The notes under the pieces: model-generated
Told to the model about the DNA's origin: nothing
Database searches by the model: none
The model's input: the letters and a program-made list of their open reading frames with translations, nothing else
Assembly (NCBI RefSeq): GCF_003019675.1
Contig: NZ_CP028105.1
Coordinates: forward strand, 1,628,282 to 1,692,281
Length of the DNA: 64,000 nucleotides
From: Fusobacterium ulcerans
Lineage (GTDB): Bacteria; Fusobacteriota; Fusobacteriia; Fusobacteriales; Fusobacteriaceae
Direction of reading: 5' to 3'
Part shown: positions 1 to 64,000 of the stretch, piece by piece
Layout: each line of letters opens with the position of its first letter
Position numbering within the stretch: position 1 is the stretch's first letter
Program-made: the position numbers and the translations under genes

Positions 1-263
1 AGTATAAATATTTTTAAAGGTCTCATGCTGAATTTGTTATTTTCATCAGATTCAACTATAAATTTTGAAATAACAATCATAATAATAACAGCACCAAAAC
101 CATATATTGGAATATAGGGACCAAAATTAAATCCTCTGTTGATAAAATATCCTTCTTCAACTGAGAATAGTATAGTTTCGTATATCCATCCTATAAGTGA
201 ATAAAGCATAAATAAAAAGAAATACATTCTCAGTTCATATTTTATTTTTTCTTTACTTGCCAT
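1..263 (-). CDS. Putative ABC-transporter type IV-like membrane protein (partial, cut by left edge)
   Basis: Reading the minus strand from an ATG at 263 gives at least 87 residues that run off the left edge, so the C-terminus is missing. The N-terminus is short and charged and is followed by a membrane segment, then the signature-like stretch GWIYETILFSVEEGYFINRG and an NFGPYIPIYGFG segment, then a second hydrophobic stretch. This pattern is known to me from the PF06541 family (putative ABC-transporter type IV), integral membrane proteins of unknown substrate. No strong Shine-Dalgarno sequence precedes the ATG. No start codon lies further upstream in frame before a stop, so the start is reasonably safe. 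The function cannot be read from the fragment. Confidence 0.6.
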   Translation of the reverse strand, partial: MASKEKIKYELRMYFFLFMLYSLIGWIYETILFSVEEGYFINRGFNFGPYIPIYGFGAVIIMIVISKFIVESDENNKFSMRPLKIFI

Positions 264-576
264 TTTTTTGTATAATGAAAAAAATCCAAAGTAATTTAGT
301 TATGGATTGATCTCAAAACACTTCCCCCCTTTGTTTTAATAAAACCCAAATATTATAAAGATAGCTTTATTAAAAGTATACCATTAAGGAGTGAAAAATC
401 CTTCATAAATTTTATAAAGAAAAAATCCTTTCTTTAGTAAAAATAAGATTTATTTCTTTATTTCTAAATAATTTTGTATATAAAAATAAAAATACACTTT
501 AAAAAATAACAAGAATATTAGAATATAATTATGACTATATGAATTGGCTAGCTGGTTAAACTAAAATAAAATTTAT

Positions 577-605
577 TTGACTTTATAATAGGGATAATCT
601 ATACT
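577..605 (+). promoter_or_regulatory. Sigma-70-type promoter of the MarR gene
   Basis: TTGACT at 577-582 and TATACT at 600-605 are separated by 17 bp, about 60 bp upstream of the MarR start codon. The rest of 264-576 is AT-rich DNA in which I see no gene. Confidence 0.55.
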
Positions 606-662
606 TTCAATATAATATTTGTAAAAAGGACTAAAGCTTTCACCATTTTAAGGAGGATCAAA

Positions 663-1094
663 GTGAAAACTGTCAAAGTAGTAGGGTTGATATCCAGTAT
701 AAGAGAAAAAAGTGCACAGTATATTAATAGTCAATTAAGAGAAAAAGAGATAGAAGGACTTATAAATAGTCATGGGACTATTCTTTCTATACTGTATGAT
801 TATGATGGAAAAATAACTATGAATGAAATAGGAAAAATAATTGGAAAGAAAAAATCTACACTTACAGATTTGATAAGAAAACTAGTAGAATTAGGTTATA
901 TTACAAGAGAAAAAAGTGAAAAAGATTCAAGAGCTGTTGAAATAAATCTTACAGAAAAAGGTTGGAAATTCAAACCTTTATTCGAAGAAATAAGTAATAA
1001 TCTTTTAGAAAAAACATATAAAAATTTTAGTGAAGAGGAAAAAGAGACACTTATGCGTCTGCTTAATAAGATTAGAAAAAACTATCAAGAGTGA
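663..1094 (+). CDS. MarR-family transcriptional regulator
   Basis: The 143-residue protein has the size and layout of MarR regulators. Helices at the N-terminus are followed by a winged helix-turn-helix at about residues 50-100. The recognition helix is followed by the wing segment LGYITREKSEKDSRAVEINL, a very typical MarR wing with the conserved D-x-R. The start is GTG at 663, 6 nt after a perfect AGGAGG at 651-656. MarR proteins are dimeric repressors that usually answer small phenolic or oxidative ligands. The target is unknown, although the separate promoter just upstream is a likely site of autoregulation. The small membrane protein at 1269 lies behind a terminator and is probably a separate transcript. 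Confidence 0.88.
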   Translation: MKTVKVVGLISSIREKSAQYINSQLREKEIEGLINSHGTILSILYDYDGKITMNEIGKIIGKKKSTLTDLIRKLVELGYITREKSEKDSRAVEINLTEKGWKFKPLFEEISNNLLEKTYKNFSEEEKETLMRLLNKIRKNYQE

Positions 1095-1119
1095 AAAAAA
1101 GATTGATAAAAGAAAGTTC

Positions 1120-1153
1120 AAGCTATAGGCTATTATTAGTTTATAGCTTTTTT
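1120..1153 (+). terminator. Intrinsic terminator after the MarR gene
   Basis: AAGCTATA at 1120-1127 pairs with TATAGCTT at 1142-1149 and is followed by a T run. Confidence 0.65.
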
Positions 1154-1268
1154 ATATGTTTGTATTTTCCTTGATTTTATTTTAAAAACATGTGTATAAT
1201 AATATTAGACACTTTAGAAATAAATTAAGATTATTATAGTATATAAAAATAAAAAAAGGAGAAATTGT

Positions 1269-1652
1269 ATGAAAAATTATTTTGATCGATTTGTTCTGGA
1301 GTTAGGATTTGGTTTAAATTTTTTAGCAGTAATTCTCATTAGCAAAAGTATTTTTGATAATAATAAAAACCTTATGAGGATAGTAGAATATCTATCAATG
1401 AGTAAAAGTATAATTATTTTTGCATACTGGGTATTAGATGATTACTATGGGATAAAATATTATTTAGGATATTTTCTATCTAATTTATTAGCTATGAGTA
1501 TTACAAATTTTTTAATCAGCCCAAATATAATTCATGTCAATTTTAAATTTGTTCCTTTGATAGTATTTATAGTTGGATTATTTCTTGCAGTTATAAATTC
1601 GTTATTTTATCAAATATACAAATTAAATTCATATGCCAGTAAGAAAAATTGA
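1269..1652 (+). CDS. Small integral membrane protein of unknown function
   Basis: I do not recognise this 127-residue protein. It has about four hydrophobic segments (near residues 10-28, 45-58, 62-85 and 95-118) joined by short loops, and a basic C-terminus ending in KKN, consistent with a small inner-membrane protein. The start ATG follows AAAGGAG with good spacing. The gene is flanked by terminators on both sides, so it is probably monocistronic. No catalytic motif is visible. The reading frame, ribosome-binding site and downstream terminator support it being a real gene. Confidence 0.7.
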   Translation: MKNYFDRFVLELGFGLNFLAVILISKSIFDNNKNLMRIVEYLSMSKSIIIFAYWVLDDYYGIKYYLGYFLSNLLAMSITNFLISPNIIHVNFKFVPLIVFIVGLFLAVINSLFYQIYKLNSYASKKN

Positions 1653-1654
1653 AA

Positions 1655-1680
1655 AAGGTCTTAGTAAAAGCTAAGACCTT
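1655..1680. terminator. Bidirectional intrinsic terminator between convergent genes
   Basis: AAGGTCTTAG at 1655-1664 pairs perfectly with CTAAGACCTT at 1671-1680 across a 6-nt loop. There is an A-rich flank on one side and a T-rich flank on the other, so it can serve both the membrane-protein gene and hutG. Confidence 0.8.
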
Positions 1681-1696
1681 TCTTAAATATTAAAAA

Positions 1697-2593
1697 TTAT
1701 TTTTTTATATGACCCATTACTTCATAAATTAGACAGCCAGCAAGTTTTGCAGTCATGTTATCTATGTCATATACAGGGTTTACTTCTGCGAAATCTACAC
1801 ATACAACTTTTTCAGTTTCCATAAGAAATCTCAATAATCTTTTTCCTTTTTTAGGGTCTAACCCCATTACAACAGGAGCAGATACTCCAGGAGCTGTGCT
1901 TGCATCAAATACATCCATACAGAAAGTGACATAAACTATATCTACTTTTTTTATAAACTCTTCTAGTGATTTAATTATTGATTCCTCTGAACATTCTTCT
2001 TCTAAAATCAATACATTAAAAGCTTCGGCTGTTTTTATAAGTCTTTCTGTGTTTCCCATCTTTTGGAATCCTACTATTGCATATTGGGTATTTTTGTCAT
2101 TATCCATTATTTCTTTGAATGAAGTACCAGAAGTTCTTCCTTTATCATAAGGTCTCATATCTAAATGAGCATCAAAATTTATTATTCCTATTTTTTTATC
2201 AGGATGAGCTTTTCTTATCCCAAGGTATGAGCCATAAGCTATATCATGTCCTCCTCCTAGCCCAATTGGAAAAATTCCTTTTTTAAGGACATCTGATATT
2301 TTTTCAGAATATTCTTTTTGAGCTTCTTCTACACTTTTCTTTTCAAGGTTTCTGTAATCATATACTTTTAATCCTTTTAGTTGTGGAAAAGACTGAATAG
2401 CTTTTCTAATTGCATTTGATCCACTTTCCGCACCTTTTCTTCCTAAGTTTCTTACTACTCCATCATCTGTATCATATCCTACAAAACATACTCCGCCAGC
2501 TTCCTGAGCTTCTTTTATTTCTTGTACTACCTGCCAGAGTCTAAGATCTATTTCCTCATAACTGTCCAATCTTCCATTCCATAAATCTTTCAT
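1697..2593 (-). CDS. hutG: Formimidoylglutamase (arginase/ureohydrolase family)
   Basis: The 298-residue protein carries the ureohydrolase metal-binding motifs in order: GGGHD at 113-117, DAHLD at 141-145, and MDVFDASTAPGVS at about 226-238 with Asp227 and Asp230. These bind the two-Mn centre. The DVFDxSxAPG(V/T)S form, and the hutD-like neighbour 22 bp upstream, point to formimidoylglutamase, which hydrolyses N-formimidoyl-L-glutamate to glutamate and formamide in histidine degradation. Agmatinase or another ureohydrolase is the main alternative. The start is supported by AGGAGG. The rest of the hut pathway (hutH, hutU, hutI) is not in this window. Cytoplasmic. Confidence 0.85.
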   Translation of the reverse strand: MKDLWNGRLDSYEEIDLRLWQVVQEIKEAQEAGGVCFVGYDTDDGVVRNLGRKGAESGSNAIRKAIQSFPQLKGLKVYDYRNLEKKSVEEAQKEYSEKISDVLKKGIFPIGLGGGHDIAYGSYLGIRKAHPDKKIGIINFDAHLDMRPYDKGRTSGTSFKEIMDNDKNTQYAIVGFQKMGNTERLIKTAEAFNVLILEEECSEESIIKSLEEFIKKVDIVYVTFCMDVFDASTAPGVSAPVVMGLDPKKGKRLLRFLMETEKVVCVDFAEVNPVYDIDNMTAKLAGCLIYEVMGHIKK

Positions 2594-2615
2594 TTAAATC
2601 CTCCTGTAAATATAA

Positions 2616-3158
2616 TTATTTAGTTATATAACCATAAAAGATCTTACTGTTTTTACCAGAGACTTCAATGTTTTTTCCTTCTCCAACAGCTAATTCATTT
2701 TCAAGCAGAGACTTTCCAGAGATTTCAATTTTTCCAGAAATGCAGTAAACAAAAAATATTACTTCTTCTTCAAAGTTAATATTTTCACTGCCAGTGATTT
2801 CTTTGTAAAGAAAGTCTCCATCACAATCTTTAAGCATAAGGTTGAAGTCTTTAACTTTTCCTTTAGAACTAGTGTCCCAATCTCCAATAAATCTATCTAT
2901 TTCATAGGGCATCAATGTAATATTATACCTATTTTTATGAGAGAGTTCCATTTTTCCTTCAAGTATAGAGATAATTCTTTTTATTCCTTCCAGTTTTGTA
3001 AATGTAGATTCCATAAGTTCTGTAGTTGCTATACTTATTCTAAATTTAAAATCTCTTTTTTGGTAATCTCCATCTTTAGGATAGATATACAATTGTGTAG
3101 TAGTTCCTCCACTCCACCTGCTTTCTTTAAAGGCATTACTTTTTATAATCTCAATCAT
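2616..3158 (-). CDS. hutD: HutD family protein
   Basis: The 180-residue protein begins with the HutD-type cupin segment KESRWSGGTTTQLYIYP (about residues 11-27), followed by FKFRISIATTELMESTFTKLEGIKR (38-62, not quoted in full elsewhere), which matches HutD proteins known from hut operons. HutD is thought to act as a governor or ligand-binding regulator of histidine use; no enzymatic role is established. It is the first gene of a two-gene operon with hutG, with 22 bp between them. The ATG at 3158 follows AAAGGGAG. The protein is predicted to be soluble. Confidence 0.82.
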   Translation of the reverse strand: MIEIIKSNAFKESRWSGGTTTQLYIYPKDGDYQKRDFKFRISIATTELMESTFTKLEGIKRIISILEGKMELSHKNRYNITLMPYEIDRFIGDWDTSSKGKVKDFNLMLKDCDGDFLYKEITGSENINFEEEVIFFVYCISGKIEISGKSLLENELAVGEGKNIEVSGKNSKIFYGYITK

Positions 3159-3257
3159 TTATACTCTCCCTTTATAAATTTTCTTGATAGAGATTTACCA
3201 TATAATCACTAAATAGTCAATACTTAAAATAAAAGTTTCAGATTCATTAAATAAAAA

Positions 3258-3346
3258 AGCGAGTGATTTAGAGACTGGAAATATAATTTTAAAACTTTTT
3301 TAATTTTTAAAGTTCTAAAATTTAATCTAATCTTAGATTACTCACT
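3258..3346 (-). terminator. Long hairpin terminator of the yhdH-like gene
   Basis: On the minus strand AGTGAGTAATCTAAGA pairs, with several G:U wobbles, with TCTCTAAATCACTCGCT about 50 nt later. A run of six T follows. The loop contains a smaller AT hairpin. Confidence 0.55.
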
Positions 3347-3354
3347 TTTCATAA

Positions 3355-4341
3355 TTATTTATGTTTAAGAATAACTCTTCCTATGAGCTGTTGAGCCAGC
3401 ATCTTATCTACTGAATCAGATATTTCATCAAGACTTACTTCTTTAATACCTTTTTCCAGATTTTCACCCTTCCATTTTTCAGCTAAAGTATCCCATACCT
3501 CTTTTCTTTTTTTCATAGGACATTGAACAGAATCTATTCCTATAAGTTTTACACCTCTTAAAATAAATGGATACACATTAGCAACAGGAATATCTCCTCC
3601 AGCTATATTTCCACAAGTAGTAACTACTCCAGCATACTTTAAAGATCTTATAGCAGTAGAAAGAGGATTTCCACCTACTGTATCAATTACCCCAGCCCAT
3701 TTTTGTTTCAACATAGGCTTACCAGATTTATCATCTATTTCATCTCTCAATATACAAGCAGAAGCTCCAAGTTCTTTTGCATATTCAATACCTTTTTCAT
3801 CATTTACTACAGCAGTTACACTATATCCAAGTTTAGTAAGAAATTTTACTGAATGGCTTCCTACACCGCCACCAGCACCAATTACCAGAATATCACCATC
3901 TTCAGGAGCTACCTCTTTTATTAATTCAAAAACAGATAGAGCAGAAGTAAAACCAGCTGTACCATATATCATAGCTTCTTTTAAAGAAAGGTTAGCAGGT
4001 TTTTTTACTACCCAATTTGCAGGAACTCTGACATATTCTCCAAATCCACCATCAGTATTCATACCTAAATCATATCCAGTGATGAAAACTTTTTCTCCTT
4101 TGATAAATTCAGAAACTTTAGAATCCTCTACAATACCAGCAGCATCTATTCCGGGAGTATGAGGATATTCTCTGGTTACTCCTCTATTTCCTATACAAGA
4201 CAGAGCATCTTTATAGTTAAGTGATGAATATTTAACTTTAATTAAAACTTCTCCTTCAGGAAGTTCATCAATATCTCTTTCAACAATTTTTCTGATAAAA
4301 GTACCATTTTCTTCATAAATTCTTAAAGCTTTAAAATTCAT
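3355..4341 (-). CDS. YhdH/YhfP-family NADPH-dependent quinone/acryloyl-CoA oxidoreductase
   Basis: This is a 328-residue zinc-free medium-chain dehydrogenase. It has an N-terminal GroES-like domain (about 1-120, including SSLNYKDALSCIGNRGVTREYP and HTPGIDAAGIV), then a Rossmann domain with the nucleotide motif GAGGGVGSHSVKFLTKLG at about 156-173. The zinc-ligand residues of alcohol dehydrogenases are absent. Family members (YhdH, AcuI) reduce acryloyl-CoA or quinones with NADPH. The promoter directly upstream carries a perfect inverted repeat just after the predicted transcription start, which suggests control by a repressor of the kind that senses electrophiles or quinones. The natural substrate here is not certain. 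Confidence 0.85.
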   Translation of the reverse strand: MNFKALRIYEENGTFIRKIVERDIDELPEGEVLIKVKYSSLNYKDALSCIGNRGVTREYPHTPGIDAAGIVEDSKVSEFIKGEKVFITGYDLGMNTDGGFGEYVRVPANWVVKKPANLSLKEAMIYGTAGFTSALSVFELIKEVAPEDGDILVIGAGGGVGSHSVKFLTKLGYSVTAVVNDEKGIEYAKELGASACILRDEIDDKSGKPMLKQKWAGVIDTVGGNPLSTAIRSLKYAGVVTTCGNIAGGDIPVANVYPFILRGVKLIGIDSVQCPMKKRKEVWDTLAEKWKGENLEKGIKEVSLDEISDSVDKMLAQQLIGRVILKHK

Positions 4342-4356
4342 TTTCCACCTCCATTT

Positions 4357-4372
4357 AGTACGGTATCGTACT
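4357..4372. promoter_or_regulatory. Operator-like inverted repeat between promoter and yhdH start
   Basis: AGTACG and CGTACT form perfect 6-bp half-sites separated by 4 bp. The repeat lies about 12 bp downstream of the -10 box and upstream of the ribosome-binding site, where a repressor would block transcription. Short GTAC-type dyads are bound by HxlR- and MarR-type redox regulators; which protein binds here is unknown. Confidence 0.55.
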
Positions 4373-4384
4373 TTTTATACATTG

Positions 4385-4413
4385 ATTGTAATATTATTTT
4401 CTGGCAATGTCAA
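4385..4413 (-). promoter_or_regulatory. Sigma-70 promoter of the yhdH-like gene
   Basis: On the minus strand TTGACA (4413-4408) and TACAAT (4390-4385) are separated by exactly 17 bp. The inverted repeat at 4357-4372 follows. Confidence 0.75.
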
Positions 4414-4492
4414 ACCTTTCTTTTTTTTATAAATATTTTTTTAAAAAAATTCAGATGAAAAATTTGTTCTGAAGAACATTTTAAATATAAAA

Positions 4493-4537
4493 AAAGAACC
4501 ATTCCTATTAGAAATTTCTAATAGGTAAGGTCCTTCT
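4493..4537 (-). terminator. Terminator of the thyA-folA operon
   Basis: A perfect 22-bp palindrome at 4504-4525 (half CCTATTAGAAA) forms a strong stem. It is extended by flanking GGACC/GGTTC-like pairing and followed on the minus strand by a run of seven T. Confidence 0.75.
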
Positions 4538-4546
4538 TATAAATTA

Positions 4547-5026
4547 TTATTTTTTATATATTGTTGCAGTAAAATCATTGTAGTCAATTTCTGATACAAG
4601 CTTATACCCATATTTTTCTACATCAGGAAAATAAAGGGGGTTAGAAGCATGAGCTACCTCCACATGAGGTTTTAATTTAGAAATATATATTTCATCTATT
4701 TCATAATTATCAAGATAATATTTATAAATAGTATATCCACCACATATAAAGATATCTTTTCCACTATTTTTGTACTGCTCCATAATATCTTCAAGTTTAG
4801 AATCAAGAGTAAGCACAATTACTTCTCTGTTCTTTTTCATTAGATTGATAGGAACATATTTAGCTGTATTTTCTCCAAACAGAACTACATTTCCAATAGT
4901 TTTAGACTTATAATAATTCAGTTCCTCCATAGAATGCCATAGAAGCCCATTTCCTTCTGGAACTCTGTCTCCTATCAGATTATTTTCTCCTACACATACA
5001 ATCATATTTAATTTAGGTTTATTCAT
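4547..5026 (-). CDS. folA: Dihydrofolate reductase
   Basis: The 159-residue protein has the DHFR plan: an N-terminal strand MIVCVGENNLIGD, then GLLWHSMEELNYYKSKTIGN (the helix with substrate-binding residues), an NREVIVLTLD strand, and the cofactor segment DIFICGGYTIYKYYLD. It reduces dihydrofolate to tetrahydrofolate with NADPH, replenishing the folate oxidised by thymidylate synthase. Its ATG shares one base with the thyA stop codon (TAATG), so the two genes are translationally coupled. The sequence is rather divergent: GENNLIG replaces the usual xxxxxIG(x) loop wording, and the C-terminal half is short. Length and context still make the assignment strong. Confidence 0.88.
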   Translation of the reverse strand: MNKPKLNMIVCVGENNLIGDRVPEGNGLLWHSMEELNYYKSKTIGNVVLFGENTAKYVPINLMKKNREVIVLTLDSKLEDIMEQYKNSGKDIFICGGYTIYKYYLDNYEIDEIYISKLKPHVEVAHASNPLYFPDVEKYGYKLVSEIDYNDFTATIYKK

Positions 5027-5850
5027 TATATTGCCACCTCATAAGAAATCTTGTCTCCATATTGATAGGTTTCTACAACTATATCATCAGGTTTAAAATC
5101 ATAGATAGACTTGAAATTTTCTATTTTTACAGTTGCCCCGTTTATAGAAGGTCTTTTTATCTGTTCTAAAAGTTCAGGCATATGTCTGTCATAGATATGT
5201 ACATTATGAATATTCCATATGATTTCAGCAGGTTCTAATCCACACTCCATAGCTACTAGTTTATGAAGGATAGAATATTGGAATACATTAGCTACAAGTC
5301 CAAGAGCTACATCACAGCTTCTTTGTCTTACTTCAAGATAAAGTTTGCTTCCAATAACACTCCATTGAGTAAGATGAACACAAGGAGTCAGAGCCATTTT
5401 ATCAAGATCTTCTGGTACCCATATTTCAGTCATTATTCTACGACTGTTAGGATTTTTTTTCAGTTCTTCTACCACATAATCAAGCTGGCTTCTATATCCA
5501 AATGTTTGTTTTGCTATCTGGTATCCATAAGCTTTTCCAATAGTACCATCTTCCATTTTCCATTCATCCCAGAATTTACATTTTAATTTATTTAATTCAT
5601 CTACATCATTAGACTGCATTATCCATATCCAGTAAAGTTCTCTGATAGGAGCCTTGCTTGGAGCAAATCTTGTAGTGATAAGATGTGCTTCATCAGTAGA
5701 ATTATCAAGTCTGAACTGATATCCTATATAGCTTTTATAATGGGCAGGAGTTCCATCAGCATATTTTGTTCTGACATTTCCTTCACTCCATATTCCTTTT
5801 TTATCTATAGTTTCAACAATTTCTTTGTATATTTTATCAAATTTAGCCAT
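5026..5850 (-). CDS. thyA: Thymidylate synthase
   Basis: The 274-residue protein, read from the ATG at 5850, carries the ThyA hallmarks: RRIMTEIW, the catalytic cysteine in MALTPCVHLTQW (about Cys157), QRSCDVALGLVANVFQYSIL for dUMP binding, and a late HIYDRHM segment. It methylates dUMP to dTMP using methylene-tetrahydrofolate. A TTG lies two codons upstream but abuts the AAAGGAG, whereas the ATG has a 6-nt spacing, so the ATG is preferred. The cysteine motif reads P-C-V-H, not the usual P-C-H-x. The gene is the promoter-proximal member of thyA-folA and there is no sign of degradation. Confidence 0.93.
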   Translation of the reverse strand: MAKFDKIYKEIVETIDKKGIWSEGNVRTKYADGTPAHYKSYIGYQFRLDNSTDEAHLITTRFAPSKAPIRELYWIWIMQSNDVDELNKLKCKFWDEWKMEDGTIGKAYGYQIAKQTFGYRSQLDYVVEELKKNPNSRRIMTEIWVPEDLDKMALTPCVHLTQWSVIGSKLYLEVRQRSCDVALGLVANVFQYSILHKLVAMECGLEPAEIIWNIHNVHIYDRHMPELLEQIKRPSINGATVKIENFKSIYDFKPDDIVVETYQYGDKISYEVAI

Positions 5851-6049
5851 ACTCAACTCCTTTGAATAATAAAATTTTATCGTTATATTTTATCATAAAT
5901 TTATGATTATTACAAAGATAGAAATTTGATGTAGTTTATTAAGAAAATAAAAAATGGCAGAATCTCTAAAGAATGAAGGTTGATTTTTTATACAAAAACA
6001 AATATAATTATTGGATAGGGGTAACAAAAAAGTATTTTGGGGGTAAAAT

Positions 6050-6835
6050 ATGTTAATTGTTTTTTTATTAGTCAGTTTTTTTTCTTCGCTTGTAGGTTCG
6101 ATATGCGGAATAGGTGGGGGAGTAATAATTAAACCTGTTCTTGATGCAACAGGAACTATGAGTGTAACAGCTATAAGTTTTTTATCAGGGTGTACAGTTC
6201 TTTCCATGTCAATTATTTCTGTAGCTAAAGCAATGAAAAATAGTACTGTAAAGATAAATACAAAGATTACTACCTGGCTTGCTATAGGAAGTGTGTTAGG
6301 AGGAATGACAGGAAAAGTCATGTTCCAGGTTGTAAAAGAAGTTCTTCAAAATGAAAATAGAACTGGAGCAGTTCAATCAATTGTTATGATATTTATAACA
6401 TTGGGAACTCTAATATATACAGCTAAGAAAAATGATATAAAAACACATAATTTTGAAAATAAGATTCTATGCTTTATAATTGGAGTTATTTTAGGAATAC
6501 TTTCATCATTTTTAGGAATTGGAGGAGGCCCTATCAATCTAGTGATATTGATTTTCTTCTTCTCTATGACTACTAAAGAAGCAGCTATTAATTCTATCTA
6601 TATAATACTATTTTCACAAATAGCAAGTCTATTACATACTATACTTGCAAGAAAAATTCCAGAAGTAAGTGTTTTATATCTAGGACTTATGGTGTTGGGA
6701 GGAGTATGTGGAGGAATGGCAGGAAGTATAGTTAATAAAAAGATATCTGAAGAAAAAGTGGATAAACTTTTTATGGGGCTTATGCTGGTTATAGTATTCA
6801 TAAATATTTACAATGCATATGTTTTTATGAAATAG
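6050..6835 (+). CDS. TSUP-family (TauE/SafE) membrane exporter
   Basis: The 261-residue protein has about eight hydrophobic segments arranged as two halves. Each half begins with the family's repeated motif: SLVGSICGIGGGVIIKPVL near the N-terminus and SSFLGIGGGPINLVIL near residue 160. TSUP proteins move small organic or sulfur-containing anions such as sulfite, taurine-derived sulfoacetate or formate across the inner membrane. The substrate cannot be read here, and neighbouring genes give no clear hint. The ATG at 6050 follows TTTTGGGGGT, a G-rich but usable ribosome-binding site. Confidence 0.82.
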   Translation: MLIVFLLVSFFSSLVGSICGIGGGVIIKPVLDATGTMSVTAISFLSGCTVLSMSIISVAKAMKNSTVKINTKITTWLAIGSVLGGMTGKVMFQVVKEVLQNENRTGAVQSIVMIFITLGTLIYTAKKNDIKTHNFENKILCFIIGVILGILSSFLGIGGGPINLVILIFFFSMTTKEAAINSIYIILFSQIASLLHTILARKIPEVSVLYLGLMVLGGVCGGMAGSIVNKKISEEKVDKLFMGLMLVIVFINIYNAYVFMK

Positions 6836-6897
6836 AAATTAATATTCTCTAAATGGAACTACATTTAAAAATTACTCAAAAACATGAGGAGAAGAGA

Positions 6898-7236
6898 ATG
6901 AAAATAGATTATGAAAAAAATATAATGGGAACAATATCTTTAGTAATAGGAATACTTCTGCTTATTGCCAGTGGATTGTCAGTTGGACTCTTAAAAATAT
7001 GTTTGGTAAATTCTAGAAATGGGTGGTTTGTCATATTGGGTCATATCATGGTGCTTGTTATGATTGCCATAGCATTAATTGGACCAGCAGTTTCAGTAAT
7101 GGGATTGATTTTTAGCGGAATTGGAATATTTGGTTCCTTTAAGAAAAAAAGATTGGCTTTTATTGGATTAATTATTAATTTACTCTCATTGATTGTCTGT
7201 ATTTTAATATTTAAAGAAATGGGAATAAAATTTTAA
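6898..7236 (+). CDS. Small membrane protein of unknown function
   Basis: I do not recognise this 112-residue protein. It has three hydrophobic stretches (about residues 8-30, 42-75 and 88-106), with a Gly-rich segment ending in FGSFKKKRLAFIGLIINLLS, and is probably an inner-membrane protein. A longer frame starts at 6853, but the ATG at 6898 is preceded by GAGGAG with good spacing and is the likelier start. It lies 62 bp downstream of the TSUP gene and 39 bp upstream of the VOC protein gene and may share their transcript. Confidence 0.6.
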   Translation: MKIDYEKNIMGTISLVIGILLLIASGLSVGLLKICLVNSRNGWFVILGHIMVLVMIAIALIGPAVSVMGLIFSGIGIFGSFKKKRLAFIGLIINLLSLIVCILIFKEMGIKF

Positions 7237-7275
7237 TAAAAAGAAATCTATTTCATATGCTAGGAGGAAAAAGAT

Positions 7276-7644
7276 ATGATTAAAGAAATAGCAGGGTTTG
7301 CCTATGATTGTAAAAATGCTGATGCATTAGCAGATTTTTATGTAAATTTGCTTGGTTGGGAAAAAATTCTTTCAGGAAATGGCTGGGCTGGGTTACGTTC
7401 ACCTCAAGGATGGATTTTTGCTTTTCAGGAAGTTGAAGAATATATTCCTCCAATATGGCCATGGGAAGAAGGAAAGCAGCAGCAAATGGCACATATAGAT
7501 TTTCTTGTTGAAAATTTAGAAGAGGGAGTTTCTCATGCTGTAAAGTGTGGTGCAAGGATATCAGAAATACAATATTTTGAAACATCAACAGTTTTATTTG
7601 ATCCAGAGGGACATCCATTTTGTTTAAGTACAGTAAAGCAATAG
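7276..7644 (+). CDS. VOC-family (glyoxalase/bleomycin-resistance fold) protein
   Basis: The 122-residue protein reads as one VOC module with two beta-alpha-beta-beta-beta halves: AGFAYDCKNADALADFYVNLLGW opens the first, MAHIDFLVENLEEGVSHAVKCGA opens the second, and LFDPEGHPFCL closes it. His494-type ligands of glyoxalase I correspond here to His in MAHIDF and to the Glu of DPEGHPF. Members bind a metal and act on varied small substrates; the specific reaction is not evident. The start is supported by AGGAGGA. Probably cytoplasmic. Confidence 0.78.
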   Translation: MIKEIAGFAYDCKNADALADFYVNLLGWEKILSGNGWAGLRSPQGWIFAFQEVEEYIPPIWPWEEGKQQQMAHIDFLVENLEEGVSHAVKCGARISEIQYFETSTVLFDPEGHPFCLSTVKQ

Positions 7645-7732
7645 TTTGATGAGTATAAATTTAATTTTAAAATATAATAAAGTAAGATATGATATCATAT
7701 TTGAAATTTAAATAATAAGAAGAAAAATAAAA

Positions 7733-7759
7733 AGAGGTATGGATTTTTTCCATGCCTCT
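7733..7759 (-). terminator. Intrinsic terminator after the dienelactone-hydrolase-like gene
   Basis: AGAGGTATGGA (7733-7743) pairs with TCCATGCCTCT (7749-7759), and the minus strand continues into TTTTTATTTTT. It may also stop the VOC transcript coming from the other side. Confidence 0.75.
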
Positions 7760-7762
7760 GAT

Positions 7763-8356
7763 TTATTTTATATATTGATTTATAAACTGAGTAATAGCTG
7801 CTTCAGCTTTTTTTCTTTCATAGTCGTTATAGTATTTAGAATATGGATCAAGAAATCCATGAGAAGCATCGAATATTGTAATAGACACATTTTTTTTATA
7901 TTGCAGTTCAGTAATTGTTGTTGATACATCAAAAGAATTTTCTTTTGCAAACAACAAAAGAGTAGGACAGACAGGATTTAAATCAGTATAATCTCTTATA
8001 CGTGAACCATAGCATGCAATGATTCCACTGTATAAAGAATTTTCTCCACACCTCCATGCAATAGTAGCTCCTGCACTGAAACCTAAAAGAAATATTTTAT
8101 TATATTGTTTTTTCAAACTATTAGCTAAATTATTTATTTCTGTATATTTATCAAAACCAACATTTTGAATAAAATAATTATACGCTTCATCAGATTCTTC
8201 GTATAAAAATGGAGTATGTTCAAGAAGATTAGGGCAAAAAATATCGAATCCCATTTTTTGATATTTTTGACATTGTTTTTTTATAAAATCATTAACTCCA
8301 TATATTTCGTGAAGTAAGATAATTGCCTGTTTTTTATTTTTTTTATTTCTTTTCAA
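7763..8356 (-). CDS. Dienelactone hydrolase-like alpha/beta hydrolase
   Basis: The 197-residue protein opens with KQAIILLHEIYGVNDFIKKQ, the dienelactone-hydrolase oxyanion segment. It continues with PNLLEHTPF, the nucleophile elbow GFSAGATIAWR (about residues 111-121) and a terminal DASHGFLDP carrying the catalytic His. The acid is probably Asp in ENSFDVS. The nucleophile is Ser, whereas classical dienelactone hydrolases use Cys, so this is a serine-type member and its substrate is open. The start codon appears to be TTG at 8356, preceded by GAGGTGG at suitable spacing; no ATG is available nearby. Confidence 0.8.
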   Translation of the reverse strand: MKRNKKNKKQAIILLHEIYGVNDFIKKQCQKYQKMGFDIFCPNLLEHTPFLYEESDEAYNYFIQNVGFDKYTEINNLANSLKKQYNKIFLLGFSAGATIAWRCGENSLYSGIIACYGSRIRDYTDLNPVCPTLLLFAKENSFDVSTTITELQYKKNVSITIFDASHGFLDPYSKYYNDYERKKAEAAITQFINQYIK

Positions 8357-8615
8357 GTAGCCACCTCATAAAATATGAATTTTTATCTTGATGTTCTTTT
8401 ATATTTCTTCTTAAAATTATACTATATTAATTTTTATTTGTCTATTTTCCTTCAATCTCATTTTTAGTTATATATTTTTTAATAAAATAGAAAATTTTCA
8501 GGATAAGAATGGATTTAATAATGAGCTAACATAATTTTTTTAAATTGGATACCAACATTTTTGTAAGGAATAAAGACAAAACAAAAATAAATAAAACATT
8601 TAATTTGTAAAAATA

Positions 8616-8644
8616 TTGACATTTAAATATATTATTGGTATAAT
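8616..8644 (+). promoter_or_regulatory. Consensus sigma-70 promoter of the gntR-symporter-racemase operon
   Basis: TTGACA (8616-8621), a 17-bp spacer and TATAAT (8639-8644) match the consensus exactly. The transcription start would fall inside the palindrome at 8644-8665. The remaining 8357-8615 is AT-rich and holds nothing I can name. Confidence 0.8.
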
Positions 8645-8665
8645 TCAAATGTCTAGACATTTGAA
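8644..8665. promoter_or_regulatory. Perfect 22-bp palindromic operator, HutC/GntR type
   Basis: The half-site TTCAAATGTCT is followed by its exact reverse complement, and the core GTCTAGAC fits the GT-N-TA-N-AC pattern known for HutC-subfamily GntR regulators. It overlaps the -10 box and start point of the first promoter, so autorepression by the GntR protein encoded 100 bp downstream is the simplest reading. Confidence 0.75.
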
Positions 8666-8697
8666 CAATTAAATATCTGTATATGGTTTTAATATTC

Positions 8698-8726
8698 TTG
8701 ACAAGTATTGCTACACTTTATACAAT
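8698..8726 (+). promoter_or_regulatory. Second, downstream sigma-70 promoter of the gntR operon
   Basis: TTGACA (8698-8703), a 17-bp spacer and TACAAT (8721-8726) lie about 40 bp upstream of the gntR start. It is outside the palindrome and could give a basal transcript. Confidence 0.55.
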
Positions 8727-8764
8727 GTAGAAGAGTTTTAAAATTTGGATAGGGTGTGGTTTGT

Positions 8765-9559
8765 ATGAAAAAATTAAAAAGTGATAGTCCAATCCCTCTT
8801 TATTATCAGCTCAGAGAAATCATAAGAGATAAAATAATGAATGAAGATTGGGGATATGGAACAGAGATACCTTCAGAATTGAAGCTTTGTGATGAGTTTA
8901 ATTTATGCAGAGCCACAGTAAAACAGGCAATGGATGGTCTTGTAAATGAGGGACTTATTGTAAGGAAAAAAGGAAAAGGATCTTTTGTAGTCTATCAAAA
9001 GATTACAGAAAATTTTCTGCTAGAACCAGCTTTTAGCAAAAAAAGTGGAGAAGCAGGATTGAATGATTACTCAACAGTGATTTTTTCAGATTTTACAGAA
9101 ACAGACAGAAGAATGCAAAAAGTATTGGAGCTAGAAGAGAATGGAGAAGTGTATCAAATAGAGAGGCTTCATTATATAGATGGAAAACCAGTTCTTTTAG
9201 ATACACACTATATCAATCCTAAATGGGCAGGAAATATTTCAAAGGAAGATATTAGAGAAATAGCTGTATATAAATATATTGAAAATACCTATGAAAAAAG
9301 TTTTACTAATTATAAAATAGGAGTACAGGCAATAATGCTTGATCAATATGAAAAAGAGCAGCTTGATTTTCCAGAAATTCCCACAGGGATGGTAGTAGAA
9401 TGTCTGTCATTTATAGGAAAAGAGCCTGTGGTATTCAACAGGAGAACTTACAGAGGAGATAGATGTGATCTTTGTTTAGAATTCATAGCTGTTAATCAAA
9501 AAATGGAAGTTGTCAATTCAGAGATTTCTATTGAAGAGAGAAATGGAAAACGTCATTAA
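8765..9559 (+). CDS. GntR-family regulator, HutC subfamily (UTRA effector domain)
   Basis: The 264-residue protein begins with the GntR winged helix (SPIPLYYQLREIIRDKI, then LCDEFNLCRATVKQAMDGL and GLIVRKKGKGSFV, about residues 6-77). A UTRA-type ligand domain follows (about 95-245), including VYQIERLHYIDGKPVLLDTHYI. It is expected to bind the palindrome at 8644-8665 as a dimer and to be released by a metabolite. A GTG at 8756 is also possible, but it overlaps the AGGGTG ribosome-binding site, so the ATG at 8765 is chosen. The two genes downstream suggest that an amino acid or dicarboxylate, or a product of it, is the signal. Confidence 0.9.
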   Translation: MKKLKSDSPIPLYYQLREIIRDKIMNEDWGYGTEIPSELKLCDEFNLCRATVKQAMDGLVNEGLIVRKKGKGSFVVYQKITENFLLEPAFSKKSGEAGLNDYSTVIFSDFTETDRRMQKVLELEENGEVYQIERLHYIDGKPVLLDTHYINPKWAGNISKEDIREIAVYKYIENTYEKSFTNYKIGVQAIMLDQYEKEQLDFPEIPTGMVVECLSFIGKEPVVFNRRTYRGDRCDLCLEFIAVNQKMEVVNSEISIEERNGKRH

Positions 9560-9642
9560 AACCTTCATCAAGTATTGAGCTGCAAAATAGTCAAGAATAG
9601 CGATCTTTCATATACTACTTAATTTTAAGTGGGGGGATTATT

Positions 9643-10866
9643 ATGTTAAAGAAGAAGATAGGATTAGCCAATAAGATATTGATTGGTATGATTCTGGGGG
9701 CAATAGCTGGACTTGTTATAGGACCAAAAATAACGGCAATAGCTGTCGTTGGGGATGTATTTTTAAGACTTCTTAGAATGTCAGTTGTACCTCTTATTTT
9801 TGCCAATGTTGTTTTGGCAGTAGCAGGTATGGGAGATTTGAGACGTCTTGGGAAGATTGGAGTTAAACTTGTTGTTATCTTTTTAGCTACAACATTTGTT
9901 GCAGCAGGTATTGGATTGTTTTCTGCTCTTGTGATAAAACCAGGGGTAGGATTTGTAATGACAGATGTCAGTGGAATAGTTGAAAAAGGGGCTCCTACTG
10001 TAAGCAGTGTTATTTTAGGATTTTTCCCTGTTAATATAATGCAGTCATTCTCAGAAGGAAATATGCTTCAGATAATTACTTTTGCTATATTTTCTGGTAT
10101 AGCTATCCTTCTATTAAAAGAAGAGGACAAAAAACGTGTGTTGGATATGTTTGGAACTCTTTCTCGTTTCATAATGATGATATTGAAATTTGTTATGGGA
10201 TTTACTCCATATGGGGTTTTTGCTCTTATGGCAACAACAACAGGAAAATATGGAACAGACATATTAGGACCTTTAGGAAAGTTTATAATTACTATTTACA
10301 TTGGATTAATGATACATGCTTTTGTAGTTTATGGTGGAATGTATCTGGCAGCTTCTGGAAAGAGCCCGATTGCGTTCTATAAGAAAATAGCTCCAGTATG
10401 GACTACAAGTTTTGCTACATGTAGTACTGCTGCAACTATACCAGTATCTATAAAAGTTTGTGAAGATGAATTGAAATTGAAAAAAGATATAGCTGGATTT
10501 ACTATTCCAGTAGGGGCAACAATGAATATGGATGGAAATGGACTTTGGTATGGAGTAGTAGCAGTATTTGTATCACAGGTACTGGGAATTGAAATGTCTT
10601 TATATCAAATGTTTATAGCTGTATTTACAGGAGTATTGATGACTTTAGGAAGTCCTGGTATCCCTGGTGGAATATTTGTTGCAACAACTATTTTCCTTAC
10701 AACTTTAGGGCTACCGATAGAATTTGTAGGTCTTTTAGGTGGAATCTTCCGTATAATGGATATGGGAATCACTACTGTAAATGTAGTGGGATCTGTAGTC
10801 GTAGCTGCTGTATTAGATGCTGGTGAAAGAAAGAATGAGCAGAGAGAAGCAGTTGAGGAGGGATAA
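9643..10866 (+). CDS. Dicarboxylate/amino acid:cation symporter (DAACS/SDF family)
   Basis: The 407-residue protein has the glutamate-transporter plan. N-terminal helices come first, followed by a serine/small-residue re-entrant loop represented by FATCSTAATIPVSIKVCED (about 267-285), then the NMDGNGLWYG cation-binding motif near 297-306, and a second re-entrant loop with LGSPGIPGGI. Members import glutamate, aspartate, other amino acids or C4-dicarboxylates with Na+ or H+. The next gene starts 2 bp after this one, so uptake of an acidic amino acid that is then handled by a racemase-like enzyme is plausible. Between the GntR gene and this ATG lies a small ACTTAA/TTAAGT hairpin directly before the GGGGGG ribosome-binding site. 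Confidence 0.9.
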   Translation: MLKKKIGLANKILIGMILGAIAGLVIGPKITAIAVVGDVFLRLLRMSVVPLIFANVVLAVAGMGDLRRLGKIGVKLVVIFLATTFVAAGIGLFSALVIKPGVGFVMTDVSGIVEKGAPTVSSVILGFFPVNIMQSFSEGNMLQIITFAIFSGIAILLLKEEDKKRVLDMFGTLSRFIMMILKFVMGFTPYGVFALMATTTGKYGTDILGPLGKFIITIYIGLMIHAFVVYGGMYLAASGKSPIAFYKKIAPVWTTSFATCSTAATIPVSIKVCEDELKLKKDIAGFTIPVGATMNMDGNGLWYGVVAVFVSQVLGIEMSLYQMFIAVFTGVLMTLGSPGIPGGIFVATTIFLTTLGLPIEFVGLLGGIFRIMDMGITTVNVVGSVVVAAVLDAGERKNEQREAVEEG

Positions 10867-10868
10867 TA

Positions 10869-11576
10869 ATGAAAGAAAAAGTTGTGGGAATATTAGGTGG
10901 AATGGGACCAGAAGCTACTATAGATCTTTTTGCCAAAATAGTAGAAGAAACACATGCAAAATGTGATGAAGATCACTTGAGAATAATAGTGGACAATAAT
11001 CCAAAAATGCCAAGCAGACAGGATGCAATCATGAAAGGGACAGAAAGTCCAGTTGCAGCTATGGTTGCTACAGCAGAAAATTTAAAAAAAGCGGGGGCTG
11101 ACTTTATAATAATTGGGGCAAATACAGCACATTATTTTTATGACGAAGTTGCCAGTCAAGTAGATATACCATTTTTACATATAATAGATGAAGCAGTAAA
11201 AGAGATGATGCGTCAGGTGCCAGGAATAAAAAAAGTGGGGGTAATGGCAACTAATGCAGCTGTGAAGATTAAATTATATGATAAATGCTGTGCAAAGTTT
11301 GGAATAGAAGTAATAGCTGCAAAAGAGGAAGTACAGAATAAAGTACATGATACTATATTCGACTTTAAATACAATGGGGTTACAGAAAAAAATGTAAAAG
11401 ATGCCACAGATTGTGCTGAATATTTTATAGAAAATGGAGCAGAGGCATTAATAATGGGATGCACAGAAATCCCAATTATATTAAAAGGAAAAAGTTTTAC
11501 AGTGCCTCTTATAGATCCTAATGATATTATAGGAAAAGTGGCAGTAGCTTACGCAAAAAATAAATATGAATTATAA
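10869..11576 (+). CDS. Aspartate/glutamate racemase-family protein with one catalytic Cys replaced
   Basis: The 235-residue protein has the Asp/Glu racemase fold: VGILGGMGPEATIDLF at the N-terminus, a NPKMPSRQDAI substrate loop, ANTAHYFYDE at 84-93, and MGCTEIPIIL at about 196-205. These racemases normally use two cysteines, the first in a CNTAH motif and the second in GCTE. Here Cys198 is present, but the first position is Ala84. This could alter the reaction to a one-base or epimerase-like activity, or leave the protein catalytically weak. It is the last gene of the GntR-symporter operon. An exact substrate is not assigned. Confidence 0.82.
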   Translation: MKEKVVGILGGMGPEATIDLFAKIVEETHAKCDEDHLRIIVDNNPKMPSRQDAIMKGTESPVAAMVATAENLKKAGADFIIIGANTAHYFYDEVASQVDIPFLHIIDEAVKEMMRQVPGIKKVGVMATNAAVKIKLYDKCCAKFGIEVIAAKEEVQNKVHDTIFDFKYNGVTEKNVKDATDCAEYFIENGAEALIMGCTEIPIILKGKSFTVPLIDPNDIIGKVAVAYAKNKYEL

Positions 11577-11616
11577 AAACAAGGTGGTTCAAAGCAATTT
11601 TGAGCCACCTTGTTTT
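11576..11616. terminator. Bidirectional terminator hairpin, copy 1 of a 41-bp exact repeat
   Basis: AAAACAAGGTGGTTCAAA pairs with TTTTGAGCCACCTTGTTTT across a GCAA-containing loop, giving an 18-bp stem with one G:U. It separates the convergent racemase and sigma-54 activator genes. The same 41 bases recur at 16980-17020. Confidence 0.85.
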
Positions 11617-11618
11617 AA

Positions 11619-13175
11619 TTATTCAAGGCCAAGTTCTTTGAGTTTTCGATAAAAAGTTCTTCTGCTTAGTTTAAGAAGTTCAATAGCTTTTGATCTGTTA
11701 TTGTTACATTTATTTAAAGCATCTATAAAAATGTCATGTTCATATTGTGTTACAGCATCTTTTAGAGAGGTATAATTTTTTATGAAATGATTATTAGTAG
11801 TTAAATTTTGAATATTTTCTTTTTCTTGTATAGATGCAGGAATATCTGTTAAAAGTATTGTGGAAGAATTGCAAAGGATAACTGCATATTCTATTGCATT
11901 TTTTAATTCCCTTATATTACCAGGCCATTTATAATTATAAAAATAATTATAAACATCAGAAGAGAAAATAAGAGATTTCCCATATTTTTTATTAAATTTT
12001 GAAAGGAAAAAATTAGATAATAAAATTATGTCATGTTTTCTATTTCTTAAAGGTGGAATATCAAGAGTTATGACATTTAAACGATAATAAAGATCTCTTC
12101 TAAATAATTTTTTTTCAATAAGCTCTTCAAGATTTTGGTTAGTTGCTGCAATTATTCTCACATTAATAGCAATATTTTTAGAACTTCCTATTTTTTCAAT
12201 TTCTCCTTCTTGAAGTACTCTTAAAAGTTTTGCCTGCATAGATAGAGGGGTGTCGCCTATTTCATCTAAGAAAATAGTCCCTCCTTCTGCTAATTGGAAT
12301 TTTCCAAGTTTTCCACCTTTTTTAGCTCCAGTAAAGCTGCCGTCTTCATATCCAAATAATTCGCTTTCAATAAGGTTTTCAGGTATAGCAGCACAATTTA
12401 CAGTGATAAAAGGTTTATTATTTCTAAGACTATTTTTATAAATGAAATTTGTTAAAATTTCCTTACCAGAACCATTTTCTCCTCTTATGAGAACTACTGC
12501 ATCAGTTTTTGCAACAGATAATGCTTTTGATATCAAATTTGAAAATTCAGGAGTATCACCTATAAAGTCAGAATTTTTAAGTTCTTGCTGTTCTTTTATC
12601 TGATTGCTAAATCCTTCTGCAACATCAGATATTCTTTTAACTTCATCATTTAATTGTGTGATTTCAGTAATATCTTTAAATATAGAAAAAGCTCCTTCAA
12701 AACTACCATTATTAAACAGAGGGAAAAGACGGATAGATACATATTTTTTTAAAGACTTAATATAAGTTTTTTCCTTTGAAACTGCTTTTTTTGTTTTTAA
12801 AACTTTTATTAATTCTGTATCTTGTTCAATGTTTTGGATATATTTTCCAATGATTTTTCTTTGAGGAATATTAAGGATTTGACTATATCTTGAGTTGGTA
12901 TAAAAAATTCTTCCAGTGGTGTCTATAATAATAACTGCTTCTTCAATATTGTCTAAAATATTAAAAAATTTTATATTTTTAAATTTTTCTATTAAGAAAA
13001 TAAGAAATTCATTTTTAATTTTTCCAACAATATCATTGTTTTGATTTATAATATAAGTATATTCATCCTTTAGATTAATATCTTCAATTGATAATAAAGA
13101 AACCAGAGTTTCTTCATTGAGATATTTTCCTAAGGATTTTTCAAAATGGGGAGACATGATATCAGATAATTTCAT
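11619..13175 (-). CDS. Sigma-54-dependent transcriptional activator with PAS domain
   Basis: The 518-residue protein has a PAS sensor at about 70-190 (NIEEAVIIIDTTGRIFYTN). A AAA+ domain follows with Walker A GENGSGKE at 232-239, the sigma-54 contact loop GSFTGA at 279-284, Walker B IFLDEIGD at 301-308 and the arginine-finger region RRDLYYRLNV near 359-368. The Fis-type helix-turn-helix lies at about 487-518. The contact loop has Ser in place of the usual Ala (GAFTGA). The ATG at 13175 follows AAGGAGG, although the frame is open further upstream. The gene is divergent from the HMG-CoA reductase operon, which has a -24/-12 promoter, so it is the likely activator of that operon. The PAS ligand is unknown. 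Confidence 0.93.
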   Translation of the reverse strand: MKLSDIMSPHFEKSLGKYLNEETLVSLLSIEDINLKDEYTYIINQNNDIVGKIKNEFLIFLIEKFKNIKFFNILDNIEEAVIIIDTTGRIFYTNSRYSQILNIPQRKIIGKYIQNIEQDTELIKVLKTKKAVSKEKTYIKSLKKYVSIRLFPLFNNGSFEGAFSIFKDITEITQLNDEVKRISDVAEGFSNQIKEQQELKNSDFIGDTPEFSNLISKALSVAKTDAVVLIRGENGSGKEILTNFIYKNSLRNNKPFITVNCAAIPENLIESELFGYEDGSFTGAKKGGKLGKFQLAEGGTIFLDEIGDTPLSMQAKLLRVLQEGEIEKIGSSKNIAINVRIIAATNQNLEELIEKKLFRRDLYYRLNVITLDIPPLRNRKHDIILLSNFFLSKFNKKYGKSLIFSSDVYNYFYNYKWPGNIRELKNAIEYAVILCNSSTILLTDIPASIQEKENIQNLTTNNHFIKNYTSLKDAVTQYEHDIFIDALNKCNNNRSKAIELLKLSRRTFYRKLKELGLE

Positions 13176-13219
13176 AAGATGAACCTCCTTAATAAGAATA
13201 AAATGTAGCGAAAATGATA

Positions 13220-13231
13220 TAGTATATACTA
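13220..13231. promoter_or_regulatory. Candidate upstream activating sequence for the sigma-54 activator
   Basis: TAGTATATACTA is a perfect 12-bp palindrome centred about 98 bp upstream of the -24 element. This is the distance expected for an enhancer-binding protein site. It lies in the intergenic space between the divergent activator and its presumed target operon. Confidence 0.45.
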
Positions 13232-13322
13232 AATGATACCATATTTTTTTATAAAGTGCCATTAAGTATACAATAAAATAAAGAAATATATTAAAAGCTG
13301 AAAAAAAGCCTATTTATAGCAA

Positions 13323-13338
13323 TGGCATTAGTTTTGCT
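13323..13338 (+). promoter_or_regulatory. Sigma-54 (-24/-12) promoter
   Basis: TGGCATTAGTTTTGCT matches the sigma-54 consensus TGGCAC-N5-TTGC, with GG and GC at the exact required 12-nt phase. It sits about 50 bp upstream of the HMG-CoA reductase start. No comparable sigma-70 promoter is obvious in the same interval. Confidence 0.78.
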
Positions 13339-13384
13339 TATATAAAAGGCAGAGGCAATAAAAAATAATTAAGGGAGTGAGGAT

Positions 13385-14647
13385 ATGAAACAAAGTAGTT
13401 ATTCAGGATTTTTTAAACTATCACCAGAGGAAAGATTAAGAGAAGTGACAGAATTTTGTAATTTAACATCAGAAGAGCAAGAAATATTAAAAGATCCAAA
13501 TTGCTTGGATATGGATAAGGCTGATCATATGATAGAAAATGTAATTGGACGTTTTGCTCTTCCATTGGGAGTGGGACTTAATTTCAAGATAAATGAAAAA
13601 GATTATCTTATACCTATGGTAAGTGAAGAACCATCAGTAGTTGCAGCAGCAAGTAATGCAGCAAAGATAATAAGAGAAAGCGGAGGTTTTACAACAAGCA
13701 ACACAGGTTCTGTTATGATAGCTCAAATTCAGATTACAGATGTAGCAGATCCTCATTTTGCAAAAATTGTCATAGAAGAAAATAAAGAAAAAATAAAAAC
13801 TTTATGTAATGAGAAGGATCCTATTCTTGTAAAGTTTGGTGGAGGAATGGAAGATTTAGAAGTTCGTATTATAGAGAGCATAATAGGAAAAATGGTAATT
13901 GTTCATCTTAAAGTTAATACTTTAGATGCTATGGGAGCTAATGCAGTAAATACCATGGCAGAGGCTGTGTCTCCTTTATTGGAAGAGTTGACAGGAGGAA
14001 GAGCTTTTCTAAGAATATTATCTAATCTGGCCATTCACCGTTTGGCAAGAGCGAGAGTAAAGATAAAAAAAGAGACTATTGGAGAAGATATTGTAGATAA
14101 AATAATAACAGCATATGCTTTTGCAGAAGCAGATCCATTTAGAGCAGTAACTCATAATAAAGGAATAATGAATGGAATAATTCCAGTAGTTTTAGCAACT
14201 GGAAATGATACAAGAGCTATTGAGTCAGGAGCACATGCATATGCTTCTATAACAGGAAGATATACATCTCTGACAACTTGGGAAAAGGATAAAAATGGTG
14301 ATTTAGTAGGAACAATAGAACTTCCTATGGCTGTTGGATTAGTAGGGGGAGCAACAAAAATACATCCTACTGCAAGAGTAGCAGTAAAAATGCTAGGAGT
14401 AAAGTCAGCAGCTGAACTTGGAGAAATAATAGCCAGTGTAGGGCTAGCAAATAACTTTGCTGCAATAAAGGCATTAGCTACTGAAGGAATTCAAAGAGGA
14501 CATATGTCACTTCATGCAAGAAACTTGGCAACAGTGGCAGGAGCTAAGGGAGAGGCTTTAGAATCAATAGTAGTCCAAATGATAAAAGAAAAAAATGTTC
14601 GCTTAGAATATGCACAGGAATTGTTGAAAAAATTTAATTCAAAATAA
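13385..14647 (+). CDS. mvaA: Hydroxymethylglutaryl-CoA reductase, class II (degradative type)
   Basis: The 420-residue protein carries class II HMG-CoA reductase landmarks: ENVIGRFALPLGVG (51-64), SEEPSVVAAAS with the catalytic Glu at about 82, THNKGIMNG with Lys259, TGNDTRAIESGAHAYA with Asp275, and RGHMSLHARNLA with His373. By family knowledge class II enzymes interconvert mevalonate, CoA and NAD(P)+ with HMG-CoA. In Pseudomonas mevalonii the homologue works in the mevalonate-degrading direction. The neighbouring permease and HMG-CoA-lyase-like gene, plus sigma-54 control, favour degradation here. Mevalonate synthesis for isoprenoids is unlikely, since no other mevalonate-pathway gene is present and a DXS-like gene lies elsewhere in the window. 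All four catalytic residues are intact. Confidence 0.93.
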   Translation: MKQSSYSGFFKLSPEERLREVTEFCNLTSEEQEILKDPNCLDMDKADHMIENVIGRFALPLGVGLNFKINEKDYLIPMVSEEPSVVAAASNAAKIIRESGGFTTSNTGSVMIAQIQITDVADPHFAKIVIEENKEKIKTLCNEKDPILVKFGGGMEDLEVRIIESIIGKMVIVHLKVNTLDAMGANAVNTMAEAVSPLLEELTGGRAFLRILSNLAIHRLARARVKIKKETIGEDIVDKIITAYAFAEADPFRAVTHNKGIMNGIIPVVLATGNDTRAIESGAHAYASITGRYTSLTTWEKDKNGDLVGTIELPMAVGLVGGATKIHPTARVAVKMLGVKSAAELGEIIASVGLANNFAAIKALATEGIQRGHMSLHARNLATVAGAKGEALESIVVQMIKEKNVRLEYAQELLKKFNSK

Positions 14648-14670
14648 ATTTCAATGAGGGGAGGAATTAA

Positions 14671-15960
14671 ATGGTAGCAATTATAGTTTCATTAATTCTT
14701 TTGATTTTTCTGTCTTTTAAGAAAATAAATATAGTAGTAGTTGGAATATTGGCAGCAGCAGTGATGGCATTATTGTCAGGGCAACCAGTACTTACTGCCA
14801 TCAAAGATTCATATATGATGGGGGCAGCTGGGTTTGTTCAAAACAACTTTTTAATATTTTTCTTCAGTGTGCTTTTTGGGAAAGTGATGGAAGAAACAGG
14901 ATCAGCAGCTTCTATAGCAAAATTTCTAGCAGAAAAATTAGGAGAGAAATATGCAATTTTAGGAGTGATATTTGCTGGAGCAGTTTTAGTATATGGAGGA
15001 GTGACTACTCTTGTGGTAGTATTTAGTCTGTATCCAATAGCACTATCATTGTTTAAAAAAGCGAATCTTCCAAGATATTTGCTTCCAGGTGCAATAGCAG
15101 GAGGATGCTTCACATTTGCATGTGCAAATTTTCCAGGGACACCTAATTTAGTAAATGTTATTCCTATACAATATCTTGGAACTACAACAATGGCGGCTCC
15201 AGTAGTTGGAATAGCAGCAGGACTTGTAGTTATGTTGCTGGTATGTGTATTTTTTCTAAGAGAAGCAAAAAAGGCTAAACTTAGAGGAGATATTTTTATA
15301 GATGATGAAGACACAATAAAGAGTCTTGCAAAAGTTAATTCTATTGAGAAACTTCCTAGTCCTTTTGTATCAGTATTGCCAATAATTCTGATACTGGTAG
15401 TTTTAAATATTTTAAAACAGGATGTAATACTTGCAATGTTATGTGGAATAATATTATGTGTAATACTGTTCTTTAAAAATCTTGGAAATATATTGGATAT
15501 ATTTAATTATTCTTCAAAAAATGCAGCTATAGCTATTATAAATACAGCAGTAGTAGTAGGATTTGGTGCTGTTGTAAAAAATTCATCAGGATTTCAGCAA
15601 TTATTTGATTTTAGTACAAATTTAAAGGGATCACCTCTTGTTTCTTTTGGAATAATGACAACTGTACTGGCAGGTGCATGTGGCTCAGGCTCAGGAGGAT
15701 TGGGAATAGCTTTAGAAGCTATGGCTTCTAGGTATCTGGCATTAGGATTGAGTCCTGAAATACTTCATAGAGTAGGATCAGCAGCATCTGTAGGATTGGA
15801 TAGCCTTCCTCATAATGGAGCTGTGATAACACTTTTGACAATAAGCGGAACAACTCACAAGGAAGCATATAAATATATATTTTTTCCTACTGTAGTATGT
15901 ACTTTGGCTGGACTAGCAGTAAGTATTTTATTAGGAACAATTTTATATCCTGTTTTATAA
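14671..15960 (+). CDS. GntP-like permease, candidate mevalonate importer
   Basis: The 429-residue protein is almost entirely hydrophobic, with about 12 membrane segments. It has the GntP-family signatures of an early SGQPVLTAI/ SYMMGAAGF region, NFPGTPNLVNVIP at about 151-163, and GACGSGSGGLGIALE and HNGAVITLL in the C-terminal half. GntP and related ion-transporter-superfamily carriers import gluconate and other hydroxy acids with protons. Its place between HMG-CoA reductase and HMG-CoA-lyase-like genes, with 23 and 34 bp gaps, makes mevalonate or another branched hydroxy acid the probable cargo. That is inference; no transport specificity can be read from sequence. Confidence 0.82.
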   Translation: MVAIIVSLILLIFLSFKKINIVVVGILAAAVMALLSGQPVLTAIKDSYMMGAAGFVQNNFLIFFFSVLFGKVMEETGSAASIAKFLAEKLGEKYAILGVIFAGAVLVYGGVTTLVVVFSLYPIALSLFKKANLPRYLLPGAIAGGCFTFACANFPGTPNLVNVIPIQYLGTTTMAAPVVGIAAGLVVMLLVCVFFLREAKKAKLRGDIFIDDEDTIKSLAKVNSIEKLPSPFVSVLPIILILVVLNILKQDVILAMLCGIILCVILFFKNLGNILDIFNYSSKNAAIAIINTAVVVGFGAVVKNSSGFQQLFDFSTNLKGSPLVSFGIMTTVLAGACGSGSGGLGIALEAMASRYLALGLSPEILHRVGSAASVGLDSLPHNGAVITLLTISGTTHKEAYKYIFFPTVVCTLAGLAVSILLGTILYPVL

Positions 15961-15994
15961 AAGAAAAAATGAAATATTTAAAAAGGAGAAAGGG

Positions 15995-16978
15995 ATGAAA
16001 ATTGAATTACCAAAAAAAATAAATATAATAGATATTACCATGCGTGATGGACTGCAAAATGAAGAAAAGTTTTTACCATTAGAAGGAAAACTTCATATAG
16101 CAGAAAAATTAATAGATGCTGGAGTGAAAAAAATAGAAGTAGGTTCAATGAGTCATGTAAAGTATGTACCTCAATTTAGAGATATAGATGATTTAATGAG
16201 AGCACTTCCTAAAAGAGATGATGTGGAATATACTGTTTTGGCTTTAAATAAAAAAGCTGTGGAAAGAGTGGTTAAACTTTTAGAAGAGGGAATAAAAATA
16301 GATAGAGTATTAACTGGGCAGCTAGCTACGAGCGAAGCTTATGCTAAAAAAAATATGAATAGGACACATGAAGAACTTTTTTTAGAAGCAGAAAAAAATG
16401 TAAAACTTTTACATGATGCTGGGATAAAAAAAGTAGTTGGAAATATAGGAACAATATTTGGATGCCCTATTCAAGGAGAAGTACCAATAGAAAAAGCTTA
16501 TGAATTTGCAGATAGGATGTTCCAAATAGGATTTGATGAAATAGAGCATTCAGATCCTGATGGAAAAGCTACTCCAAAAGATATTCTTGAATATTTTAGT
16601 GTAGTTCTTGAAAAATATCCAGATCCTTCAAAACATTCTTTTCATATACATGATATAAGAGGAACAGGAATAGCAGGATATTATGCAGCAATGATGGCTG
16701 GAATAATAAATTTTGACTGTACAATAGGTGGAATAGGAGGACAGGTAGCTAATTTCATGGATGGATTACCTATCAAAGGAACAGGGGAATACTATTTTGA
16801 ATCTAGAAGAACAGGATTAGTGAGCACAGAAGATTTTACAACAATGGTGAATGAGATGGGAATAGAAACAGGGATAGATCATAAAAAATTATACAAACTA
16901 GGATTAGAACTTGAAAAAATGTTAGGGAGAGAGCTACATTCCTTTACAAGTTCAGTAAAAAATAATTCTGCATTATAA
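15995..16978 (+). CDS. mvaB: HMG-CoA lyase-like enzyme (HMGL/DRE-TIM superfamily) with atypical active-site loop
   Basis: The 327-residue protein has the DRE-TIM barrel plan: ITMRDGLQNE with Arg17/Asp18, KIEVGSMSHVKYVPQF (46-61), VVGNIGTIFGCP, SDPDGKATP, and the metal pair His217/His219 in HSFHIHD. It would cleave HMG-CoA to acetyl-CoA and acetoacetate, completing mevalonate breakdown. However, the mobile loop that in known lyases reads GG-C-P-(F/Y)-A carries no cysteine. It reads GGIGGQVANFMDGLPIKG (245-262) and is about ten residues longer. The exact reaction therefore needs care; a related aldolase/lyase activity is possible. It is the last gene before a strong terminator. Confidence 0.78.
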   Translation: MKIELPKKINIIDITMRDGLQNEEKFLPLEGKLHIAEKLIDAGVKKIEVGSMSHVKYVPQFRDIDDLMRALPKRDDVEYTVLALNKKAVERVVKLLEEGIKIDRVLTGQLATSEAYAKKNMNRTHEELFLEAEKNVKLLHDAGIKKVVGNIGTIFGCPIQGEVPIEKAYEFADRMFQIGFDEIEHSDPDGKATPKDILEYFSVVLEKYPDPSKHSFHIHDIRGTGIAGYYAAMMAGIINFDCTIGGIGGQVANFMDGLPIKGTGEYYFESRRTGLVSTEDFTTMVNEMGIETGIDHKKLYKLGLELEKMLGRELHSFTSSVKNNSAL

Positions 16979-16979
16979 A

Positions 16980-17020
16980 AAAACAAGGTGGTTCAAAGCA
17001 ATTTTGAGCCACCTTGTTTT
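16980..17020. terminator. Bidirectional terminator hairpin, copy 2 of the 41-bp exact repeat
   Basis: The 41 bases are identical to those at 11576-11616 and again lie between convergent genes (the lyase-like gene and the DUF1653-like gene), with T-rich flanks usable on either strand. Confidence 0.85.
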
Positions 17021-17215
17021 CTATTTCTTCGGTGAGAATTTTTTTAAAAACTCACTTTTTTCTCTTACAAAAAGTTTTCCTTCAGCTTCTTTGCATATAT
17101 AAACTACCACTATCAATCCATCTCTTTCATTAGTGCAGTCAATAGCTTCATTTACAGCTTGGTACTCTCTTCCATTTTTATTATTTATCCAAAGGGAATT
17201 TTTTTCTATTATCAT
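17021..17215 (-). CDS. Small DUF1653-like protein
   Basis: The 64-residue protein resembles DUF1653 domains: a short N-terminal strand, REYQAVNEAIDCTNERDGLIVVVY in place of the usual Y-x-V-x-x-x-A-x-x-(S/T)-E-x-x-x-x-x-V-V-Y, then GKLFVREKSEFLKKF matching the G-x-(I/L)-(W/F)-V-R-x-x-x-x-F ending. The molecular role of the domain is not known to me. The ATG follows GCGAGG. It is the last gene of a minus-strand set with the DUF1847 protein and the hydrolase. Confidence 0.6.
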   Translation of the reverse strand: MIIEKNSLWINNKNGREYQAVNEAIDCTNERDGLIVVVYICKEAEGKLFVREKSEFLKKFSPKK

Positions 17216-17227
17216 TTTTCCTCGCTT

Positions 17228-17851
17228 TTATTTAAAAAGTTTTTTCTTGTAATATCCTTCAGCCATGTATATAGCAGCGAGAGGATTATGTCCTAGTACT
17301 CTGTCTTTTACTGCAAATACTGTAACAGGAGCTTCTGAATATTTTAGGAATAAAGAGTCATGTCCTACACAAAGTCCTAAAAGTATATTTAACTGAGTTC
17401 CAGATTGATTTAAAAGTTTTGCCTGACCAATAGGGTTGCACATAGGTTCATAAGTACAAGGTCTAACTTGCTCTTCATTAGAAATCCCAATAAATTCTTT
17501 AAGAACAGAACCGTTTTTACACGCTAAAGACTCTACTTCGAATCCATGATTTCTAAGTATAGAAGCAAAAATTTTAGCTTCTTTTGAAAGTCCTACACAA
17601 AATGCAAGTCCCAGTTTTTTGTATCCGCATTTATTAGCAAAATTTATTATTTCTTCTACTCTAGTCTGTTTACAATACCCTTCACTCTCAACAAGGGCTG
17701 AATTATGAGCAAGATTCATATTTTCTTTTTCAAGATAAAATTTTTTGACTTCCTCTATATTATCCAATTCTCTGCATGGACAGTTAAGAGGAGCTTCTTC
17801 AAGATTTCCAGTTCTGCAAACATATTTTGTACAAGCGTCACAAGTGTACAT
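17228..17851 (-). CDS. DUF1847 family cysteine-rich metal-binding protein
   Basis: The 207-residue protein starts MYTCDACTKYVC and has further cysteines in LNCPC, and GYCKQTRVEEI, then LGLAFCVGLSKEAKIF, RPCTYEPMCNPIGQAKLLN and GLCVGHDSLF. This order matches the DUF1847 family, which has a putative metal or Fe-S site and is common in anaerobes. A longer reading frame exists upstream, but the ATG at 17851 has AAGGAG 12 nt before it and begins exactly at the conserved Cys motif. It is cotranscribed, with a 25-bp gap, with the upstream hydrolase. No catalytic role is established. Confidence 0.75.
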   Translation of the reverse strand: MYTCDACTKYVCRTGNLEEAPLNCPCRELDNIEEVKKFYLEKENMNLAHNSALVESEGYCKQTRVEEIINFANKCGYKKLGLAFCVGLSKEAKIFASILRNHGFEVESLACKNGSVLKEFIGISNEEQVRPCTYEPMCNPIGQAKLLNQSGTQLNILLGLCVGHDSLFLKYSEAPVTVFAVKDRVLGHNPLAAIYMAEGYYKKKLFK

Positions 17852-17876
17852 AAAAATCATCTCCTTAAATATATGT

Positions 17877-18731
17877 TTAAATTCTAATTTCCAACCATTT
17901 TTCAATATCAGCAAAAACTTCATCTCTGTTTATTTCATTATGAAGTTCATGCCTTGCATTTTTATATAAATGACATGTAACATCATCAAATCCAATATTG
18001 TTATAGAATTTCTCAAGTTCTATAACTCCTTTTCCAAATTTTCCTACAGGATCCATATCTCCTGCCACTATCATTATGGGAAGCTTTCTTGATATATTTT
18101 TAAAAGACTCTTCTGAATAGAGAGAATTTAAAAAATTAAAGAAAGTTGTATAAAAAGTACTACTGTAAGTGAAATCACATAGTTTATCATTACAGTATTT
18201 TTTTACTTCTTCAATATCTCTAGAAAGCCATGAATTTTCATTATAATAATATTCAGATCTTGTTTTACTGTTGGAATTTAAGAAAACAAGTTTTTTAATT
18301 ATATAGGCTCTTCTGTTTCGATAGAGTTTATCTAAAAGATAACTTGCAATTTCTCCAGCTTTCCATAAAAAAGGCTGCTTGTAGCATGAACCACAGAGTA
18401 TATATCCATCTATTTTAGACCAACAGCTTTTCATATGTTCCTGTGCAATAAAAGATCCCATACTGTGTCCGAATACAAAGAAAGGAGTATCAGGATAATC
18501 TTTTTTTAATTTTTCAGTATATGCTGCCTGCTCTTTTATTAATGTAGGAAAATCACTTTGAAATATTCCAAGTTCATCTTTTGCTGTAATATTACTTCCG
18601 TGATGCAGATGTTCATGGAGAAAGACAAGATAGCCTCTTTCAGTAAAATATTTAAAGAAATGGGTGTATCTTCCTTCATGTTCACTCATTCCATGAATGA
18701 CTTGTATGATTCCTTTTATACTTTTTGTCAT
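17877..18731 (-). CDS. Alpha/beta hydrolase, monoacylglycerol lipase/lysophospholipase-like
   Basis: The 284-residue protein shows the Hydrolase_4 (serine aminopeptidase S33) pattern: QVIHGMSEHEGRYTHFFKYF for the oxyanion hole, FGHSMGSFIAQ for the nucleophile Ser (about residue 92), AGDMDPVG for the acid, and ARHELHNE for the catalytic His. It would hydrolyse an acylglycerol or lysophospholipid in the cytoplasm. The longest frame begins with GTG at 18740, but that codon is part of the GAGGTG ribosome-binding site, so the ATG at 18731 is used. It is first in a minus-strand operon with the DUF1847 and DUF1653-like genes. Confidence 0.83.
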   Translation of the reverse strand: MTKSIKGIIQVIHGMSEHEGRYTHFFKYFTERGYLVFLHEHLHHGSNITAKDELGIFQSDFPTLIKEQAAYTEKLKKDYPDTPFFVFGHSMGSFIAQEHMKSCWSKIDGYILCGSCYKQPFLWKAGEIASYLLDKLYRNRRAYIIKKLVFLNSNSKTRSEYYYNENSWLSRDIEEVKKYCNDKLCDFTYSSTFYTTFFNFLNSLYSEESFKNISRKLPIMIVAGDMDPVGKFGKGVIELEKFYNNIGFDDVTCHLYKNARHELHNEINRDEVFADIEKWLEIRI

Positions 18732-18944
18732 AAATTTCACCTCTGTAATATCATTATATCTTATAAATTAAGAAAAATGAAATAAAATTACAGGAATAAT
18801 TTATACTAGGGACTTGTTAAAAATTAGAAAAAATATTATAATTAATATGAATGAAAAAAAATTTGTTAAAAAATAAAAGAATGAATATAAAATTTTGGTA
18901 TAATTATGTAAATTTAAAATAATTTTAAAGGAGTGATATATAAC

Positions 18945-19769
18945 ATGCATGCATTATTAGAAAGTTTTCTAACGGATATTTTTGCAGCCCTTCCAGGACT
19001 GGTAATCAGAGGATTGATTCTGATAATTTTATTTATAATTTGGCCTAAGTTTTTGGGAATGCTTTTGACAACTTATAAGAAAACACTTGAAAAGAAAAAT
19101 GTTGATCCATTACTTGAAAGTTTTACAGTTTCATTATTAAAAACTATTGGATATATTGCTTTATTTTTTGTAGTAGTTAGTGTTATAGGAATAAAAGCTA
19201 CATCTTTAGTAACTGTTTTAGGTACCGCAGGTATCGCAGTTGGTTTGGCTTTACAAGGAAGTTTATCTAACCTTGCAGGAGGAGTGCTTATTCTTTTCTT
19301 CAAGCAGTTTTCAAAGGGAGACTACATTTCTAATAACGGTGGAATAGAAGGTACAGTAGATCAGATACATATTCTTTATACTACTCTTATTACTACAGAT
19401 AATAAAGTAATTGTAGTTCCAAATGGACAGCTTGCAAACAATGCAATAATAAATTATTCTAGAAAGCCTGAAAGAAGACTGGATATGGTATTTACAGTTT
19501 CATATGATACCCCAATAGATAAAACTAAAGAACTGTTAAGACAAATAGCTGAAAATCATCCAGCAGTATTAAAAGATAAGGCAATAACAATAAGAATGGC
19601 TAAGCAAAGTGCTAGCTCTTTAGACTATAATTTCAGAGTCTGGGTAAAAAGTTCAGACTACTGGGAAACATTATATGACTTTAACGAAGAGGTAAAAAGA
19701 GTATTTGATGAAAATGGTGTTGAAATCCCATATCAGAAAATTGATATATACAATAGAACTGAAAAGTAA
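18945..19769 (+). CDS. mscS: Small-conductance mechanosensitive channel, MscS family
   Basis: The 274-residue protein has three N-terminal membrane helices. The third (about 80-110) shows the pore-lining pattern TVLGTAGIAVGLALQGSLSNLAGG, and it is followed by the beta domain segment GDYISNNGGIEGTVDQIHILYTTLITTDNK and VPNGQLANNAIINYS, diagnostic of MscS. It opens under membrane tension to release solutes on hypo-osmotic shock. A GTG at 18933 lies inside the AAAGGAG, so the ATG at 18945 is preferred. It is flanked by its own upstream region and by the guaB promoter, and appears monocistronic. Confidence 0.93.
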   Translation: MHALLESFLTDIFAALPGLVIRGLILIILFIIWPKFLGMLLTTYKKTLEKKNVDPLLESFTVSLLKTIGYIALFFVVVSVIGIKATSLVTVLGTAGIAVGLALQGSLSNLAGGVLILFFKQFSKGDYISNNGGIEGTVDQIHILYTTLITTDNKVIVVPNGQLANNAIINYSRKPERRLDMVFTVSYDTPIDKTKELLRQIAENHPAVLKDKAITIRMAKQSASSLDYNFRVWVKSSDYWETLYDFNEEVKRVFDENGVEIPYQKIDIYNRTEK

Positions 19770-19795
19770 TATTTATAAAAAATATCTTTTTTTAT

Positions 19796-19825
19796 GTGAC
19801 AAAATTCTTAAATTTGTGCTATAAT
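19796..19825 (+). promoter_or_regulatory. Sigma-70 promoter of guaB
   Basis: GTGACA (19796-19801), an 18-bp spacer and TATAAT (19820-19825) preceded by TG form an extended -10 promoter about 87 bp upstream of the guaB ATG. Confidence 0.65.
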
Positions 19826-19887
19826 AGTCGAAATATATATAAAGTTTTTTGTTGTTAAATTTTGATTTTATAAAGTATAAATATTAA

Positions 19888-21366
<1,479 letters not shown>

Positions 21367-21424
21367 GGATATGTTTCCTCTTGGGACTGATTTATTTTAT
21401 TTTTAAGTTTAAGGAGAGGAAAAA

Positions 21425-22246
21425 GTGAAAAAAGGAAAAAGAATAATTATTTTCTTATCAGCTGTATTGTTATTTAGTTCGCAGGCTTTTGCTGAAGGAC
21501 TTAGAGAGATAAAAACTCTGGATGAAATCAATAGTGGAACATCATCACTAACAAAAACAGAAGTACCAAGACCTGTATCAAATATAGATAATGAGCTGAA
21601 GCCTTTAGAAAAACTAAACACATCTGAAAAAAAAGAAGGAATAACTTCTGAAACAATAACAACAGAGGATACAGTTAAAAGTGAGATAAAATTAACTGAT
21701 GCACAAAAAGCATTGCAGAAAAGCAATGGAAAAATGCTTGATATTAGTCAAAAAGTCCATGGAAGTGATAAACTTGTATACGCTCAAGGAGAAGATAAAC
21801 CTTTCACTGGTGAATTTGGACTGTTTATTGGAGATATTATTGAATATAGTGAAGCTTATGTAAATGGAAAATTGAATGGAGATAAGATATGGTATTCTGA
21901 TGAAGGAAATATCGTTATGACTGAAAGATATGTAGATGAAAAACTTAATGGTGAGCAGAGGTCATACTATTCAGATGGAAGTGTAAAAGCTATTACAAAA
22001 TATAGAAATAATAGAGTAACTGGAATTGAATTTTATGCTCAAAATGGTAAGCTTCTTCATAAAAGTGATATGAGTGCTGGAACTGGAGAATGGAAATTTT
22101 TCTGGGATAATGGAAAAATATTAGAAGAAGGAAAATACAAGAACTGGGTCAAAGATGGTACTTGGAAAAGATATCAAGAAGATGGGACAGTTGATAGTAT
22201 AGCTATTTATGAAAATGGAAGATTAAAAAGCCAGACTTGGAATTAA
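21425..22246 (+). CDS. Secreted MORN/YwqK-type repeat protein
   Basis: The 273-residue protein begins with a Sec signal peptide (KKGKRIIIFLSAVLLFSSQAFAEG). A low-complexity linker rich in Ser/Thr/Glu follows (about 25-95), then at least five repeats of about 22 residues of the form Y-x-(N/D)-G-K-x-x-G-x-x-x-x-(Y/F)-x-x-(D/N)-G, such as YVNGKLNGDKIWYSDEG and YRNNRVTGIEFYAQNG. Such toxin-antitoxin-YwqK or MORN-like repeats form elongated beta sheets in periplasmic or surface proteins. The GTG at 21425 follows AAGGAGAGG. It is probably cotranscribed with guaB and ends in a strong terminator. The specific function is unknown. Confidence 0.78.
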   Translation: MKKGKRIIIFLSAVLLFSSQAFAEGLREIKTLDEINSGTSSLTKTEVPRPVSNIDNELKPLEKLNTSEKKEGITSETITTEDTVKSEIKLTDAQKALQKSNGKMLDISQKVHGSDKLVYAQGEDKPFTGEFGLFIGDIIEYSEAYVNGKLNGDKIWYSDEGNIVMTERYVDEKLNGEQRSYYSDGSVKAITKYRNNRVTGIEFYAQNGKLLHKSDMSAGTGEWKFFWDNGKILEEGKYKNWVKDGTWKRYQEDGTVDSIAIYENGRLKSQTWN

Positions 22247-22258
22247 TAAAAAATATTT

Positions 22259-22292
22259 AAAGCTGCAAGCAGTGAAAACTGCTTACAGCTTT
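22259..22292 (+). terminator. Intrinsic terminator after the MORN-repeat gene
   Basis: AAAGCTGCAAGCAG and CTGCTTACAGCTTT form a nearly perfect stem across TGAAAA, followed by a run of T. Confidence 0.85.
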
Positions 22293-22348
22293 TTTTTTCT
22301 TTGATGATATGATATAATTAAAAGAATTGGAAAGTAAGGAGAAAAGGT

Positions 22349-23200
22349 ATGGATATAAGAGCAGTAGAAAAAAGTAAGAAGTGGGGATATATGTTCTATA
22401 TCTCATATAATGGAGCAAAATTTCAATCTTTTGACGAGATGAATGAAAAAAAGAGTATAAAAGGAAAATTTAGAGAAGTAATGGAGAAAATAGGTTTCAC
22501 TTGGGCAAAAGGGGTACAACAGGCAGGAAGAACAGATGCTAAGGTAAGTGCAAATGAAAATATTCTCTATGTCAGCAGTAATTTTAATGGAAATATAAAA
22601 AAAATACAGGAAGATTTCAATAAAAATTCTGATACTGATTTAAAAGTTACAATGATAAAGAAAACTTTTCCTAATATTGTGTTTCCAGACATGATAGAAA
22701 AGAGAGAATATATATATTCATATCCTGAAAAACTTATTAAAAATACAGAAGAAGAAATAGAAAAACTTTGTAAAGAACTCAGTGGAACATATGATGTAAG
22801 CGAGTTTACAGATAAAAAAGGGCTTGAACTCAAAGAACATATAAGAGAAGTAAAGATTACATATGAAAATGGGAAATTAAGATTTCTAGGAAATTCTTTT
22901 ATGCCTAAGCAGGTAAGAATAATGTCTGGGTATATACTTACAGGAAAAAAAGAGCCTCTTATGGGAAAATACTTAACTCTTGAAAAAGTTTATTTAAAAA
23001 ATGAAATGAAGAATATTGTTCTTCAGGAAATACCAGATATAGAAGAAGAAAATGTAATAAAAATTGAAAAAACAGCAGATGGAAGTTTGTATATTTTCTA
23101 TGTTCCTCAAGGAAAAAGAGGGGAATTTATAGGAAAAAATGGTAAAAATATTAAAGAGATGAAGAAAAAATATGGAGATATAGTAGTGAGGGAGATCTAA
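22349..23200 (+). CDS. truA: TruA-like tRNA pseudouridine synthase with C-terminal KH-like domain
   Basis: The 283-residue protein aligns by eye with TruA. There is a first RNA-binding half (YMFYISYNGAKFQSFDEM), the catalytic Asp63 in QQAGRTDAKVSA (usual form GRTDAGVHA), then REYIYSYP, YDVSEFT and GNSFMPKQVRIMSGYIL for the second half. TruA modifies uridines 38-40 of tRNA anticodon stems. After about residue 225 it carries an extra tail ending GKRGEFIGKNGKNIKEMKKKYG, with a G-K-N-G loop typical of KH RNA-binding domains. The GVHA part of the active-site motif is altered (KVSA). It overlaps closely with the HD gene, whose ATG follows the stop immediately. Assignment to TruA is good; the altered motif leaves the RNA target open. 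Confidence 0.75.
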   Translation: MDIRAVEKSKKWGYMFYISYNGAKFQSFDEMNEKKSIKGKFREVMEKIGFTWAKGVQQAGRTDAKVSANENILYVSSNFNGNIKKIQEDFNKNSDTDLKVTMIKKTFPNIVFPDMIEKREYIYSYPEKLIKNTEEEIEKLCKELSGTYDVSEFTDKKGLELKEHIREVKITYENGKLRFLGNSFMPKQVRIMSGYILTGKKEPLMGKYLTLEKVYLKNEMKNIVLQEIPDIEEENVIKIEKTADGSLYIFYVPQGKRGEFIGKNGKNIKEMKKKYGDIVVREI

Positions 23201-23620
23201 ATGTTGAATAGGCTCAGACAAGGGATCATCTATGTATTTGGAAAATATGATGGGGAAAAAGATGAGACTGTGAAAAAAATTCTTTCAGAAGACGAATTTA
23301 AGATTTTTGATACTATGATGGAGTATGACAAAGTTCATTCTTTTAGATTGCTAAATTTTGTTAAAGAGAATGAAATATTAAAAGATGATAAGCTATATTG
23401 GAAACTTGCTCTTCTTCATGATAGTGGAAAAGGAAAAACTACATTTTTAAAAAGAATGAAAAAGGTAGTAGTAGGAGATAGAAAACTTGAAGGACATACT
23501 GAGAATGCCTATGAAAAATTAAAAAGTATAAATAAAGAATTAGCTCAATTATGTAGAATACACCATGATAAAAGCAATAATATCAAGATGAAAGAGTTTC
23601 AAAAATTAGATGATAAGTAA
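23201..23620 (+). CDS. HD-domain phosphohydrolase
   Basis: The 139-residue protein is little more than an HD domain: His46 in KVHSFRLL, His73-Asp74 in ALLHDSGKGKT, His99 in LEGHTENAYEKL, His121/122 in RIHHDKSNN, and a terminal LDD. These are the metal-binding positions of HD hydrolases acting on nucleotides or phosphate esters. The ATG follows directly on the stop codon of the TruA-like gene, with GGGAG just upstream, so translation is coupled. The substrate is unknown; its neighbour suggests RNA or nucleotide metabolism, but that is inference. Confidence 0.82.
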   Translation: MLNRLRQGIIYVFGKYDGEKDETVKKILSEDEFKIFDTMMEYDKVHSFRLLNFVKENEILKDDKLYWKLALLHDSGKGKTTFLKRMKKVVVGDRKLEGHTENAYEKLKSINKELAQLCRIHHDKSNNIKMKEFQKLDDK

Positions 23621-23687
23621 AAAAAGCAGGTAATTTTGCTAAGAAAATGATAAAATAAAATGTAATAATAAAAAAAGTGAGGAAAAT

Positions 23688-25448
23688 ATGAGAGTAAATT
23701 TAGATAAATATTTATTAAAAGTTGAGAAGCCAGCACAATATTTGGGAAATGAAATAAACAGCATACATAAAGATGATTTTAAAGCAAGAATGTGCCTGTT
23801 TTTTCCTGATATATATGAAGTAGGAATGTCTAATCTGGGAATAAGAATATTATATAGCCTTATGAACAGAGTGGAAGGATTTTCTTTAGAAAGAGGATTT
23901 TCTCCAATGGAGGATATGGAAAATTTGATGAGGGAAAATGGAATACCAATGTTTTCTCTGGAAAGTAAGACTCCATTGAAAGAATTTGATGTGGTAGGAT
24001 TTTCATTATCTTATGAGATGTGCTATCCAAATGTATTAAATGCTTTAGATTTAGCAGGGATACCCGTTGAAAGTAAAGATAGAGGAGAGGAATATCCACT
24101 GATAATGGCAGGGGGAACTTGTATGATGAATCCTGTTCCTATGGAAAAGTTTCTTGATTTTGTAGTAATAGGAGATGGAGAAGATGTCATGGTGAAAATA
24201 GCTGAGGTGCTTACAGCTAACTGTGATAAGAGTAAATTAGAAAAATTAAAATTAATAGAAGGTTTTGATGGAGTATATGTTCCTGTTCTTCATAAAGGAA
24301 AGAAAAGAGTAAGAAGAGCTATTGTTGAAGATTTGGATAAAACAGAATTTTATGATGATCAGCTTGTACCATATATAAATATAGTACATGACAGAGCTTC
24401 TGTAGAGATACAGAGAGGATGCACAAGAGGATGCAGATTCTGTCAAGCTGGAATTGTGTACAGACCAGTAAGAGAAAGAAGTTTTAAAAATAACTGTGAG
24501 CTTATTGAGAAAATGATAAAAAATACTGGATATTCGGAAATATCTCTTTCATCTTTGAGCAGCAGTGATTACAGTAAAATAGATGATCTTATCAAAGGAT
24601 TAAAAAACAGATATGAAAATAGAAACCTTGGAATTTCACTTCCATCTTTGAGAATGAATCCATACTCTGTCCAAGTGGCAGATGATATCAGCGGAGGAAA
24701 AAGAACTGGATTTACTTTTGCTCCAGAAGCTGGGTCACAAAGATTGAGAGATATAATCAACAAAGGTGTAGAAGAAGAAGATGTATTGGCTACTGCTGAA
24801 GCTGCTATAAGAGGGGGATGGGAAAATCTAAAATTCTACTTTATGATTGGACTTCCTTTTGAAACAGATGAAGATGTGGCAGAAATATTTGAACTTGCTT
24901 CTAAGGTTATAAAGAGATGCAGACCTATAAGTAAAAGAATAAATGTAACAGTAAGCGTTTCAAACTTTGTTCCAAAACCTCATACACCATTCCAATGGTC
25001 AGAACAGATGGATATAGAAGAGATGAAAAGAAAACACAGAATATTAAAAGACTTATTTAAAACATCAAAGCATTGTACTTTAAGAATACATGATATGAGA
25101 AAATCTTATCTTGAGGGATTCCTTTCAAGAGGAGATGAAAGAACAGGGGATCTAATAGAACTTGCATGGAAAAAAGGAGCAAAACTTGATGACTATAAAG
25201 ATAATTATGATATCTGGAAATCATCAGCTGATGAATTAGGAATAGATGAGAAAGATTATCTAGGAGGAAGAAATCTAGAAGCTGATCTTCCTTGGGATAT
25301 GATAGATATAGGAGTAGATAAAAGTTTTCTTTTAAGGGAATATAAAAAAGCAGAAGAAGGAGCTCTGACACCAGATTGCAGAGAAGTATGTTCTGGATGT
25401 GGAATGAAAAAAAGATTTCCTAACTGTTTAAAAATAGCCACAGAATAA
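23688..25448 (+). CDS. B12-binding-type radical SAM protein, TIGR03960 family
   Basis: The 586-residue protein has a degenerate B12-binding-like N-terminal part (FPDIYEVGMSNLGIRILYSLMN). The radical SAM centre follows, with CTRGCRFCQAG at about 245-255 supplying the CxxxCxxC for the 4Fe-4S cluster, then YSEISLSSLSSSDYSKID and FKFYFMIGLPFETDEDV-like segments (positions about 380-400). It ends in a cysteine-rich tail CREVCSGCGMKKRFPNC. This architecture matches the TIGR03960 family; in other bacteria the partner TIGR03936 (DUF2344) is adjacent, but it is not found here. The reaction is unknown. It lies between the HD gene and ung in the same orientation. Confidence 0.85.
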   Translation: MRVNLDKYLLKVEKPAQYLGNEINSIHKDDFKARMCLFFPDIYEVGMSNLGIRILYSLMNRVEGFSLERGFSPMEDMENLMRENGIPMFSLESKTPLKEFDVVGFSLSYEMCYPNVLNALDLAGIPVESKDRGEEYPLIMAGGTCMMNPVPMEKFLDFVVIGDGEDVMVKIAEVLTANCDKSKLEKLKLIEGFDGVYVPVLHKGKKRVRRAIVEDLDKTEFYDDQLVPYINIVHDRASVEIQRGCTRGCRFCQAGIVYRPVRERSFKNNCELIEKMIKNTGYSEISLSSLSSSDYSKIDDLIKGLKNRYENRNLGISLPSLRMNPYSVQVADDISGGKRTGFTFAPEAGSQRLRDIINKGVEEEDVLATAEAAIRGGWENLKFYFMIGLPFETDEDVAEIFELASKVIKRCRPISKRINVTVSVSNFVPKPHTPFQWSEQMDIEEMKRKHRILKDLFKTSKHCTLRIHDMRKSYLEGFLSRGDERTGDLIELAWKKGAKLDDYKDNYDIWKSSADELGIDEKDYLGGRNLEADLPWDMIDIGVDKSFLLREYKKAEEGALTPDCREVCSGCGMKKRFPNCLKIATE

Positions 25449-25475
25449 AAATTACAAATTGGAGGAGAGAAGAAA

Positions 25476-26150
25476 ATGGTAAACTTGAATAATGATTGGG
25501 ATGAAATACTAAAAGATGAGTTTGAAAAAGAATACTACCAAAAATTGAGAAAATTTCTAATAACAGAATATAAATCTGAAACTATTTATCCAAAGATGGA
25601 AAATATATTTTCAGCGTTGAAACTTACAAGCTATAAAGATTGTAAAGTACTAATTTTGGGACAAGATCCTTATCATGGTCCTAATCAGGCACATGGTTTA
25701 GCGTTTTCTGTGAACATAGGAATAAAAACTCCTCCATCACTGCAAAATATGTATAAAGAACTAAGAGATGAATTGGGACTGTATGTGCCAAACAATGGAT
25801 ATTTAGTGCCATGGGCAGAACAAGGAATACTTCTTTTAAATACTGCTCTTACAGTGAGAGCAGGAGCAGCAAATTCTCATTCAAAAGTTGGTTGGGAAAT
25901 ATTTACAGATAGTATAATCAAATACTTAAATGATAGAGAAGATCCAGTTATATTTGTTCTATGGGGTGGAAATGCAAGAAAGAAAAAAGCTTTCATAAAT
26001 ACTGATAGACATTATATACTTGAAGCAGCACATCCAAGTCCTCTATCAGCTCATAATGGATTTTTTGGGTGTGGACATTTTAAAAAGATAAATGAAATAT
26101 TGAGTAGTTTAGGTAAGAAAGAAATCAACTGGCAGATTGAAAACGTATAA
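25476..26150 (+). CDS. ung: Uracil-DNA glycosylase, family 1
   Basis: The 224-residue protein carries the family-1 UDG signatures: [21 protein letters not shown] (about 59-79, with the water-activating Asp in GQDPYH), [23 protein letters not shown]-like [11 protein letters not shown], and [17 protein letters not shown] with the catalytic His. It removes uracil from DNA to start base excision repair. The ATG follows TTGGAGGAGAG. It is full length and canonical. Confidence 0.96.
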
Positions 26151-26271
26151 ATAGAGTGATATTACAGTTTTATCTTTTATTTAAGTTGTATTAAATAAAT
26201 GTTGTTGTCACAAATATGACACAGATGTCTAATATAATTGTGTAAAAGAGGTTATAAACTGGAGGCTAATT

Positions 26272-26649
26272 ATGAAGTATATTAGTATGTTGATTTTAAT
26301 ATTTTCGATATCTACTCTACGCATATATGCTGATGAAATCATAATTGATGGATGCACTGTTTACTTCAATGAATTAAGCAGTGAGCAGAAAGAAGAAGTG
26401 ATAGAGCTTAGAGAGGATCTTTTAGTTAAATCGAATGAAATAAAAGATCAATTGAAAAGTATGAGATACAAGATACAGCAGGAAATGAGAAAAGAAACTC
26501 CAGACTGGGGCTATATGGATGATCTTAATAAGAGGTTTTTTGCTTTGCAGGGACAGCTTACAAATGAACTTTTAAAATATAAAAGTAAATTAGAAGAGAT
26601 CACATACAAAAATAATCCAAAACAGAATTCTTTGGTTGTTGAGGATTAG
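26272..26649 (+). CDS. Small secreted helical protein, unknown
   Basis: The 125-residue protein has a Sec signal peptide (MKYISMLILIFSISTLRIYADE) and a mature part that is almost entirely charged helix, with heptad-like spacing (KEEVIELREDLLVKSNEIKD and KSMRYKIQQEMRKE). In layout it recalls Spy/CpxP-type periplasmic proteins, but I see no LTxxQ motif, so no family is claimed. The promoter region holds an inverted repeat TGTCA-N6-TGACA at 26206-26221. It precedes murE, to which it may be cotranscribed. Confidence 0.65.
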   Translation: MKYISMLILIFSISTLRIYADEIIIDGCTVYFNELSSEQKEEVIELREDLLVKSNEIKDQLKSMRYKIQQEMRKETPDWGYMDDLNKRFFALQGQLTNELLKYKSKLEEITYKNNPKQNSLVVED

Positions 26650-26725
26650 TCTTTTCCTATGAAAATAATAAAATTTATGCTAGAATTATTACAGTATCAA
26701 AATTTCTTTTTAAGGAGAATATTAA

Positions 26726-28177
26726 ATGGAAAAATTTCTTAATGGACTGGAATATGAAATTTTAAAAGATGTAGCTAAAGAGGAAGAATATACTGGCATA
26801 GAGTATGATTCTAGAAAAATAAAAACTGGAGATATTTTTGTTGCTTTAGAAGGAGCTGTCTCTGATGGACACAATTATATAGAACAGGCAGTAAAAAATG
26901 GAGCTAAATGCGTTTTAGTGTCTAAAAAAGTTGAAGCTGCCTTTCCAGTAAAATATATTTGGATCAAGGATCTAAGAAAAAAATTAGGAGTGTTAGCTTC
27001 TAATTTTTATAATTGGCCTCAAAAAAAATTAAAGATTATAGGAATAACAGGAACTAACGGAAAAACAACAACAACTTATCTTATAGAGTCTATATTGGGA
27101 AGTAATAAGACTGCAAGAATAGGAACTGTAGAATATAAAATAGGAGATGAAGTAATTGAAGCTCCTAATACTACTCCAGAATCTTTGGACATAGTGAAGA
27201 TGTGCAAGAGATCAGTAGAAAAAGGAATGGAATATCTTGTGATGGAAGTTAGCTCTCATGCTCTTGATCTTGGAAGGGTTGATATGCTTGAATTTGATGT
27301 AAGTATGTTTACTAATCTGACTTTAGATCATCTTGATTTTCATAAGACAATGGAAGATTACTTTCAGGCAAAAAGAAAACTTTTTACAATGATGAAAAAA
27401 GGCTGTGAAAAAAACTGTGTCATCAATATAGATGATCTATATGGAAAAAGGCTTTCTTCAGAATTTGGAGGAATCTCTTATGGTATGCACAATGAAGGAA
27501 GAGTAAGAGGAAGAATAGTAGAGTTTCACGGAGATGGGCAGGAAGTGGAACTTCATATAGATGCTTTTTCAACAAGAACAAAACTTGCTATACTTGGAAG
27601 ATATAATGTATATAATGTTCTTGGAGCAATATCTATAGCTTTGCTTCTGGGAATTGAAAAAGAAATTGTTCTTGAGAGAATAAAAGAATTAAAAGGAGCA
27701 CCTGGAAGATATGAACTGGTAAACTGTGGACAGAATTTTACAGTAATAGTAGACTATTCACATACTAGCGATGCTCTTGAAAATATATTAAAAAGTATAA
27801 ATGAATTGAAAAAAGGAAAAGTAATAACAGTCTTTGGATGTGGTGGAGATAGAGATGCAAGTAAAAGACCTGTTATGGGAGAAATAGCTGAAAGATTGAG
27901 CGATATTGCAATAGTGACATCAGACAATCCAAGAACAGAAGACCCTCACAAAATAGTGGAACAAGTACTGGAAGGAATGAAGGGAAAAAATCATATTGTA
28001 GAGGAAGATAGAGATCATGCTATATCTAAGGCTGTAGAACTAGCAGAAGAAAAAGATATTATCCTTATAGCTGGAAAAGGGCATGAAACTTATCAAATAT
28101 TAGGAAGAAAAAAAATACATTTTGATGATAGAGAGATTGCTAGAAGAGAGATAGTAAAAAAGAAAAGAATGAAATAA
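26726..28177 (+). CDS. murE: UDP-N-acetylmuramyl tripeptide synthetase
   Basis: The 483-residue Mur ligase has the N-terminal UDP-binding part (YDSRKIKTGDIFVALEG), the ATP loop GITGTNGKTTTTYL (about 109-122), TPESLDIVKM, and LEFDVSMFTNLTLDHLDFH. It ends with the C-terminal substrate motif DNPRTEDP (about 411-418) and GKGHETYQ. It adds the third stem-peptide residue to UDP-MurNAc-L-Ala-D-Glu. D-N-P-R is the motif known from meso-diaminopimelate-adding MurE; Fusobacterium peptidoglycan may instead hold meso-lanthionine, a close analogue. The kdsA gene starts 9 bp after its stop, so cell-wall and LPS steps share an operon. Confidence 0.95.
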   Translation: MEKFLNGLEYEILKDVAKEEEYTGIEYDSRKIKTGDIFVALEGAVSDGHNYIEQAVKNGAKCVLVSKKVEAAFPVKYIWIKDLRKKLGVLASNFYNWPQKKLKIIGITGTNGKTTTTYLIESILGSNKTARIGTVEYKIGDEVIEAPNTTPESLDIVKMCKRSVEKGMEYLVMEVSSHALDLGRVDMLEFDVSMFTNLTLDHLDFHKTMEDYFQAKRKLFTMMKKGCEKNCVINIDDLYGKRLSSEFGGISYGMHNEGRVRGRIVEFHGDGQEVELHIDAFSTRTKLAILGRYNVYNVLGAISIALLLGIEKEIVLERIKELKGAPGRYELVNCGQNFTVIVDYSHTSDALENILKSINELKKGKVITVFGCGGDRDASKRPVMGEIAERLSDIAIVTSDNPRTEDPHKIVEQVLEGMKGKNHIVEEDRDHAISKAVELAEEKDIILIAGKGHETYQILGRKKIHFDDREIARREIVKKKRMK

Positions 28178-28186
28178 GGGGGAATC

Positions 28187-29026
28187 ATGCTGGTAAGTGA
28201 AGTAAAAAAAGTTAAAATAGGAAAAAATATAGAAATCGGTGGAAATAATAGATTCACTTTGATAGCAGGTCCGTGTGTAATAGAATCTGAAGAATTAGTG
28301 ATGGAAGTAGCAGGAAAAGTAAAAGAAATATGTGACAGATTAGGAATAAACTATATATTCAAAGCTTCTTTTGATAAAGCTAACAGATCATCTATCCATT
28401 CGTATAGAGGACCTGGAATAGAAGAAGGACTTAGAATACTGAAAAAAGTAAAAGATACATATGGGCTTCCAGTGGTAACAGATGTACATGAAGTATGGCA
28501 GTGTAAAAAGGCAGCAGAAGTGGTAGACCTTATACAGATACCAGCATTTTTATGCAGACAGACAGATTTGCTCATAGCAGCAGCTGAAACAGGACTTCCT
28601 GTAAATGTAAAAAAAGGACAGTTCCTTGCTCCATGGGATATGAAAAATGTAGTAACTAAAATGGAAGAAAGTGGAAATCCTAATGTTATGCTTTGTGAAA
28701 GAGGAAGCACTTTTGGATATAATAACATGGTAGTAGATATGAGAGCTTTCATGGAAATGAGAAAATTTGGATACCCAGTGGTATTTGATGTAACTCATGC
28801 AGTACAAAAGCCAGGAGGATTGGGAACAGCTACTTCTGGAGACAGAGAGTATGTTTATCCATTAATGAGAGCGGGACTTGCAATAGGTGTAGATGCAATA
28901 TTTGCAGAGGTACATCCAAATCCAGAAAAAGCTATGTCAGATGGCCCTAATATGCTTTATTTATCTGACCTTGAAGAGATATTGAAAATGGCAGTTAAAA
29001 TAGATGATCTTGTAAAAGGAAGATAA
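28187..29026 (+). CDS. kdsA: 3-deoxy-8-phosphooctulonate synthase (Kdo-8-P synthase)
   Basis: The 279-residue TIM-barrel protein contains AGPCVIESEELVM near the N-terminus, FKASFDKANRSSIHSYRGPG, IPAFLCRQTDLL, LCERGSTFGYNNMVVDMR, FDVTHAVQKPGG, and FAEVHPNP with SDGPNM. It condenses phosphoenolpyruvate with arabinose-5-phosphate to form Kdo-8-phosphate. The Cys in GPCVIES, with His, Glu and Asp in the later motifs, indicates the metal-dependent class of KdsA. The next gene, kdsD, supplies its substrate. Its presence implies a Gram-negative-type outer membrane with Kdo. Confidence 0.96.
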   Translation: MLVSEVKKVKIGKNIEIGGNNRFTLIAGPCVIESEELVMEVAGKVKEICDRLGINYIFKASFDKANRSSIHSYRGPGIEEGLRILKKVKDTYGLPVVTDVHEVWQCKKAAEVVDLIQIPAFLCRQTDLLIAAAETGLPVNVKKGQFLAPWDMKNVVTKMEESGNPNVMLCERGSTFGYNNMVVDMRAFMEMRKFGYPVVFDVTHAVQKPGGLGTATSGDREYVYPLMRAGLAIGVDAIFAEVHPNPEKAMSDGPNMLYLSDLEEILKMAVKIDDLVKGR

Positions 29027-29044
29027 TAGGAGATGACAGGAGAA

Positions 29045-30007
29045 ATGGATATAATCAATTATGCCAAGGAAGTTTTTGATTCAGAGATAGAAGAATTAAA
29101 AATAGTAAGAGATAAAATAAACAGAGAAATGATAGATGTAGTTGAAGAAATATTGAAATCAGAAGGAAAAGTAGTAGTAACAGGTATTGGAAAATCAGGG
29201 TTGATTGGAAAAAAAATAGCTGCTACACTTGCTTCTACTGGAACACATTCAGTATTTATGAACTCAGCAGAGGGACTTCATGGAGACCTTGGGATGATAT
29301 CTAAAGAAGATGTAGTTATAGCTATATCAAATAGTGGAAATAGTGATGAAATAGTTGCCATACTTCCGTCTATCAAAAAGATAGGTGCCAAGATAGTTGC
29401 AATGACAGGAAACAGAAATTCAAAACTTGGAAGAGAAGCAGACTATATATTAAATATAGGAGTAAAGAGAGAGGGATGCCCTCTTAATCTTGCACCAATG
29501 TCTTCTACTACAAGTACTTTGGTGATGGGAGATGCTCTTGCAGCAATTCTTATCAAGAAAAGAGATTTCAAGCCAGAAAATTTTGCATTGTACCATCCAG
29601 GTGGAAGTCTGGGAAAAAGACTTTTGATGAAAGTAAGAGATGTAATGCATAAAGACGAGATGATTCCTTTATGTGATAAAGAAAGTGTAATAGATGATGT
29701 AATACTTACAATGACTGACAAAAGACTTGGAGCTGTCTGTGTGATGAATGGTGACCTGATGGTAGGAATAATTACAGAGGGAGATATAAGAAGAGCTTTG
29801 AAAAGAAGAGAAGAATTTTTTGGATTTAAAGCAAAAGATATTATGACTAGAAACTTTACTAAGGTAGATAGTGATAGTATGGCAATAGATGCTTTGGAAC
29901 TTATGGAAAACAGAGAGAGTCAAATATCAGTTCTTCCTGTATTTGACAAGGATAAATTGGTAGGAATGGTAAGAGTACATGACCTTCTAAATGTTGTTGG
30001 AAGATAA
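29045..30007 (+). CDS. kdsD: Arabinose-5-phosphate isomerase
   Basis: The 320-residue protein has a SIS domain (VVVTGIGKSGLIGKKIAATLASTGTHSVFMNSAEGLHGDLGM, at about 35-80) with the EGLHGDLG motif of A5P isomerases. After it come KREGCPLNLAPMSSTT and two CBS domains at about 200-320. It converts ribulose-5-phosphate to arabinose-5-phosphate for KdsA, encoded just upstream. An ATG at 29033 abuts AGGAG without spacing; the ATG at 29045 is preferred but not proven. Full length and canonical. Confidence 0.94.
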   Translation: MDIINYAKEVFDSEIEELKIVRDKINREMIDVVEEILKSEGKVVVTGIGKSGLIGKKIAATLASTGTHSVFMNSAEGLHGDLGMISKEDVVIAISNSGNSDEIVAILPSIKKIGAKIVAMTGNRNSKLGREADYILNIGVKREGCPLNLAPMSSTTSTLVMGDALAAILIKKRDFKPENFALYHPGGSLGKRLLMKVRDVMHKDEMIPLCDKESVIDDVILTMTDKRLGAVCVMNGDLMVGIITEGDIRRALKRREEFFGFKAKDIMTRNFTKVDSDSMAIDALELMENRESQISVLPVFDKDKLVGMVRVHDLLNVVGR

Positions 30008-30017
30008 TTGGAAAATA

Positions 30018-30046
30018 GTTGACATGGGAAGTAAATTTTTATATAA
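30018..30046 (+). promoter_or_regulatory. Consensus sigma-70 promoter of the DUF1858 gene
   Basis: TTGACA (30018-30023), a 17-bp spacer and TATAAT (30041-30046) match the consensus exactly, 44 bp upstream of the gene. Confidence 0.8.
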
Positions 30047-30089
30047 TCATAGATATACACAAAAATTAAATTTTTAAGGAGTGATAATA

Positions 30090-30290
30090 ATGATAACTAA
30101 AGATATGAATATCCTTGAAGCAGTTCAACAATATCCTGTATTAGCTGATGTATTCAGAAAACATGGACTAGGATGTGTAGGATGTATGATAGCTGCTGGA
30201 GAAACTCTAGGAGAAGGAATTACTGCTCATGGATTAGATGCAGATGCTATAATAGCTGAAGCTAATGAATTAGTAGCAGCACAAAAATAA
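30090..30290 (+). CDS. DUF1858 / hybrid-cluster-associated redox disulfide domain protein
   Basis: The 66-residue protein matches the DUF1858/TIGR03980 domain: TKDMNILEAVQQYPVLADVFRKHGLGCVGCMIAAGETL, with a CxxC pair (GLGCVGCMIAAGETLGEG) and a C-terminal helix ending in AAQK. The CxxC is proposed to be a redox disulfide. The domain often sits beside or within hybrid-cluster proteins in anaerobes, but none is adjacent here. The ATG at 30090 has AAGGAG at a good distance; a GTG at 30081 overlaps that site. It is monocistronic with its own promoter and terminator, and probably strongly expressed. Confidence 0.85.
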   Translation: MITKDMNILEAVQQYPVLADVFRKHGLGCVGCMIAAGETLGEGITAHGLDADAIIAEANELVAAQK

Positions 30291-30313
30291 TTACATAAGA
30301 AATTATTAAAAAG

Positions 30314-30344
30314 ACAAGGCAGATTTTTATATAATCTGCCTTGT
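30314..30344 (+). terminator. Intrinsic terminator after the DUF1858 gene
   Basis: ACAAGGCAGAT and ATCTGCCTTGT form a perfect 11-bp stem, followed by TTTAG. Confidence 0.75.
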
Positions 30345-30380
30345 TTAGTATCTATGAGCCACTATTTGAAAAATATATTA

Positions 30381-30412
30381 TTGACAAATAAGAAATCATA
30401 TGATATTATAAT
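30381..30412 (+). promoter_or_regulatory. Promoter of the tRNA cluster
   Basis: TTGACA at 30381-30386 is followed by overlapping -10 candidates: TATTAT at 30404-30409 (17-bp spacer) and TATAAT at 30407-30412 (20-bp spacer). The start point would lie a few bases before the first tRNA. Confidence 0.65.
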
Positions 30413-30420
30413 TAATGCGT

Positions 30421-30504
30421 GGAAGGTTATCCTAATTGGTAAGGAACCGGTCTTGAAAACCGGCGTCGCAAGACTTCAGAGTTCGAATCTCTGATCTTCC
30501 GCCA
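30421..30504 (+). tRNA. tRNA-Ser (TGA)
   Basis: The cloverleaf reads from GGAAGGT paired with ATCTTCC (one G:U). The anticodon stem-loop CCGGT-CTTGAAA-ACCGG gives anticodon TGA, the variable arm is long as in serine tRNAs, and the T arm is CAGAGTTCGAATCTCTG. Discriminator G and a genomically encoded CCA end it at 30504. Confidence 0.95.
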
Positions 30505-30512
30505 GATATGAT

Positions 30513-30603
30513 GGTGAAGTGGCAGAGTGGCCTAATGCACTCCCCTGCTAAGGGAGAGTACCTATAAACGGTACCGAGAGTTCAAATCTCTCCTTCACCG
30601 CCA
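30513..30603 (+). tRNA. tRNA-Ser (GCT)
   Basis: The acceptor stem GGTGAAG pairs with CTTCACC. The anticodon loop CTGCTAA within CTCCC/GGGAG gives anticodon GCT, the variable arm is long (GTACC...GGTAC) and the T arm is GAGAGTTCAAATCTCTC. CCA is encoded. It follows the first serine tRNA by 8 bp and shares its promoter. Confidence 0.95.
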
Positions 30604-30614
30604 TTTGTAAATTC

Positions 30615-30638
30615 AGGTAGGCAACTACCTTTTTTTTA
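30615..30638 (+). terminator. Terminator between the serine and arginine tRNAs
   Basis: AGGTAG and CTACCT form a 6-bp stem with the tetraloop GCAA, followed by eight T. It ends only 12 bp before the next tRNA. Confidence 0.8.
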
Positions 30639-30650
30639 TATAAATCCTGT

Positions 30651-30727
<77 letters not shown>

Positions 30728-30743
30728 TTTAAAAATAATAATA

Positions 30744-30776
30744 AGACTGTAGCCTAAAGGATTACAGCCTTTTTTA
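30744..30776 (+). terminator. Terminator after tRNA-Arg
   Basis: AGACTGTAG pairs with TTACAGCCT with one mismatch, followed by six T. From here to the rubredoxin gene I see no other gene. Confidence 0.65.
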
Positions 30777-30923
30777 TTTAAAAAAACTGTATTAAGAAAG
30801 AGATATATAGATACTGATTATGAAATAGAAGTATAAAAAATAAAAAAAATTAAAAAATAAAAAAGGAAAGTACATGGTATTAGCAGTATATGTATAATAG
30901 ATACATAAAAAAAATACGATAAT

Positions 30924-30940
30924 ATAGGTAATTTACCTAT
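30924..30940. promoter_or_regulatory. 17-bp perfect inverted repeat upstream of rubredoxin
   Basis: ATAGGTAA and TTACCTAT flank a single T, 33 bp before the rubredoxin start. It has the form of a dimeric regulator's operator; the regulator is unknown. Confidence 0.45.
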
Positions 30941-30972
30941 TTAAACTAAAATAATAACTAGGAGGAAATGGT

Positions 30973-31131
30973 ATGAAAAAATATGAATGTAAAGTATGTG
31001 GATATATTTATGATCCAGTTGAGGGAGATCCAGATGGAGGAATAGCTGCTGGAACAGCTTTTGAAGATATTCCTGATGATTGGGTATGTCCTTTATGTGG
31101 AGTAGGAAAAGACGATTTCGAAGCAATCTAA
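30973..31131 (+). CDS. Rubredoxin
   Basis: The 52-residue protein begins [15 protein letters not shown] and ends [18 protein letters not shown]. The two CxxCG pairs (Cys6/Cys9 and Cys39/Cys42) hold one iron, and the aromatic residues of the rubredoxin core (Tyr11, Tyr13, Trp37, Phe30) are in place. It carries single electrons, in anaerobes often to oxygen- or peroxide-detoxifying reductases. The ATG follows TAGGAGGAAATGGT. It is monocistronic, between a palindrome and a terminator. Confidence 0.97.
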
Positions 31132-31149
31132 TAAAAAATTAAAAGATAG

Positions 31150-31175
31150 AAGACAGGATAATTACATCCTGTCTT
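31150..31175 (+). terminator. Rubredoxin terminator
   Basis: AAGACAGGAT and ATCCTGTCTT form a perfect 10-bp stem followed by TTTG and further T. Confidence 0.85.
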
Positions 31176-31308
31176 TTTGTTTTTAAGGAATAAAAGACAA
31201 TAGTCAGCAACCTAAGCTAAACAACTTTTAAAATAAAAGCAACTGTTGATATATAGAAGAGAGTAAAATTTTATGCTAGAATAATAAAAAACAGCATAAG
31301 GGGGAAGA

Positions 31309-32313
31309 ATGAAGTACAAAAGCAGTTTTTTTATAATGGTATATAATTTTATCTGGACTATACTAGGGTGTGTGGGGATAATATTTTTTATAACATATGT
31401 ACTGTCAAATTTTGTATATATAAGATTTTCTTATTTATATCCAATAGGGATAGTAGTTTTAATAATTTGCAGTATTTATTCTATAGTAACAGGATATATT
31501 ACTGTAGACATAGGAGAAAAGGAAGTCAGCATAAAAAGTCTGATATCTACAAAAGAAAAACTAGAATTTGACAGATACCTTTTTTCGTCAAGAGTATGTA
31601 CTCATTCTGTGAATTTTATACCAACACAGAAAGAGAGATTTTTAATTATATTTGATGGAAGCGTTGAAAGAGAGATAAAGCTTTCAAACTTTTCTAAAAA
31701 ATCATTTGATAAGGTATTGTCTGTTTTAAATAAAAGAACATTGGATAAAGAAGAGATAAAAGAAACACTGAAAAAAGAGATATTCACTATTCCAAAGGAA
31801 GATATTTTAGAAGAGCATATGAGATTACTGAAAAAATATATAATAATAGCAACAGGAGCAGCTATAGTTTTAAGCAGTGGACTTTATTTCTTGATTAAAA
31901 AAAATTCTGATGGAAGAGAATTAACTTCGTTTTTTGGAATGATGGTTTTATTCAATATTTTAATGTTTGGAATACCTGGGATAGCTATATTTTGTGAATA
32001 TATAAGGAAGGGAAATGAAACTCCTGAAAGGATACACGTAGATATAGACAGTATTAATATTGATGGAAAAGTTTATAATATGAGAGAGATAAAAAAGATA
32101 GTTGCTACTCCAGCCTCATATGAAGAGGGGCTGATTGGAAAAAATTTTAGGAAAATAATCATTCATACAAACAGAAATAAAAAAATACTGCATTTAGGTG
32201 CAAGGGCAGTTGCTGGAATAAATAAAATAGTTTATGAAGAATATAATGAATTATGTAATATTATAGAAAAATCAGCTGCAATGAATGATGTAGATTTTAT
32301 ATACGATCTCTAA
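31309..32313 (+). CDS. Membrane protein of unknown function with two helical-hairpin/soluble modules
   Basis: I do not recognise this 334-residue protein. It has two membrane segments near 8-62, then a soluble stretch of about 110 residues containing a PH-like strand pattern (YITVDIGEKEVSIKSLIST). Two more membrane segments follow near 176-195 and 208-230, and then a second soluble module (ERIHVDIDSINIDGKVYNMREIKKI and FRKIIIHTNRNKKILHL). The two halves have the same order, suggesting an internal duplication. The ATG follows GGGGGAAG. No catalytic residues are apparent. Confidence 0.65.
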   Translation: MKYKSSFFIMVYNFIWTILGCVGIIFFITYVLSNFVYIRFSYLYPIGIVVLIICSIYSIVTGYITVDIGEKEVSIKSLISTKEKLEFDRYLFSSRVCTHSVNFIPTQKERFLIIFDGSVEREIKLSNFSKKSFDKVLSVLNKRTLDKEEIKETLKKEIFTIPKEDILEEHMRLLKKYIIIATGAAIVLSSGLYFLIKKNSDGRELTSFFGMMVLFNILMFGIPGIAIFCEYIRKGNETPERIHVDIDSINIDGKVYNMREIKKIVATPASYEEGLIGKNFRKIIIHTNRNKKILHLGARAVAGINKIVYEEYNELCNIIEKSAAMNDVDFIYDL

Positions 32314-32407
32314 AAAATATTTATATAGAAAAAGGATATGTTTCTGGACAACAGAATAATTCTATAAAGTAAAATTTTTTATAAAATGTTTTTTAGGAGG
32401 AGTATTT

Positions 32408-33058
32408 ATGGCAGAGGATAAAGATAAAAAGGGAATGATAGTTTTTACAAAATTCAGTCCTTATACAGTTGTGGATACTAAAATAGAAAATTACAAAGGG
32501 GAAGAATACGAAACACCAAGAACAGTTTCATTGTGCAGATGTGGACATTCTAAAAATAAACCTTTCTGTGATGGTACTCATGCAAGAGGAGTAGAGTTTA
32601 ATAATGAGAGAGAAGAAGAAAAAACTAGAGGAATAAAAGGGTATAATGGAGAAAAAATAGTAGTATATTTTGACAAATATATATGTAAGCATGCTGCTAA
32701 ATGTGTAAAGGGCTATCCAGAAGTATTCAACCCAGATAAAATTCCTTGGATAGAAATGAAAAATGCAACAGATATTGAGAAATTGATAAAAGTAATAAAA
32801 AGCTGTCCATCAGGGGCTCTTTCATATCAATTAGAAGGTGGAGAAAGAGAAACAATATATCATGATGTAGAAAAAATAACTATTGAAAAAAATGGTTCTA
32901 TAAATATCACTGGTGGAGTAAAAGTAATAGATGATAATAGCTCAGAAGAGATATTAGACAGTAAGGAGCACTATTCACTATGTAGATGTGGCCATTCAAA
33001 GCATAAGCCTTTCTGTGATGGAACTCATAAACATATAAACTTTAATGACGAAGAATAA
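32408..33058 (+). CDS. Iron-sulfur protein with two CDGSH domains flanking a 4Fe-4S mono-cluster-like domain
   Basis: The 216-residue protein has a first CDGSH motif (CRCGHSKNKPFCDGTH, about 43-58). A middle domain resembles Fer4_19 (YICKHAAKCVKGYPEVFN and VIKSCPSGALSYQ, about 92-140), and a second CDGSH motif is CRCGHSKHKPFCDGTH (about 191-206). CDGSH domains bind a labile 2Fe-2S cluster through three Cys and one His. The protein is soluble and probably handles electrons or clusters in the cytoplasm. Separate promoter and terminator regions suggest it is monocistronic. The specific partner is unknown. Confidence 0.88.
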   Translation: MAEDKDKKGMIVFTKFSPYTVVDTKIENYKGEEYETPRTVSLCRCGHSKNKPFCDGTHARGVEFNNEREEEKTRGIKGYNGEKIVVYFDKYICKHAAKCVKGYPEVFNPDKIPWIEMKNATDIEKLIKVIKSCPSGALSYQLEGGERETIYHDVEKITIEKNGSINITGGVKVIDDNSSEEILDSKEHYSLCRCGHSKHKPFCDGTHKHINFNDEE

Positions 33059-33172
33059 AATTTATATATATAAATATATGCAATGGGACATTGATTTATT
33101 TTTTTCAAAAGAGCATCACATTTCTATAGAAAAAATAAAAAAATTTTTTTAATAAAAAAGAATAAAAGTAAA

Positions 33173-33206
33173 AAAATCCTCAGTATAAATTTACTGGGGA
33201 TTTTTG
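33173..33206 (+). terminator. Terminator after the CDGSH gene
   Basis: AAATCCTCAGTA pairs with TACTGGGGATTT, with G:U pairs, and is followed by T residues. Confidence 0.65.
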
Positions 33207-33366
33207 TATTTAAGGGGTATCTGAAGTGGACACTTTTACATACAAATGCGAACTTTATAAATGTGCTTTAAAGTTTGCATAACTACCTCAAAATCTATAT
33301 TAATCATGATTGTATGATTGTTTGTATTTGTTAAAATCATGAATAAATATTTTAGAGAGGGGAAAG

Positions 33367-33486
33367 ATGATTGAAAAGATTATGAAGGCTGTAAAAAGCG
33401 GGAACAAAAAAAGAGGGAGAAATATAACCATTGGAATTACAATTGGATTAATTCTAATGGGAGAAATGGGGTATTCAGGTCTTTAG
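33367..33486 (+). pseudogene. Orphan N-terminal signal-peptide fragment of a fusobacterial surface protein
   Basis: A 39-codon frame starts at ATG 33367 after AGAGAGGGG and encodes a basic leader (MIEKIMKAVKSGNKKRGRN), then a hydrophobic segment ITIGITIGLILMGEMG and a stop at 33484. This looks like the extended N-terminal export signal seen on large fusobacterial surface proteins, with nothing after it. It reads as the stump of a deleted or recombined autotransporter gene. A genuine small membrane protein cannot be excluded, because the ribosome-binding site is good and a terminator follows. Confidence 0.5.
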
Positions 33487-33530
33487 AGAAAAGAGCAATG
33501 TATGACAAAGAAATAAAAGTGAATCACTAG

Positions 33531-33568
33531 AAAGAACTATTTGTTACAATCAGATAGTTCTTTTTTTA
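33531..33568 (+). terminator. Terminator after the orphan fragment
   Basis: AAAGAACTAT and ATAGTTCTTT form a 10-bp perfect stem followed by further T residues. Confidence 0.75.
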
Positions 33569-34337
33569 TTTGTTTTATTTTTCTATATAAAAAATGATTT
33601 CTATTACTCTCATAACTTAAATAGAAACTAGAATATGTAAGAATTTATTAATACAATTACAGACAAGATAAAGAAATTTTATATTAATGGAAATGTATAT
33701 TTAGATTTTTCTAATCAAAGTTAAAATGTAATAATTGACATTTTTTTTGCAATTTTCAAATTTATTAAATTAATTTGTTGTCTAAATAGGTAAAAAATGA
33801 ATATTAAAATGAAAATATATAGTTATAAAAGATTTTTTTAAAAATAAAAATATATAAATAAAGTTTATTTATAACTTTTGGAAAGTTTTATGTAGTTAGA
33901 AAATATAAGATAAAGAATATGTAGATTTCCTTAATATATACTTTATAGTTAGATAGATTATAATATAAAAATAATGTTTTAAAATAAATATAATATTATA
34001 AAAAGTATTAAAATTTAAATGAAAAATAAAAAATAATATATAAAATTTATTTTTTGATATATAAAAATACGTGCCTATAAATTGAAAAAATAATAACTGT
34101 AATTTTTCATAAAAGAAAATAAGTGTGTAATTTTTATTTATATCTTTATTTTTTTATTGTATGTACATAATATTTTATGATATAATCTCGATGTTAATTT
34201 GAAATATTGCAACTAATAATGTAAGTATAATGTTTATTTTTGAATATTATAAAAAAATTAAAATTAAATAATGATATTATAATTAAAATATTATAGAAGA
34301 TTATTAGTACTTTTATTGTTGAAGGAGATGAAGGAAA
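33569..34337 (+). other. Very AT-rich gene-free region upstream of the autotransporter operon
   Basis: About 770 bp contain long runs of A and T and no credible gene. GC is visibly much lower than in the flanking coding DNA. TTGAAATATTGCAACTAATAA- and TATAAT-like elements are frequent, so a promoter cannot be singled out. A GAAGGAG ribosome-binding site ends the region. Such DNA upstream of surface-protein genes often binds nucleoid proteins, but that is inference. Confidence 0.6.
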
Positions 34338-34877
34338 ATGAAAAGGTTTATTATTGGATTTATTTTTTTAACTTTTTTAACTACAGTCCTTTATTCACAG
34401 GAAATAAGTGAAAAAGAAGGAATAAAAGTTCTTAAACAGATAAGAAAAGAAATTCAAAAAGAAGAAAGACAAAAAGAAAAAGCAACTAAAGAAGCAGAAA
34501 AAACAGAAAGAAAAAAAGGAAAGAAAATAATTAAAGAGATTGAAAGAGATATGAATGAATCTCTTGAAGAAAAAGTCTTCAGAAGTAAAAATATTCCAGA
34601 AGCAAGAATAGCAGCAGCAGAGGAAGCTTTCAAAACAGGAAGAGAAAGAATGGCATTTTTAAGAGAAGAAGAGAAAGAAATATTAAACTTGGAAAAATCT
34701 TTAGGAATTGTAACTAATGAAAATAGAGATTTTTTGGGAGATAAATTTGATAAAGTATATGAAAAGTTTAAAGAAAATAATAATGAAATTGAAATTCTTT
34801 TAATGGAAAATAGAAAACTTAATGAATATTTGGATAGATTGAATAAGATGGAAGAAAAAGTAAAGGAAAGAAATTAG
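34338..34877 (+). CDS. Secreted coiled-coil protein encoded upstream of the autotransporter
   Basis: The 179-residue protein has a Sec signal peptide (MKRFIIGFIFLTFLTTVLYSQ). A highly charged Lys/Glu-rich helical part follows (about 35-75, KQIRKEIQKEERQKEKATKE), and further coiled coil at 85-175 (ENNNEIEILLMENRKLNEYL). It lies 13 bp upstream of the giant autotransporter and is surely in the same operon. In Fusobacterium nucleatum the radD adhesin is likewise preceded by small exported proteins, so a role in autotransporter biogenesis or stability is a reasonable guess. A broken copy of its C-terminal region lies at 47112-47190. Confidence 0.78.
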   Translation: MKRFIIGFIFLTFLTTVLYSQEISEKEGIKVLKQIRKEIQKEERQKEKATKEAEKTERKKGKKIIKEIERDMNESLEEKVFRSKNIPEARIAAAEEAFKTGRERMAFLREEEKEILNLEKSLGIVTNENRDFLGDKFDKVYEKFKENNNEIEILLMENRKLNEYLDRLNKMEEKVKERN

Positions 34878-34890
34878 GAGGAAAAAATTT

Positions 34891-37800
34891 ATGAAAAAGG
34901 ATGATATTGAAAAATCTCTAAAGAGATTTTTAAAAAGAAAAGTAAGTTATTCAACATCAATATTAATTGCTTTTATAATAACAGGAGGAATATCTTTAGG
35001 TGCAGGAATAACAACAGAGGAAATAAATGAAAATAAAAAGGATCTTTTAACTAAGATACAAATAGAAAAAGAAGAGATAAAGAAAAAAATTATAGAGAAT
35101 GAAAAGCTTATAAATAGTTATAATTCAGAGTTTATAGAACTTTTAAGAAAAGGGAATTTTTATTCAAAGGGATTGTTCCCGAGTACACAAATATTTTTTC
35201 CCATTACTTATGAACATAATGGCAAAGGAAAAAATAGAACAGAGAAAGAGTTTAAAGAAACTATAGAAGCAGCAGAAAAATTTTATTCTAAAAATACAAC
35301 TTTAAATAAATTAGAATTTGGAAATGGATTTATTGTCAATACAGAAGTGTTTAAAGAAACAATTGATGTAGGAGCAAATATTAAACCTATTGAGCCTAAA
35401 CTCCCATCAATTAATCCAAATATATCAATAAATATTTTAAGCCCGACAGTAAATTTGGGAATATTGCCAGAAACAATTTCCCCTACAATTACAAAAATAC
35501 CAGAAGTAAAAGTCCCGAAAGTAGAGATTCCTTCAGCACCAACAGCATTATCTATTTCTATATCTCTAACTCAAAATAATCAAATAGCGATAACAGCCCC
35601 AACTATAGAAATTCCAACTTTAATAACACCAACTGTTAATATAAAGCCTGTAATAGTTGATGTAGCGTTAAATGTAAAGACCCCTAATTCTATAATTACA
35701 ACAAACCCTAAAGAACCAGAAAGGGTTTTAAATATAGTGGAACCAGATGCGAAACCATTTTCAGATTTTTCATGGGGATGGTTAGGGCCAAGTGCTCCCA
35801 CTGCTAATACAGATGAAAATAGTGATAGCCAGTATGCATTAGGGGACAATATTGATGTTACAAGTGGAACATTTTGGTCAGGGGTTAAACCTGATAATAG
35901 TGGAACAATATTTAATGGTGCAGGATATACAGGAGCTAAACAGGCCACAGCCGCAGCAGGGTTTGATGGATCAAGAAATTATAGCAGTAGACATTTAAGT
36001 ATAATTAATTCGTATCATGGAAGATGGACTGGTAAGGCTGGAAATACAATAACTGGAGGAGTTTTTTATGTAGCAGGGGATGTTAATGGAATATCATACA
36101 GTCCTTATGCTAAAGGAACAGAAGCTTTTCATTTAGTAGGAGATGTTCATCTGGAAAATGTGACTGCTAATTTATATGGAATGGCTGCTTTTATAAATGC
36201 TGAAGCTTTTAGAGGTGGGCAAACTACAATGAAAAATGTAACAATAAATGTATTGAGAGATGAAAATACAGTTTTTCATTTGAAAGGAAGCAGGCCAGGT
36301 CAAGAAGATGCAAGTTTTGTTGGGAGTGAATATGCTACAAAATTTGCAGGGAATGCTAATATTACTGTTGATACTAAAAAAAATAGTATTTATGCAGTAA
36401 GAAATTTTGCTGGTGGATTAAAAATAGAAAATACAGGAAATGTTGTATTTAATGGAGCTTCTAATATAGGATTTTCATTTCTTACATGGGTTCCTGATAA
36501 ATCTAAATATATTGGAAAAACAGGTGCAGGAACATTAGGGGAAGGATCGATAGAAGCCTATGTTCCTTATGTTAAACTAACTTCTTCAGCACCTATGGGA
36601 ATGTATGGAGATGAAAATGTTGGAATATTTTTTAATAAAAAAATATCAGCATATGATGTAGGAATTCATCAAGGATATTTTGAGTTGTACTTCGATATTG
36701 GAACAAAGCTAAATTCAAATGGAGGTACTGTCCAAAAAGAATCAGGGCAACTTGGAAAAGATGGATATACACCTACAACTGTTGATGGAAATGTTGGAGT
36801 ATATGCTATTTCTGGGCAAAGAGTAGGAGTTAATGTTACTAAATTAGCGCCTCAAAAAACCTATTTTCAGAATGATCCTATTCATAATTTGATAATGGAT
36901 CAATTTGATATAAAATTTGGAAAATACTCTAAAAATGGGTTTATGTTTCTTGCTAAAAACGGAACTGTTATAGAAATAGAAGGAGTAAAGACCACTGATT
37001 TTTCTGATGGAGTAAACGGGACAAATACATTAGAAGCTGATGCTGGATTAGGAACTATTATTGCTTATGCAGAAGGAAAATGGACAGCTGCTGAAACTGG
37101 ATTAGCATCATTAACTGGGAGTAATCTTGAAAATAAATCAACAGAAATAATAGTAAATAAAAAGCTTAATATGATGAGCAAAGAAGGAATAGCATTTTTT
37201 GCAAAAAATGATGGAAAAGTTACTGTAAAAAAAGATGCAGAAGGATATGGGTATGGGTCCATAATAGGTTATGCAGATAATGGTAGTATAGATGTTAATG
37301 CAAATATAGTAGCTGTAGATAATGGAGTGGCTAGCGAAGATAAAAAATATAATAACATTGGAGGATATGCTATTGCCAATGGAACTATTACAGTAACAGG
37401 AAATGCAGAAATAAATGGATTAGGAGCTTTTACAAATGGAATAAATGCCAAAGTTCTATTAAAGGGAACAAATAATATCATAAGAACTGGTGTTGATGGA
37501 GGACTTGCTAGTCTTAAAGGTGGGTATATAGAATTTGGTGGTGGAATCATTGAACATAAAGATATTAAAGTAGGGGATCACAATCAGAAACTTCCTTTCT
37601 TTGCAGATGATACTTCAAAGATAAATTTTACAGGAACAACAGAAATAAAAATGTATGATGGAGCTGTATTTACTGGAAATAGTAATGATTATGCAAATGC
37701 AGTAGGAACTTCAGCAAAATATAATGGTATGGGTAATGTAACAATAAGTTTGCAAAAAAATGGGATTAATTTAGGTGTATTTAAAAATCAAAATATAATC

Positions 37801-40800
37801 TGGAACGGAGAAGCAGGCTATCTGGCATCTTTAGCATCAGTTCCTAAAGTTGCATCTATTTTAGATAATGGTTATTGGTATAATAGCTACCTTGAAGGTG
37901 GAACAATGACAATAGCTACAAATGTGAATATGGATAATGGTTCATCAGAAAATATTAAGGGAACAGATGTATTTAGTGATATTGTGATGGAAAGAGAAAA
38001 AGTAACCATTAATCCTGGAGTTCAAATAATTTCTGATAAAGGAAGAGGACTGGTATTAGGATCAAATGTGGTTGCTAATACTAATGGGAAAAATGATGCT
38101 TCTGGTTATACAAATAATGGTGAAATAAAAATAAAAGGTGGAAATGAAGCAGGAGTACATGTAAGTTATGGACATATAAAAAATAATAATTTTATAGAAA
38201 CAGATGGGGGAATTGGAGCATTAGGAGTAAATGGAAGTAGAATAGAAAATACAAATACTGGAAAAATTAATATTGGAACTTCTGATACTGTAAATGGAGT
38301 GGGGATAGTAGGACTAGCAACAAAAATAAAAGGTGATGGAACACCAGATACTCCTGAATCTTATGGAACAGATGCTGGAGATGCAGTTACTAAAGTTTTA
38401 GAAATCTATAATAGAGGAAGTATTGTCGTAAAAGGAAAATCAGGAGTAGGTATTTATGCTGAAAATAATGGGGCTTCTGTAGAAAAAGAAAGAACTTTTG
38501 TTGAAAATACAGGATCTATAATAGTGGGAGATTCAACTATCTCAAATGCGGCTGTAGGAATCTATGGAGATAAAACTACAATTTCAAATCAAGGAAATAT
38601 AACAGTAGGAGATGAAGGAGTAGGAATCTATGCTAAAAATGGAACTGAGGTTACTAATCTTGGAACTTTAAATCTTGGAACAGATGGAATAGGAATAGTA
38701 ATAGATGGAACATCAACTATTACAGCTAACAGTGTTACTTTATCTAGTACAGAAGCAGATATTAATGGAAAAACAGGTATTTTCTATAAGGGATCAGCAG
38801 CTGGAACTGATAGTAAAAATATAAATTTAAATATAAATGCTTCAGACTTTGTAAAAGGAACAACAATCTATGCAGAAAATATGAATATTACTTCTTCTGG
38901 AGATTTAAATATAGGAAAAGAAGGAATAGGTATTTTTGTAAAAGGAAGTTCATCTAATATAGGAACAAACTCAGGAACTATCAATCTTACATCTGGAAAA
39001 ACAGGTGCAGTAGGTATGTACACAAAAACTGCTAATATTCTTAATAATACAGGTGGAATCATAAATGTAAATGATTCCTCTCAAATAGGAATGTATGCAG
39101 AAGGAAATAATAACTCTGCTGTAAATACAGGAGTAATTAATTTGAAGGTAGATGGTTCTACTGGTATTTATGTAAAATCTGGTGCAGTAGCTGAACTTGG
39201 TACTGGAAATGATATAGAATTTGATGGAGAATCAAGTGTAGGAGTTTTTGCAGAAAATGCAAGAGTGAACTTCGGAAGTAATCTAACTTTTAGAAATGAT
39301 AATACAAATAAAAATATATATGTATATGGAAAAGATTCTACTGTAGAAATAGGAGCAGGGATAACAGTAACAGTAGATGGAGCAACTACTCCAACTATAT
39401 CAGGAACAGAAGGGAATAAAACAGTTGGAATATATATTGAAAATACTGGTACTGGAAGTACATTTAATGGTACAGGAAATCTTGAGGTTTTAAATGGTGC
39501 AGCAGGAATTTACTCTAAAAGAAATAATACTTTAAATGTAAATGTAACAGCAACTGGAGATAAAACTACAGGAGTGTCTATTGATGGAGCGTCAACTGTA
39601 TCAGGAACTGTAGCAGCTAAAACTGATGCAATAGGAGTATATGGAAGCGGAGGAACTGTAACGATAGGTACAATGGGACTTATTCTTAATACAAACTCTG
39701 GAAAAGGAACAGGAATGTATCTTGTTGATGGTGCTTATGCAGCTGGAGGATTAATTACTGTAAACAATACATCAGGGACTGAAAATATAGGAGTATACTA
39801 CAGTAAGGGGACTGGTTCAGGAACTATAACAAACAGTGCTGATATTAAACTTACAGGAACTAAAAGTATAGGGATATACACAGCTGATGGAATAAATCTT
39901 GTTAATACTAAAAATATAGAATCTAGTACTTCAAATAATATAGCTTCATATGTAGATGAAAATTCAATTCTAGCTTCAACTGGAAATATAACTATGTCTG
40001 GATTAGATAATATAGGAATATATGTTGGTGAAGGAAAAGGAGTAAATGGAGGAGTTATTGATGTAAGTGGAGCAACAGGAACATCATCAGCAGGAATGGT
40101 AGCTAAGACTGATGCAACAGGAGATGCAGCTTCAATAGAAAATACAGGAGAAATAAAAGCAGGGGCTAATCTTGGAATGTATATAGCAGGAAGCGGAACA
40201 AGTTCTGGAAAGAATACAGGAAGTATAACAGTTTCTGGAACAGGTACAGGAGTATATGTAGATGGTTCAGGAAACAGCTTTAATGGAGCTGGAGGAAGTA
40301 TCACATCAGATGCAGTTGGAATCTATCTGAAAGATACAACAGCTGGAACTATAACTAATACAGGTACTTTAAATATAGCTTCAGGAGGAGTCGGAGTATT
40401 TGGAGAAAATGCAAATATTGATTTTACAGTAAATGTTTCTGAAGCAGGAGCAGTAGGAGTTGCAGCAGCAGGAACTTCAGTAATATCAGGAAATATTAAA
40501 ACAGGACAGGGCTCTGTTGGAGCATTCCTTCTCAATGATACAGTAACATTTAATGGAGCAGTTATAGAAACAGGAGTAAGCATTCCAGAATCACATTTAG
40601 GAGCAGGAAATGAAGAAACTTCAATAGGAATTCTTTTAAATGCTGCTGGAACTTATTCATTGAGTGATGTAAGTGTAAATGCTAAAAATGGAGTAGGAAT
40701 ATATTTAGAAGATAGTACAAAGTCTGGTTCAGGAGTAAAAGTTCTTAAACATAATGGAGTTGTAACTACTGAAGATGGAGTAGGTATTTATGTAAATAAA

Positions 40801-43800
40801 GGAAATAGTCTTACAACAGAAAATTCAACTATAAATATTAATAAAGGAACAGGAATATATGTAAATGGTGGAACTGCTAATCTTGGAATAACAGGAAATC
40901 TTTCTTTTAATTTCTTAGCTAATGGTGGAATAGGAGTATTCAATAACGGAGGAATTCTTAACTTTGGAAATAATATAACTGTAACAGGGTCAGGAACACT
41001 TACAGCAAGTGCAAATGGAAGTCTTAACTCTACAGGAAACTTAAACATAGGAGAAGGTGCTACTGGAATGCTTGGAACATATGATTCAGCAATGACAGGA
41101 GCCCAAAGCATAATAAATACAGGTGGAACAATAACAATTGTATCAGGGGGAATAGGTCTTGCAGCAGTAAAAGGAACAACTAATCCTGCATTTCCAGTAA
41201 CAATAAACAATACTGGAACTATCAATGCATCTGGGGTGTCAATTGCAAGTACTCCATCAATAGGAATCTATACAGATATTGCAGATGTAGTAAATACAGG
41301 AAGTATTAATGTAGGAAGCAATGGAATAGGGATATACTCAGCTAATAATGGAATACTTACTTCTGTACAAAATAATAATATGACTATGACAGGAACAGAT
41401 GGAATAGGAGTATATATTAAAGGCTCTACTGCTGGACTTGCTGTAAACAATATAACTTCGACAGGTTCAAGAAATACAGGAGTGGTTCTTGAAGGAACAG
41501 CAGGAAATATTAATATAGGAACAGTTATTTTAGGAAATGAAAGTGTAGGAACATTTGTAACAGGAACAGCAACTTCAACAATAGATGGAACAATAACAGT
41601 AGGAAATGGAAGTACATCTAAGAGTGCAATAGGAGTAGTAACACAAAATGGAGCTAATATGACTCTTGCAGGAACAGCTGTAATTACTACAGGTGCTAAA
41701 GGTATAGGAGTATATGCCCAAGGAGCAGGAACAACTATAACAGTTTCAAATACTGCTAATATTACAGTTGGTACAGAAGGAATATATATGTATTCTAAGG
41801 ATGCTACATTGAATTTTAGTGGAAATATTACAGCTAATGATCAAATAGGAATAGTAGCTGAGGGTGGAACTATTAATGCTATGGGAGCCTCAACAATAAC
41901 AGTTCAAAATGGCGGTATAGGAGCATATGTAAAAGGAGCTGCTCCAGTATTTGGAACAACAACAATAACAGTACAGACAGGAACATCATCTAAATATTCT
42001 ATGGGAGTTTATTATGATGGAGTAGCAGCACTTGGAACTGCTCCAGTAATAACTCAGACAGGAAACTATACTATTGGTATGGTATTAAACAACTCAACAG
42101 GAACAACAGCTGGAGGAATTTCTATTGGAGGTTTAGGGACAGCGGATCAAGTAGGTATAATGGCTAAAGGGAACTCTAATCTTACTGTAGCAGGTACTGT
42201 GTCTATAAATAGAGGAGATAATAATATTGGGGTATATGGAGAAGACAGTATAATTGCAGTAAATGGAAATGTAACAGTTGAAGACTCTTCATCAGGTATA
42301 AATAAATCAACATCATCAATAGGAGTTTCTTTAAATAGAGGTTCATATATAGGAAGTGGAAATATTACGGCAGGAGATTACAGTATAGGTGTTTTTGGAA
42401 AAGAAATGATAGCCGGAAGTGTGATTACTCAAGGAACTGGAGCCCAAACAATGACTGTTGGAAAAGAGGGGCTGGGAATCTATGGTGAAGGAACTGGAGG
42501 AACTATATCTGCTAATATGTCAAATATTACAGTCGGAACAGATAATGCAATAGGAGTATACGCTATTGGAATGAACTCAATGGTAAAAGGAAATATGAGT
42601 ATTGGCACAAATACAAGTATTGGTATTGCTAGTGAAGGTAATGGAAATGTGACATATACAGGAGCTATGACAATAGCAAATAAAGTTTCAACAGCATCAG
42701 TAGGAATTTATAAAACCAATGGAATAGGAACAATTTCAACATCAGCAGGAAATTGGTCTGTAGGAGACAGTGGATATGGAATCTTCCTAAATCAAAGTGC
42801 AGGTCAATCAGCTGCAATAAATAACAATGCTGATATGAATCTTGGAATGTCATCAGTAGGAATTTATTCAAATGGAAATAATACAGTAACAAATACTGGA
42901 AATATAATTGTAGGAGCTACTGATTTAGGACCTTCATCAAACCACAATAAAGCTGATGAGCATTTAAATTCTATAGGAATATATTTATTGGGAGGAACAA
43001 CAGCAACAAGTTCTGGAACGATAACTGTAAACCATGATCACTCAGTAGGAGTATATGGAGAAGGAACAGAAACAAGATTCACAAATACAGGAACTATCAA
43101 TGTAGATAATGGAGCAGTAGGAATACTTGTAAGAGATGGGGCAGTAGCTGTAAATGCTGTAGGAGGTAACATTAATCTTGGAGGAAGCCTTGCTGCATGT
43201 GGAGCAACAACGGTAGGTATGGCAGCTTATTTAGGAGCAAGAATAGAAAATGCTGGAACAATAACTGTCAATGAAGGTGTTGGAATGCTTGTAGGAAACG
43301 GAGCAACATTTGCTAATACAGGAACTATTATAGTAAATAATGGAATAGGAATAGAAGGAATTGGAAATACAGTAAATGCTGGACATATTATAGTAAATGG
43401 TGGTGTAGCAACAGAAGCAGGAAGTTTGGCTACAGCCCAAATAGGAGCTGTGGAAATTAAACCAGATGGGACTATCAAAATCAATGGAAATTACACTTCA
43501 ATTGGAGGAACTCTTTCTACAGGAGGAAATATAATAGTAGATGGAGCATATGTAGATGTAACAACTGGAACACCTTTATTTAATGCAAATAGTGTAAGCG
43601 GGGAAGTAAATATACTTCCAAATTTTGCACTAACAGGCAATGGAATTTCTTATGAAATAGAAGGTTTTGTAAATACAGCAATGGAAACAATAACAGGAAC
43701 TAAACTTACTCCTGTAACATCACCTTTATTTATTGCTAAAGTTACAGATAAAGGGAACCTTATTATTGTAAAAAGACCATATGCGGATATTACAATAGGA

Positions 43801-44919
43801 AAGCAGTTTGATACGTTAGATAAAGGGCTGGATAATATTCTAACTAACAGCAATGGAATAGGTAGAGATGCAGATATATTAAAAAATTTAAATGTATATC
43901 TTAATAAGTTTAGTGGAGACCAATTTGGAGAGGAGGCTTCTAGAAAATTAGCAGAGTTTAGGGGAGATATCTATGCAACTATTCAAGAAAGAATGCAGGA
44001 TATTAATAGAGCGTTTGACAACTCTTTCTATGAACTGGAATCATCATATAATTTAACTAAAGACAGCAGTAAATACAGTGTTATCTATACTGATGGAAAC
44101 TACAAAGATTCTACTTTAGGAATAGATGACTACGATTACAAAGTAATGGGACTTCTGTATATGAAGGAAAAAGAAGGAACAGAATATGGAAGCAAATATG
44201 GATATACATTAGGATTTGCAGGATCTAAGTTTGACTTTGATGATGGCGGATCAAAAGAGGATGTATACTCATTAAGAGTAGGAGCACATAGAGTTAAAAA
44301 TCTGAGTGATGAATATAAAGTATCATGGCTGTCAAGAATAGAACTTGGATATAACAGACATATTGCTAAGAGAAAACTTAACCTTCAAGAAACATTTGAA
44401 AATAAGGGAGAGTACAATACTTACTCTGTAGCACTTGACAACAGACTTACAAAGGTTATCTATACAGATCTGTCTAGACAGTTGGATGTATATGCTGATT
44501 TAGACTTAGAGTATGGAAAAATAGATGACTTTAAAGAAAGCGCTGGAAGCAAAGGCGGACTTGAAGTGCAGATTAAAGATAATGATTATCTAAGCGCACA
44601 GGCAGGAGCTGGAGTGAAGGCATCTCAAAGAATCTATGCAGGAAATGATATCTCAGTAAAAGTAACAGCAGATGTAAAATATGCATATGAATTTGGAGAC
44701 AACTATGATGGAAACAAAGCAAGACTTAAAAATGGAGAGGAAGGATATTACAGCCTGATCACTCCAGAAGAAAGAGAAGGAAAACTAACAGGAAAAATTG
44801 GACTTACAGTAGAAAAAGCCAACCACATGGGAGTAACATTTGAAGTAGAAGCAGCAGATGAAAGCAATAAAGAAGATTCATCAATCAAATATGGAGTAAG
44901 ATTCAATTACAAATTTTAA
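34891..44919 (+). CDS. Giant type V autotransporter adhesin-like protein
   Basis: This 3342-residue outer-membrane protein has an extended signal region (KKDDIEKSLKRFLKRK, then YSTSILIAFIITGGISLGAG). A Pro-rich linker covers about 165-290 (repeated E-V/I-x-V-P-K style, VKVPKVEIPSAPTA). A vast passenger from about 290 to 2960 follows, built of short beta-helix repeats with recurrent N-T-G-x-I-x-V-G and G-V-G-I-Y-(A/V/L) turns. A C-terminal beta-barrel (about 3060-3342) ends in KYGVRFNYKF with the terminal aromatic residue used for outer-membrane insertion. Type Va secretion and a role in adhesion or aggregation are expected for the class; no ligand can be read. Cysteines are almost absent from the passenger. 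No frameshift is seen over 10 kb. Confidence 0.92.
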   Translation: MKKDDIEKSLKRFLKRKVSYSTSILIAFIITGGISLGAGITTEEINENKKDLLTKIQIEKEEIKKKIIENEKLINSYNSEFIELLRKGNFYSKGLFPSTQIFFPITYEHNGKGKNRTEKEFKETIEAAEKFYSKNTTLNKLEFGNGFIVNTEVFKETIDVGANIKPIEPKLPSINPNISINILSPTVNLGILPETISPTITKIPEVKVPKVEIPSAPTALSISISLTQNNQIAITAPTIEIPTLITPTVNIKPVIVDVALNVKTPNSIITTNPKEPERVLNIVEPDAKPFSDFSWGWLGPSAPTANTDENSDSQYALGDNIDVTSGTFWSGVKPDNSGTIFNGAGYTGAKQATAAAGFDGSRNYSSRHLSIINSYHGRWTGKAGNTITGGVFYVAGDVNGISYSPYAKGTEAFHLVGDVHLENVTANLYGMAAFINAEAFRGGQTTMKNVTINVLRDENTVFHLKGSRPGQEDASFVGSEYATKFAGNANITVDTKKNSIYAVRNFAGGLKIENTGNVVFNGASNIGFSFLTWVPDKSKYIGKTGAGTLGEGSIEAYVPYVKLTSSAPMGMYGDENVGIFFNKKISAYDVGIHQGYFELYFDIGTKLNSNGGTVQKESGQLGKDGYTPTTVDGNVGVYAISGQRVGVNVTKLAPQKTYFQNDPIHNLIMDQFDIKFGKYSKNGFMFLAKNGTVIEIEGVKTTDFSDGVNGTNTLEADAGLGTIIAYAEGKWTAAETGLASLTGSNLENKSTEIIVNKKLNMMSKEGIAFFAKNDGKVTVKKDAEGYGYGSIIGYADNGSIDVNANIVAVDNGVASEDKKYNNIGGYAIANGTITVTGNAEINGLGAFTNGINAKVLLKGTNNIIRTGVDGGLASLKGGYIEFGGGIIEHKDIKVGDHNQKLPFFADDTSKINFTGTTEIKMYDGAVFTGNSNDYANAVGTSAKYNGMGNVTISLQKNGINLGVFKNQNIIWNGEAGYLASLASVPKVASILDNGYWYNSYLEGGTMTIATNVNMDNGSSENIKGTDVFSDIVMEREKVTINPGVQIISDKGRGLVLGSNVVANTNGKNDASGYTNNGEIKIKGGNEAGVHVSYGHIKNNNFIETDGGIGALGVNGSRIENTNTGKINIGTSDTVNGVGIVGLATKIKGDGTPDTPESYGTDAGDAVTKVLEIYNRGSIVVKGKSGVGIYAENNGASVEKERTFVENTGSIIVGDSTISNAAVGIYGDKTTISNQGNITVGDEGVGIYAKNGTEVTNLGTLNLGTDGIGIVIDGTSTITANSVTLSSTEADINGKTGIFYKGSAAGTDSKNINLNINASDFVKGTTIYAENMNITSSGDLNIGKEGIGIFVKGSSSNIGTNSGTINLTSGKTGAVGMYTKTANILNNTGGIINVNDSSQIGMYAEGNNNSAVNTGVINLKVDGSTGIYVKSGAVAELGTGNDIEFDGESSVGVFAENARVNFGSNLTFRNDNTNKNIYVYGKDSTVEIGAGITVTVDGATTPTISGTEGNKTVGIYIENTGTGSTFNGTGNLEVLNGAAGIYSKRNNTLNVNVTATGDKTTGVSIDGASTVSGTVAAKTDAIGVYGSGGTVTIGTMGLILNTNSGKGTGMYLVDGAYAAGGLITVNNTSGTENIGVYYSKGTGSGTITNSADIKLTGTKSIGIYTADGINLVNTKNIESSTSNNIASYVDENSILASTGNITMSGLDNIGIYVGEGKGVNGGVIDVSGATGTSSAGMVAKTDATGDAASIENTGEIKAGANLGMYIAGSGTSSGKNTGSITVSGTGTGVYVDGSGNSFNGAGGSITSDAVGIYLKDTTAGTITNTGTLNIASGGVGVFGENANIDFTVNVSEAGAVGVAAAGTSVISGNIKTGQGSVGAFLLNDTVTFNGAVIETGVSIPESHLGAGNEETSIGILLNAAGTYSLSDVSVNAKNGVGIYLEDSTKSGSGVKVLKHNGVVTTEDGVGIYVNKGNSLTTENSTININKGTGIYVNGGTANLGITGNLSFNFLANGGIGVFNNGGILNFGNNITVTGSGTLTASANGSLNSTGNLNIGEGATGMLGTYDSAMTGAQSIINTGGTITIVSGGIGLAAVKGTTNPAFPVTINNTGTINASGVSIASTPSIGIYTDIADVVNTGSINVGSNGIGIYSANNGILTSVQNNNMTMTGTDGIGVYIKGSTAGLAVNNITSTGSRNTGVVLEGTAGNINIGTVILGNESVGTFVTGTATSTIDGTITVGNGSTSKSAIGVVTQNGANMTLAGTAVITTGAKGIGVYAQGAGTTITVSNTANITVGTEGIYMYSKDATLNFSGNITANDQIGIVAEGGTINAMGASTITVQNGGIGAYVKGAAPVFGTTTITVQTGTSSKYSMGVYYDGVAALGTAPVITQTGNYTIGMVLNNSTGTTAGGISIGGLGTADQVGIMAKGNSNLTVAGTVSINRGDNNIGVYGEDSIIAVNGNVTVEDSSSGINKSTSSIGVSLNRGSYIGSGNITAGDYSIGVFGKEMIAGSVITQGTGAQTMTVGKEGLGIYGEGTGGTISANMSNITVGTDNAIGVYAIGMNSMVKGNMSIGTNTSIGIASEGNGNVTYTGAMTIANKVSTASVGIYKTNGIGTISTSAGNWSVGDSGYGIFLNQSAGQSAAINNNADMNLGMSSVGIYSNGNNTVTNTGNIIVGATDLGPSSNHNKADEHLNSIGIYLLGGTTATSSGTITVNHDHSVGVYGEGTETRFTNTGTINVDNGAVGILVRDGAVAVNAVGGNINLGGSLAACGATTVGMAAYLGARIENAGTITVNEGVGMLVGNGATFANTGTIIVNNGIGIEGIGNTVNAGHIIVNGGVATEAGSLATAQIGAVEIKPDGTIKINGNYTSIGGTLSTGGNIIVDGAYVDVTTGTPLFNANSVSGEVNILPNFALTGNGISYEIEGFVNTAMETITGTKLTPVTSPLFIAKVTDKGNLIIVKRPYADITIGKQFDTLDKGLDNILTNSNGIGRDADILKNLNVYLNKFSGDQFGEEASRKLAEFRGDIYATIQERMQDINRAFDNSFYELESSYNLTKDSSKYSVIYTDGNYKDSTLGIDDYDYKVMGLLYMKEKEGTEYGSKYGYTLGFAGSKFDFDDGGSKEDVYSLRVGAHRVKNLSDEYKVSWLSRIELGYNRHIAKRKLNLQETFENKGEYNTYSVALDNRLTKVIYTDLSRQLDVYADLDLEYGKIDDFKESAGSKGGLEVQIKDNDYLSAQAGAGVKASQRIYAGNDISVKVTADVKYAYEFGDNYDGNKARLKNGEEGYYSLITPEEREGKLTGKIGLTVEKANHMGVTFEVEAADESNKEDSSIKYGVRFNYKF

Positions 44920-44933
44920 TTAAATTGATTATT

Positions 44934-44975
44934 AAAATATTAGACTGCCTTTGAATGAGGGTAGTCTAATATTTT
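44934..44975 (+). terminator. Terminator of the autotransporter operon
   Basis: AAAATATTAGACT pairs with AGTCTAATATTTT across a loop that includes TGCCTTTGAATGAGGGT, whose CC/GG can extend the stem. It lies 14 bp after the stop codon. Confidence 0.75.
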
Positions 44976-45003
44976 CAAAAGAAATTAAAAGGAAGAAAAA
45001 ATA

Positions 45004-45324
45004 ATGGATAAATTTAAAAATTATTTAAAAAGCTTTTTCTTATTTTGGATTATTGTAACACTGTCTATAGGAAGTTATCACTATTGGAAAGTAAATGGAA
45101 GATATCATAAACCAGAATGGTATCGAAATTATGAAATTCTAGAATTAAATGGAAGAAAATATGCAATAATAAATTATGATAAAAAAAGTGATAAGTTTTT
45201 AATAGTAGAAGCAATAATTCAGGATAATGAATTAATATTGGACATGAAAAAAAGAGTTTTCAGTGATTTGATAAATGTTCCAATATGTCATAAAAAATTT
45301 AAAGCAGTAAAGGCCATAAAATAA
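45004..45324 (+). CDS. Small single-pass membrane-anchored protein, unknown
   Basis: I do not recognise this 106-residue protein. One hydrophobic segment (SFFLFWIIVTLSIGSYHYW, about 10-28) is followed by a soluble beta-rich tail with NGRKYAIINYDKKSDKFLIVEAI. It is probably an inner-membrane protein with a periplasmic or cytoplasmic domain. The ATG follows GGAAG with acceptable spacing. It is the first gene of the accessory patch after the autotransporter terminator. Confidence 0.55.
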   Translation: MDKFKNYLKSFFLFWIIVTLSIGSYHYWKVNGRYHKPEWYRNYEILELNGRKYAIINYDKKSDKFLIVEAIIQDNELILDMKKRVFSDLINVPICHKKFKAVKAIK

Positions 45325-45343
45325 CCTTGAGCTAATTTGGAAG

Positions 45344-45660
45344 ATGGGAAATATGAGTGAAAAGATTAAAAGAATAGGAGGATCTTTTAGAAGCAGGAAT
45401 AAAAATAAGATTATTTTAGGTATAAGAATCACTGATGAAGAATTTAAAATCATTTAAAAAGAGCTTAGAAAATTAAAAAATAAATTTAAAATAAATAGAG
45501 AATCATTAAAAGATAAAAATGTAGTAGAGATACAGAAAACTTTATTTAATCAAAAACTTAGAGAAAAAAAGTAATAAATGAAGTAGTTAAAAATTATGAG
45601 ATAAATAATGTAGTGAAAGAATATATACCATTAAAAGAAAAAATAGAGGTGGAGTTATGA
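45344..45660 (+). pseudogene. Broken copy of a ribbon-helix-helix-like regulator
   Basis: The translation SRNKNKIILGIRITDEEFKII-stop-KELRKLKNKFKINRE matches the intact protein encoded at 47270-47602 (SGSKNKTILGVRVTDKEFEII then KGIKKLKTKFKTNRE). An in-frame TAA interrupts it at 45455-45457. A second defect, a shift within the A7 tract at 45564-45570, would be needed to join the rest, which then runs to a TGA at 45658 overlapping the ATG of the FadA-like gene (ATGA). It is a decayed paralogue rather than a functional gene. Confidence 0.75.
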
Positions 45661-46010
45661 GAAAAATCCTAATAGGATGCTTTTTAATAATAACAGCAGC
45701 ATCATATTCATCAACAGATGTATTTTCAACATTAAAACAACTTGAAGCTAATTTTCATCAACTAGAGGTTAAAGAAGGAACTGTGGATAATCAAAGGGAA
45801 GTAGCAATAGATAAAGCACTAATATCTTCAAGAGAAAAATATCAGGAGCTATTAGCAATAGAAAAATATATAACTGAAGTGGAACCATATAGATATTATC
45901 AAGAAGACTATAAAGAATTATTAAAAAAATGTAAAGAAGAAAAACAAAAAATAAAGAGGGAAATTGAAGAAAAAGAAGAAATAATAAATATTTATCAGGC
46001 AATTATGTAA
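45657..46010 (+). CDS. FadA-family adhesin-like protein
   Basis: The 117-residue protein has a Sec signal peptide (MRKILIGCFLIITAASYSST). An all-helical mature part begins DVFSTLKQLEANFHQLEVKE and continues with YQELLAIEKYITEVEP, YYQEDYKELLKKCKEEKQ and EEIINIYQAI. The order of Leu-x-x-Leu-Glu, the Arg-Tyr-Tyr-x-x-x-Tyr-x-x-Leu segment and the Glu/Lys-rich end is that of FadA, the small helical hairpin adhesin of Fusobacterium. It is translationally coupled to the end of the upstream pseudogene. FadA relatives often occur near large fusobacterial autotransporters, so participation in adhesion is inferred. Confidence 0.75.
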   Translation: MRKILIGCFLIITAASYSSTDVFSTLKQLEANFHQLEVKEGTVDNQREVAIDKALISSREKYQELLAIEKYITEVEPYRYYQEDYKELLKKCKEEKQKIKREIEEKEEIINIYQAIM

Positions 46011-46019
46011 AGGAAGGAT

Positions 46020-46220
46020 ATGGAAGGAAGAAAAGAAAAAAAGAAAAAATTACAAAAATATCGTTTATATGGATGTCATTTTATCAAAGAAGAATATATT
46101 TTTATACAAAAGAAAATAAAAAAATTAAGTCATATTAATGGTCAAAAAAGGAATAATACTCAAATATTAATAGAGTTATTTAAACTTGCATTAAGAGATG
46201 AAAATGAAATGAAAGGATAG
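46020..46220 (+). CDS. Short basic ribbon-helix-helix-like DNA-binding protein
   Basis: The 66-residue protein is strongly basic at its N-terminus (EGRKEKKKKLQKYR). It then carries a beta strand and two helices (YRLYGCHFIKEEYIFIQKKIKKLS and QILIELFKLAL), in the same order as the RHH-like protein at 47270. A role in gene regulation is plausible but untested. It lies 9 bp downstream of the FadA-like gene and 5 bp upstream of the HU-like gene, so the three form one operon. Confidence 0.55.
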   Translation: MEGRKEKKKKLQKYRLYGCHFIKEEYIFIQKKIKKLSHINGQKRNNTQILIELFKLALRDENEMKG

Positions 46221-46225
46221 AAATC

Positions 46226-46516
46226 ATGAAAGAAACAGAATTTATAAGAGAATATAAAAGAGTTAGGGAATTAAAAAATTTGAAGATAGCTAAAGAAAGA
46301 GTAGAGATTTTTTGGGAAACATTATTAGATATTTTAAAAGAAGAAAAAAAAGTTATTTTTAAAGGCTGGGGAAGCTTTGAAGTAAAAGAAAGGAAAGCAA
46401 AGATATTTAATAATCCAAAAACAAAGAAAGCAGAAAGAATACCAGCATGTAAGAAAATAATATTTAAGCAGGGAAAACTTCTTAAGAAAAGATTTAATAT
46501 AATAGAGGAAGAATAA
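46226..46516 (+). CDS. HU/IHF-family DNA-binding protein, divergent
   Basis: The 96-residue protein matches HU over its whole length. There is a helical N-terminal half (RVEIFWETLLDILKEEKKVIF), then GWGSFEVKERKAKIFNNPKT in place of HU's GFGTFEVRERAAR-G-NP-T, and a C-terminal IPACKKIIFKQGKLLKKRFN in place of IPASKVPAFKAGKALKDAVN. The R-G-NP tip that intercalates DNA is altered to F-N-NP. HU-type proteins bend DNA and shape nucleoid structure; this one sits beside RHH-like genes and next to a surface-protein operon. It may regulate that locus, which is inference. Confidence 0.75.
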   Translation: MKETEFIREYKRVRELKNLKIAKERVEIFWETLLDILKEEKKVIFKGWGSFEVKERKAKIFNNPKTKKAERIPACKKIIFKQGKLLKKRFNIIEEE

Positions 46517-46599
46517 AATTTTTTTATTCAAAAAGTCCATGGAGGAACTTGTATATACCCAGTTTAAAATTTCCTATAGTGAGTATGTAGTAAAAATAA

Positions 46600-46719
46600 G
46601 GTTATAAAGAAGCAAAATTATGTGATGAATGTTGTAAAAATAAATTTTTATATTTAATTGGAAAAATAGAAAACTTTATTAGAAAACAAACATTTATAGC
46701 AAATAATACTTTAAATTAG
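46600..46719 (+). pseudogene. Possible gene remnant (start-less frame)
   Basis: Between 46517 and 46787 no intact gene is present. One open stretch of 39 codons ending in TAG reads KLCDECCKNKFLYLIGKIEN and continues with a Lys-rich helix. It lacks a start codon and ribosome-binding site, so it is at most a fragment. I cannot name a parent family. Confidence 0.25.
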
Positions 46720-46787
46720 GTTAAATGAATTAATTCCCATTAAATATGAAAATATATAAGGATTTTACTAGAATAATTATAAAATGA

Positions 46788-47078
46788 AATATCTCTATAA
46801 AAGAAAAAAACAGAGAAGAAAGACATAAAGCAGTGTATGAAATTTTAGGGTTAAAAAGGTTAAATATAAATAATATGGAAATGTGGGTAGGGGAAGATTC
46901 TATGGAAAAGCATATAAAAAATTACATTATAAAAGAATCTTTTTATTCCAATGAGATTATTTTCAGAAAAGAAATATATAATGAAGAAACAAAAGAAGAA
47001 ATTAGTCAATATTTTTCTAAAATAGGAGAATTTATTGTAGAAATAAAAAATAATAGAAAGATCTATTTAGAAAAATGA
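46788..47078 (+). pseudogene. Probable remnant of a larger unknown protein
   Basis: The frame is open from 46788, after a stop at 46785, to a TGA at 47076-47078. It reads EKNREERHKAVYEILGLKRL at its start and NNRKIYLEK at its end. A GTG at 46833 is the only plausible internal start, but no ribosome-binding site precedes it. The sequence resembles the C-terminal part of something longer and no family is recognised. It could still be a short unrecognised gene of 81 residues. Confidence 0.35.
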
Positions 47079-47111
47079 GAGAAAAATTAATTAAGAGGAG
47101 TGTTTAAATAA

Positions 47112-47190
47112 GAGAAAAGTTTGATAAAGTATATGAAAGTTTAAAAAAATAACAATGGAATTGAAATTCTTTTAATGGAAAAACGAAATG
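47112..47190 (+). pseudogene. Fragment duplicated from the coiled-coil gene of the autotransporter operon
   Basis: The stretch TTTGATAAAGTATATGAAAG at 47120-47139, followed by an AAGTTTAA-like part and then ATTGAAATTCTTTTAATGGA (47169-47188), matches 34744-34810 of the coiled-coil gene nearly base for base, with small insertions and a frameshift. No start codon or ribosome-binding site remains. It is a decayed duplicate of the C-terminal coding region. Confidence 0.75.
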
Positions 47191-47269
47191 TAGAAAAAAC
47201 TTTAAAAATTTTTTAAGTGAAGAAAATAAAGTATTTAGTATCACTACCAAAGGAGGAAAAAGGAACCTT

Positions 47270-47602
47270 ATGGAACGAAAAAAGGGAAGGCCTTTAGGAA
47301 GTGGAAGTAAAAATAAAACTATTCTAGGGGTAAGAGTTACTGATAAAGAATTTGAAATAATTCAAAAAGGAATTAAAAAATTAAAAACTAAATTTAAAAC
47401 CAATAGAGAAATAATTATATATTTATTTAAAAAATATAATAAATTCGAAATAAATGAAAGGATAATAGAAGATAATCTACTTCTTAAATTAATAAGTGAA
47501 GAATTGAGTAAAAATAAATATACAAAAGAAGAAAAAATGCTGTTAAAAAGGGTCTATAAAGAGATTCAAAAGAAAGGAATAACAAGTATTTTTTACATAT
47601 AG
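47270..47602 (+). CDS. Ribbon-helix-helix-like DNA-binding protein with AT-hook-like N-terminus
   Basis: The 110-residue protein starts with ERKKGRPLGSGSKNK, which contains the GRP core of an AT-hook. A strand and two helices typical of RHH proteins follow (ILGVRVTDKEFEIIQKGIKK, then TNREIIIYLFKKYN), with a Lys-rich C-terminal helix. An AT-hook together with RHH would suit binding in this very AT-rich region. The ATG follows AAAGGAGG. It is the intact relative of the pseudogene at 45344-45660 and of the short protein at 46020-46220. Target and role are unknown. Confidence 0.65.
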   Translation: MERKKGRPLGSGSKNKTILGVRVTDKEFEIIQKGIKKLKTKFKTNREIIIYLFKKYNKFEINERIIEDNLLLKLISEELSKNKYTKEEKMLLKRVYKEIQKKGITSIFYI

Positions 47603-47652
47603 CATAAAGTAAGGAAAAAGATATAAAAATAATACTAACAAAGGAAGAATTA

Positions 47653-47682
47653 AAAAATGGCTGTCAACTGGCAGCCATTTTT
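47653..47682. terminator. Terminator hairpin between the RHH-like and GNAT genes
   Basis: AAAAATGGCTG pairs with CAGCCATTTTT across TCAACTGG. Both flanks are suitable for either strand. On the minus strand it ends the GNAT transcript. Confidence 0.75.
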
Positions 47683-47683
47683 G

Positions 47684-48145
47684 TTAAAGATCTAATTTAA
47701 AATACAATACATTATCTAAAGGATTCTCATAATAAGCTTCAACTTCATGAAAACCAGATTTTTTATAAAGAGCAACAGCTCCGTGTAAATTTGAAAGAGT
47801 ATCTAATACCATATGTTTATATTTTAATTCATGAGCATCTGTTATTATTTTATCTACTAATTTTTTTCCTATTTTGAGATGTCTGTATTCAGGTCTGACA
47901 AAAAGTCTTTTCATTTCGCAGCCATCTTCTCCAAATTTTCTTAAAGCTATACAACCAGCAGCTTTGTTGCCACAATATGCAATGTATAATCTTCCAGAGG
48001 GCATAGCATATTTTCCAGGAAGATTTTTGATTTCAGCATCATATCCCTGAAAAGCAAGGTTGACTCCAAGCATAGCAGTATACTCATTAAAAAGAAGTTT
48101 TACATTTTCTAAATCATCATAAGCCAATTTGATATCTATTTCCAT
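47684..48145 (-). CDS. GNAT-family N-acetyltransferase
   Basis: The 153-residue protein has the GNAT core: an N-terminal beta-alpha part, AAGCIALRKFGEDGCEMKRL for strand 4, then motif A VRPEYRHLKIGKKLVDKII (about 89-107, matching R/Q-x-x-G-x-G/A with acetyl-CoA pyrophosphate contacts), and the LYKKSGFHEVEAYYENP ending. It transfers an acetyl group from acetyl-CoA to an amine; the acceptor is unknown. The ATG at 48145 follows AGGAGGG. Its promoter region lies in the short gap to the next, divergent gene. Confidence 0.85.
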   Translation of the reverse strand: MEIDIKLAYDDLENVKLLFNEYTAMLGVNLAFQGYDAEIKNLPGKYAMPSGRLYIAYCGNKAAGCIALRKFGEDGCEMKRLFVRPEYRHLKIGKKLVDKIITDAHELKYKHMVLDTLSNLHGAVALYKKSGFHEVEAYYENPLDNVLYFKLDL

Positions 48146-48276
48146 TTTTTCCCTCCTGAATGTGTTTATGATATTTTAACGCAAAAGGATTTCAAAGTCT
48201 ATAAGTTTAATGAAAAAATAGGTTTTTTATTTTTTTTATGATATAGTTTAATTATTATAGAAAACAGGAGGAAGAA

Positions 48277-48972
48277 ATGAAGAGATTTGTTATTGAAGAG
48301 AATGTATTTGAAATGTTTCCCAATTTAGAAATAGGAGTATTGTCTTTTAAAAATGTTGATAACAGTGGAACTGGAAAAGCAGATATGCTGGAATCTGTAT
48401 GTAAATCTCTTTGTGAAAGATTAGCTTCTGGTGATGAGGCAGAGGGGTATATAAAAGAATACAGCCTTGCTATGAAAAAATTTAAAACTAAAAAAGGAGC
48501 TAAAGCTTCAATTGATGCAATGGCTTCGAGAATTGCAAAGGGACATATATTAGGAACAATAAATCCTCTTGTAGATATATATAATGTAATATGTTTGAAA
48601 AATCTCGTTACATGTGGGGGAGAGGATCTGGACAAAATAGAAGGGGATATGGTATTGTGTTTTGCTAAAGGAGATGAGGAATTTATTCCTTTAGGCAAAG
48701 AGCAGAATAAGCCTCCTAAAGAAGATGAACTTATATATAGAGATGATAAGGGAGCAGTGGTGAGAGGGTGGCTCTGGAGAGAAGCTGACAGAACTAAAAT
48801 AACTGAAAATACTAAAAATGCTCTTCTTTATATGGAATTAATAGATGAAAATAGAAAAGAGGAATTTAAAAAAATAGTCAGTGAATTAGAAGAGCTTGTG
48901 CTTCAAGAATTAGGAGGACAGTGTAAAGCGACTATAATAGATAAAAATAATCCTGTGTGTGAAATAGGATAA
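48277..48972 (+). CDS. B3/4 domain protein (phenylalanyl-tRNA synthetase beta B3/B4-like)
   Basis: The 231-residue protein resembles stand-alone B3/4 domains: an N-terminal FPNLEIGVLSFKNVDNSGTG, then SLAMKKFKTKKGAKASIDAM, then GTINPLVDIYNVICLKNLV and LGKEQNKPPKEDELIYRDDKG with VVRGWLWREADRTKI. In PheRS beta the B3/4 domain edits tyrosine mischarged on tRNA-Phe. Stand-alone versions are widespread with unproven roles, perhaps in trans editing. The ATG follows AGGAGGAAG. It is followed directly by the infC promoter. Confidence 0.8.
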   Translation: MKRFVIEENVFEMFPNLEIGVLSFKNVDNSGTGKADMLESVCKSLCERLASGDEAEGYIKEYSLAMKKFKTKKGAKASIDAMASRIAKGHILGTINPLVDIYNVICLKNLVTCGGEDLDKIEGDMVLCFAKGDEEFIPLGKEQNKPPKEDELIYRDDKGAVVRGWLWREADRTKITENTKNALLYMELIDENRKEEFKKIVSELEELVLQELGGQCKATIIDKNNPVCEIG

Positions 48973-48984
48973 TATAAAAAAAGC

Positions 48985-49012
48985 TTGACTTTATTTATGT
49001 TTCTGATATAAT
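48985..49012 (+). promoter_or_regulatory. Promoter of the infC-rpmI-rplT operon
   Basis: TTGACT (48985-48990), a 16-bp spacer and TATAAT (49007-49012) lie about 200 bp upstream of infC, leaving a long leader. Confidence 0.7.
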
Positions 49013-49044
49013 AATAAAGGAACTAAATAAAAGTTGGATAAAGA

Positions 49045-49183
49045 AGAAACGCCTGTTTCTCACCTTTTGGGTCTTAGGGCTTACATTAGGTATAAAAAAA
49101 GATTTAATAGAGTACGAGATTTTAATCCTCTATATTTCAATTTTAGGAGTAATAACAGGGCGTAGTATTGTCCTGTTTTTTTT
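49045..49183 (+). ncRNA. Structured leader with intrinsic terminator (attenuator-like), infC operon
   Basis: The leader contains an AGAAAC/GTTTCT hairpin at 49045-49060 and an AATAGAG/CTCTAT hairpin near 49106-49133. A terminator is formed by AACAGG (49154-49159) and CCTGTT (49172-49177), extended by one G:U and followed by T tracts. A terminator inside the 5' leader of infC-rpmI-rplT is typical of autogenous control by ribosomal protein L20 in several bacteria. I cannot show sequence identity with the known L20 leader, so this is position and structure only. Confidence 0.6.
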
Positions 49184-49209
49184 ATTGTGTAACTAAATGG
49201 AGGTGTTGA

Positions 49210-49719
49210 ATTATTTCTGAAAAAATTAGAATCAACGAAAAAATTAAAGGGAGAGAATTTAGAATTATCTCTTCGACAGGTGAACAATTAGGAGTTATGT
49301 CAGCTAATGAAGCATTGGAATTAGCAAGACAGGAAGATTTAGATCTAGTTGAGATTTCACCTACTGCGAAGCCACCAGTATGTAAAATAATGGACTTCGG
49401 AAAATACAGATATGAACAAACAAGAAAAGCTAAAGAAGCTAAGAAAAATCAAAAACAAGTAGTAATAAAAGAAGTAAAAGTTACTGCTAGAATAGATACT
49501 CATGACTTAGAAACTAAAATGGGTCAAATTGAAAAATTCTTATCTAAAGAAAATAAAGTAAAAGTTACTTTAGTTTTATTTGGAAGAGAAAGAATGCATG
49601 CTACACTTGGTATAGATACTCTAAATGAGATTGCAGAAAAGTTTGCTGAAGTTGCAGATGCAGATAAAAAATATAACGAAAAGCAGAAACACATTATATT
49701 AACACCTAAAAAGAGTTAA
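49210..49719 (+). CDS. infC: Translation initiation factor IF-3 with an ATT start codon
   Basis: The protein of about 169 residues has the IF-3 N-domain (SEKIRINEKIKGREFRIISS), LVEISPTAKPPVCKIMDFGKY and the C-domain (VTARIDTHDLETKMGQIEKF, VTLVLFGRERMHATLG). The frame continues upstream past an internal ATG at 49297. The domain start and the GGAGG at 49199-49203 place the start at ATT 49210 or ATT 49213, both directly after an in-frame TGA at 49207. No ATG, GTG or TTG is available there. ATT starts of infC are a known autoregulatory device in other bacteria: IF-3 discriminates against its own start codon. Confidence 0.93.
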   Translation: MISEKIRINEKIKGREFRIISSTGEQLGVMSANEALELARQEDLDLVEISPTAKPPVCKIMDFGKYRYEQTRKAKEAKKNQKQVVIKEVKVTARIDTHDLETKMGQIEKFLSKENKVKVTLVLFGRERMHATLGIDTLNEIAEKFAEVADADKKYNEKQKHIILTPKKS

Positions 49720-49761
49720 TAATTATATTAATATTTATATATTCGAGAGGAGGGTATTATT

Positions 49762-49968
49762 ATGCCAAAAATGAAGACTCACAGAGGAGCAAAAAAGAGA
49801 ATTAAAGTAACAGGGACTGGGAAATTTATAGTTAAACATTCTGGAAAAAGCCATATCTTAACTAAAAAAGATAGAAAAAGAAAAAATAGCCTAAAGAAAG
49901 ATTTAGTAGTTACTGACACTTTAAAGAAACATATGCAAGGGTTACTACCATACGGAGTAGGAAGATAA
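49762..49968 (+). CDS. rpmI: 50S ribosomal protein L35
   Basis: The 68-residue basic protein starts PKMKTHRGAKKRIKVTGTGK and includes HSGKSHILTKKDRKRKNSL, the usual L35 sequence. It sits between infC and rplT, as in most bacteria, in one operon. The ATG follows AGGAGGG. It is a component of the large ribosomal subunit. Confidence 0.97.
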   Translation: MPKMKTHRGAKKRIKVTGTGKFIVKHSGKSHILTKKDRKRKNSLKKDLVVTDTLKKHMQGLLPYGVGR

Positions 49969-50013
49969 TAAACAATTCAAATTATTGAGATTTATATTTA
50001 GGAGGAAAAAACA

Positions 50014-50364
50014 ATGAGAGTTAAGACTGGTATAGTTAGAAGAAGAAAGCATAAAAAAATATTACAAGCTGCAAAAGGATTCAGAGGAGCGTCTGGTGAC
50101 GTTATAAAACAAGCTAAACAAGCTACAATGAAAGCAGCAGCTTACTCAACAAGAGATAGAAAAGTTAACAAAAGAAGAATGAGATCACTTTGGATCATCA
50201 GAATCAACTCAGCAGCTAGAATCAATGGATTAACTTATTCAACTTTAATCAATGGATTAAAAAGAGCTGGAATCGTATTAGACAGAAAAGTTTTAGCAGA
50301 TATCGCTTTAAACAATGCAGCTGAATTCACTAAATTAGCTGAAACTGCAAAAGCTGCTCTATAA
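50014..50364 (+). CDS. rplT: 50S ribosomal protein L20
   Basis: The 116-residue protein begins [20 protein letters not shown] and continues [40 protein letters not shown] and [21 protein letters not shown], all characteristic of L20. It binds 23S rRNA early in large-subunit assembly and in some bacteria represses its own operon through the leader. The ATG follows TTAGGAGG. A strong terminator comes after it. Confidence 0.98.
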
Positions 50365-50377
50365 TTAATAAAATTAT

Positions 50378-50415
50378 GAGAGTATAAGGGAGTATTTTTG
50401 ATACTCTCTTTTTTT
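50378..50415 (+). terminator. Terminator of the infC-rpmI-rplT operon
   Basis: GAGAGTAT and ATACTCTC form a perfect 8-bp stem with a loop AAGGGAGTATTTTTG, followed by seven T. Confidence 0.85.
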
Positions 50416-50454
50416 ATTTTTTGAAATTTTTTTATATCTATTTTTAGAAAGTAT

Positions 50455-50484
50455 TTGACAACTTGTATTTTTTTATGTTAAGAT
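50455..50484 (+). promoter_or_regulatory. Promoter of the alcohol dehydrogenase gene
   Basis: TTGACA (50455-50460), an 18-bp spacer and TAAGAT (50479-50484). Downstream, before the ribosome-binding site, TACGTAT and two copies of TACGAATA/TACGAATA-like repeats (50500-50528) might bind a regulator. Confidence 0.55.
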
Positions 50485-50552
50485 TAAAACATGAATACGT
50501 ATATAAGAATTATGTACGAATATACGAATAAAAATATAAGAAGGGGGATAAA

Positions 50553-51695
50553 ATGATTTACTACATACCACCAATTAATCTATTAGGAAGAGGATGTCTT
50601 GCTGAGCTTAAACAGCCATTATCAACAATGGGATGTAAAAAAGCTTTAGTTGTAAGTGATAAGTTTCTTATGGGGAATGGAACTGTAAAAAAAGTTACTG
50701 ATATATTAAAGGGAGCAGGAGTAGATTTTGTTGTTTATGATGAACCTAAACCAAATCCTACAGTAAAAAATGTGGAAGATGGATATAGAATATTAACTGA
50801 TGAAAAATGTGACCTTGTTGTAAGTATTGGAGGAGGATCACCTCAAGACTGTGGAAAAGCTATTGCTGTACTTGCAACTAATGGAGGAAATATAAAAGAT
50901 TATGAAGGAGTGAACAAAACTAAAAACAAATCACTTCCTATAATAGCTATAACTACTACAGCTGGAACATCTGCTGAAGTAACTATTAACTATGTAATAA
51001 CAGATGAAGAGAGACATGTAAAAATGATTATGGTAGATACAAACTCTCTTGCAGCAATAACAGTAAATGATCCTGAGCTTATGATGAGCAAGCCAGCTCC
51101 TCTTACAGCAGCAACAGGAATGGATGCTTTAACTCATGCAATAGAAGCAGTAGTAGCTAAAGGAGCTATGGATGTTACTGATTGTACAGCTCTATATGCT
51201 ATAAAAGAAATTTTTGATTATCTTCCAAGAGCAGTAAAAGATGGAAGTGATATAGAAGCAAGAGAGCAAATGTGCTACTCTTGTTTCTTAAATGGAATAG
51301 CATTCAGTAATGCTGGACTTGGAAATGTACATGCAATGGCACACCAACTTGGAGGATTGTATGACCTTCCTCATGGTGTATGTAATGCTATGCTTCTTCC
51401 AATAGTAGAAGAAGAAAATGCTAAAAATGCTCCTGAAAAATTCAGAGTAATAGCTCAAACTATTGGTTATGATGCAGCTGATAAAACTGATAAAGAATGT
51501 GTAGACTATGTAATTGGTAGAATAAAAGCACTTTCTGAAGAAGTTGGAATACCTAAATCACTAAAAGAAGTAGGAGTAGACAACCCAGACTTTGAACTAT
51601 TAGCTGAAAATGCTATGAAGGATGCTTGTGCTGGAGCAAACCCAGTATTCTTTGATAAAGAAAAACTTGTAGAGTTATTCAAAAAAATATCTTAA
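50553..51695 (+). CDS. Iron-containing alcohol dehydrogenase (1,3-propanediol/butanol dehydrogenase-like)
   Basis: The 380-residue group III alcohol dehydrogenase has the NAD(P) motif VSIGGGSPQDCGKAIAVL (about 90-107), TTAGTSAEVT, MDALTHAIEAVVAKGA and GLGNVHAMAHQLGGLYDLPHG. The last two carry the Asp and His ligands of the iron. Such enzymes reduce aldehydes at the end of fermentations (1,3-propanediol, ethanol, butanol). No linked diol dehydratase is in the window, so the substrate is unassigned. The ATG follows AGAAGGGGG. The gene stands alone between a promoter and a terminator. Confidence 0.9.
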   Translation: MIYYIPPINLLGRGCLAELKQPLSTMGCKKALVVSDKFLMGNGTVKKVTDILKGAGVDFVVYDEPKPNPTVKNVEDGYRILTDEKCDLVVSIGGGSPQDCGKAIAVLATNGGNIKDYEGVNKTKNKSLPIIAITTTAGTSAEVTINYVITDEERHVKMIMVDTNSLAAITVNDPELMMSKPAPLTAATGMDALTHAIEAVVAKGAMDVTDCTALYAIKEIFDYLPRAVKDGSDIEAREQMCYSCFLNGIAFSNAGLGNVHAMAHQLGGLYDLPHGVCNAMLLPIVEEENAKNAPEKFRVIAQTIGYDAADKTDKECVDYVIGRIKALSEEVGIPKSLKEVGVDNPDFELLAENAMKDACAGANPVFFDKEKLVELFKKIS

Positions 51696-51727
51696 TAAAA
51701 ATCTTTCCACCAAATAATATTTAAATT

Positions 51728-51764
51728 AAAAAACACTAGAGGAGAAAATTCCTTTAGTGTTTTT
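51728..51764 (+). terminator. Terminator after the alcohol dehydrogenase gene
   Basis: AAAAACACTAGAGG pairs with CCTTTAGTGTTTTT around AGAAAATT, and the T-rich end continues. Confidence 0.75.
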
Positions 51765-51860
51765 TATAATTCAGTGAAAATCTTAAGTATTTTTAACAGG
51801 AATTTTATCATTGGTGTAGAATAACACATCATACAGAATAATTACTTTTCTATAAAATGA

Positions 51861-51889
51861 TTGAAAAAAATTAAAATATATGCAATAAT
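51861..51889 (+). promoter_or_regulatory. Promoter of the glutaredoxin-nrdA-nrdB operon
   Basis: TTGAAA (51861-51866), a 17-bp spacer and AATAAT (51884-51889) preceded by TG form an extended -10 promoter. The start point would lie at the edge of the operator repeat at 51897. Confidence 0.5.
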
Positions 51890-51896
51890 ATTTCTA

Positions 51897-51935
51897 CATG
51901 TTGTGAATAAAACAACATGCTATACAATATGTTGT
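51897..51935. promoter_or_regulatory. Multi-half-site operator before the ribonucleotide reductase operon
   Basis: CATGTTGT (51897-51904) and ACAACATG (51912-51919) form a perfect 8-bp inverted repeat with a 7-bp spacer. A third half-site ATGTTGT follows at 51929-51935. It overlaps the expected transcription start and the leader before the AGGAGG. It does not look like the NrdR box consensus I know, so another regulator may be involved. Confidence 0.55.
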
Positions 51936-51949
51936 ACTGAGGAGGAAAA

Positions 51950-52153
51950 ATGATAAAAGTATTTGGTAAAGAAGGATGTAGTAAATGTGAGTCTTTAAAA
52001 AGGACTTTAGATAATAAAGGAATTGAATATGAATATATTCAGGATTTAAAAACTTTAATGACTGTAGCCAGTAAAAATAGAATTATGAGTGCTCCAGTTA
52101 TTGAAAAAGATGGAGAATATTACACAATGGAAAAGCTTTTAGAGGTTATATAA
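51950..52153 (+). CDS. Glutaredoxin/NrdH-like redoxin
   Basis: The 67-residue thioredoxin-fold protein has the active site GCSKCESLKRTL with the CxxC at Cys10 and Cys13, and the cis-Pro segment SAPVIEKDGEYYTM. Its stop codon overlaps the ATG of nrdA by one base. It most likely reduces the C-terminal disulfide of the reductase alpha subunit encoded next. Its reduction source is not encoded nearby. Confidence 0.88.
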   Translation: MIKVFGKEGCSKCESLKRTLDNKGIEYEYIQDLKTLMTVASKNRIMSAPVIEKDGEYYTMEKLLEVI

Positions 52154-54399
52154 TGAGAGAAGTTATAAATAGAGCTGGAATAAGAGAAAATTTAGATATA
52201 ACAAAAATAAGAGAGAAATTGGTAAGAGCCTGTGAAGGTCTGGAAGTTAATATGGTTGAGCTGGAAAGCTATATAGATTCAATATATCAGGAAAATATAA
52301 CAACAAAAAAAATACAGGAATCTCTTATAAATCAAGCAGTTGCAATGACAAGTTTTGAAGAAAGCGACTGGACATATGTTGCTGGAAGGCTTCTCATGAT
52401 GGAAACAGAAAGAGAAGTTTTTCATAAAAGAGGTTTTTCATATGGTGATTTTTATAAAACAATAAAAACTCTTACAGAAAAAGGAATATATGACAGCAGG
52501 CTTCAGGAATATACAAAAGATGAGATCAAAGAACTAGAAAAGGTTATTGATATATCAAGAGATATGATGTATGACTATGCAGGAGCTAACATGTTTGTGA
52601 ATAGGTATCTTTTGAAATTCAAGGGGAATATCTATGAACTTCCACAAGAAGTATTTATGTGTATAGCCATGCTGTTGGCAATAAATGAAGAAGATAGAGT
52701 TGCAGTAGCCAAAAGATTCTATAATGCCCTGTCTCTGAAAAAAATATCTTTAGCTACACCTATTCTTGCAAATTTGAGAATACCAAAAGGAAATCTATCA
52801 TCATGTTTTATCACTGCAATGGATGATAATATAGAATCTATCTTCTATAATATAGACACTATTGCTAAAATAAGCAAAAGCGGTGGAGGAGTAGGGCTTA
52901 ATATTTCAAGAATCAGGGCTAAAGATTCTATGGTAAATGGATATTATAATGCAAGTGGTGGAGTAGTTCCATGGATAAAAATAGTAAACGATACTGCTGT
53001 AGCTGTAAATCAGCAGGGGAGAAGAGCAGGAGCTGTAACAGCAGCCCTTGATTCATGGCATCTGGATATTGAGCTGTTTTTAGAGCTTCAGACAGAAAAT
53101 GGAGATCAGAGAGGAAAAGCTTATGACATATATCCTCAGGTTGTATTATCTGATTTGTTTATGAAAAGAGTGGAAGAAAATTTAGAGTGGACATTAATAG
53201 ATCCATATGAAGTACGTAAAAAGTATGGAGTTGAATTATGTGAACTTTATGGAGAAAAATTTGAAGAGATTTATGAAAAGTTGGAAAAAGATACTTCTTT
53301 AGAGCTTAAAAAAGTGATAAAAGCTAGGGAATTATTTAAAGAAATAATGAAAGTGCAGATAGAAACAGGAATGCCATATATTTTTTTCAAGGATAGGGCA
53401 AATCTGATGAACCATAACAGCCATAAAGGAATGATAGGTAATGGAAATCTGTGTATGGAGAGTTTTTCTAATTTTTCTCCAAGTAAAAACTTTGCAGAAG
53501 AAACTGTAGAAGAAAAAGGAGTAAGAACTGTAAATCTAGGAGAAGTTCATACATGTAATTTGGTATCTCTGAATTTGGCTGAAATATTGAAAGAGGAACT
53601 TGAAAATATAGTTGATACTGCTGTAAGAATATTGGATAATACTATTGATTTAACTAAAACCCCTATAAAAGAATCGGATAAACATAATGTCTCATATAGA
53701 ACTATAGGGGTAGGAACTATGGGGTTGGCAGATTATTTGGCAAGAGAATTTATGATTTATGATGAGTCTATGAATGATATAGATGAACTTTTTGAAGAGA
53801 TTGCTCTATACAGCATAAAATCATCAGCATTACTGGCTAAAGATAGAGGAGAATATCCAGCCTTTAAAGGTTCTTTGTGGGATAAAGGATTGTTTTTCCA
53901 AAAAGATAGAGAATGGTATATGAAGAATTCAAAATATGCAGACAAATGGGGAGAAGTATTTGAATTGGTAAAAAAATATGGAATGCGTAATGGAGAACTT
54001 ACTGCTATTGCCCCTAATACTTCAACATCTCTTCTTATGGGAGCGACAGCTTCAGTTAATCCAACATTTTCAAGATTTTATATAGAAAAAAACCAAAAGG
54101 GAGCAGTACCAAGAGTAGTAAAATATCTTAAAGACAGAGCATGGTTTTATCCAGAATTTAAAAATGTAAATCCACAGACATATGTAAAAATAATGAGTAG
54201 AATAGGAAAGTGGACTACTCAGGGAGTTTCTATGGAGTTAATTTTTGATTTGAATAAAAATATAAAGGCAAAGGATATTTATGATACTTTTATGACAGCA
54301 TGGAAAAATGGCTGCAAATCAGTTTACTATATAAGAACAATTCAGAAGAATACTAATATAATGAATGAAAAAGAGGAGTGTGAAAGCTGTAGTGGATAG
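52153..54399 (+). CDS. nrdA: Ribonucleoside-diphosphate reductase alpha subunit, class I
   Basis: The 748-residue protein starts with an ATP-cone (INRAGIRENLDITKIREKLV). It has the reductase barrel with NLSSCFITAMDDNIESIF, GGGVGLNISRIRAKDS, and the catalytic set NGNLCMESFSNFSP (Asn, Cys, Glu) and HTCNLVSLNL with the second redox Cys. It ends in CESCSG, the C-terminal cysteine pair that shuttles electrons from the redoxin. It converts NDPs to dNDPs. The TAATG overlap with the upstream redoxin and the overlap with nrdB show tight coupling. The catalytic residues are intact. Confidence 0.95.
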   Translation: MREVINRAGIRENLDITKIREKLVRACEGLEVNMVELESYIDSIYQENITTKKIQESLINQAVAMTSFEESDWTYVAGRLLMMETEREVFHKRGFSYGDFYKTIKTLTEKGIYDSRLQEYTKDEIKELEKVIDISRDMMYDYAGANMFVNRYLLKFKGNIYELPQEVFMCIAMLLAINEEDRVAVAKRFYNALSLKKISLATPILANLRIPKGNLSSCFITAMDDNIESIFYNIDTIAKISKSGGGVGLNISRIRAKDSMVNGYYNASGGVVPWIKIVNDTAVAVNQQGRRAGAVTAALDSWHLDIELFLELQTENGDQRGKAYDIYPQVVLSDLFMKRVEENLEWTLIDPYEVRKKYGVELCELYGEKFEEIYEKLEKDTSLELKKVIKARELFKEIMKVQIETGMPYIFFKDRANLMNHNSHKGMIGNGNLCMESFSNFSPSKNFAEETVEEKGVRTVNLGEVHTCNLVSLNLAEILKEELENIVDTAVRILDNTIDLTKTPIKESDKHNVSYRTIGVGTMGLADYLAREFMIYDESMNDIDELFEEIALYSIKSSALLAKDRGEYPAFKGSLWDKGLFFQKDREWYMKNSKYADKWGEVFELVKKYGMRNGELTAIAPNTSTSLLMGATASVNPTFSRFYIEKNQKGAVPRVVKYLKDRAWFYPEFKNVNPQTYVKIMSRIGKWTTQGVSMELIFDLNKNIKAKDIYDTFMTAWKNGCKSVYYIRTIQKNTNIMNEKEECESCSG

Positions 54400-55426
54400 A
54401 AAAAAACTTTTTAATCCTCTGGGAGATGATTCTCTGTCTAAGAGAAGAGTGATAAAAGGAGACAGTACAAATATATTTAACCTGAATAATGTTAAATATC
54501 AATGGGCAAATCAACTTTATAGAACAATGATGGGAAACTTTTGGATACCAGAAAAAATAGATTTAACACAGGATAAAAATGACTATAAAAATCTGACAGA
54601 TCAGGAAAAAGAAGCTTATGATGGAATTTTATCATTTTTAATATTTCTTGATAGTATTCAAACTAATAATATTCCAAATGTCTGTGATTATATAACAGCT
54701 CCTGAAATAAATTTGATACTTTCTATACAGACATTTCAGGAAGCTATACATTCCCAATCTTATCAATATATAATAGAATCTATACTTCCCAAGGAAATAA
54801 GAAATTCTATATATGATAAGTGGAGAGAAGACAAGATATTATTTGAAAGAAATAAATATATTGCTGAAATGTATCAAAAGTTTTTGGAAGAACCTAATGA
54901 TAAGAATTTTTCAAAAGTTATAATAGCAGATTATCTTTTAGAAGCAATATACTTCTATAATGGATTTAATTTTTTCTATCTTTTAGCAAGCAGAAACAGA
55001 ATGATGGGAACTTCAGATGTAATAAGGCTTATAAATAGAGATGAACTGTCTCATGTAGTTATTTTTCAGCATTTATTAAAAGAAATAAGAAATGAAAATC
55101 CAGATTTCTTTAATGATGAAGAAATTTATAGCATGTTTAGAAAAGCAGTGGAGCAGGAAATAAATTGGACTAACCATATAATAGGAAATCAGATTCTGGG
55201 AATAACAGAAGAAACAACTGAACAATATACAAAATGGTTGGCTAATGAGAGATTAAGAAGTATTGGGCTAAAGCCAATATATGAAGGATTTAATAAAAAT
55301 CCATATAAGCATCTTACAAAATTTGCAGATACAGAGGGAGAAGGAAATGTTAAAGCAAACTTCTTTGAAGGTACTGTAACAAGTTACAATATGAGTTCGT
55401 CTATAGATGGATGGGATGAAATATAG
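54365..55426 (+). CDS. nrdB: Ribonucleoside-diphosphate reductase beta subunit, class I
   Basis: The protein (353 residues from the ATG at 54365) has the metal-ligand pattern FLDSIQ, FQEAIHSQSYQYI (Glu, His, with the Tyr in the radical position after Ser), LLEAIYFYNGF and NRDELSHVVIFQH. It houses the diiron or manganese-iron/tyrosyl radical cofactor that starts catalysis in NrdA. The start is uncertain: the ATG at 54365 lies inside nrdA, while GTG at 54380 or 54392 also read in frame and follow AAGAGGAG. The radical Tyr is present, so this is a conventional class I type rather than a Tyr-lacking one. Confidence 0.94.
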   Translation: MKKRSVKAVVDRKKLFNPLGDDSLSKRRVIKGDSTNIFNLNNVKYQWANQLYRTMMGNFWIPEKIDLTQDKNDYKNLTDQEKEAYDGILSFLIFLDSIQTNNIPNVCDYITAPEINLILSIQTFQEAIHSQSYQYIIESILPKEIRNSIYDKWREDKILFERNKYIAEMYQKFLEEPNDKNFSKVIIADYLLEAIYFYNGFNFFYLLASRNRMMGTSDVIRLINRDELSHVVIFQHLLKEIRNENPDFFNDEEIYSMFRKAVEQEINWTNHIIGNQILGITEETTEQYTKWLANERLRSIGLKPIYEGFNKNPYKHLTKFADTEGEGNVKANFFEGTVTSYNMSSSIDGWDEI

Positions 55427-55443
55427 ATAAATAATTTTTGATT

Positions 55444-55475
55444 AAAAGGTTTCAATGAATGTTGAGACCTTTTTT
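55444..55475 (+). terminator. Terminator after nrdB
   Basis: AAAAGGTTTCAA pairs with TTGAGACCTTTT across TGAATG, followed by more T. Confidence 0.8.
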
Positions 55476-55666
55476 ATTTTGAAAAATAAAAAACATACAA
55501 GTTTATACTTGTTAAGACGTGTATGAAATACGGTTTTACATTTTTATGAATTTTTAATACTATATAGCTATAAGAAGAGGGATGAAATTTTAAAGCTATA
55601 GTTTTAAATAATTGGTACATTTTTAAGAAGATTTTTAAATTTTTGATTGATCTTGGAGGGATGAAA

Positions 55667-55894
55667 ATGAAAGAAATGACTAACTTGGATATTATATTTG
55701 AAATGTATGAAAAACCTTATATGAAAAAAGAAAATAAAGAGAGAGGTTATCATGAAATAACTAATTTTGATATCATACTTTATGTATCTAAAAAACTTGA
55801 AGAGAGAACTAAGAAAATAAAAGAGACAAAAGAAAATAACTCTGATAAGGTAAAACAAGTTTTTGTTAATGGCAAATTGGAGACAATTAAATAA
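55667..55894 (+). CDS. Short charged protein of unknown function
   Basis: I do not recognise this 75-residue protein. It is Lys/Glu-rich and predicted helical, with a repeated motif N-L/F-D-I-I-(F/L): TNLDIIFEMYEKP at the start and TNFDIILYVSKKLEER in the middle. It has no signal peptide or membrane segment. The ATG at 55667 lies 7 nt after GGAGG; two earlier starts in frame lie too close to or before it. It stands alone between terminators. Confidence 0.5.
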   Translation: MKEMTNLDIIFEMYEKPYMKKENKERGYHEITNFDIILYVSKKLEERTKKIKETKENNSDKVKQVFVNGKLETIK

Positions 55895-55905
55895 TTTTAT
55901 AAATT

Positions 55906-55939
55906 AGATCTAATATTGATATGATGTTAGATCTTTTTT
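55906..55939 (+). terminator. Terminator after the short charged protein gene
   Basis: AGATCTAA and TTAGATCT form a perfect 8-bp stem followed by six T. Beyond it, 55940-56110 is AT-rich with no gene. Confidence 0.75.
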
Positions 55940-56110
55940 ATTGAATTTATAAAAAAAATATATAATTGAAAATACATAAATTGTATAAATCAAGAATAAA
56001 ATCTCCAATTTAACTTAAGTTAGCGAGAAAAAAAGGTCTCAAATTCTTGCGTAATAATTTTTCAAAAAATACATAAATGAAATTAAAATTCTATTTGAAT
56101 AAAATAATGG

Positions 56111-56139
56111 TTGACATACATCGTTTAAAGGAGTATAAT
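56111..56139 (+). promoter_or_regulatory. Consensus promoter of the DUF3798 ABC operon, with dyad over the -10 box
   Basis: TTGACA (56111-56116), a 17-bp spacer and TATAAT (56134-56139) match the consensus. An AGGA/TCCT dyad brackets the -10 element (AGGAGTATAATCCT), as a repressor site might. A weak GTACT/AGTAC stem with a T7 run lies in the leader at 56171-56195 and could act as an attenuator. Confidence 0.72.
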
Positions 56140-56258
56140 CCTAACAATATCAAAAAGTTTTGTAACTCCTGTACTTAAAAAATAGTACTTTTTTTATTAT
56201 GTGCATATATTAAGTATAGAAATTATAAAGAAGATAATAAAATTGTAAGGGGGAACTT

Positions 56259-57434
56259 ATGAAAAAATATTTTGTTGGACTTTTTATGTTTTTATTTTCA
56301 GTGTTCAGCTTTGCTGCTGATTACCATATTGGAGTGGTAAGTGGAACAGTATCTCAATCGGAAGACAGTCTTCGTGGAGCTGAGGAACTAGTAAAAATGT
56401 ATGGAGCAAGTGATAAAGGTGGAATGGTAACTCATGTTACTTATCCAGATAACTTCATGCAGGAAATGGAAACTACTATTTCTCAAATGGTAGGATTAGC
56501 AGATGATCCTCAAATGAAAGTTATAATAGTAGCAGAAGCTGTTCCAGGAACTGTTGAAGCTTTTAGAAGAATAAGAGAAAAAAGACCTGATATATTATTA
56601 ATAGCTAATGCTCCACATGAAGATCCAGAGATCATCAGTGATGCAGCTGATTTGGTAACTAATCCAGATAATGTGGCAAGAGGATATCTAATAGTAAAAG
56701 CTGCTAAAGAAATGGGAGCTACTAAATTTATGCATATATCTTTCCCAAGACATTTAAGCTATGAGTTATTATCAAGAAGAAGAAATATAATGGCTGAAAC
56801 TGCTAAAGATCTTGGAATGGAGTTTATTGATATGTCTGCTCCAGACCCAGTAAGTGATGTTGGAGTAGCAGGAGCTCAACAATATATATTAGAACAAGTA
56901 CCTAACTGGTTAGAAAAATATGGTAAAGACACAGCATTCTTTGCAACAAATGATGCTCATACAGAGCCATTATTAAAAAGAGTAGCTGAGGTTGGAGGAT
57001 ACTTTGTAGAAGCAGACTTGCCATCTCCTACAATGGGATACCCTGGAGCTTTAGGAATAAAATTCTCTGAAGATGAAAAAGGGAACTGGCCAAAAATATT
57101 AAAGAAAGTTGAAGATACAGTAGTAGCAAAAGGTGGAGCTGGAAGAATGGGAACATGGGCTTATTCATATAACTTTATTTCAGTAATTGCTTTAGGAGAA
57201 CATGCAAGAGCAGTTGTGGAAAAAGGTGTAGATGCTACTGACTTCGATTCTATCATGGATTCATTGAAGAAATTTACTCCAGGTGCTGGATGGAACGGAA
57301 GTAACTATACAGATGTTAATGGAGTAGAGAAAGAGAACTTCTACTTATTATATCAAGATACATATGTTTTAGGGAAAGGTTACATGAATATGACTAATGA
57401 AACTGTTCCTGAAAAATATTTCAAAATAAAATAA
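56259..57434 (+). CDS. Periplasmic substrate-binding protein, DUF3798 family
   Basis: The 391-residue protein has a Sec signal peptide (KKYFVGLFMFLFSVFSFAAD, no lipobox). The mature part is a two-domain periplasmic-binding-protein fold typical of DUF3798: IGVVSGTVSQSEDSLRGAEEL, VIIVAEAVPGTVEAFRRIRE, FATNDAHTEPLLKRVAEVGG and TPGAGWNGSNYTD. It is the first gene of an operon with a sugar-type ATPase and two permeases. The ligand of the family is not established to my knowledge; its transporter relatives import sugars, nucleosides or small polyols. Confidence 0.85.
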   Translation: MKKYFVGLFMFLFSVFSFAADYHIGVVSGTVSQSEDSLRGAEELVKMYGASDKGGMVTHVTYPDNFMQEMETTISQMVGLADDPQMKVIIVAEAVPGTVEAFRRIREKRPDILLIANAPHEDPEIISDAADLVTNPDNVARGYLIVKAAKEMGATKFMHISFPRHLSYELLSRRRNIMAETAKDLGMEFIDMSAPDPVSDVGVAGAQQYILEQVPNWLEKYGKDTAFFATNDAHTEPLLKRVAEVGGYFVEADLPSPTMGYPGALGIKFSEDEKGNWPKILKKVEDTVVAKGGAGRMGTWAYSYNFISVIALGEHARAVVEKGVDATDFDSIMDSLKKFTPGAGWNGSNYTDVNGVEKENFYLLYQDTYVLGKGYMNMTNETVPEKYFKIK

Positions 57435-57435
57435 T

Positions 57436-57460
57436 AAGGGAGGGGTAATCCCCCTCCTTT
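57436..57460 (+). other. GC-rich intercistronic hairpin between binding-protein and ATPase genes
   Basis: AAGGGAGGGG and CCCCTCCTTT form a 10-bp stem (one G:U) with a TAATC loop, directly after the binding-protein stop codon and 20 bp before the ATPase start. Such a hairpin can stabilise the upstream transcript, or partly terminate, giving more binding protein than ATPase. Confidence 0.65.
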
Positions 57461-57480
57461 AATTTTCAAGGGGTGAAAAT

Positions 57481-59076
57481 GTGGATAAAGTATTATTGAA
57501 AATAGAGGGGCTTTCAAAGTCTTTTGGAGAAAATGTAGTATTAAAAGATATAAATTTGGAGGTTAAACCTGGTGAAATAGTAGGACTGGTAGGAGAAAAT
57601 GGTGCTGGAAAATCTACTTTGATGAAGGCTATTTTTGGTATGCCGGTTATTTCTGAAACAGGAGGATATGGAGGAAAAATAATCTTCGATGGTGAAGAAA
57701 CAAATTTTAAATCTCCATTTGATGCTCTTGCTGTAGGGATAGGAATGGTTCATCAGGAATTTTCTTTAATACCTGGGTTCAAAGCAAATGAGAATATAGT
57801 TTTAAATAGAGAATCTACTGCTAATAGTTTTTTAGAAAATCTTTTTGGTGAAAGAATAAGAAGAATAGACTCGAAAAATATAGAGGAAAGAGCAGGTAAT
57901 GCTATTTCTCAACTAGGTATTGAGATAGATCCTAATACTGTTATTAATGAAATGCCTGTAGCACATAAACAATTTACAGAGATAGCTCGTGAAATAGAGA
58001 GAGAAAAAACAAAACTTCTGGTATTGGATGAACCTACTGCTGTTTTAACAGAGGAAGAAGCAAAGGTACTGCTTGAAACTATGAGAAGATTATCTGAAAA
58101 AGGAATATCTATAATCTTTATTACGCATAGGCTGGAAGAAATAATGAATGTATGTGATACAGTAGTAGTTTTGAGAGATGGACTTTTAATCAATGCTGTA
58201 AATACAAAAGATACAAATGTAAACCAGATAACAGAATGGATGATAGGAAGAAAAATGGGAGAGTCTGAAGAGAAGGTTGAAACTTTGGATGAAACTAAAG
58301 AAACTATTCTTTCTGTAAAAAACTTCTGGGTAGATATGCCAGGAGAAATGGTAAAAGGTCTAAACCTTGATATTAAAAAAGGTGAGATATTAGGACTGGG
58401 AGGTATGGCTGGTCAGGGTAAAATAGGGATTGCCAATGGAGTAATGGGACTGTATGATGCAAGTGGAAAAATAGTATTTAAAGGTCAGGAGATAAAGTTA
58501 AATAATCCAAATAATCCATTGGAAAAAGGAATATTTTTTGTTTCAGAAGACAGAAAAGGAGTAGGACTCCTTCTTGAAAGTTCTATTGAAGAAAATATAG
58601 CCTATCCAGCTATGCAGATACAAAGAAAATTCTTTAAGAAAAGATTTGGAGGTTTATTCAATCTTGCAGATGAAGAAGCAATGAGGGAAAACGCTCAGGA
58701 CTATATAAAGAAACTGGAAATAAGATGTATGAGTGAAAAACAGAAAGTTCAGGAGTTAAGTGGAGGAAATCAGCAGAAAGTATGTCTGGCAAAAGCGTTC
58801 ACTATGGACCCTGAAGTTTTATTCGTATCAGAACCTACAAGAGGAATAGATGTAGGGGCTAAGAAATTAGTTTTAGATACTTTGAAGGAGTATAACTCAA
58901 CTAAAGGGACAACTATAATAATAACATCTTCTGAAATAGAGGAACTAAGAAGTATATGTGACAGAATTGCAATAATAAATGAAGGAAAAGTTGCTGGAAT
59001 ACTACCACCTACAGCAGATATATTAGAGTTTGGAAAAATGATGGTAGGAGTGTCAAAGGAGGGAAACAATGAATAA
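57481..59076 (+). CDS. Sugar-type ABC transporter ATP-binding protein (two ATPase domains)
   Basis: The 531-residue protein has two nucleotide-binding domains, as in MglA/RbsA. The first has Walker A GENGAGKSTL (about 38-47) and Walker B LLVLDEPTAVLT. The second has a degenerate Walker A (GMAGQGKIGIANG), the signature ELSGGNQQKVCLAKAF and FVSEPTRGIDVGAKK, where the usual LDEP reads VSEP. This asymmetry is known for the family, in which only one site is hydrolytic. It powers the two permeases downstream. The start is GTG at 57481 after AAGGGGTG. It overlaps the first permease gene by 8 bp. Confidence 0.92.
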   Translation: MDKVLLKIEGLSKSFGENVVLKDINLEVKPGEIVGLVGENGAGKSTLMKAIFGMPVISETGGYGGKIIFDGEETNFKSPFDALAVGIGMVHQEFSLIPGFKANENIVLNRESTANSFLENLFGERIRRIDSKNIEERAGNAISQLGIEIDPNTVINEMPVAHKQFTEIAREIEREKTKLLVLDEPTAVLTEEEAKVLLETMRRLSEKGISIIFITHRLEEIMNVCDTVVVLRDGLLINAVNTKDTNVNQITEWMIGRKMGESEEKVETLDETKETILSVKNFWVDMPGEMVKGLNLDIKKGEILGLGGMAGQGKIGIANGVMGLYDASGKIVFKGQEIKLNNPNNPLEKGIFFVSEDRKGVGLLLESSIEENIAYPAMQIQRKFFKKRFGGLFNLADEEAMRENAQDYIKKLEIRCMSEKQKVQELSGGNQQKVCLAKAFTMDPEVLFVSEPTRGIDVGAKKLVLDTLKEYNSTKGTTIIITSSEIEELRSICDRIAIINEGKVAGILPPTADILEFGKMMVGVSKEGNNE

Positions 59077-60109
59077 TATCAAGACTATGCTAAAGAATGC
59101 AGGGTGGCCTAGAATAATAATAACTCTGTTTCTTTTATCAATGTATATAGTTTCTCCCTTTATAGGAATAAATTTAAAATCAGCTTTAGGGGATACATTA
59201 GTAAGATTTGGAATGAATGCTATACTGGTTTTATCTCTTGTACCAATGATACAGTCTGGAACTGGATTGAACTTTGGAATGCCTTTGGGAGTAGAAGCTG
59301 GACTCTTGGGAGCAGTAATAAGTATAGAGATGGGGCTTAGCGGATTTGTAGGATTTGCAGGGGCAATAATAATATCAATTCCTTTTGCTATTTTATTTGG
59401 ATGGATATATGGACATATCCTTAATAAAGTAAAAGGTGGAGAAATGATGATTGCTACATATATTGGATTCTCATCAGTTGCTGTCATGTGTATAATGTGG
59501 CTTGTTCTTCCATTTAAAAGTCAGGATATGATCTGGGCTTATGGAGGAGAAGGGCTTCGTACTACTATCAGTGTTGAAAGTCATTGGCATAGAATTCTTG
59601 ACAAGGTTCTCCATATGCCAAGTGATATGCTTCCAGTAGGAGAAATAGTATTCTTTGGGATACTGGCTTTTGGAATGTGGATATTCTTTAGATCAAGAAC
59701 TGGGTATGCGATGAAAGCTGTAGGAACTAATGATAAATTTGCAAAAGCAACTGGAATCAATATAGACAAAATAAGAATAGAGTCTGTTGTTATGTCCACA
59801 GTATTAGCAGCAATTGGAATTGTAGTGTATCAACAAAGTTTTGGATTTGTACAGTTATATCTTGCACCATTTTATATGGCATTCCCTGCTATAGCAGCAA
59901 TACTTATAGGGGGAGCATCTGTAAATAAAGTTACTATTGTCAATGTTATAGTTGGAACATTTTTATTTCAAGGAATATTGACAATGACACCTACAGTTGT
60001 TAATAATATAATCCAGACAGATATGTCAGAAACGATAAGAATCATAGTATCTAATGGAATGATATTATATGCTTTGACAAGAAAGGAAGGTGCTGGAAGT
60101 GGAAAATAA
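59069..60109 (+). CDS. ABC transporter permease 1 (sugar/BPD family)
   Basis: The 346-residue protein has about eight to ten membrane segments of the RbsC/BPD_transp_2 type. Landmarks include LNFGMPLGVEAGLLGAVISI, GEMMIATYIGFSSVAVMC and the cytoplasmic coupling region AVGTNDKFAKATGINIDKIRIESV followed by AAILIGGASVNKVTIVNVIVG. It forms part of the membrane channel with the second permease. It overlaps the ATPase gene by 8 bp and the next gene by about 10 bp, consistent with translational coupling. Confidence 0.9.
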   Translation: MNNIKTMLKNAGWPRIIITLFLLSMYIVSPFIGINLKSALGDTLVRFGMNAILVLSLVPMIQSGTGLNFGMPLGVEAGLLGAVISIEMGLSGFVGFAGAIIISIPFAILFGWIYGHILNKVKGGEMMIATYIGFSSVAVMCIMWLVLPFKSQDMIWAYGGEGLRTTISVESHWHRILDKVLHMPSDMLPVGEIVFFGILAFGMWIFFRSRTGYAMKAVGTNDKFAKATGINIDKIRIESVVMSTVLAAIGIVVYQQSFGFVQLYLAPFYMAFPAIAAILIGGASVNKVTIVNVIVGTFLFQGILTMTPTVVNNIIQTDMSETIRIIVSNGMILYALTRKEGAGSGK

Positions 60110-61205
60110 AATCAAAAAATTCTTAGTAAATAATGTAGTTCCTATTTTTATGGTGATAATAATACTTCTGTCTATACCAATTTCTGGATTGAGTATAGAA
60201 TATCTTATTCAGGAAATAATTCTGAGATTGTCTCGTAATCTTTTCCTTGTACTGTCTCTTTTGATACCTATAATAGCAGGAATGGGATTAAACTTTGGTA
60301 TAGTACTGGGAGCAATGGCTGGACAGATAGCTCTTATATTTATAACTGATTGGAATGTAGTTGGGCTTCAGGGATTTTTTCTTGCAGTGATAATTACTCT
60401 TCCAATAGCAGCCTTTATGGGTTATATAGGTGGAGTTGTTTTAAATAGAGCAAAAGGTAGAGAAATGATTACTTCTATGATACTTGGATTTTTTATAAAT
60501 GGAGTATATCAGCTTTTAGTTCTATATGGAATGGGAAAAGTTATCCCTATAAGAAATGAAGCTATACTTCTTTCAAGAGGACATGGAATAAGAAATGCAA
60601 TAGATCTTAAAAATATAAGAAGAGCTTTAGATGATGGAATAGTTTTTAATATAGGACAATATTCTATTCCTGTATTAACTATCCTTGCTATAGTACTTTT
60701 ATGCCTTTTTATAGTTTGGTTCAGAAAAACTAAACTTGGTCAGGATATGAGAGCAATAGGACAGGACATAGAAGTATCTAAATCTTCTGGAATTGCAGTT
60801 GACAGAACAAGGATATTAGCTATTGTTATTTCAACTATTCTTGCAGGGATAGGGCAACTAATATTTCTTCAAAATATTGGAACTATGAATACATATAACA
60901 GCCATGAGCAAATAGGAATGTTTGCTATTGCTGCTCTTTTAATAGGGGGAGCAACTGTATCTAAAGCCAGTATTCCAAATGCACTTAGTGGAGTAATCCT
61001 TTTTCATACTATGTTTGTTCTGGCTCCAAGAGCGGGAAAAGAACTTATTGGTTCAGCACAGATAGGAGAATATTTCAGAGTATTTGTATCTTATGGAATA
61101 ATTGCTTTGGTTCTTATTCTTCATCAATGGAGAAGAGAGAAAGAAAAAGAGGCAGAAAGAAAAAGAATACTTGAAATGAATTCTAGTCAGGTAGGTGGTA
61201 ACTAA
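60099..61205 (+). CDS. ABC transporter permease 2 (sugar/BPD family)
   Basis: The 368-residue protein is a second BPD_transp_2 permease: LNFGIVLGAMAGQIALIF, GREMITSMILGFFINGVYQLL, then the coupling region AIGQDIEVSKSSGIAVDRTRI and LLIGGATVSKASIPNALSG. A GTG at 60090 is also open, but the GTG at 60099 has AAGGAAGG at a better distance. It pairs with permease 1 to form the translocation pore. The stop overlaps the next ATG by one base. Confidence 0.88.
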   Translation: MENKIKKFLVNNVVPIFMVIIILLSIPISGLSIEYLIQEIILRLSRNLFLVLSLLIPIIAGMGLNFGIVLGAMAGQIALIFITDWNVVGLQGFFLAVIITLPIAAFMGYIGGVVLNRAKGREMITSMILGFFINGVYQLLVLYGMGKVIPIRNEAILLSRGHGIRNAIDLKNIRRALDDGIVFNIGQYSIPVLTILAIVLLCLFIVWFRKTKLGQDMRAIGQDIEVSKSSGIAVDRTRILAIVISTILAGIGQLIFLQNIGTMNTYNSHEQIGMFAIAALLIGGATVSKASIPNALSGVILFHTMFVLAPRAGKELIGSAQIGEYFRVFVSYGIIALVLILHQWRREKEKEAERKRILEMNSSQVGGN

Positions 61206-61564
61206 TGAAAATAGTTAGAAACTGGATAATTTTGATAGTTGTACTTGTAGGGATTGCTGCTGCTCTCTTTGTCAGTGGAAAACAGCATAAAGTTTTCATA
61301 GATAATAAAAAAGTTGGTGAATATGTAGCTGTAGATGTTTCATATTCTGTAAATGGAGAAAAAGCTAAAAAAATCAGAGTAAATAAAAAAGCTATGGTAT
61401 ATGTAAAAGGACCTAAACATAAATTAATTATTGAATTTAAAGACACTACTGGAAAAAATGTAACATTAGAAAATGAATTTAAACTTACACCAACTGAAGA
61501 TGCAACTATTTATCTTCCTCTGTTGATAAACGGAGAAGAAAACTGGATAAAAAGCGACAATTAA
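61205..61564 (+). CDS. Small membrane-anchored accessory protein of the ABC operon (DUF6672-like)
   Basis: The 119-residue protein has one N-terminal membrane segment (NWIILIVVLVGIAAALFVSG) and a soluble beta-rich domain with KVFIDNKKVGEYVAVDVSYSV and AMVYVKGPKHKLIIEFKD, which recalls DUF6672. Its ATG shares a base with the permease stop, so it belongs to the transporter operon. The domain is probably periplasmic and may assist the permeases or the binding protein. No precise function is known to me. Confidence 0.7.
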   Translation: MKIVRNWIILIVVLVGIAAALFVSGKQHKVFIDNKKVGEYVAVDVSYSVNGEKAKKIRVNKKAMVYVKGPKHKLIIEFKDTTGKNVTLENEFKLTPTEDATIYLPLLINGEENWIKSDN

Positions 61565-61585
61565 ATTAATCTTAAATCTAATAAT

Positions 61586-61620
61586 AGAGCTCTCTTTCTT
61601 TAGAGAGCTTTTCATTTTTT
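61586..61620 (+). terminator. Terminator of the ABC operon
   Basis: AGCTCTCT (61588-61595) and AGAGAGCT (61602-61609) form a perfect stem with a 6-nt loop, followed by T-rich sequence. Confidence 0.85.
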
Positions 61621-61668
61621 TTAACTAAAAAATGTCAAAAAAAGTTATCTTTTTTTCAATTAGTATGG

Positions 61669-61674
61669 TATAAT
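61669..61674 (+). promoter_or_regulatory. Extended -10 promoter of the glucosaminidase gene
   Basis: TATAAT preceded by TGG (TG one base before the box) marks an extended -10; the -35 (TTATCT region) is weak. The transcript would carry a leader of about 180 nt. Confidence 0.5.
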
Positions 61675-61765
61675 ATATTGTTATTTAATTAAAAAAAATA
61701 TGTCTTTTTTGAATTATGATAAATAATATTTAAAAAGATGTATTCTGACGCTGATATGGGGATAA

Positions 61766-61838
61766 GCAGAAAAATGATCACCAGTAATAGTGGTCAATAT
61801 AACAGAGATGTATTAGGAAAATCAATGGGATTTTCTGC
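61766..61838 (+). ncRNA. Candidate structured 5' leader element
   Basis: GCAGAAAA (61766-61773) pairs perfectly with TTTTCTGC (61831-61838), enclosing a second stem TGATCAC (61775-61781) with GTGGTCA (61790-61796) and a bulge-rich part with ACAGAGATG and GGAAAATCAATGGG. This multi-stem layout lies just before the ribosome-binding site of a secreted cell-wall hydrolase. I compared it from memory with the common riboswitch classes and found no match; the frame is also open through it, so short peptide coding is an alternative. Confidence 0.4.
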
Positions 61839-61863
61839 GGACTTTATTAACTCGGAGGAAAAA

Positions 61864-62574
61864 ATGAGAAAAAAAATATTTGTATTATTAATTTTTCTTT
61901 TTTCTTTTACTGCTTTTTCAGGAACTACAATAAACGAAAGTGAGCTAAAAAATAAACAGTTTTATCTAAATAAAAGAATTGATTTTAGTGCAATACAAGG
62001 AAATGAAAGAAAAAAATTATTCATACAAACACTTGTACCAATAATTGAAAACATAGAAATGGAGATAAAAACTGAAAAAGAGCAGGTAAAGAAAATAATA
62101 GAAAAAGGTGTAAGAACCCAAGAAGAAAAGGATATTTTAAATAATGCTTTTGCAAAATACAAAGTAAAAAACATGAATACTGATGAACTTTTGAATAAAA
62201 TGATAGTTCCACCTACTTCATTGATAATAGCTCAAGCTTCATTAGAAAGCGGGTGGGGGACCTCAAACGTAGCTAAAAAAGGAAATAACCTTTTTGGAAT
62301 GAAGTCTTTTTCAAAAGAACAGGAGAAAAGTGTCAAGGTAGGAAAAGGAACTTATTATAAAAAGTATAATACTATTGATGATTCTGTAAAGGATTATATA
62401 ATGACATTAGCAAGACATGGAGCTTATAAACAACTTAGAGCTGCAATAGTTAATGGCGAAAATTCATTAAAGTTGGTAAAACACTTGAATAATTATTCTG
62501 AAATAAGAGAAGAGTACGGAAGAAAACTTACTACTATAATAAAAGCAAATGATTTATTAGAGCATGATGCCTAG
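61864..62574 (+). CDS. Secreted glucosaminidase, Bax-like (GH73)
   Basis: The 236-residue protein has a Sec signal peptide (RKKIFVLLIFLFSFTAFSG). A glucosaminidase domain at about 85-230 carries PPTSLIIAQASLESGWGTSN with the catalytic Glu, AKKGNNLFGMKSF and DSVKDYIMTLARHGAYKQLR. Family members cleave the MurNAc-GlcNAc backbone, so a role in peptidoglycan remodelling is expected. The frame extends upstream to 61738, but the ATG at 61864 has a perfect GGAGG and starts the signal peptide, so it is the real start. The long leader suggests regulation of expression. Confidence 0.87.
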   Translation: MRKKIFVLLIFLFSFTAFSGTTINESELKNKQFYLNKRIDFSAIQGNERKKLFIQTLVPIIENIEMEIKTEKEQVKKIIEKGVRTQEEKDILNNAFAKYKVKNMNTDELLNKMIVPPTSLIIAQASLESGWGTSNVAKKGNNLFGMKSFSKEQEKSVKVGKGTYYKKYNTIDDSVKDYIMTLARHGAYKQLRAAIVNGENSLKLVKHLNNYSEIREEYGRKLTTIIKANDLLEHDA

Positions 62575-62658
62575 TTTAAAAAGATGAAAAAGAATATTAA
62601 ATTATTTGATTTTCAAAATATAAGTGTTTGAAAATAAAACATTTTTTTTAAATTACAC

Positions 62659-62687
62659 TTGACAAGATGCGAAAAATAATATAAACT
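62659..62687 (+). promoter_or_regulatory. Promoter of the ferredoxin gene
   Basis: TTGACA (62659-62664), a 17-bp spacer and TAAACT (62682-62687); a TATAAA at 62680 is an alternative -10. Confidence 0.6.
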
Positions 62688-62729
62688 TTAAGTAGTTAAA
62701 AAATTTTATGAATATTAGGAGGGATTTTA

Positions 62730-62900
62730 ATGTACGTAATAGATAAAGACGCTTGTATAGGATGCGGAGCTTGTGAAGGAACTTGTCCAGTAGGAGCAAT
62801 ATCATCAACTGATGATGGAAAATATGGAATATCAGATTCATGTGTTGACTGTGGAGCTTGTGCAGGTGGATGTCCTGTTTCTGCTATAGCAGCTGAGTAA
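62730..62900 (+). CDS. 2[4Fe-4S] ferredoxin
   Basis: The 56-residue protein has two CxxCxxCxxxCP clusters: ACIGCGACEGTCPVGAI (Cys9, 12, 15 and 19) and SCVDCGACAGGCPVSAI (Cys38, 41, 44 and 48). This is the clostridial-type 8Fe ferredoxin that carries low-potential electrons for fermentative oxidoreductases. The ATG follows TAGGAGGG. It is monocistronic, with its own promoter and terminator, as expected for an abundant electron carrier. Confidence 0.97.
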   Translation: MYVIDKDACIGCGACEGTCPVGAISSTDDGKYGISDSCVDCGACAGGCPVSAIAAE

Positions 62901-62914
62901 TTAAGTTAAATTAG

Positions 62915-62943
62915 AAAGAGCCTATTCAAGGCTCTTTTTTTTG
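62915..62943 (+). terminator. Ferredoxin terminator
   Basis: AAAGAGCC and GGCTCTTT form a perfect stem across TATTCAA, followed by seven further T. Confidence 0.85.
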
Positions 62944-62961
62944 TCTTTTTGTAAAAAAAAA

Positions 62962-62976
62962 TTAACTGACAGTTAA
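62962..62976. promoter_or_regulatory. 15-bp inverted repeat of unknown role
   Basis: TTAACTG and CAGTTAA flank one A. No promoter of a gene lies directly next to it on either strand, so its target is unclear. Apart from it and a 15-codon frame at 63051-63098, I see nothing in 62944-63114. Confidence 0.3.
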
Positions 62977-63114
62977 CAAAAAAATAATTGTTTATTATTG
63001 AAACACTCTTGTTGAGTTTTTCTTAAAAACTATAGAGATAGAGAGTGGATATGATTAAGCTGGGTAGAGGCAGGAAAAGAATTATATTAAGCAGATAAGA
63101 AAAGAATATAAAAA

Positions 63115-63165
63115 AGAGAGTAATCAAAGCTAAAAATTCTATTTTGCTTCTAAATTACTCTCTCT
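63115..63165 (-). terminator. Terminator of the DXS-like gene
   Basis: On the minus strand AGAGAGTAA pairs with TTACTCTCT across a loop of about 30 nt that contains an AAGC/GCTT stem, and the strand continues in T residues. Confidence 0.65.
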
Positions 63166-63224
63166 TAATTATATATAGTTTAAAAATTATCTGGGTTTTA
63201 AATAAAGTTGTTAAAATTTATTGT

Positions 63225-64000
63225 CTATAGATTACAGCTAAGAATATCTTTAATTATTTGTTCTTTAGTAATACCATTTTCTTCCATAATTTCATTTACC
63301 TCATATCTATCAATAAATTCTTTTTTGAATCCATAATTTTTAACTTTCATATCTGTTGTTCCATAGAAAGATGCTATCTTTTCTCCAAATCCACCATTTA
63401 AAATACCATCTTCTAAAGTGATAACTATATCATGATTATTTTGAAGTTCTGTGAGCATTTCTTTATCAAGTCCTGTAATATATCTTGGATTAATTAATGT
63501 TGGTGTAAATCCAAGTTCTTTTTCTATTTCTCTTAAAACCTCTTCTCCTAATTGATAAAAATCCCCTAAAGCTAATATTGCTACTTTACTTCCTTTTACA
63601 TCCATTTGATATTTGTTAATATTACTGTAATCAGTGTCAACATGTCTATTATCTGATATGACATCATTACTTGGAATACGAATAGCTACAGGATACTGAG
63701 TTTGTTCTATACTCCAGTCCAGCATGGCAAGATATTCATCTTTAGAAGTAGGTGCCAGATAAATAATATTAGGGATATTTGAAATCAATGGAATATCAAA
63801 AATACCTAAGTGTGTAACATCGTTCATGCTGTAAATAGATGCTCCATTTACCAGAATAGTTGCAGGATTATTATTGATACATAAATCTTGTGATATTTGA
63901 TCATATGTTCTTTGAATAAAACTTGAATATGTAGCAAATACCGGCTTACAACCATTTTTAGCAATTCCTGAAATCATGGCAACAGCGTGTTCTTCAGCAA
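63225..64000 (-). CDS. 1-deoxy-D-xylulose-5-phosphate synthase-like / transketolase C-terminal region (partial, cut by right edge)
   Basis: The frame is open to the right edge and reads in from there as AEEHAVAMISGIAKNGCKPVF, then YSSFIQRTYDQISQDLCINN, TILVNGASIYSMNDVTHLG and the C-terminal domain KVAILALGDFYQLGEEVL. This is the pyrimidine-binding and C-terminal portion of the DXS/transketolase family. The wording (AEEHAV, YSSFIQRTYDQ, THLGIFDI) is closest to 1-deoxyxylulose-5-phosphate synthase, which makes the isoprenoid precursor of the MEP pathway. The N-terminal thiamine-diphosphate part lies outside the window. An ATG at 63977 is internal. A DXS-like transketolase is the alternative. 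Confidence 0.72.
   Translation of the reverse strand, partial: AEEHAVAMISGIAKNGCKPVFATYSSFIQRTYDQISQDLCINNNPATILVNGASIYSMNDVTHLGIFDIPLISNIPNIIYLAPTSKDEYLAMLDWSIEQTQYPVAIRIPSNDVISDNRHVDTDYSNINKYQMDVKGSKVAILALGDFYQLGEEVLREIEKELGFTPTLINPRYITGLDKEMLTELQNNHDIVITLEDGILNGGFGEKIASFYGTTDMKVKNYGFKKEFIDRYEVNEIMEENGITKEQIIKDILSCNL

What the first reader, a model, noticed from the sequence alone, without database searches (positions are those of the whole stretch)
13220..13338. Correctly phased -24/-12 promoter with a palindromic upstream site
TGGC and TTGC elements are in exact 12-nt phase, and a perfect 12-bp palindrome sits about 100 bp upstream, between the activator and its target. This is the standard geometry for DNA looping by an enhancer-binding protein and makes a testable activator-target pair in a phylum where sigma-54 regulation is little discussed.
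Basis: partly seen in the sequence, partly recalled or inferred. Interest (0 to 1): 0.62.

Follow-up and report, generated by a model that had tools for sequence, protein, structure and literature searches.

The report
Sigma-54 promoter controlling mevalonate breakdown genes

Summary
The -24/-12 promoter is real. TGGCATTAGTTTTGCT (13323-13338) is the only exact consensus match in 64 kb. The genome has a full-length rpoN, 17 enhancer-binding protein (EBP) genes, and 14 strict sites genome-wide (0 in a reversed control), 13 of them within 5 kb of an EBP gene. The promoter lies between a divergent PAS-AAA+-Fis EBP and a degradative HMG-CoA reductase / permease / HMG-CoA-lyase-like operon, i.e. 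mevalonate catabolism. The same EBP family and a -24/-12 promoter occur with HMG-CoA reductase operons in six other genomes (Clostridia and the window's own family). None of 77 reductase loci without this EBP has such a promoter.

The palindrome TAGTATATACTA exists, but 15-23% of simulated sequences of this composition contain one as good, and it does not match the EBP family's sites. Those are TGCCA-N4-TGGCA and a variant TGNCANNANGTAWACA. The variant occurs in the window only at 13257-13272 (expected 0.04 per 64 kb). In 1.4 Mb of fetched loci it occurs only upstream of sigma-54 promoters of these genes.

So the promoter and activator-target reading is supported, and the palindrome as binding site is not. 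It is a new member of a known kind of regulation; I found no report of sigma-54 control of mevalonate catabolism in the library searched.

The parts
11619..13172 (-). Sigma-54-dependent activator (EBP): N-terminal region resembling part of PrdR, PAS sensor, AAA+ domain with GSFTGA loop, Fis-type HTH. Start codon at about 13172 preceded by AAGGAGG, not the longer ORF start at 13262
   Evidence: Pfam Sigma54_activat 231 bits, AAA_lid_14, HTH_8, PAS; PrdR-like but below that model's cut-off; alignment with six orthologues sets the start
13257..13272 (+). Best candidate activator-binding site (UAS): TGCCATTAAGTATACA, starting 66 bp upstream of the -24 element
   Evidence: Only match in 64 kb, with at most 1 mismatch, to a consensus made without the window; expected 0.04. 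TGNCANNANGTAWACA found nowhere else in 198 loci except upstream of sigma-54 promoters of this gene set
13220..13231 (.).
   Evidence: Present; chance level and no match to the family motif; may be the edge of a degenerate inverted second copy at 13223-13238
13323..13328 (+). -24 element (TGGCAT)
   Evidence: genome-wide family of such sites next to EBP genes
13334..13338 (+). -12 element (TTGCT), GC at 13336-13337; predicted transcription start about 13348-13349
   Evidence: start position inferred from the -12 rule
13385..14647 (+). HMG-CoA reductase, class II degradative type (mvaA)
   Evidence: TIGR00532 472.7 bits, cut-off 260; nearest solved relatives include the class II enzyme 1qax
14671..15960 (+). 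GntP/CitMHS-superfamily permease, probable mevalonate importer (substrate inferred from context)
   Evidence: Pfam GntP_permease 43 bits, CitMHS 34 bits
15995..16978 (+). HMG-CoA lyase-like enzyme
   Evidence: PF00682; NCBIfam HMG-CoA lyase subfamily 200 bits, below its cut-off of 246; solved HMG-CoA lyases as best relatives

Best explanation
13323-13338 is a sigma-54 promoter for a three-gene operon (HMG-CoA reductase, permease, HMG-CoA-lyase-like) that imports mevalonate and oxidises it through HMG-CoA. The divergent EBP senses a pathway-related signal through its PAS domain, binds a site at 13257-13272 (perhaps with a weak inverted copy at 13223-13238), and uses ATP hydrolysis to open the RpoN-RNA polymerase complex. 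The promoter, RpoN, EBP architecture and conserved linkage are shown by sequence. The binding site is supported by comparison. Activation, looping, the ligand and the direction of the pathway are inferred.
For: Full-length RpoN with the RpoN box ARRTIAKYREEL. 14 strict -24/-12 sites in the genome versus 0 in the reversed control; 17 EBPs; 11 of 14 sites within 2 kb of an EBP gene (0.3 expected), 13 of 14 within 5 kb. Orthologous EBPs (46-51% identity) in six other genomes, with -24/-12 sites: C. bovifaecis L003, Lachnospiraceae MAG L004/L193, L194, L195 (exact), L170 and L171 (each departing from the strict consensus). 0 of 77 reductase loci without the EBP have a site within 300 bp. Independent motif discovery gives TGCCA-N4-TGGCA in all six (124 bits versus 64-73 in shuffles). 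Variant site matched only at 13257 in the window.
Against: The window lacks a good 14-bp TGCCA-N4-TGGCA site (best score 0.9; known sites 12.7-22). The variant site was first seen by comparing the window with L194, so its definition is partly post hoc; the unbiased 16-mer comparison of window and L194 is not significant. At -66 the site is nearer the promoter than the 100-250 bp usual in Clostridiales. In L170 and L171 the TGCCA-N4-TGGCA palindromes are followed by T runs and could be terminators of the EBP gene. The lyase scores below the HMG-CoA lyase cut-off.
Confidence: 0.8

Rival explanations
1. Sigma-54 promoter and EBP as above, but the EBP binds the palindrome at 13220-13231, possibly together with 13257-13272 as a large imperfect dyad.
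For: Position 92-103 bp upstream of the -24 fits the -90 to -146 range of most sites in relatives. AGTATATAC recurs 220 bp upstream of the C. bovifaecis promoter; GTATATAC there has about 0.6% chance. 13220-13244 and 13251-13275 are 72% complementary.
Against: Such a palindrome arises in 15-23% of simulations; score -25.6 against the family motif; dyad of this quality in 10 of 200 simulations; absent from the other relatives.
Confidence: 0.2
2. The palindrome belongs to the activator's own sigma-70-type promoter (minus-strand TATACT) or is simply AT-rich chance.
For: It lies about 48 bp upstream of the EBP start codon; minus-strand TATACT within it would give a short leader; palindrome frequency is chance level.
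Against: The promoter scan finds no -35 box for it, only two other minus-strand candidates at chance level (2 found, 2.1 expected).
Confidence: 0.5
3. The -24/-12 match is a coincidence and the operon is read from a sigma-70-type promoter.
For: A single exact match in 64 kb would appear in 11% of shuffles.
Against: It sits in the 212-bp gap between an EBP and its conserved partner operon; sites recur in all six relatives; no plus-strand sigma-70-type site was found in 13100-13450.
Confidence: 0.04

Closest known systems
Sigma-54 regulons of Clostridiales with one-component PAS-type EBPs (Nie et al. 2019, PMC6615313), PrdR the nearest named model
   Same: PAS-AAA+-Fis layout, GSFTGA variant accepted, EBP gene next to a single target operon, TTGGCAT-N5-TTGCT promoter, several upstream sites
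   Different: Main text names no mevalonate or HMG-CoA regulon; PrdR score 471 is below its cut-off of 795; site TGCCA-N4-(TGGCA or GTAWACA) rather than TGT-N10-12-ACA; host outside Clostridiales by inference
mvaAB mevalonate-catabolic operon of Pseudomonas mevalonii
   Same: Degradative class II HMG-CoA reductase with an HMG-CoA lyase-family gene; the HMG-CoA reductase entry 1qax (P. mevalonii enzyme, organism from memory) is among the nearest solved structures
   Different: Here the operon contains a permease and a divergent EBP; no EBP relative was found beside proteobacterial reductase genes. P. mevalonii operon layout and regulation by MvaT are from memory, not tested

Membership tests
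Sigma-54 (-24/-12) promoter | GG and GC dinucleotides in TGGCAY-N5-TTGCW register | tested here: met
   Exact match at 13323-13338
Sigma-54 (-24/-12) promoter | RpoN encoded in the genome | tested here: met
   412-aa ORF with RpoN box, PF04552 151 bits
Sigma-54 (-24/-12) promoter | Transcription start about 12 nt downstream of the -12 GC, RpoN-dependent | not testable with these tools
   Needs 5' end mapping in wild type and rpoN mutant
Bacterial enhancer-binding protein | AAA+ domain with GAFTGA-type loop and DNA-binding HTH | tested here: met
   PF00158, AAA_lid_14, HTH_8; GSFTGA in the alignment, a variant stated to be functional in PMC6615313
Bacterial enhancer-binding protein | Upstream binding site conserved among orthologues | tested here: inconclusive
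   Clear TGCCA-N4-TGGCA in six relatives; the window has only the variant form, shared with two other genomes
[quoted passage not shown]
   13257-13272 reads TGC-N10-ACA, one base off; the palindrome TAGTATATACTA holds neither TGT nor ACA
PrdR (NF041552) | Score above the curated cut-off of 795 bits | tested here: not met
   471 bits
Degradative (class II) HMG-CoA reductase | TIGR00532 above cut-off | tested here: met
   472.7 versus 259.95 bits
HMG-CoA lyase | HMG-CoA lyase model above its cut-off | tested here: not met
   NF004283 200 versus 246 bits; called HMG-CoA-lyase-like only

The most novel reading that the evidence does not exclude
A sigma-54/EBP regulon dedicated to HMG-CoA and mevalonate catabolism, shared by Clostridia and fusobacteria, whose activator recognises two differently built sites: a symmetric TGCCA-N4-TGGCA and an asymmetric TGCCA-N4-GTAWACA.
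Probability: 0.4. Interest if true: 0.5.

Novelty: new member of a known kind. Interest (0 to 1): 0.4.

Why it matters
It gives a concrete, testable sigma-54 activator-target pair in a genome inferred to be fusobacterial, with a genome-wide list of about 15 promoters next to EBP genes, and extends sigma-54 control to mevalonate catabolism, for which I found no report in the library searched. It also corrects which sequence to test in a binding assay.

Tried and rejected
Palindrome as the conserved enhancer: tested and not supported. Score of the window with the six-relative motif: no site better than chance. Unbiased 16-mer comparison of the window with L194 upstream: not significant against simulations; the same comparison with L003 gave a lower match. 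Large dyad 13220-13275: borderline, 10 of 200 simulations. Footprinting in the window's own genus was impossible: none of the 11 other genus members searched has the reductase. Literature searches for sigma-54 with mevalonate or Fusobacterium gave nothing directly relevant besides PMC6615313, PMC12316311 and PMC3162934. Structure prediction was not used: domain assignment was already clear and it would not identify the ligand.

Full report
Observation. The sequence is as described. TGGC lies at 13323-13326 and TTGC at 13334-13337, with the -12 GC at 13336-13337. TGGCAY-N5-TTGCW matches exactly once in 64 kb, where shuffles give 0.11. TAGTATATACTA at 13220-13231 is a perfect palindrome, but 37 perfect palindromes of at least 12 bp occur in the window, and 15% (150 bp) to 23% (212 bp) of simulated sequences with the region's dinucleotide make-up contain one.

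Genome context. The window lies in a complete 3.54-Mb genome. It encodes a full-length RpoN ending in an RpoN box and 17 proteins with a full sigma-54 interaction domain (an 18th, partial match is weak). The strict pattern TGGCAYR-N4-TTGCW occurs 14 times, against none for the reversed pattern. Eleven of the 14 lie within 2 kb of an EBP gene, with 0.3 expected, and 13 within 5 kb. The window's site differs from that strict form only by T at the seventh position, and it lies 760 bp from the EBP's AAA+ domain. RpoN is found above the family cut-off in 48 of 98 genomes of the phylum, in all 12 of the genus and in almost none of one family, f4.

Gene content. Upstream and divergent is an EBP (11619-13172, minus) with PAS, AAA+ and Fis-type HTH domains and a GSFTGA loop. 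Downstream are a degradative HMG-CoA reductase (472.7 bits against a cut-off of 260), a GntP/CitMHS-type permease and an HMG-CoA-lyase-like protein, separated by 23 and 34 bp. By established biochemistry a degradative reductase makes HMG-CoA from mevalonate and a lyase cleaves it to acetoacetate and acetyl-CoA, so the operon reads as mevalonate catabolism. The lyase falls below its model's cut-off and is named with caution.

Conservation of the pair. Orthologues of this EBP, alike over their whole length including the N-terminal region, were found in six other genomes: Clostridium bovifaecis (L003), a Lachnospiraceae MAG (L004/L193), two unnamed relatives of C. bovifaecis (L194, L195) and two genomes of the window's own family (L170, L171). 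In each, a -24/-12 site stands before the operon holding HMG-CoA reductase: TGGCATGAGGATTGCT (L003), TGGCATCATAATTGCT (L004), TGGCATGGTGTTTGCT (L194), TGGCATGGAAATTGCT (L195), TGGTATAAAAATTGCT (L170), TGGAACGAAATTTGCT (L171). In four of them an AtuA-like gene comes first (named from the start of its sequence, not searched in a family library). In the Lachnospiraceae MAG the EBP lies on another contig, beside genes of the kinds that follow the reductase in L170. As a control, none of 77 reductase loci without this EBP has TGGC-N7-TTGC within 300 bp upstream.

Binding site. Motif discovery on the six relatives, with the window left out, returned TGCCA-N4-TGGCA or a near match in every one (total 124 bits, shuffles 64-73), mostly 90-146 bp upstream of the -24; L004 and L195 have three copies each at nearly the same places. 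The window has no such site. A second form, TGNCANNANGTAWACA, occurs twice in L194, once upstream of the second sigma-54 promoter of C. bovifaecis (before its HMG-CoA lyase), and at 13257-13272 in the window. It occurs nowhere else in 198 loci totalling 1.4 Mb (the other loci listed overlap these places). The consensus of the three copies outside the window finds 13257-13272 as its only window match with at most one mismatch, 0.04 expected in 64 kb. The form was recognised by comparing the window with L194, so the test is not fully independent.

Mechanism. Most likely the EBP, controlled through its PAS domain by a signal tied to mevalonate or HMG-CoA, binds 13257-13272 and drives open-complex formation by RpoN-polymerase at 13323-13338, with transcription from about 13348. 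Shown by sequence: promoter, RpoN, EBP layout, conserved linkage. Supported by comparison: the binding site. Inferred: ligand, looping, direction of the pathway.

Comparison with the known. This is an ordinary sigma-54/EBP pair of the kind catalogued in Clostridiales (PMC6615313), whose main text does not mention mevalonate or HMG. A broader survey does not either (PMC12316311). Francke et al. report that F. nucleatum lacks sigma-54 (PMC3162934). The claim of novelty is limited to the library searched; supplementary tables were not readable.

Verdict. The promoter and the activator-target pairing hold; the palindrome as enhancer does not. A solid but modest finding.

Noticed in passing
8644-8665: 22-bp perfect palindrome TTCAAATGTCTAGACATTTGAA about 90 bp upstream of a GntR/UTRA regulator (8756-9559), probably its operator.
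   Followed up: no
10869-11576: Racemase scoring above the cut-off of the cysteate racemase CuyB model (240 versus 190 bits), next to a GntR regulator and a dicarboxylate-type symporter on the same strand.
   Followed up: no
L003:2678-2846: C. bovifaecis has a second sigma-54 promoter (2831) before its HMG-CoA lyase gene, with the variant site at 2678-2693, suggesting one activator for both operons.
   Followed up: partly
L170, L171, L194, L195: In four relatives the EBP-controlled operon begins with an AtuA-like (acyclic terpene utilisation) gene before HMG-CoA reductase; three of them carry what look like TctAB-type transporters, so the pathway may start from something other than free mevalonate.
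   Followed up: partly
13385-14647: HMG-CoA reductase is absent from the 11 other genomes of the genus searched, and its nearest named relatives are clostridial (79% and 72%), suggesting gain by horizontal transfer.
   Followed up: partly
G000:C1 1061755, 1481714, 1796753, 2186641: Four of the genome's 17 EBP genes have no -24/-12 match within 5 kb.
   Followed up: no
L003:5691: AGTATATAC, shared with the window's palindrome, lies 220 bp upstream of the C. bovifaecis promoter (GTATATAC about 0.6% by chance); unexplained.
   Followed up: partly

Follow-up and report, generated by a model that had tools for sequence, protein, structure and literature searches.

The window analysed here is a 64-kb stretch of the Fusobacterium ulcerans genome, which comprises 3.54 Mb in a single contig. 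The locus of interest in the window contains the following features:

11575..11616, no strand assigned: left member of an exact pair of 42-bp direct repeats, a terminator hairpin bounding the cassette
11619..13262, minus strand: sigma-54-dependent activator with PAS, AAA+ and Fis-type HTH domains (PF00158, PF25601, PF02954 and PAS models)
13323..13338, plus strand: -24/-12 promoter-like site TGGCATTAGTTTTGCT (pattern TGGCAY-N5-TTGCW), located 46 bp 5' of the HMGR start codon
13385..14647, plus strand: class II HMG-CoA reductase (HMGR), degradative type (TIGR00532; solved relatives 6dio, 6p7k and 1qax)
14671..15960, plus strand: GntP-like carrier, the proposed mevalonate importer (PF02447/PF03600; orthologues adjoin HMGR in loci L076 and L077; predicted Ion Transporter (IT) superfamily fold)
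15995..16978, plus strand: HMG-CoA-lyase-family enzyme of a divergent subfamily with an altered catalytic loop (above the PF00682 cut-off, below that of PRK05692)
16979..17020, no strand assigned: right member of this exact pair of 42-bp direct repeats, a terminator hairpin

The carrier gene is an open frame of 429 aa preceded by the ribosome-binding site GGGGAGG; it starts 23 bp 3' of the HMGR gene and ends 34 bp 5' of the lyase gene, and a purine-rich ribosome-binding site lies before each of these three genes. In Pfam, the carrier matched PF02447 (GntP_permease) with 43.4 bits (cut-off 22.5) over profile positions 4-237 of 440, as well as PF03600 (CitMHS) with 33.8 bits (cut-off 31.9). The first-pass annotation had placed an orphan GntP-like carrier between the two enzymes of the pathway, and this position and family are confirmed by the two short gaps and the PF02447 score. 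The homology to the GntP family is distant and covers the N-terminal half of the profile, consistent with the same general carrier type. By contrast, the carrier falls far below the model for gluconate:H+ symporters (TIGR00791; 29.7 bits, cut-off 292.75), a score that excludes its identity as a gluconate permease, and its operon context is mevalonate rather than gluconate. Among solved structures searched with the carrier sequence, nothing was detected up to E=1, and a scan of viral contigs with the carrier alignment found no relative.

To place HMGR, we compared it with models and with the gene content of related genomes. HMGR scored 472.7 bits against the 'degradative' model TIGR00532 (cut-off 259.95), and among its best solved relatives is 1qax, which we take to be the HMGR of Pseudomonas mevalonii. 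HMGR scored above cut-off in 32 of 98 Fusobacteriota genomes. In 28 of these 32 genomes, all of family f4, mevalonate kinase was also above cut-off and a Dxr match was absent; in the other four (the F. ulcerans genome, G050, G051 and G052), Dxr was above cut-off and mevalonate kinase was not. Kinase-type matches below cut-off were common (89 of the 98 genomes at E<=0.001); the best in the F. ulcerans genome reached 81.5 bits (cut-off 163.05), and the best match there to HMG-CoA synthase reached 31.6 bits (cut-off 360.35). Judged by gene content, HMGR use is biosynthetic in the 28 family f4 genomes and catabolic in the other four, in F. ulcerans because Dxr is present while mevalonate kinase and HMG-CoA synthase are below cut-off. 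Since the biosynthetic family f4 HMGRs also pass TIGR00532, this genome context is needed to call the degradative type.

The lyase-family enzyme scored 128 bits against PF00682 (cut-off 29) and 200.1 bits against the HMG-CoA lyase model PRK05692/NF004283 (cut-off 246). The catalytic-loop signature of HMG-CoA lyases, which includes a Cys, is GGCPY. The two solved lyases that we aligned have GGC in this loop, whereas the loop reads GGIGGQVAN in all 12 aligned sequences of the window type (the window lyase and 11 sister lyases), from which the loop Cys is absent; in this subfamily, a longer loop, GGIGGQVAN...KG.G.YYF, stands where canonical lyases have GGC. From its context, we infer that the enzyme acts as an HMG-CoA lyase, cleaving HMG-CoA to acetyl-CoA and acetoacetate; the route past HMG-CoA is a proposed one, as the enzyme falls below the HMG-CoA lyase cut-off and is without the loop Cys.

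To compare operons, HMGR relatives were sought in the genomes of 84,980 species; at least 525 stretches were confirmed, of which the best 80 were kept. Thirty sister HMGR loci (L068, L072-L098, L101 and L104) were taken from these best 80 of 525 plus L068. A window-type lyase (67-72% identical) is present in 11 of the 30, and a pair of genes encoding AtuA (PF07287) and AtuA_ferredoxin (PF23544) in 16. The two never co-occur in the 30 loci (Fisher p 6.7e-6, a value that ignores relatedness and cut contigs), and AtuA may, on this pattern, be an alternative HMG-CoA-cleaving enzyme. The loci L072, L089 and L095 have neither the window-type lyase nor the AtuA pair, only distant lyase relatives (32-43% identical). 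Separately, L096, L098, L101 and L104 encode aconitase X (PF04412), together with its swivel domain, near HMGR and AtuA; as judged from gene proximity, these genes possibly represent a dehydration branch for mevalonate.

The activator gene is divergent from the HMGR-carrier-lyase operon. The nearest NCBIfam model of its product is PrdR (469.7 bits, cut-off 795), and the protein is a probable mevalonate-responsive regulator. The pattern TGGCAY-N5-TTGCW has a single match in the 64 kb, the site before HMGR, with 0.11 expected and 11 of 100 shuffles having one somewhere; with N6 spacing, the same half-sites have no match in the window. A looser -24/-12 pattern, run without a shuffle control, gave 40 matches in the 30 sister loci on both strands. 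By this pattern, 12 of the 30 loci have a site no more than 250 bp 5' of an operon gene, and in 11 of these 12 the distance to where the match to that gene begins is 62-100 bp; the remaining 18 loci have no such site.

The four genes form a 5.4-kb cassette (11617-16978) between the two exact 42-bp copies. In the close relatives G026, G027 and G028, the flanking genes are kept and the cassette is absent; at the insertion site, a similar hairpin occurs once in each of G026 and G027, and G028 has there a 496-aa frame that we read as an IS transposase. Because the cassette is absent from these relatives and bounded by the 42-bp copies, the operon is an accessory insertion, for which gain by the F. 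ulcerans lineage is the simplest reading. Next to the cassette, the region 8756-11576 encodes a GntR-type regulator, an SDF-type symporter and a racemase with a match to the NCBIfam model for the cysteate racemase CuyB (240.1 bits, cut-off 190), a possible cluster for uptake and racemisation of cysteate or aspartate by these annotations.

Next, we examined the relatives of the carrier. Full-length homologues in the 97 other Fusobacteriota genomes reach 44-47% identity at best, which fits the earlier label 'orphan'; a single 150-residue segment reaches 52%. By contrast, nine Firmicutes genomes picked for HMGR contain two orthologues that are 74-75% identical; the other full-length matches listed in these nine genomes are at 41% or less, with single segments up to 48%. 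Thus, in the 97 Fusobacteriota and nine Firmicutes genomes, no full-length homologue falls between 47% and 74%. One orthologue is in Flavonifractor plautii (L077), where the gene order is activator, HMGR, carrier, lyase; this repetition of the window's arrangement argues that it is not due to chance. The other is in bacterium UBA4845 (L076), where the order is activator, AtuA pair, HMGR, carrier. The orthologue therefore adjoins a degradative-type HMGR in three of three cases (the window, L076 and L077). At E<=1e-110, neither 393 other genomes from the F. plautii order nor 390 others from the UBA4845 class yielded a further orthologue. In total, the orthologue group is rare and small and, in the three operons so far, always occurs with HMGR. 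Since the carrier in L076 accompanies HMGR even though AtuA replaces the lyase, it would track mevalonate rather than the lyase product.

To follow carriers across HMGR loci, 82 loci (the best 80 of 525 plus L068 and L069) were searched by tblastn for neighbours within 6.5 kb of HMGR. Relatives of the activator lie near HMGR in 24 of these 82 loci and are 42-51% identical, except in L098 (38%) and in L083, where the match is in two pieces (35% and 53%). Not included in the 24 are L069 (from G051), with a weaker activator match of 36%, and L081, L086, L091, L092, L096 and L101, in whose stretches, several of them cut short, the activator is absent. Among these loci from the best 80 of 525 plus two, 23 of the 24 with an activator have a carrier within 6.5 kb, and the carriers belong to six Pfam families: a TctA-like protein with a small membrane protein in 16 loci, a GntP-like carrier in two, a TRAP DctPQM set in two (L089 and L095), and single cases of an SSF carrier (L068), an AGCS carrier of the Na+:alanine type (L080) and an MFS carrier (L098). 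In L104, of which the left flank is cut and part of the frames were scanned, no carrier was recognised. The TctA-like, TRAP, SSF, AGCS and MFS carriers thus share the operon or neighbourhood of HMGR with the window carrier but are of other Pfam families; as the GntP-like carrier is predicted to share the IT fold with TRAP-M, the six families do not amount to six independent origins.

In the 58 loci without the activator, a TctA-like pair was found in three (L086, L091 and L092) and a DctM homologue before HMGR in seven (L122, L128, L133, L136, L139, L144 and L150), while 48 had none of the queried carriers, L130 having an MFS carrier by Pfam; this count is biased in that several queries were taken from the activator loci themselves. 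We therefore also counted without queries, scoring same-strand frames of at least 300 aa with at least eight hydrophobic segments. Such a frame lies within 6.5 kb of HMGR in 22 of the 24 activator loci compared with 17 of the 58 others (best 80 of 525 plus two), or in 15 of 16 compared with 11 of 29 when both flanks are complete; within 3 kb, the counts are 20 of 24 and 10 of 58.

The clearest exchange is within Flavonifractor. Between F. plautii (L077) and Flavonifractor sp. An306 (L079), HMGR is 93.1%, the lyase 88.1% and the activator 76.7% (over 416 residues) identical, whereas the gene between HMGR and the lyase encodes the GntP-like carrier in L077 and is replaced by genes for a small membrane protein and TctA in L079. 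The two carriers have an alignment score of 49, against a mean of 48.9 for shuffles, i.e. no similarity. A third Flavonifractor (L084), whose versions of these genes hardly differ from those of An306, has the TctA type. Within 200 genomes of the family of F. plautii, HMGR was found in two at E<=1e-150, and the second (G279, L159) has a TctA-like pair. When unlike carriers occupy one slot next to enzymes that stay the same, the simplest role for the slot is to take up what those enzymes consume and, as the first enzyme, HMGR, uses mevalonate, we read mevalonate as the substrate of the slot. By the same reasoning from gene order, the TctA-like pair near HMGR probably shares the task of the GntP-like carrier. 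The TctA-like pairs and the GntP-like carrier mostly adjoin HMGR or are separated from it by a few genes. The cases in L068, L080, L089, L095 and L098 are weaker because other catabolic genes lie between or around HMGR and the carrier, and these AGCS, SSF, TRAP and MFS carriers may serve other substrates. Two pairs of loci, L073/L074 and L079/L084, are near-copies.

The loci with DctM before HMGR have a distant HMGR (55-57% identical) and come from Microvirga, Hydrogenophaga, a Comamonadaceae and Caldimonas. In six of them (L122, L133, L136, L139, L144 and L150), TRAP-type genes of the sizes of DctP, DctQ and DctM lead directly into HMGR, with one fused QM-sized frame in L133 and a divergent regulator with GntR and aminotransferase domains (MocR-type) in L139; DctP was confirmed by Pfam in L122, L139 and L144. 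On the basis of this gene order, the TRAP systems of the six loci are candidate mevalonate importers. The binding protein of L139 has its best match in 2zzv, followed by constructs of the lactate-binding TTHA0766 (7e9y and 8zmz), and is thus of the hydroxy-acid type. The binding protein of the TRAP set in L089 matches 4o94, 4ovs and 4ngu, which are labelled dicarboxylate-type, and is uninformative on mevalonate. No solved binding protein with mevalonate is known to us.

An AlphaFold2 model of the carrier, built from a four-row alignment, is of middling confidence (pLDDT 71.6, pTM 0.68). Using Foldseek, 16 matches at E<=0.001 were obtained, to an integrative model of MleN, INDY/DASS, NaS1, Pho90, plastid dicarboxylate carriers and TRAP-M; the VIA/Foldseek relatives also include ArsB. 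VIA gave Z scores of about 20-27 over about 390-400 residues at 11-13% identity for the MleN model 9a59, Pho90, NaS1, AtDiT1 and LaINDY. Residues 155-174 and 376-380 of the model, about where the binding hairpins would sit, have a pLDDT below 50. The carrier is thus predicted, with a middling-confidence model, to belong to the IT superfamily and to be of the INDY/TRAP-M type. Members of this superfamily have a fold of two inverted repeats with re-entrant hairpins and work by an elevator mechanism. The predicted fold of the carrier resembles that of INDY/DASS, TRAP-M, AbgT, MleN and ArsB, and the substrate cannot be read from it.

The carrier could instead take up a broader or different range of small hydroxy or keto acids (3-hydroxybutyrate, acetoacetate or pantoate-like), with mevalonate at most a side substrate. 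The F. ulcerans genome has six PF02447 matches, of which the window carrier is a weak one, and two paralogues point to such a family: one (44% identical) lies near genes for LysR, CoA-transferase, MaoC-like, acyl-CoA dehydrogenase and Etf proteins, and another (31-32%) in a cluster with activator, ketopantoate-reductase-like, BKACE-like and MaoC-like genes, all named by sequence reading. Against this, HMGR and the lyase are the only enzymes of the operon, so that none is there to use another imported acid, and the orthologues are set apart from full-length paralogues by the gap between 47% and 74% and adjoin HMGR in every case; we consider this alternative unlikely. Clusters of related composition occur in more than one genome. 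A second activator with ketopantoate-reductase-like and GntP-like genes lies beside the mevalonate operon of F. plautii (L077:14922-19953), a comparable activator/ketopantoate-reductase-like/GntP-like cluster with BKACE-like and MaoC-like genes is present in the F. ulcerans genome (L071:4762-9954), and ketopantoate-reductase-like and BKACE-like genes, again named by sequence reading, flank an HMGR in L069 (G051).

A second alternative, which we regard as quite improbable, is that the carrier exports or exchanges the lyase product acetoacetate, alone or as a mevalonate/acetoacetate antiporter. No gene of the operon consumes acetoacetate, and carriers of the IT fold include exchangers; however, the carrier in L076 accompanies HMGR without a window-type lyase, and the operon has no other carrier to import mevalonate. 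Moreover, the genome encodes, outside the operon, a 3-oxoacid-type CoA-transferase subunit (TIGR02429, 235.1 bits; 218-aa open frame), so that acetoacetate need not leave the cell. Finally, although the HMGR reaction is reversible, a biosynthetic HMGR with a carrier exporting mevalonate is excluded by the kinase, Dxr and synthase pattern described above to the point of being scarcely credible, HMGR fitting the degradative model and neighbouring a member of a cleaving lyase family.

We know of no specificity motif for mevalonate, and the assignment of the carrier is therefore carried by context. The earlier proposal of a candidate mevalonate transporter is supported by the catabolic setting of HMGR, the orthologues beside HMGR, the swapped carriers and the INDY/TRAP-M-type model. 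Altogether, these observations make it likely, as far as genomic evidence goes, that the carrier imports mevalonate for breakdown by HMGR and the lyase. In the mechanism that we propose, mevalonate, or a product of it, would turn on the divergent sigma-54 activator, which would switch on HMGR, carrier and lyase as one operon. The carrier, as a secondary active transporter of the IT superfamily, would bring (R)-mevalonate into the cell, where the degradative HMGR would convert mevalonate, CoA and 2 NAD+ to HMG-CoA and 2 NADH, and the lyase would cleave HMG-CoA to acetyl-CoA and acetoacetate. Acetoacetate would be converted to acetoacetyl-CoA by the CoA-transferase encoded elsewhere and then to butyrate, with re-oxidation of the 2 NADH; by arithmetic, the net balance, C6H11O4- -> C4H7O2- (butyrate) + C2H3O2- (acetate) + H+, would be redox neutral. 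In this scheme, we infer the substrate, the direction of import, the stereochemistry, the coupling to H+ or Na+, the inducer and the fermentation balance.

The mvaAB operon is the mevalonate catabolic operon of P. mevalonii, and earlier studies dealt with how Pseudomonas sp. M/P. mevalonii transports and breaks down mevalonate. Like the window operon, mvaAB encodes HMGR and HMG-CoA lyase, which convert mevalonate to acetyl-CoA and acetoacetate, and the HMGRs are clearly homologous; unlike mvaAB, the window operon has a GntP-like carrier between the enzymes, a divergent sigma-54 activator and a lyase of a divergent subfamily. JEN1 is a lactate permease. In one study, yeast JEN1 was evolved into a mevalonate importer by a mevalonate-fed growth selection, and natural mevalonate uptake in S. 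cerevisiae was termed negligible (PMC12405511). The evolved JEN1 is an engineered yeast carrier; the same selection would suit the window carrier too. In the open-licence PMC papers searched, we found no mevalonate importer gene from bacteria, this evolved JEN1 being the nearest (PMC12405511).

More broadly, we lean slightly towards an anaerobic mevalonate-utilisation regulon in which one family of sigma-54 activators would control importers swapped among up to six Pfam families, the HMG-CoA-cleaving step would be swapped for the AtuA and AtuA-ferredoxin-like pair, mevalonate would be fermented by gut and sediment anaerobes with butyrate and acetate as products, and the carriers would be bacterial mevalonate importers that we did not find in print. 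If the assignment of the window carrier is correct, it would name a bacterial mevalonate importer, and the carrier exchanges would extend the list of candidates to other families, with the TctA-like pair foremost. It would also provide tools to feed mevalonate to engineered microbes, and would point to a mevalonate sink in anaerobic habitats.
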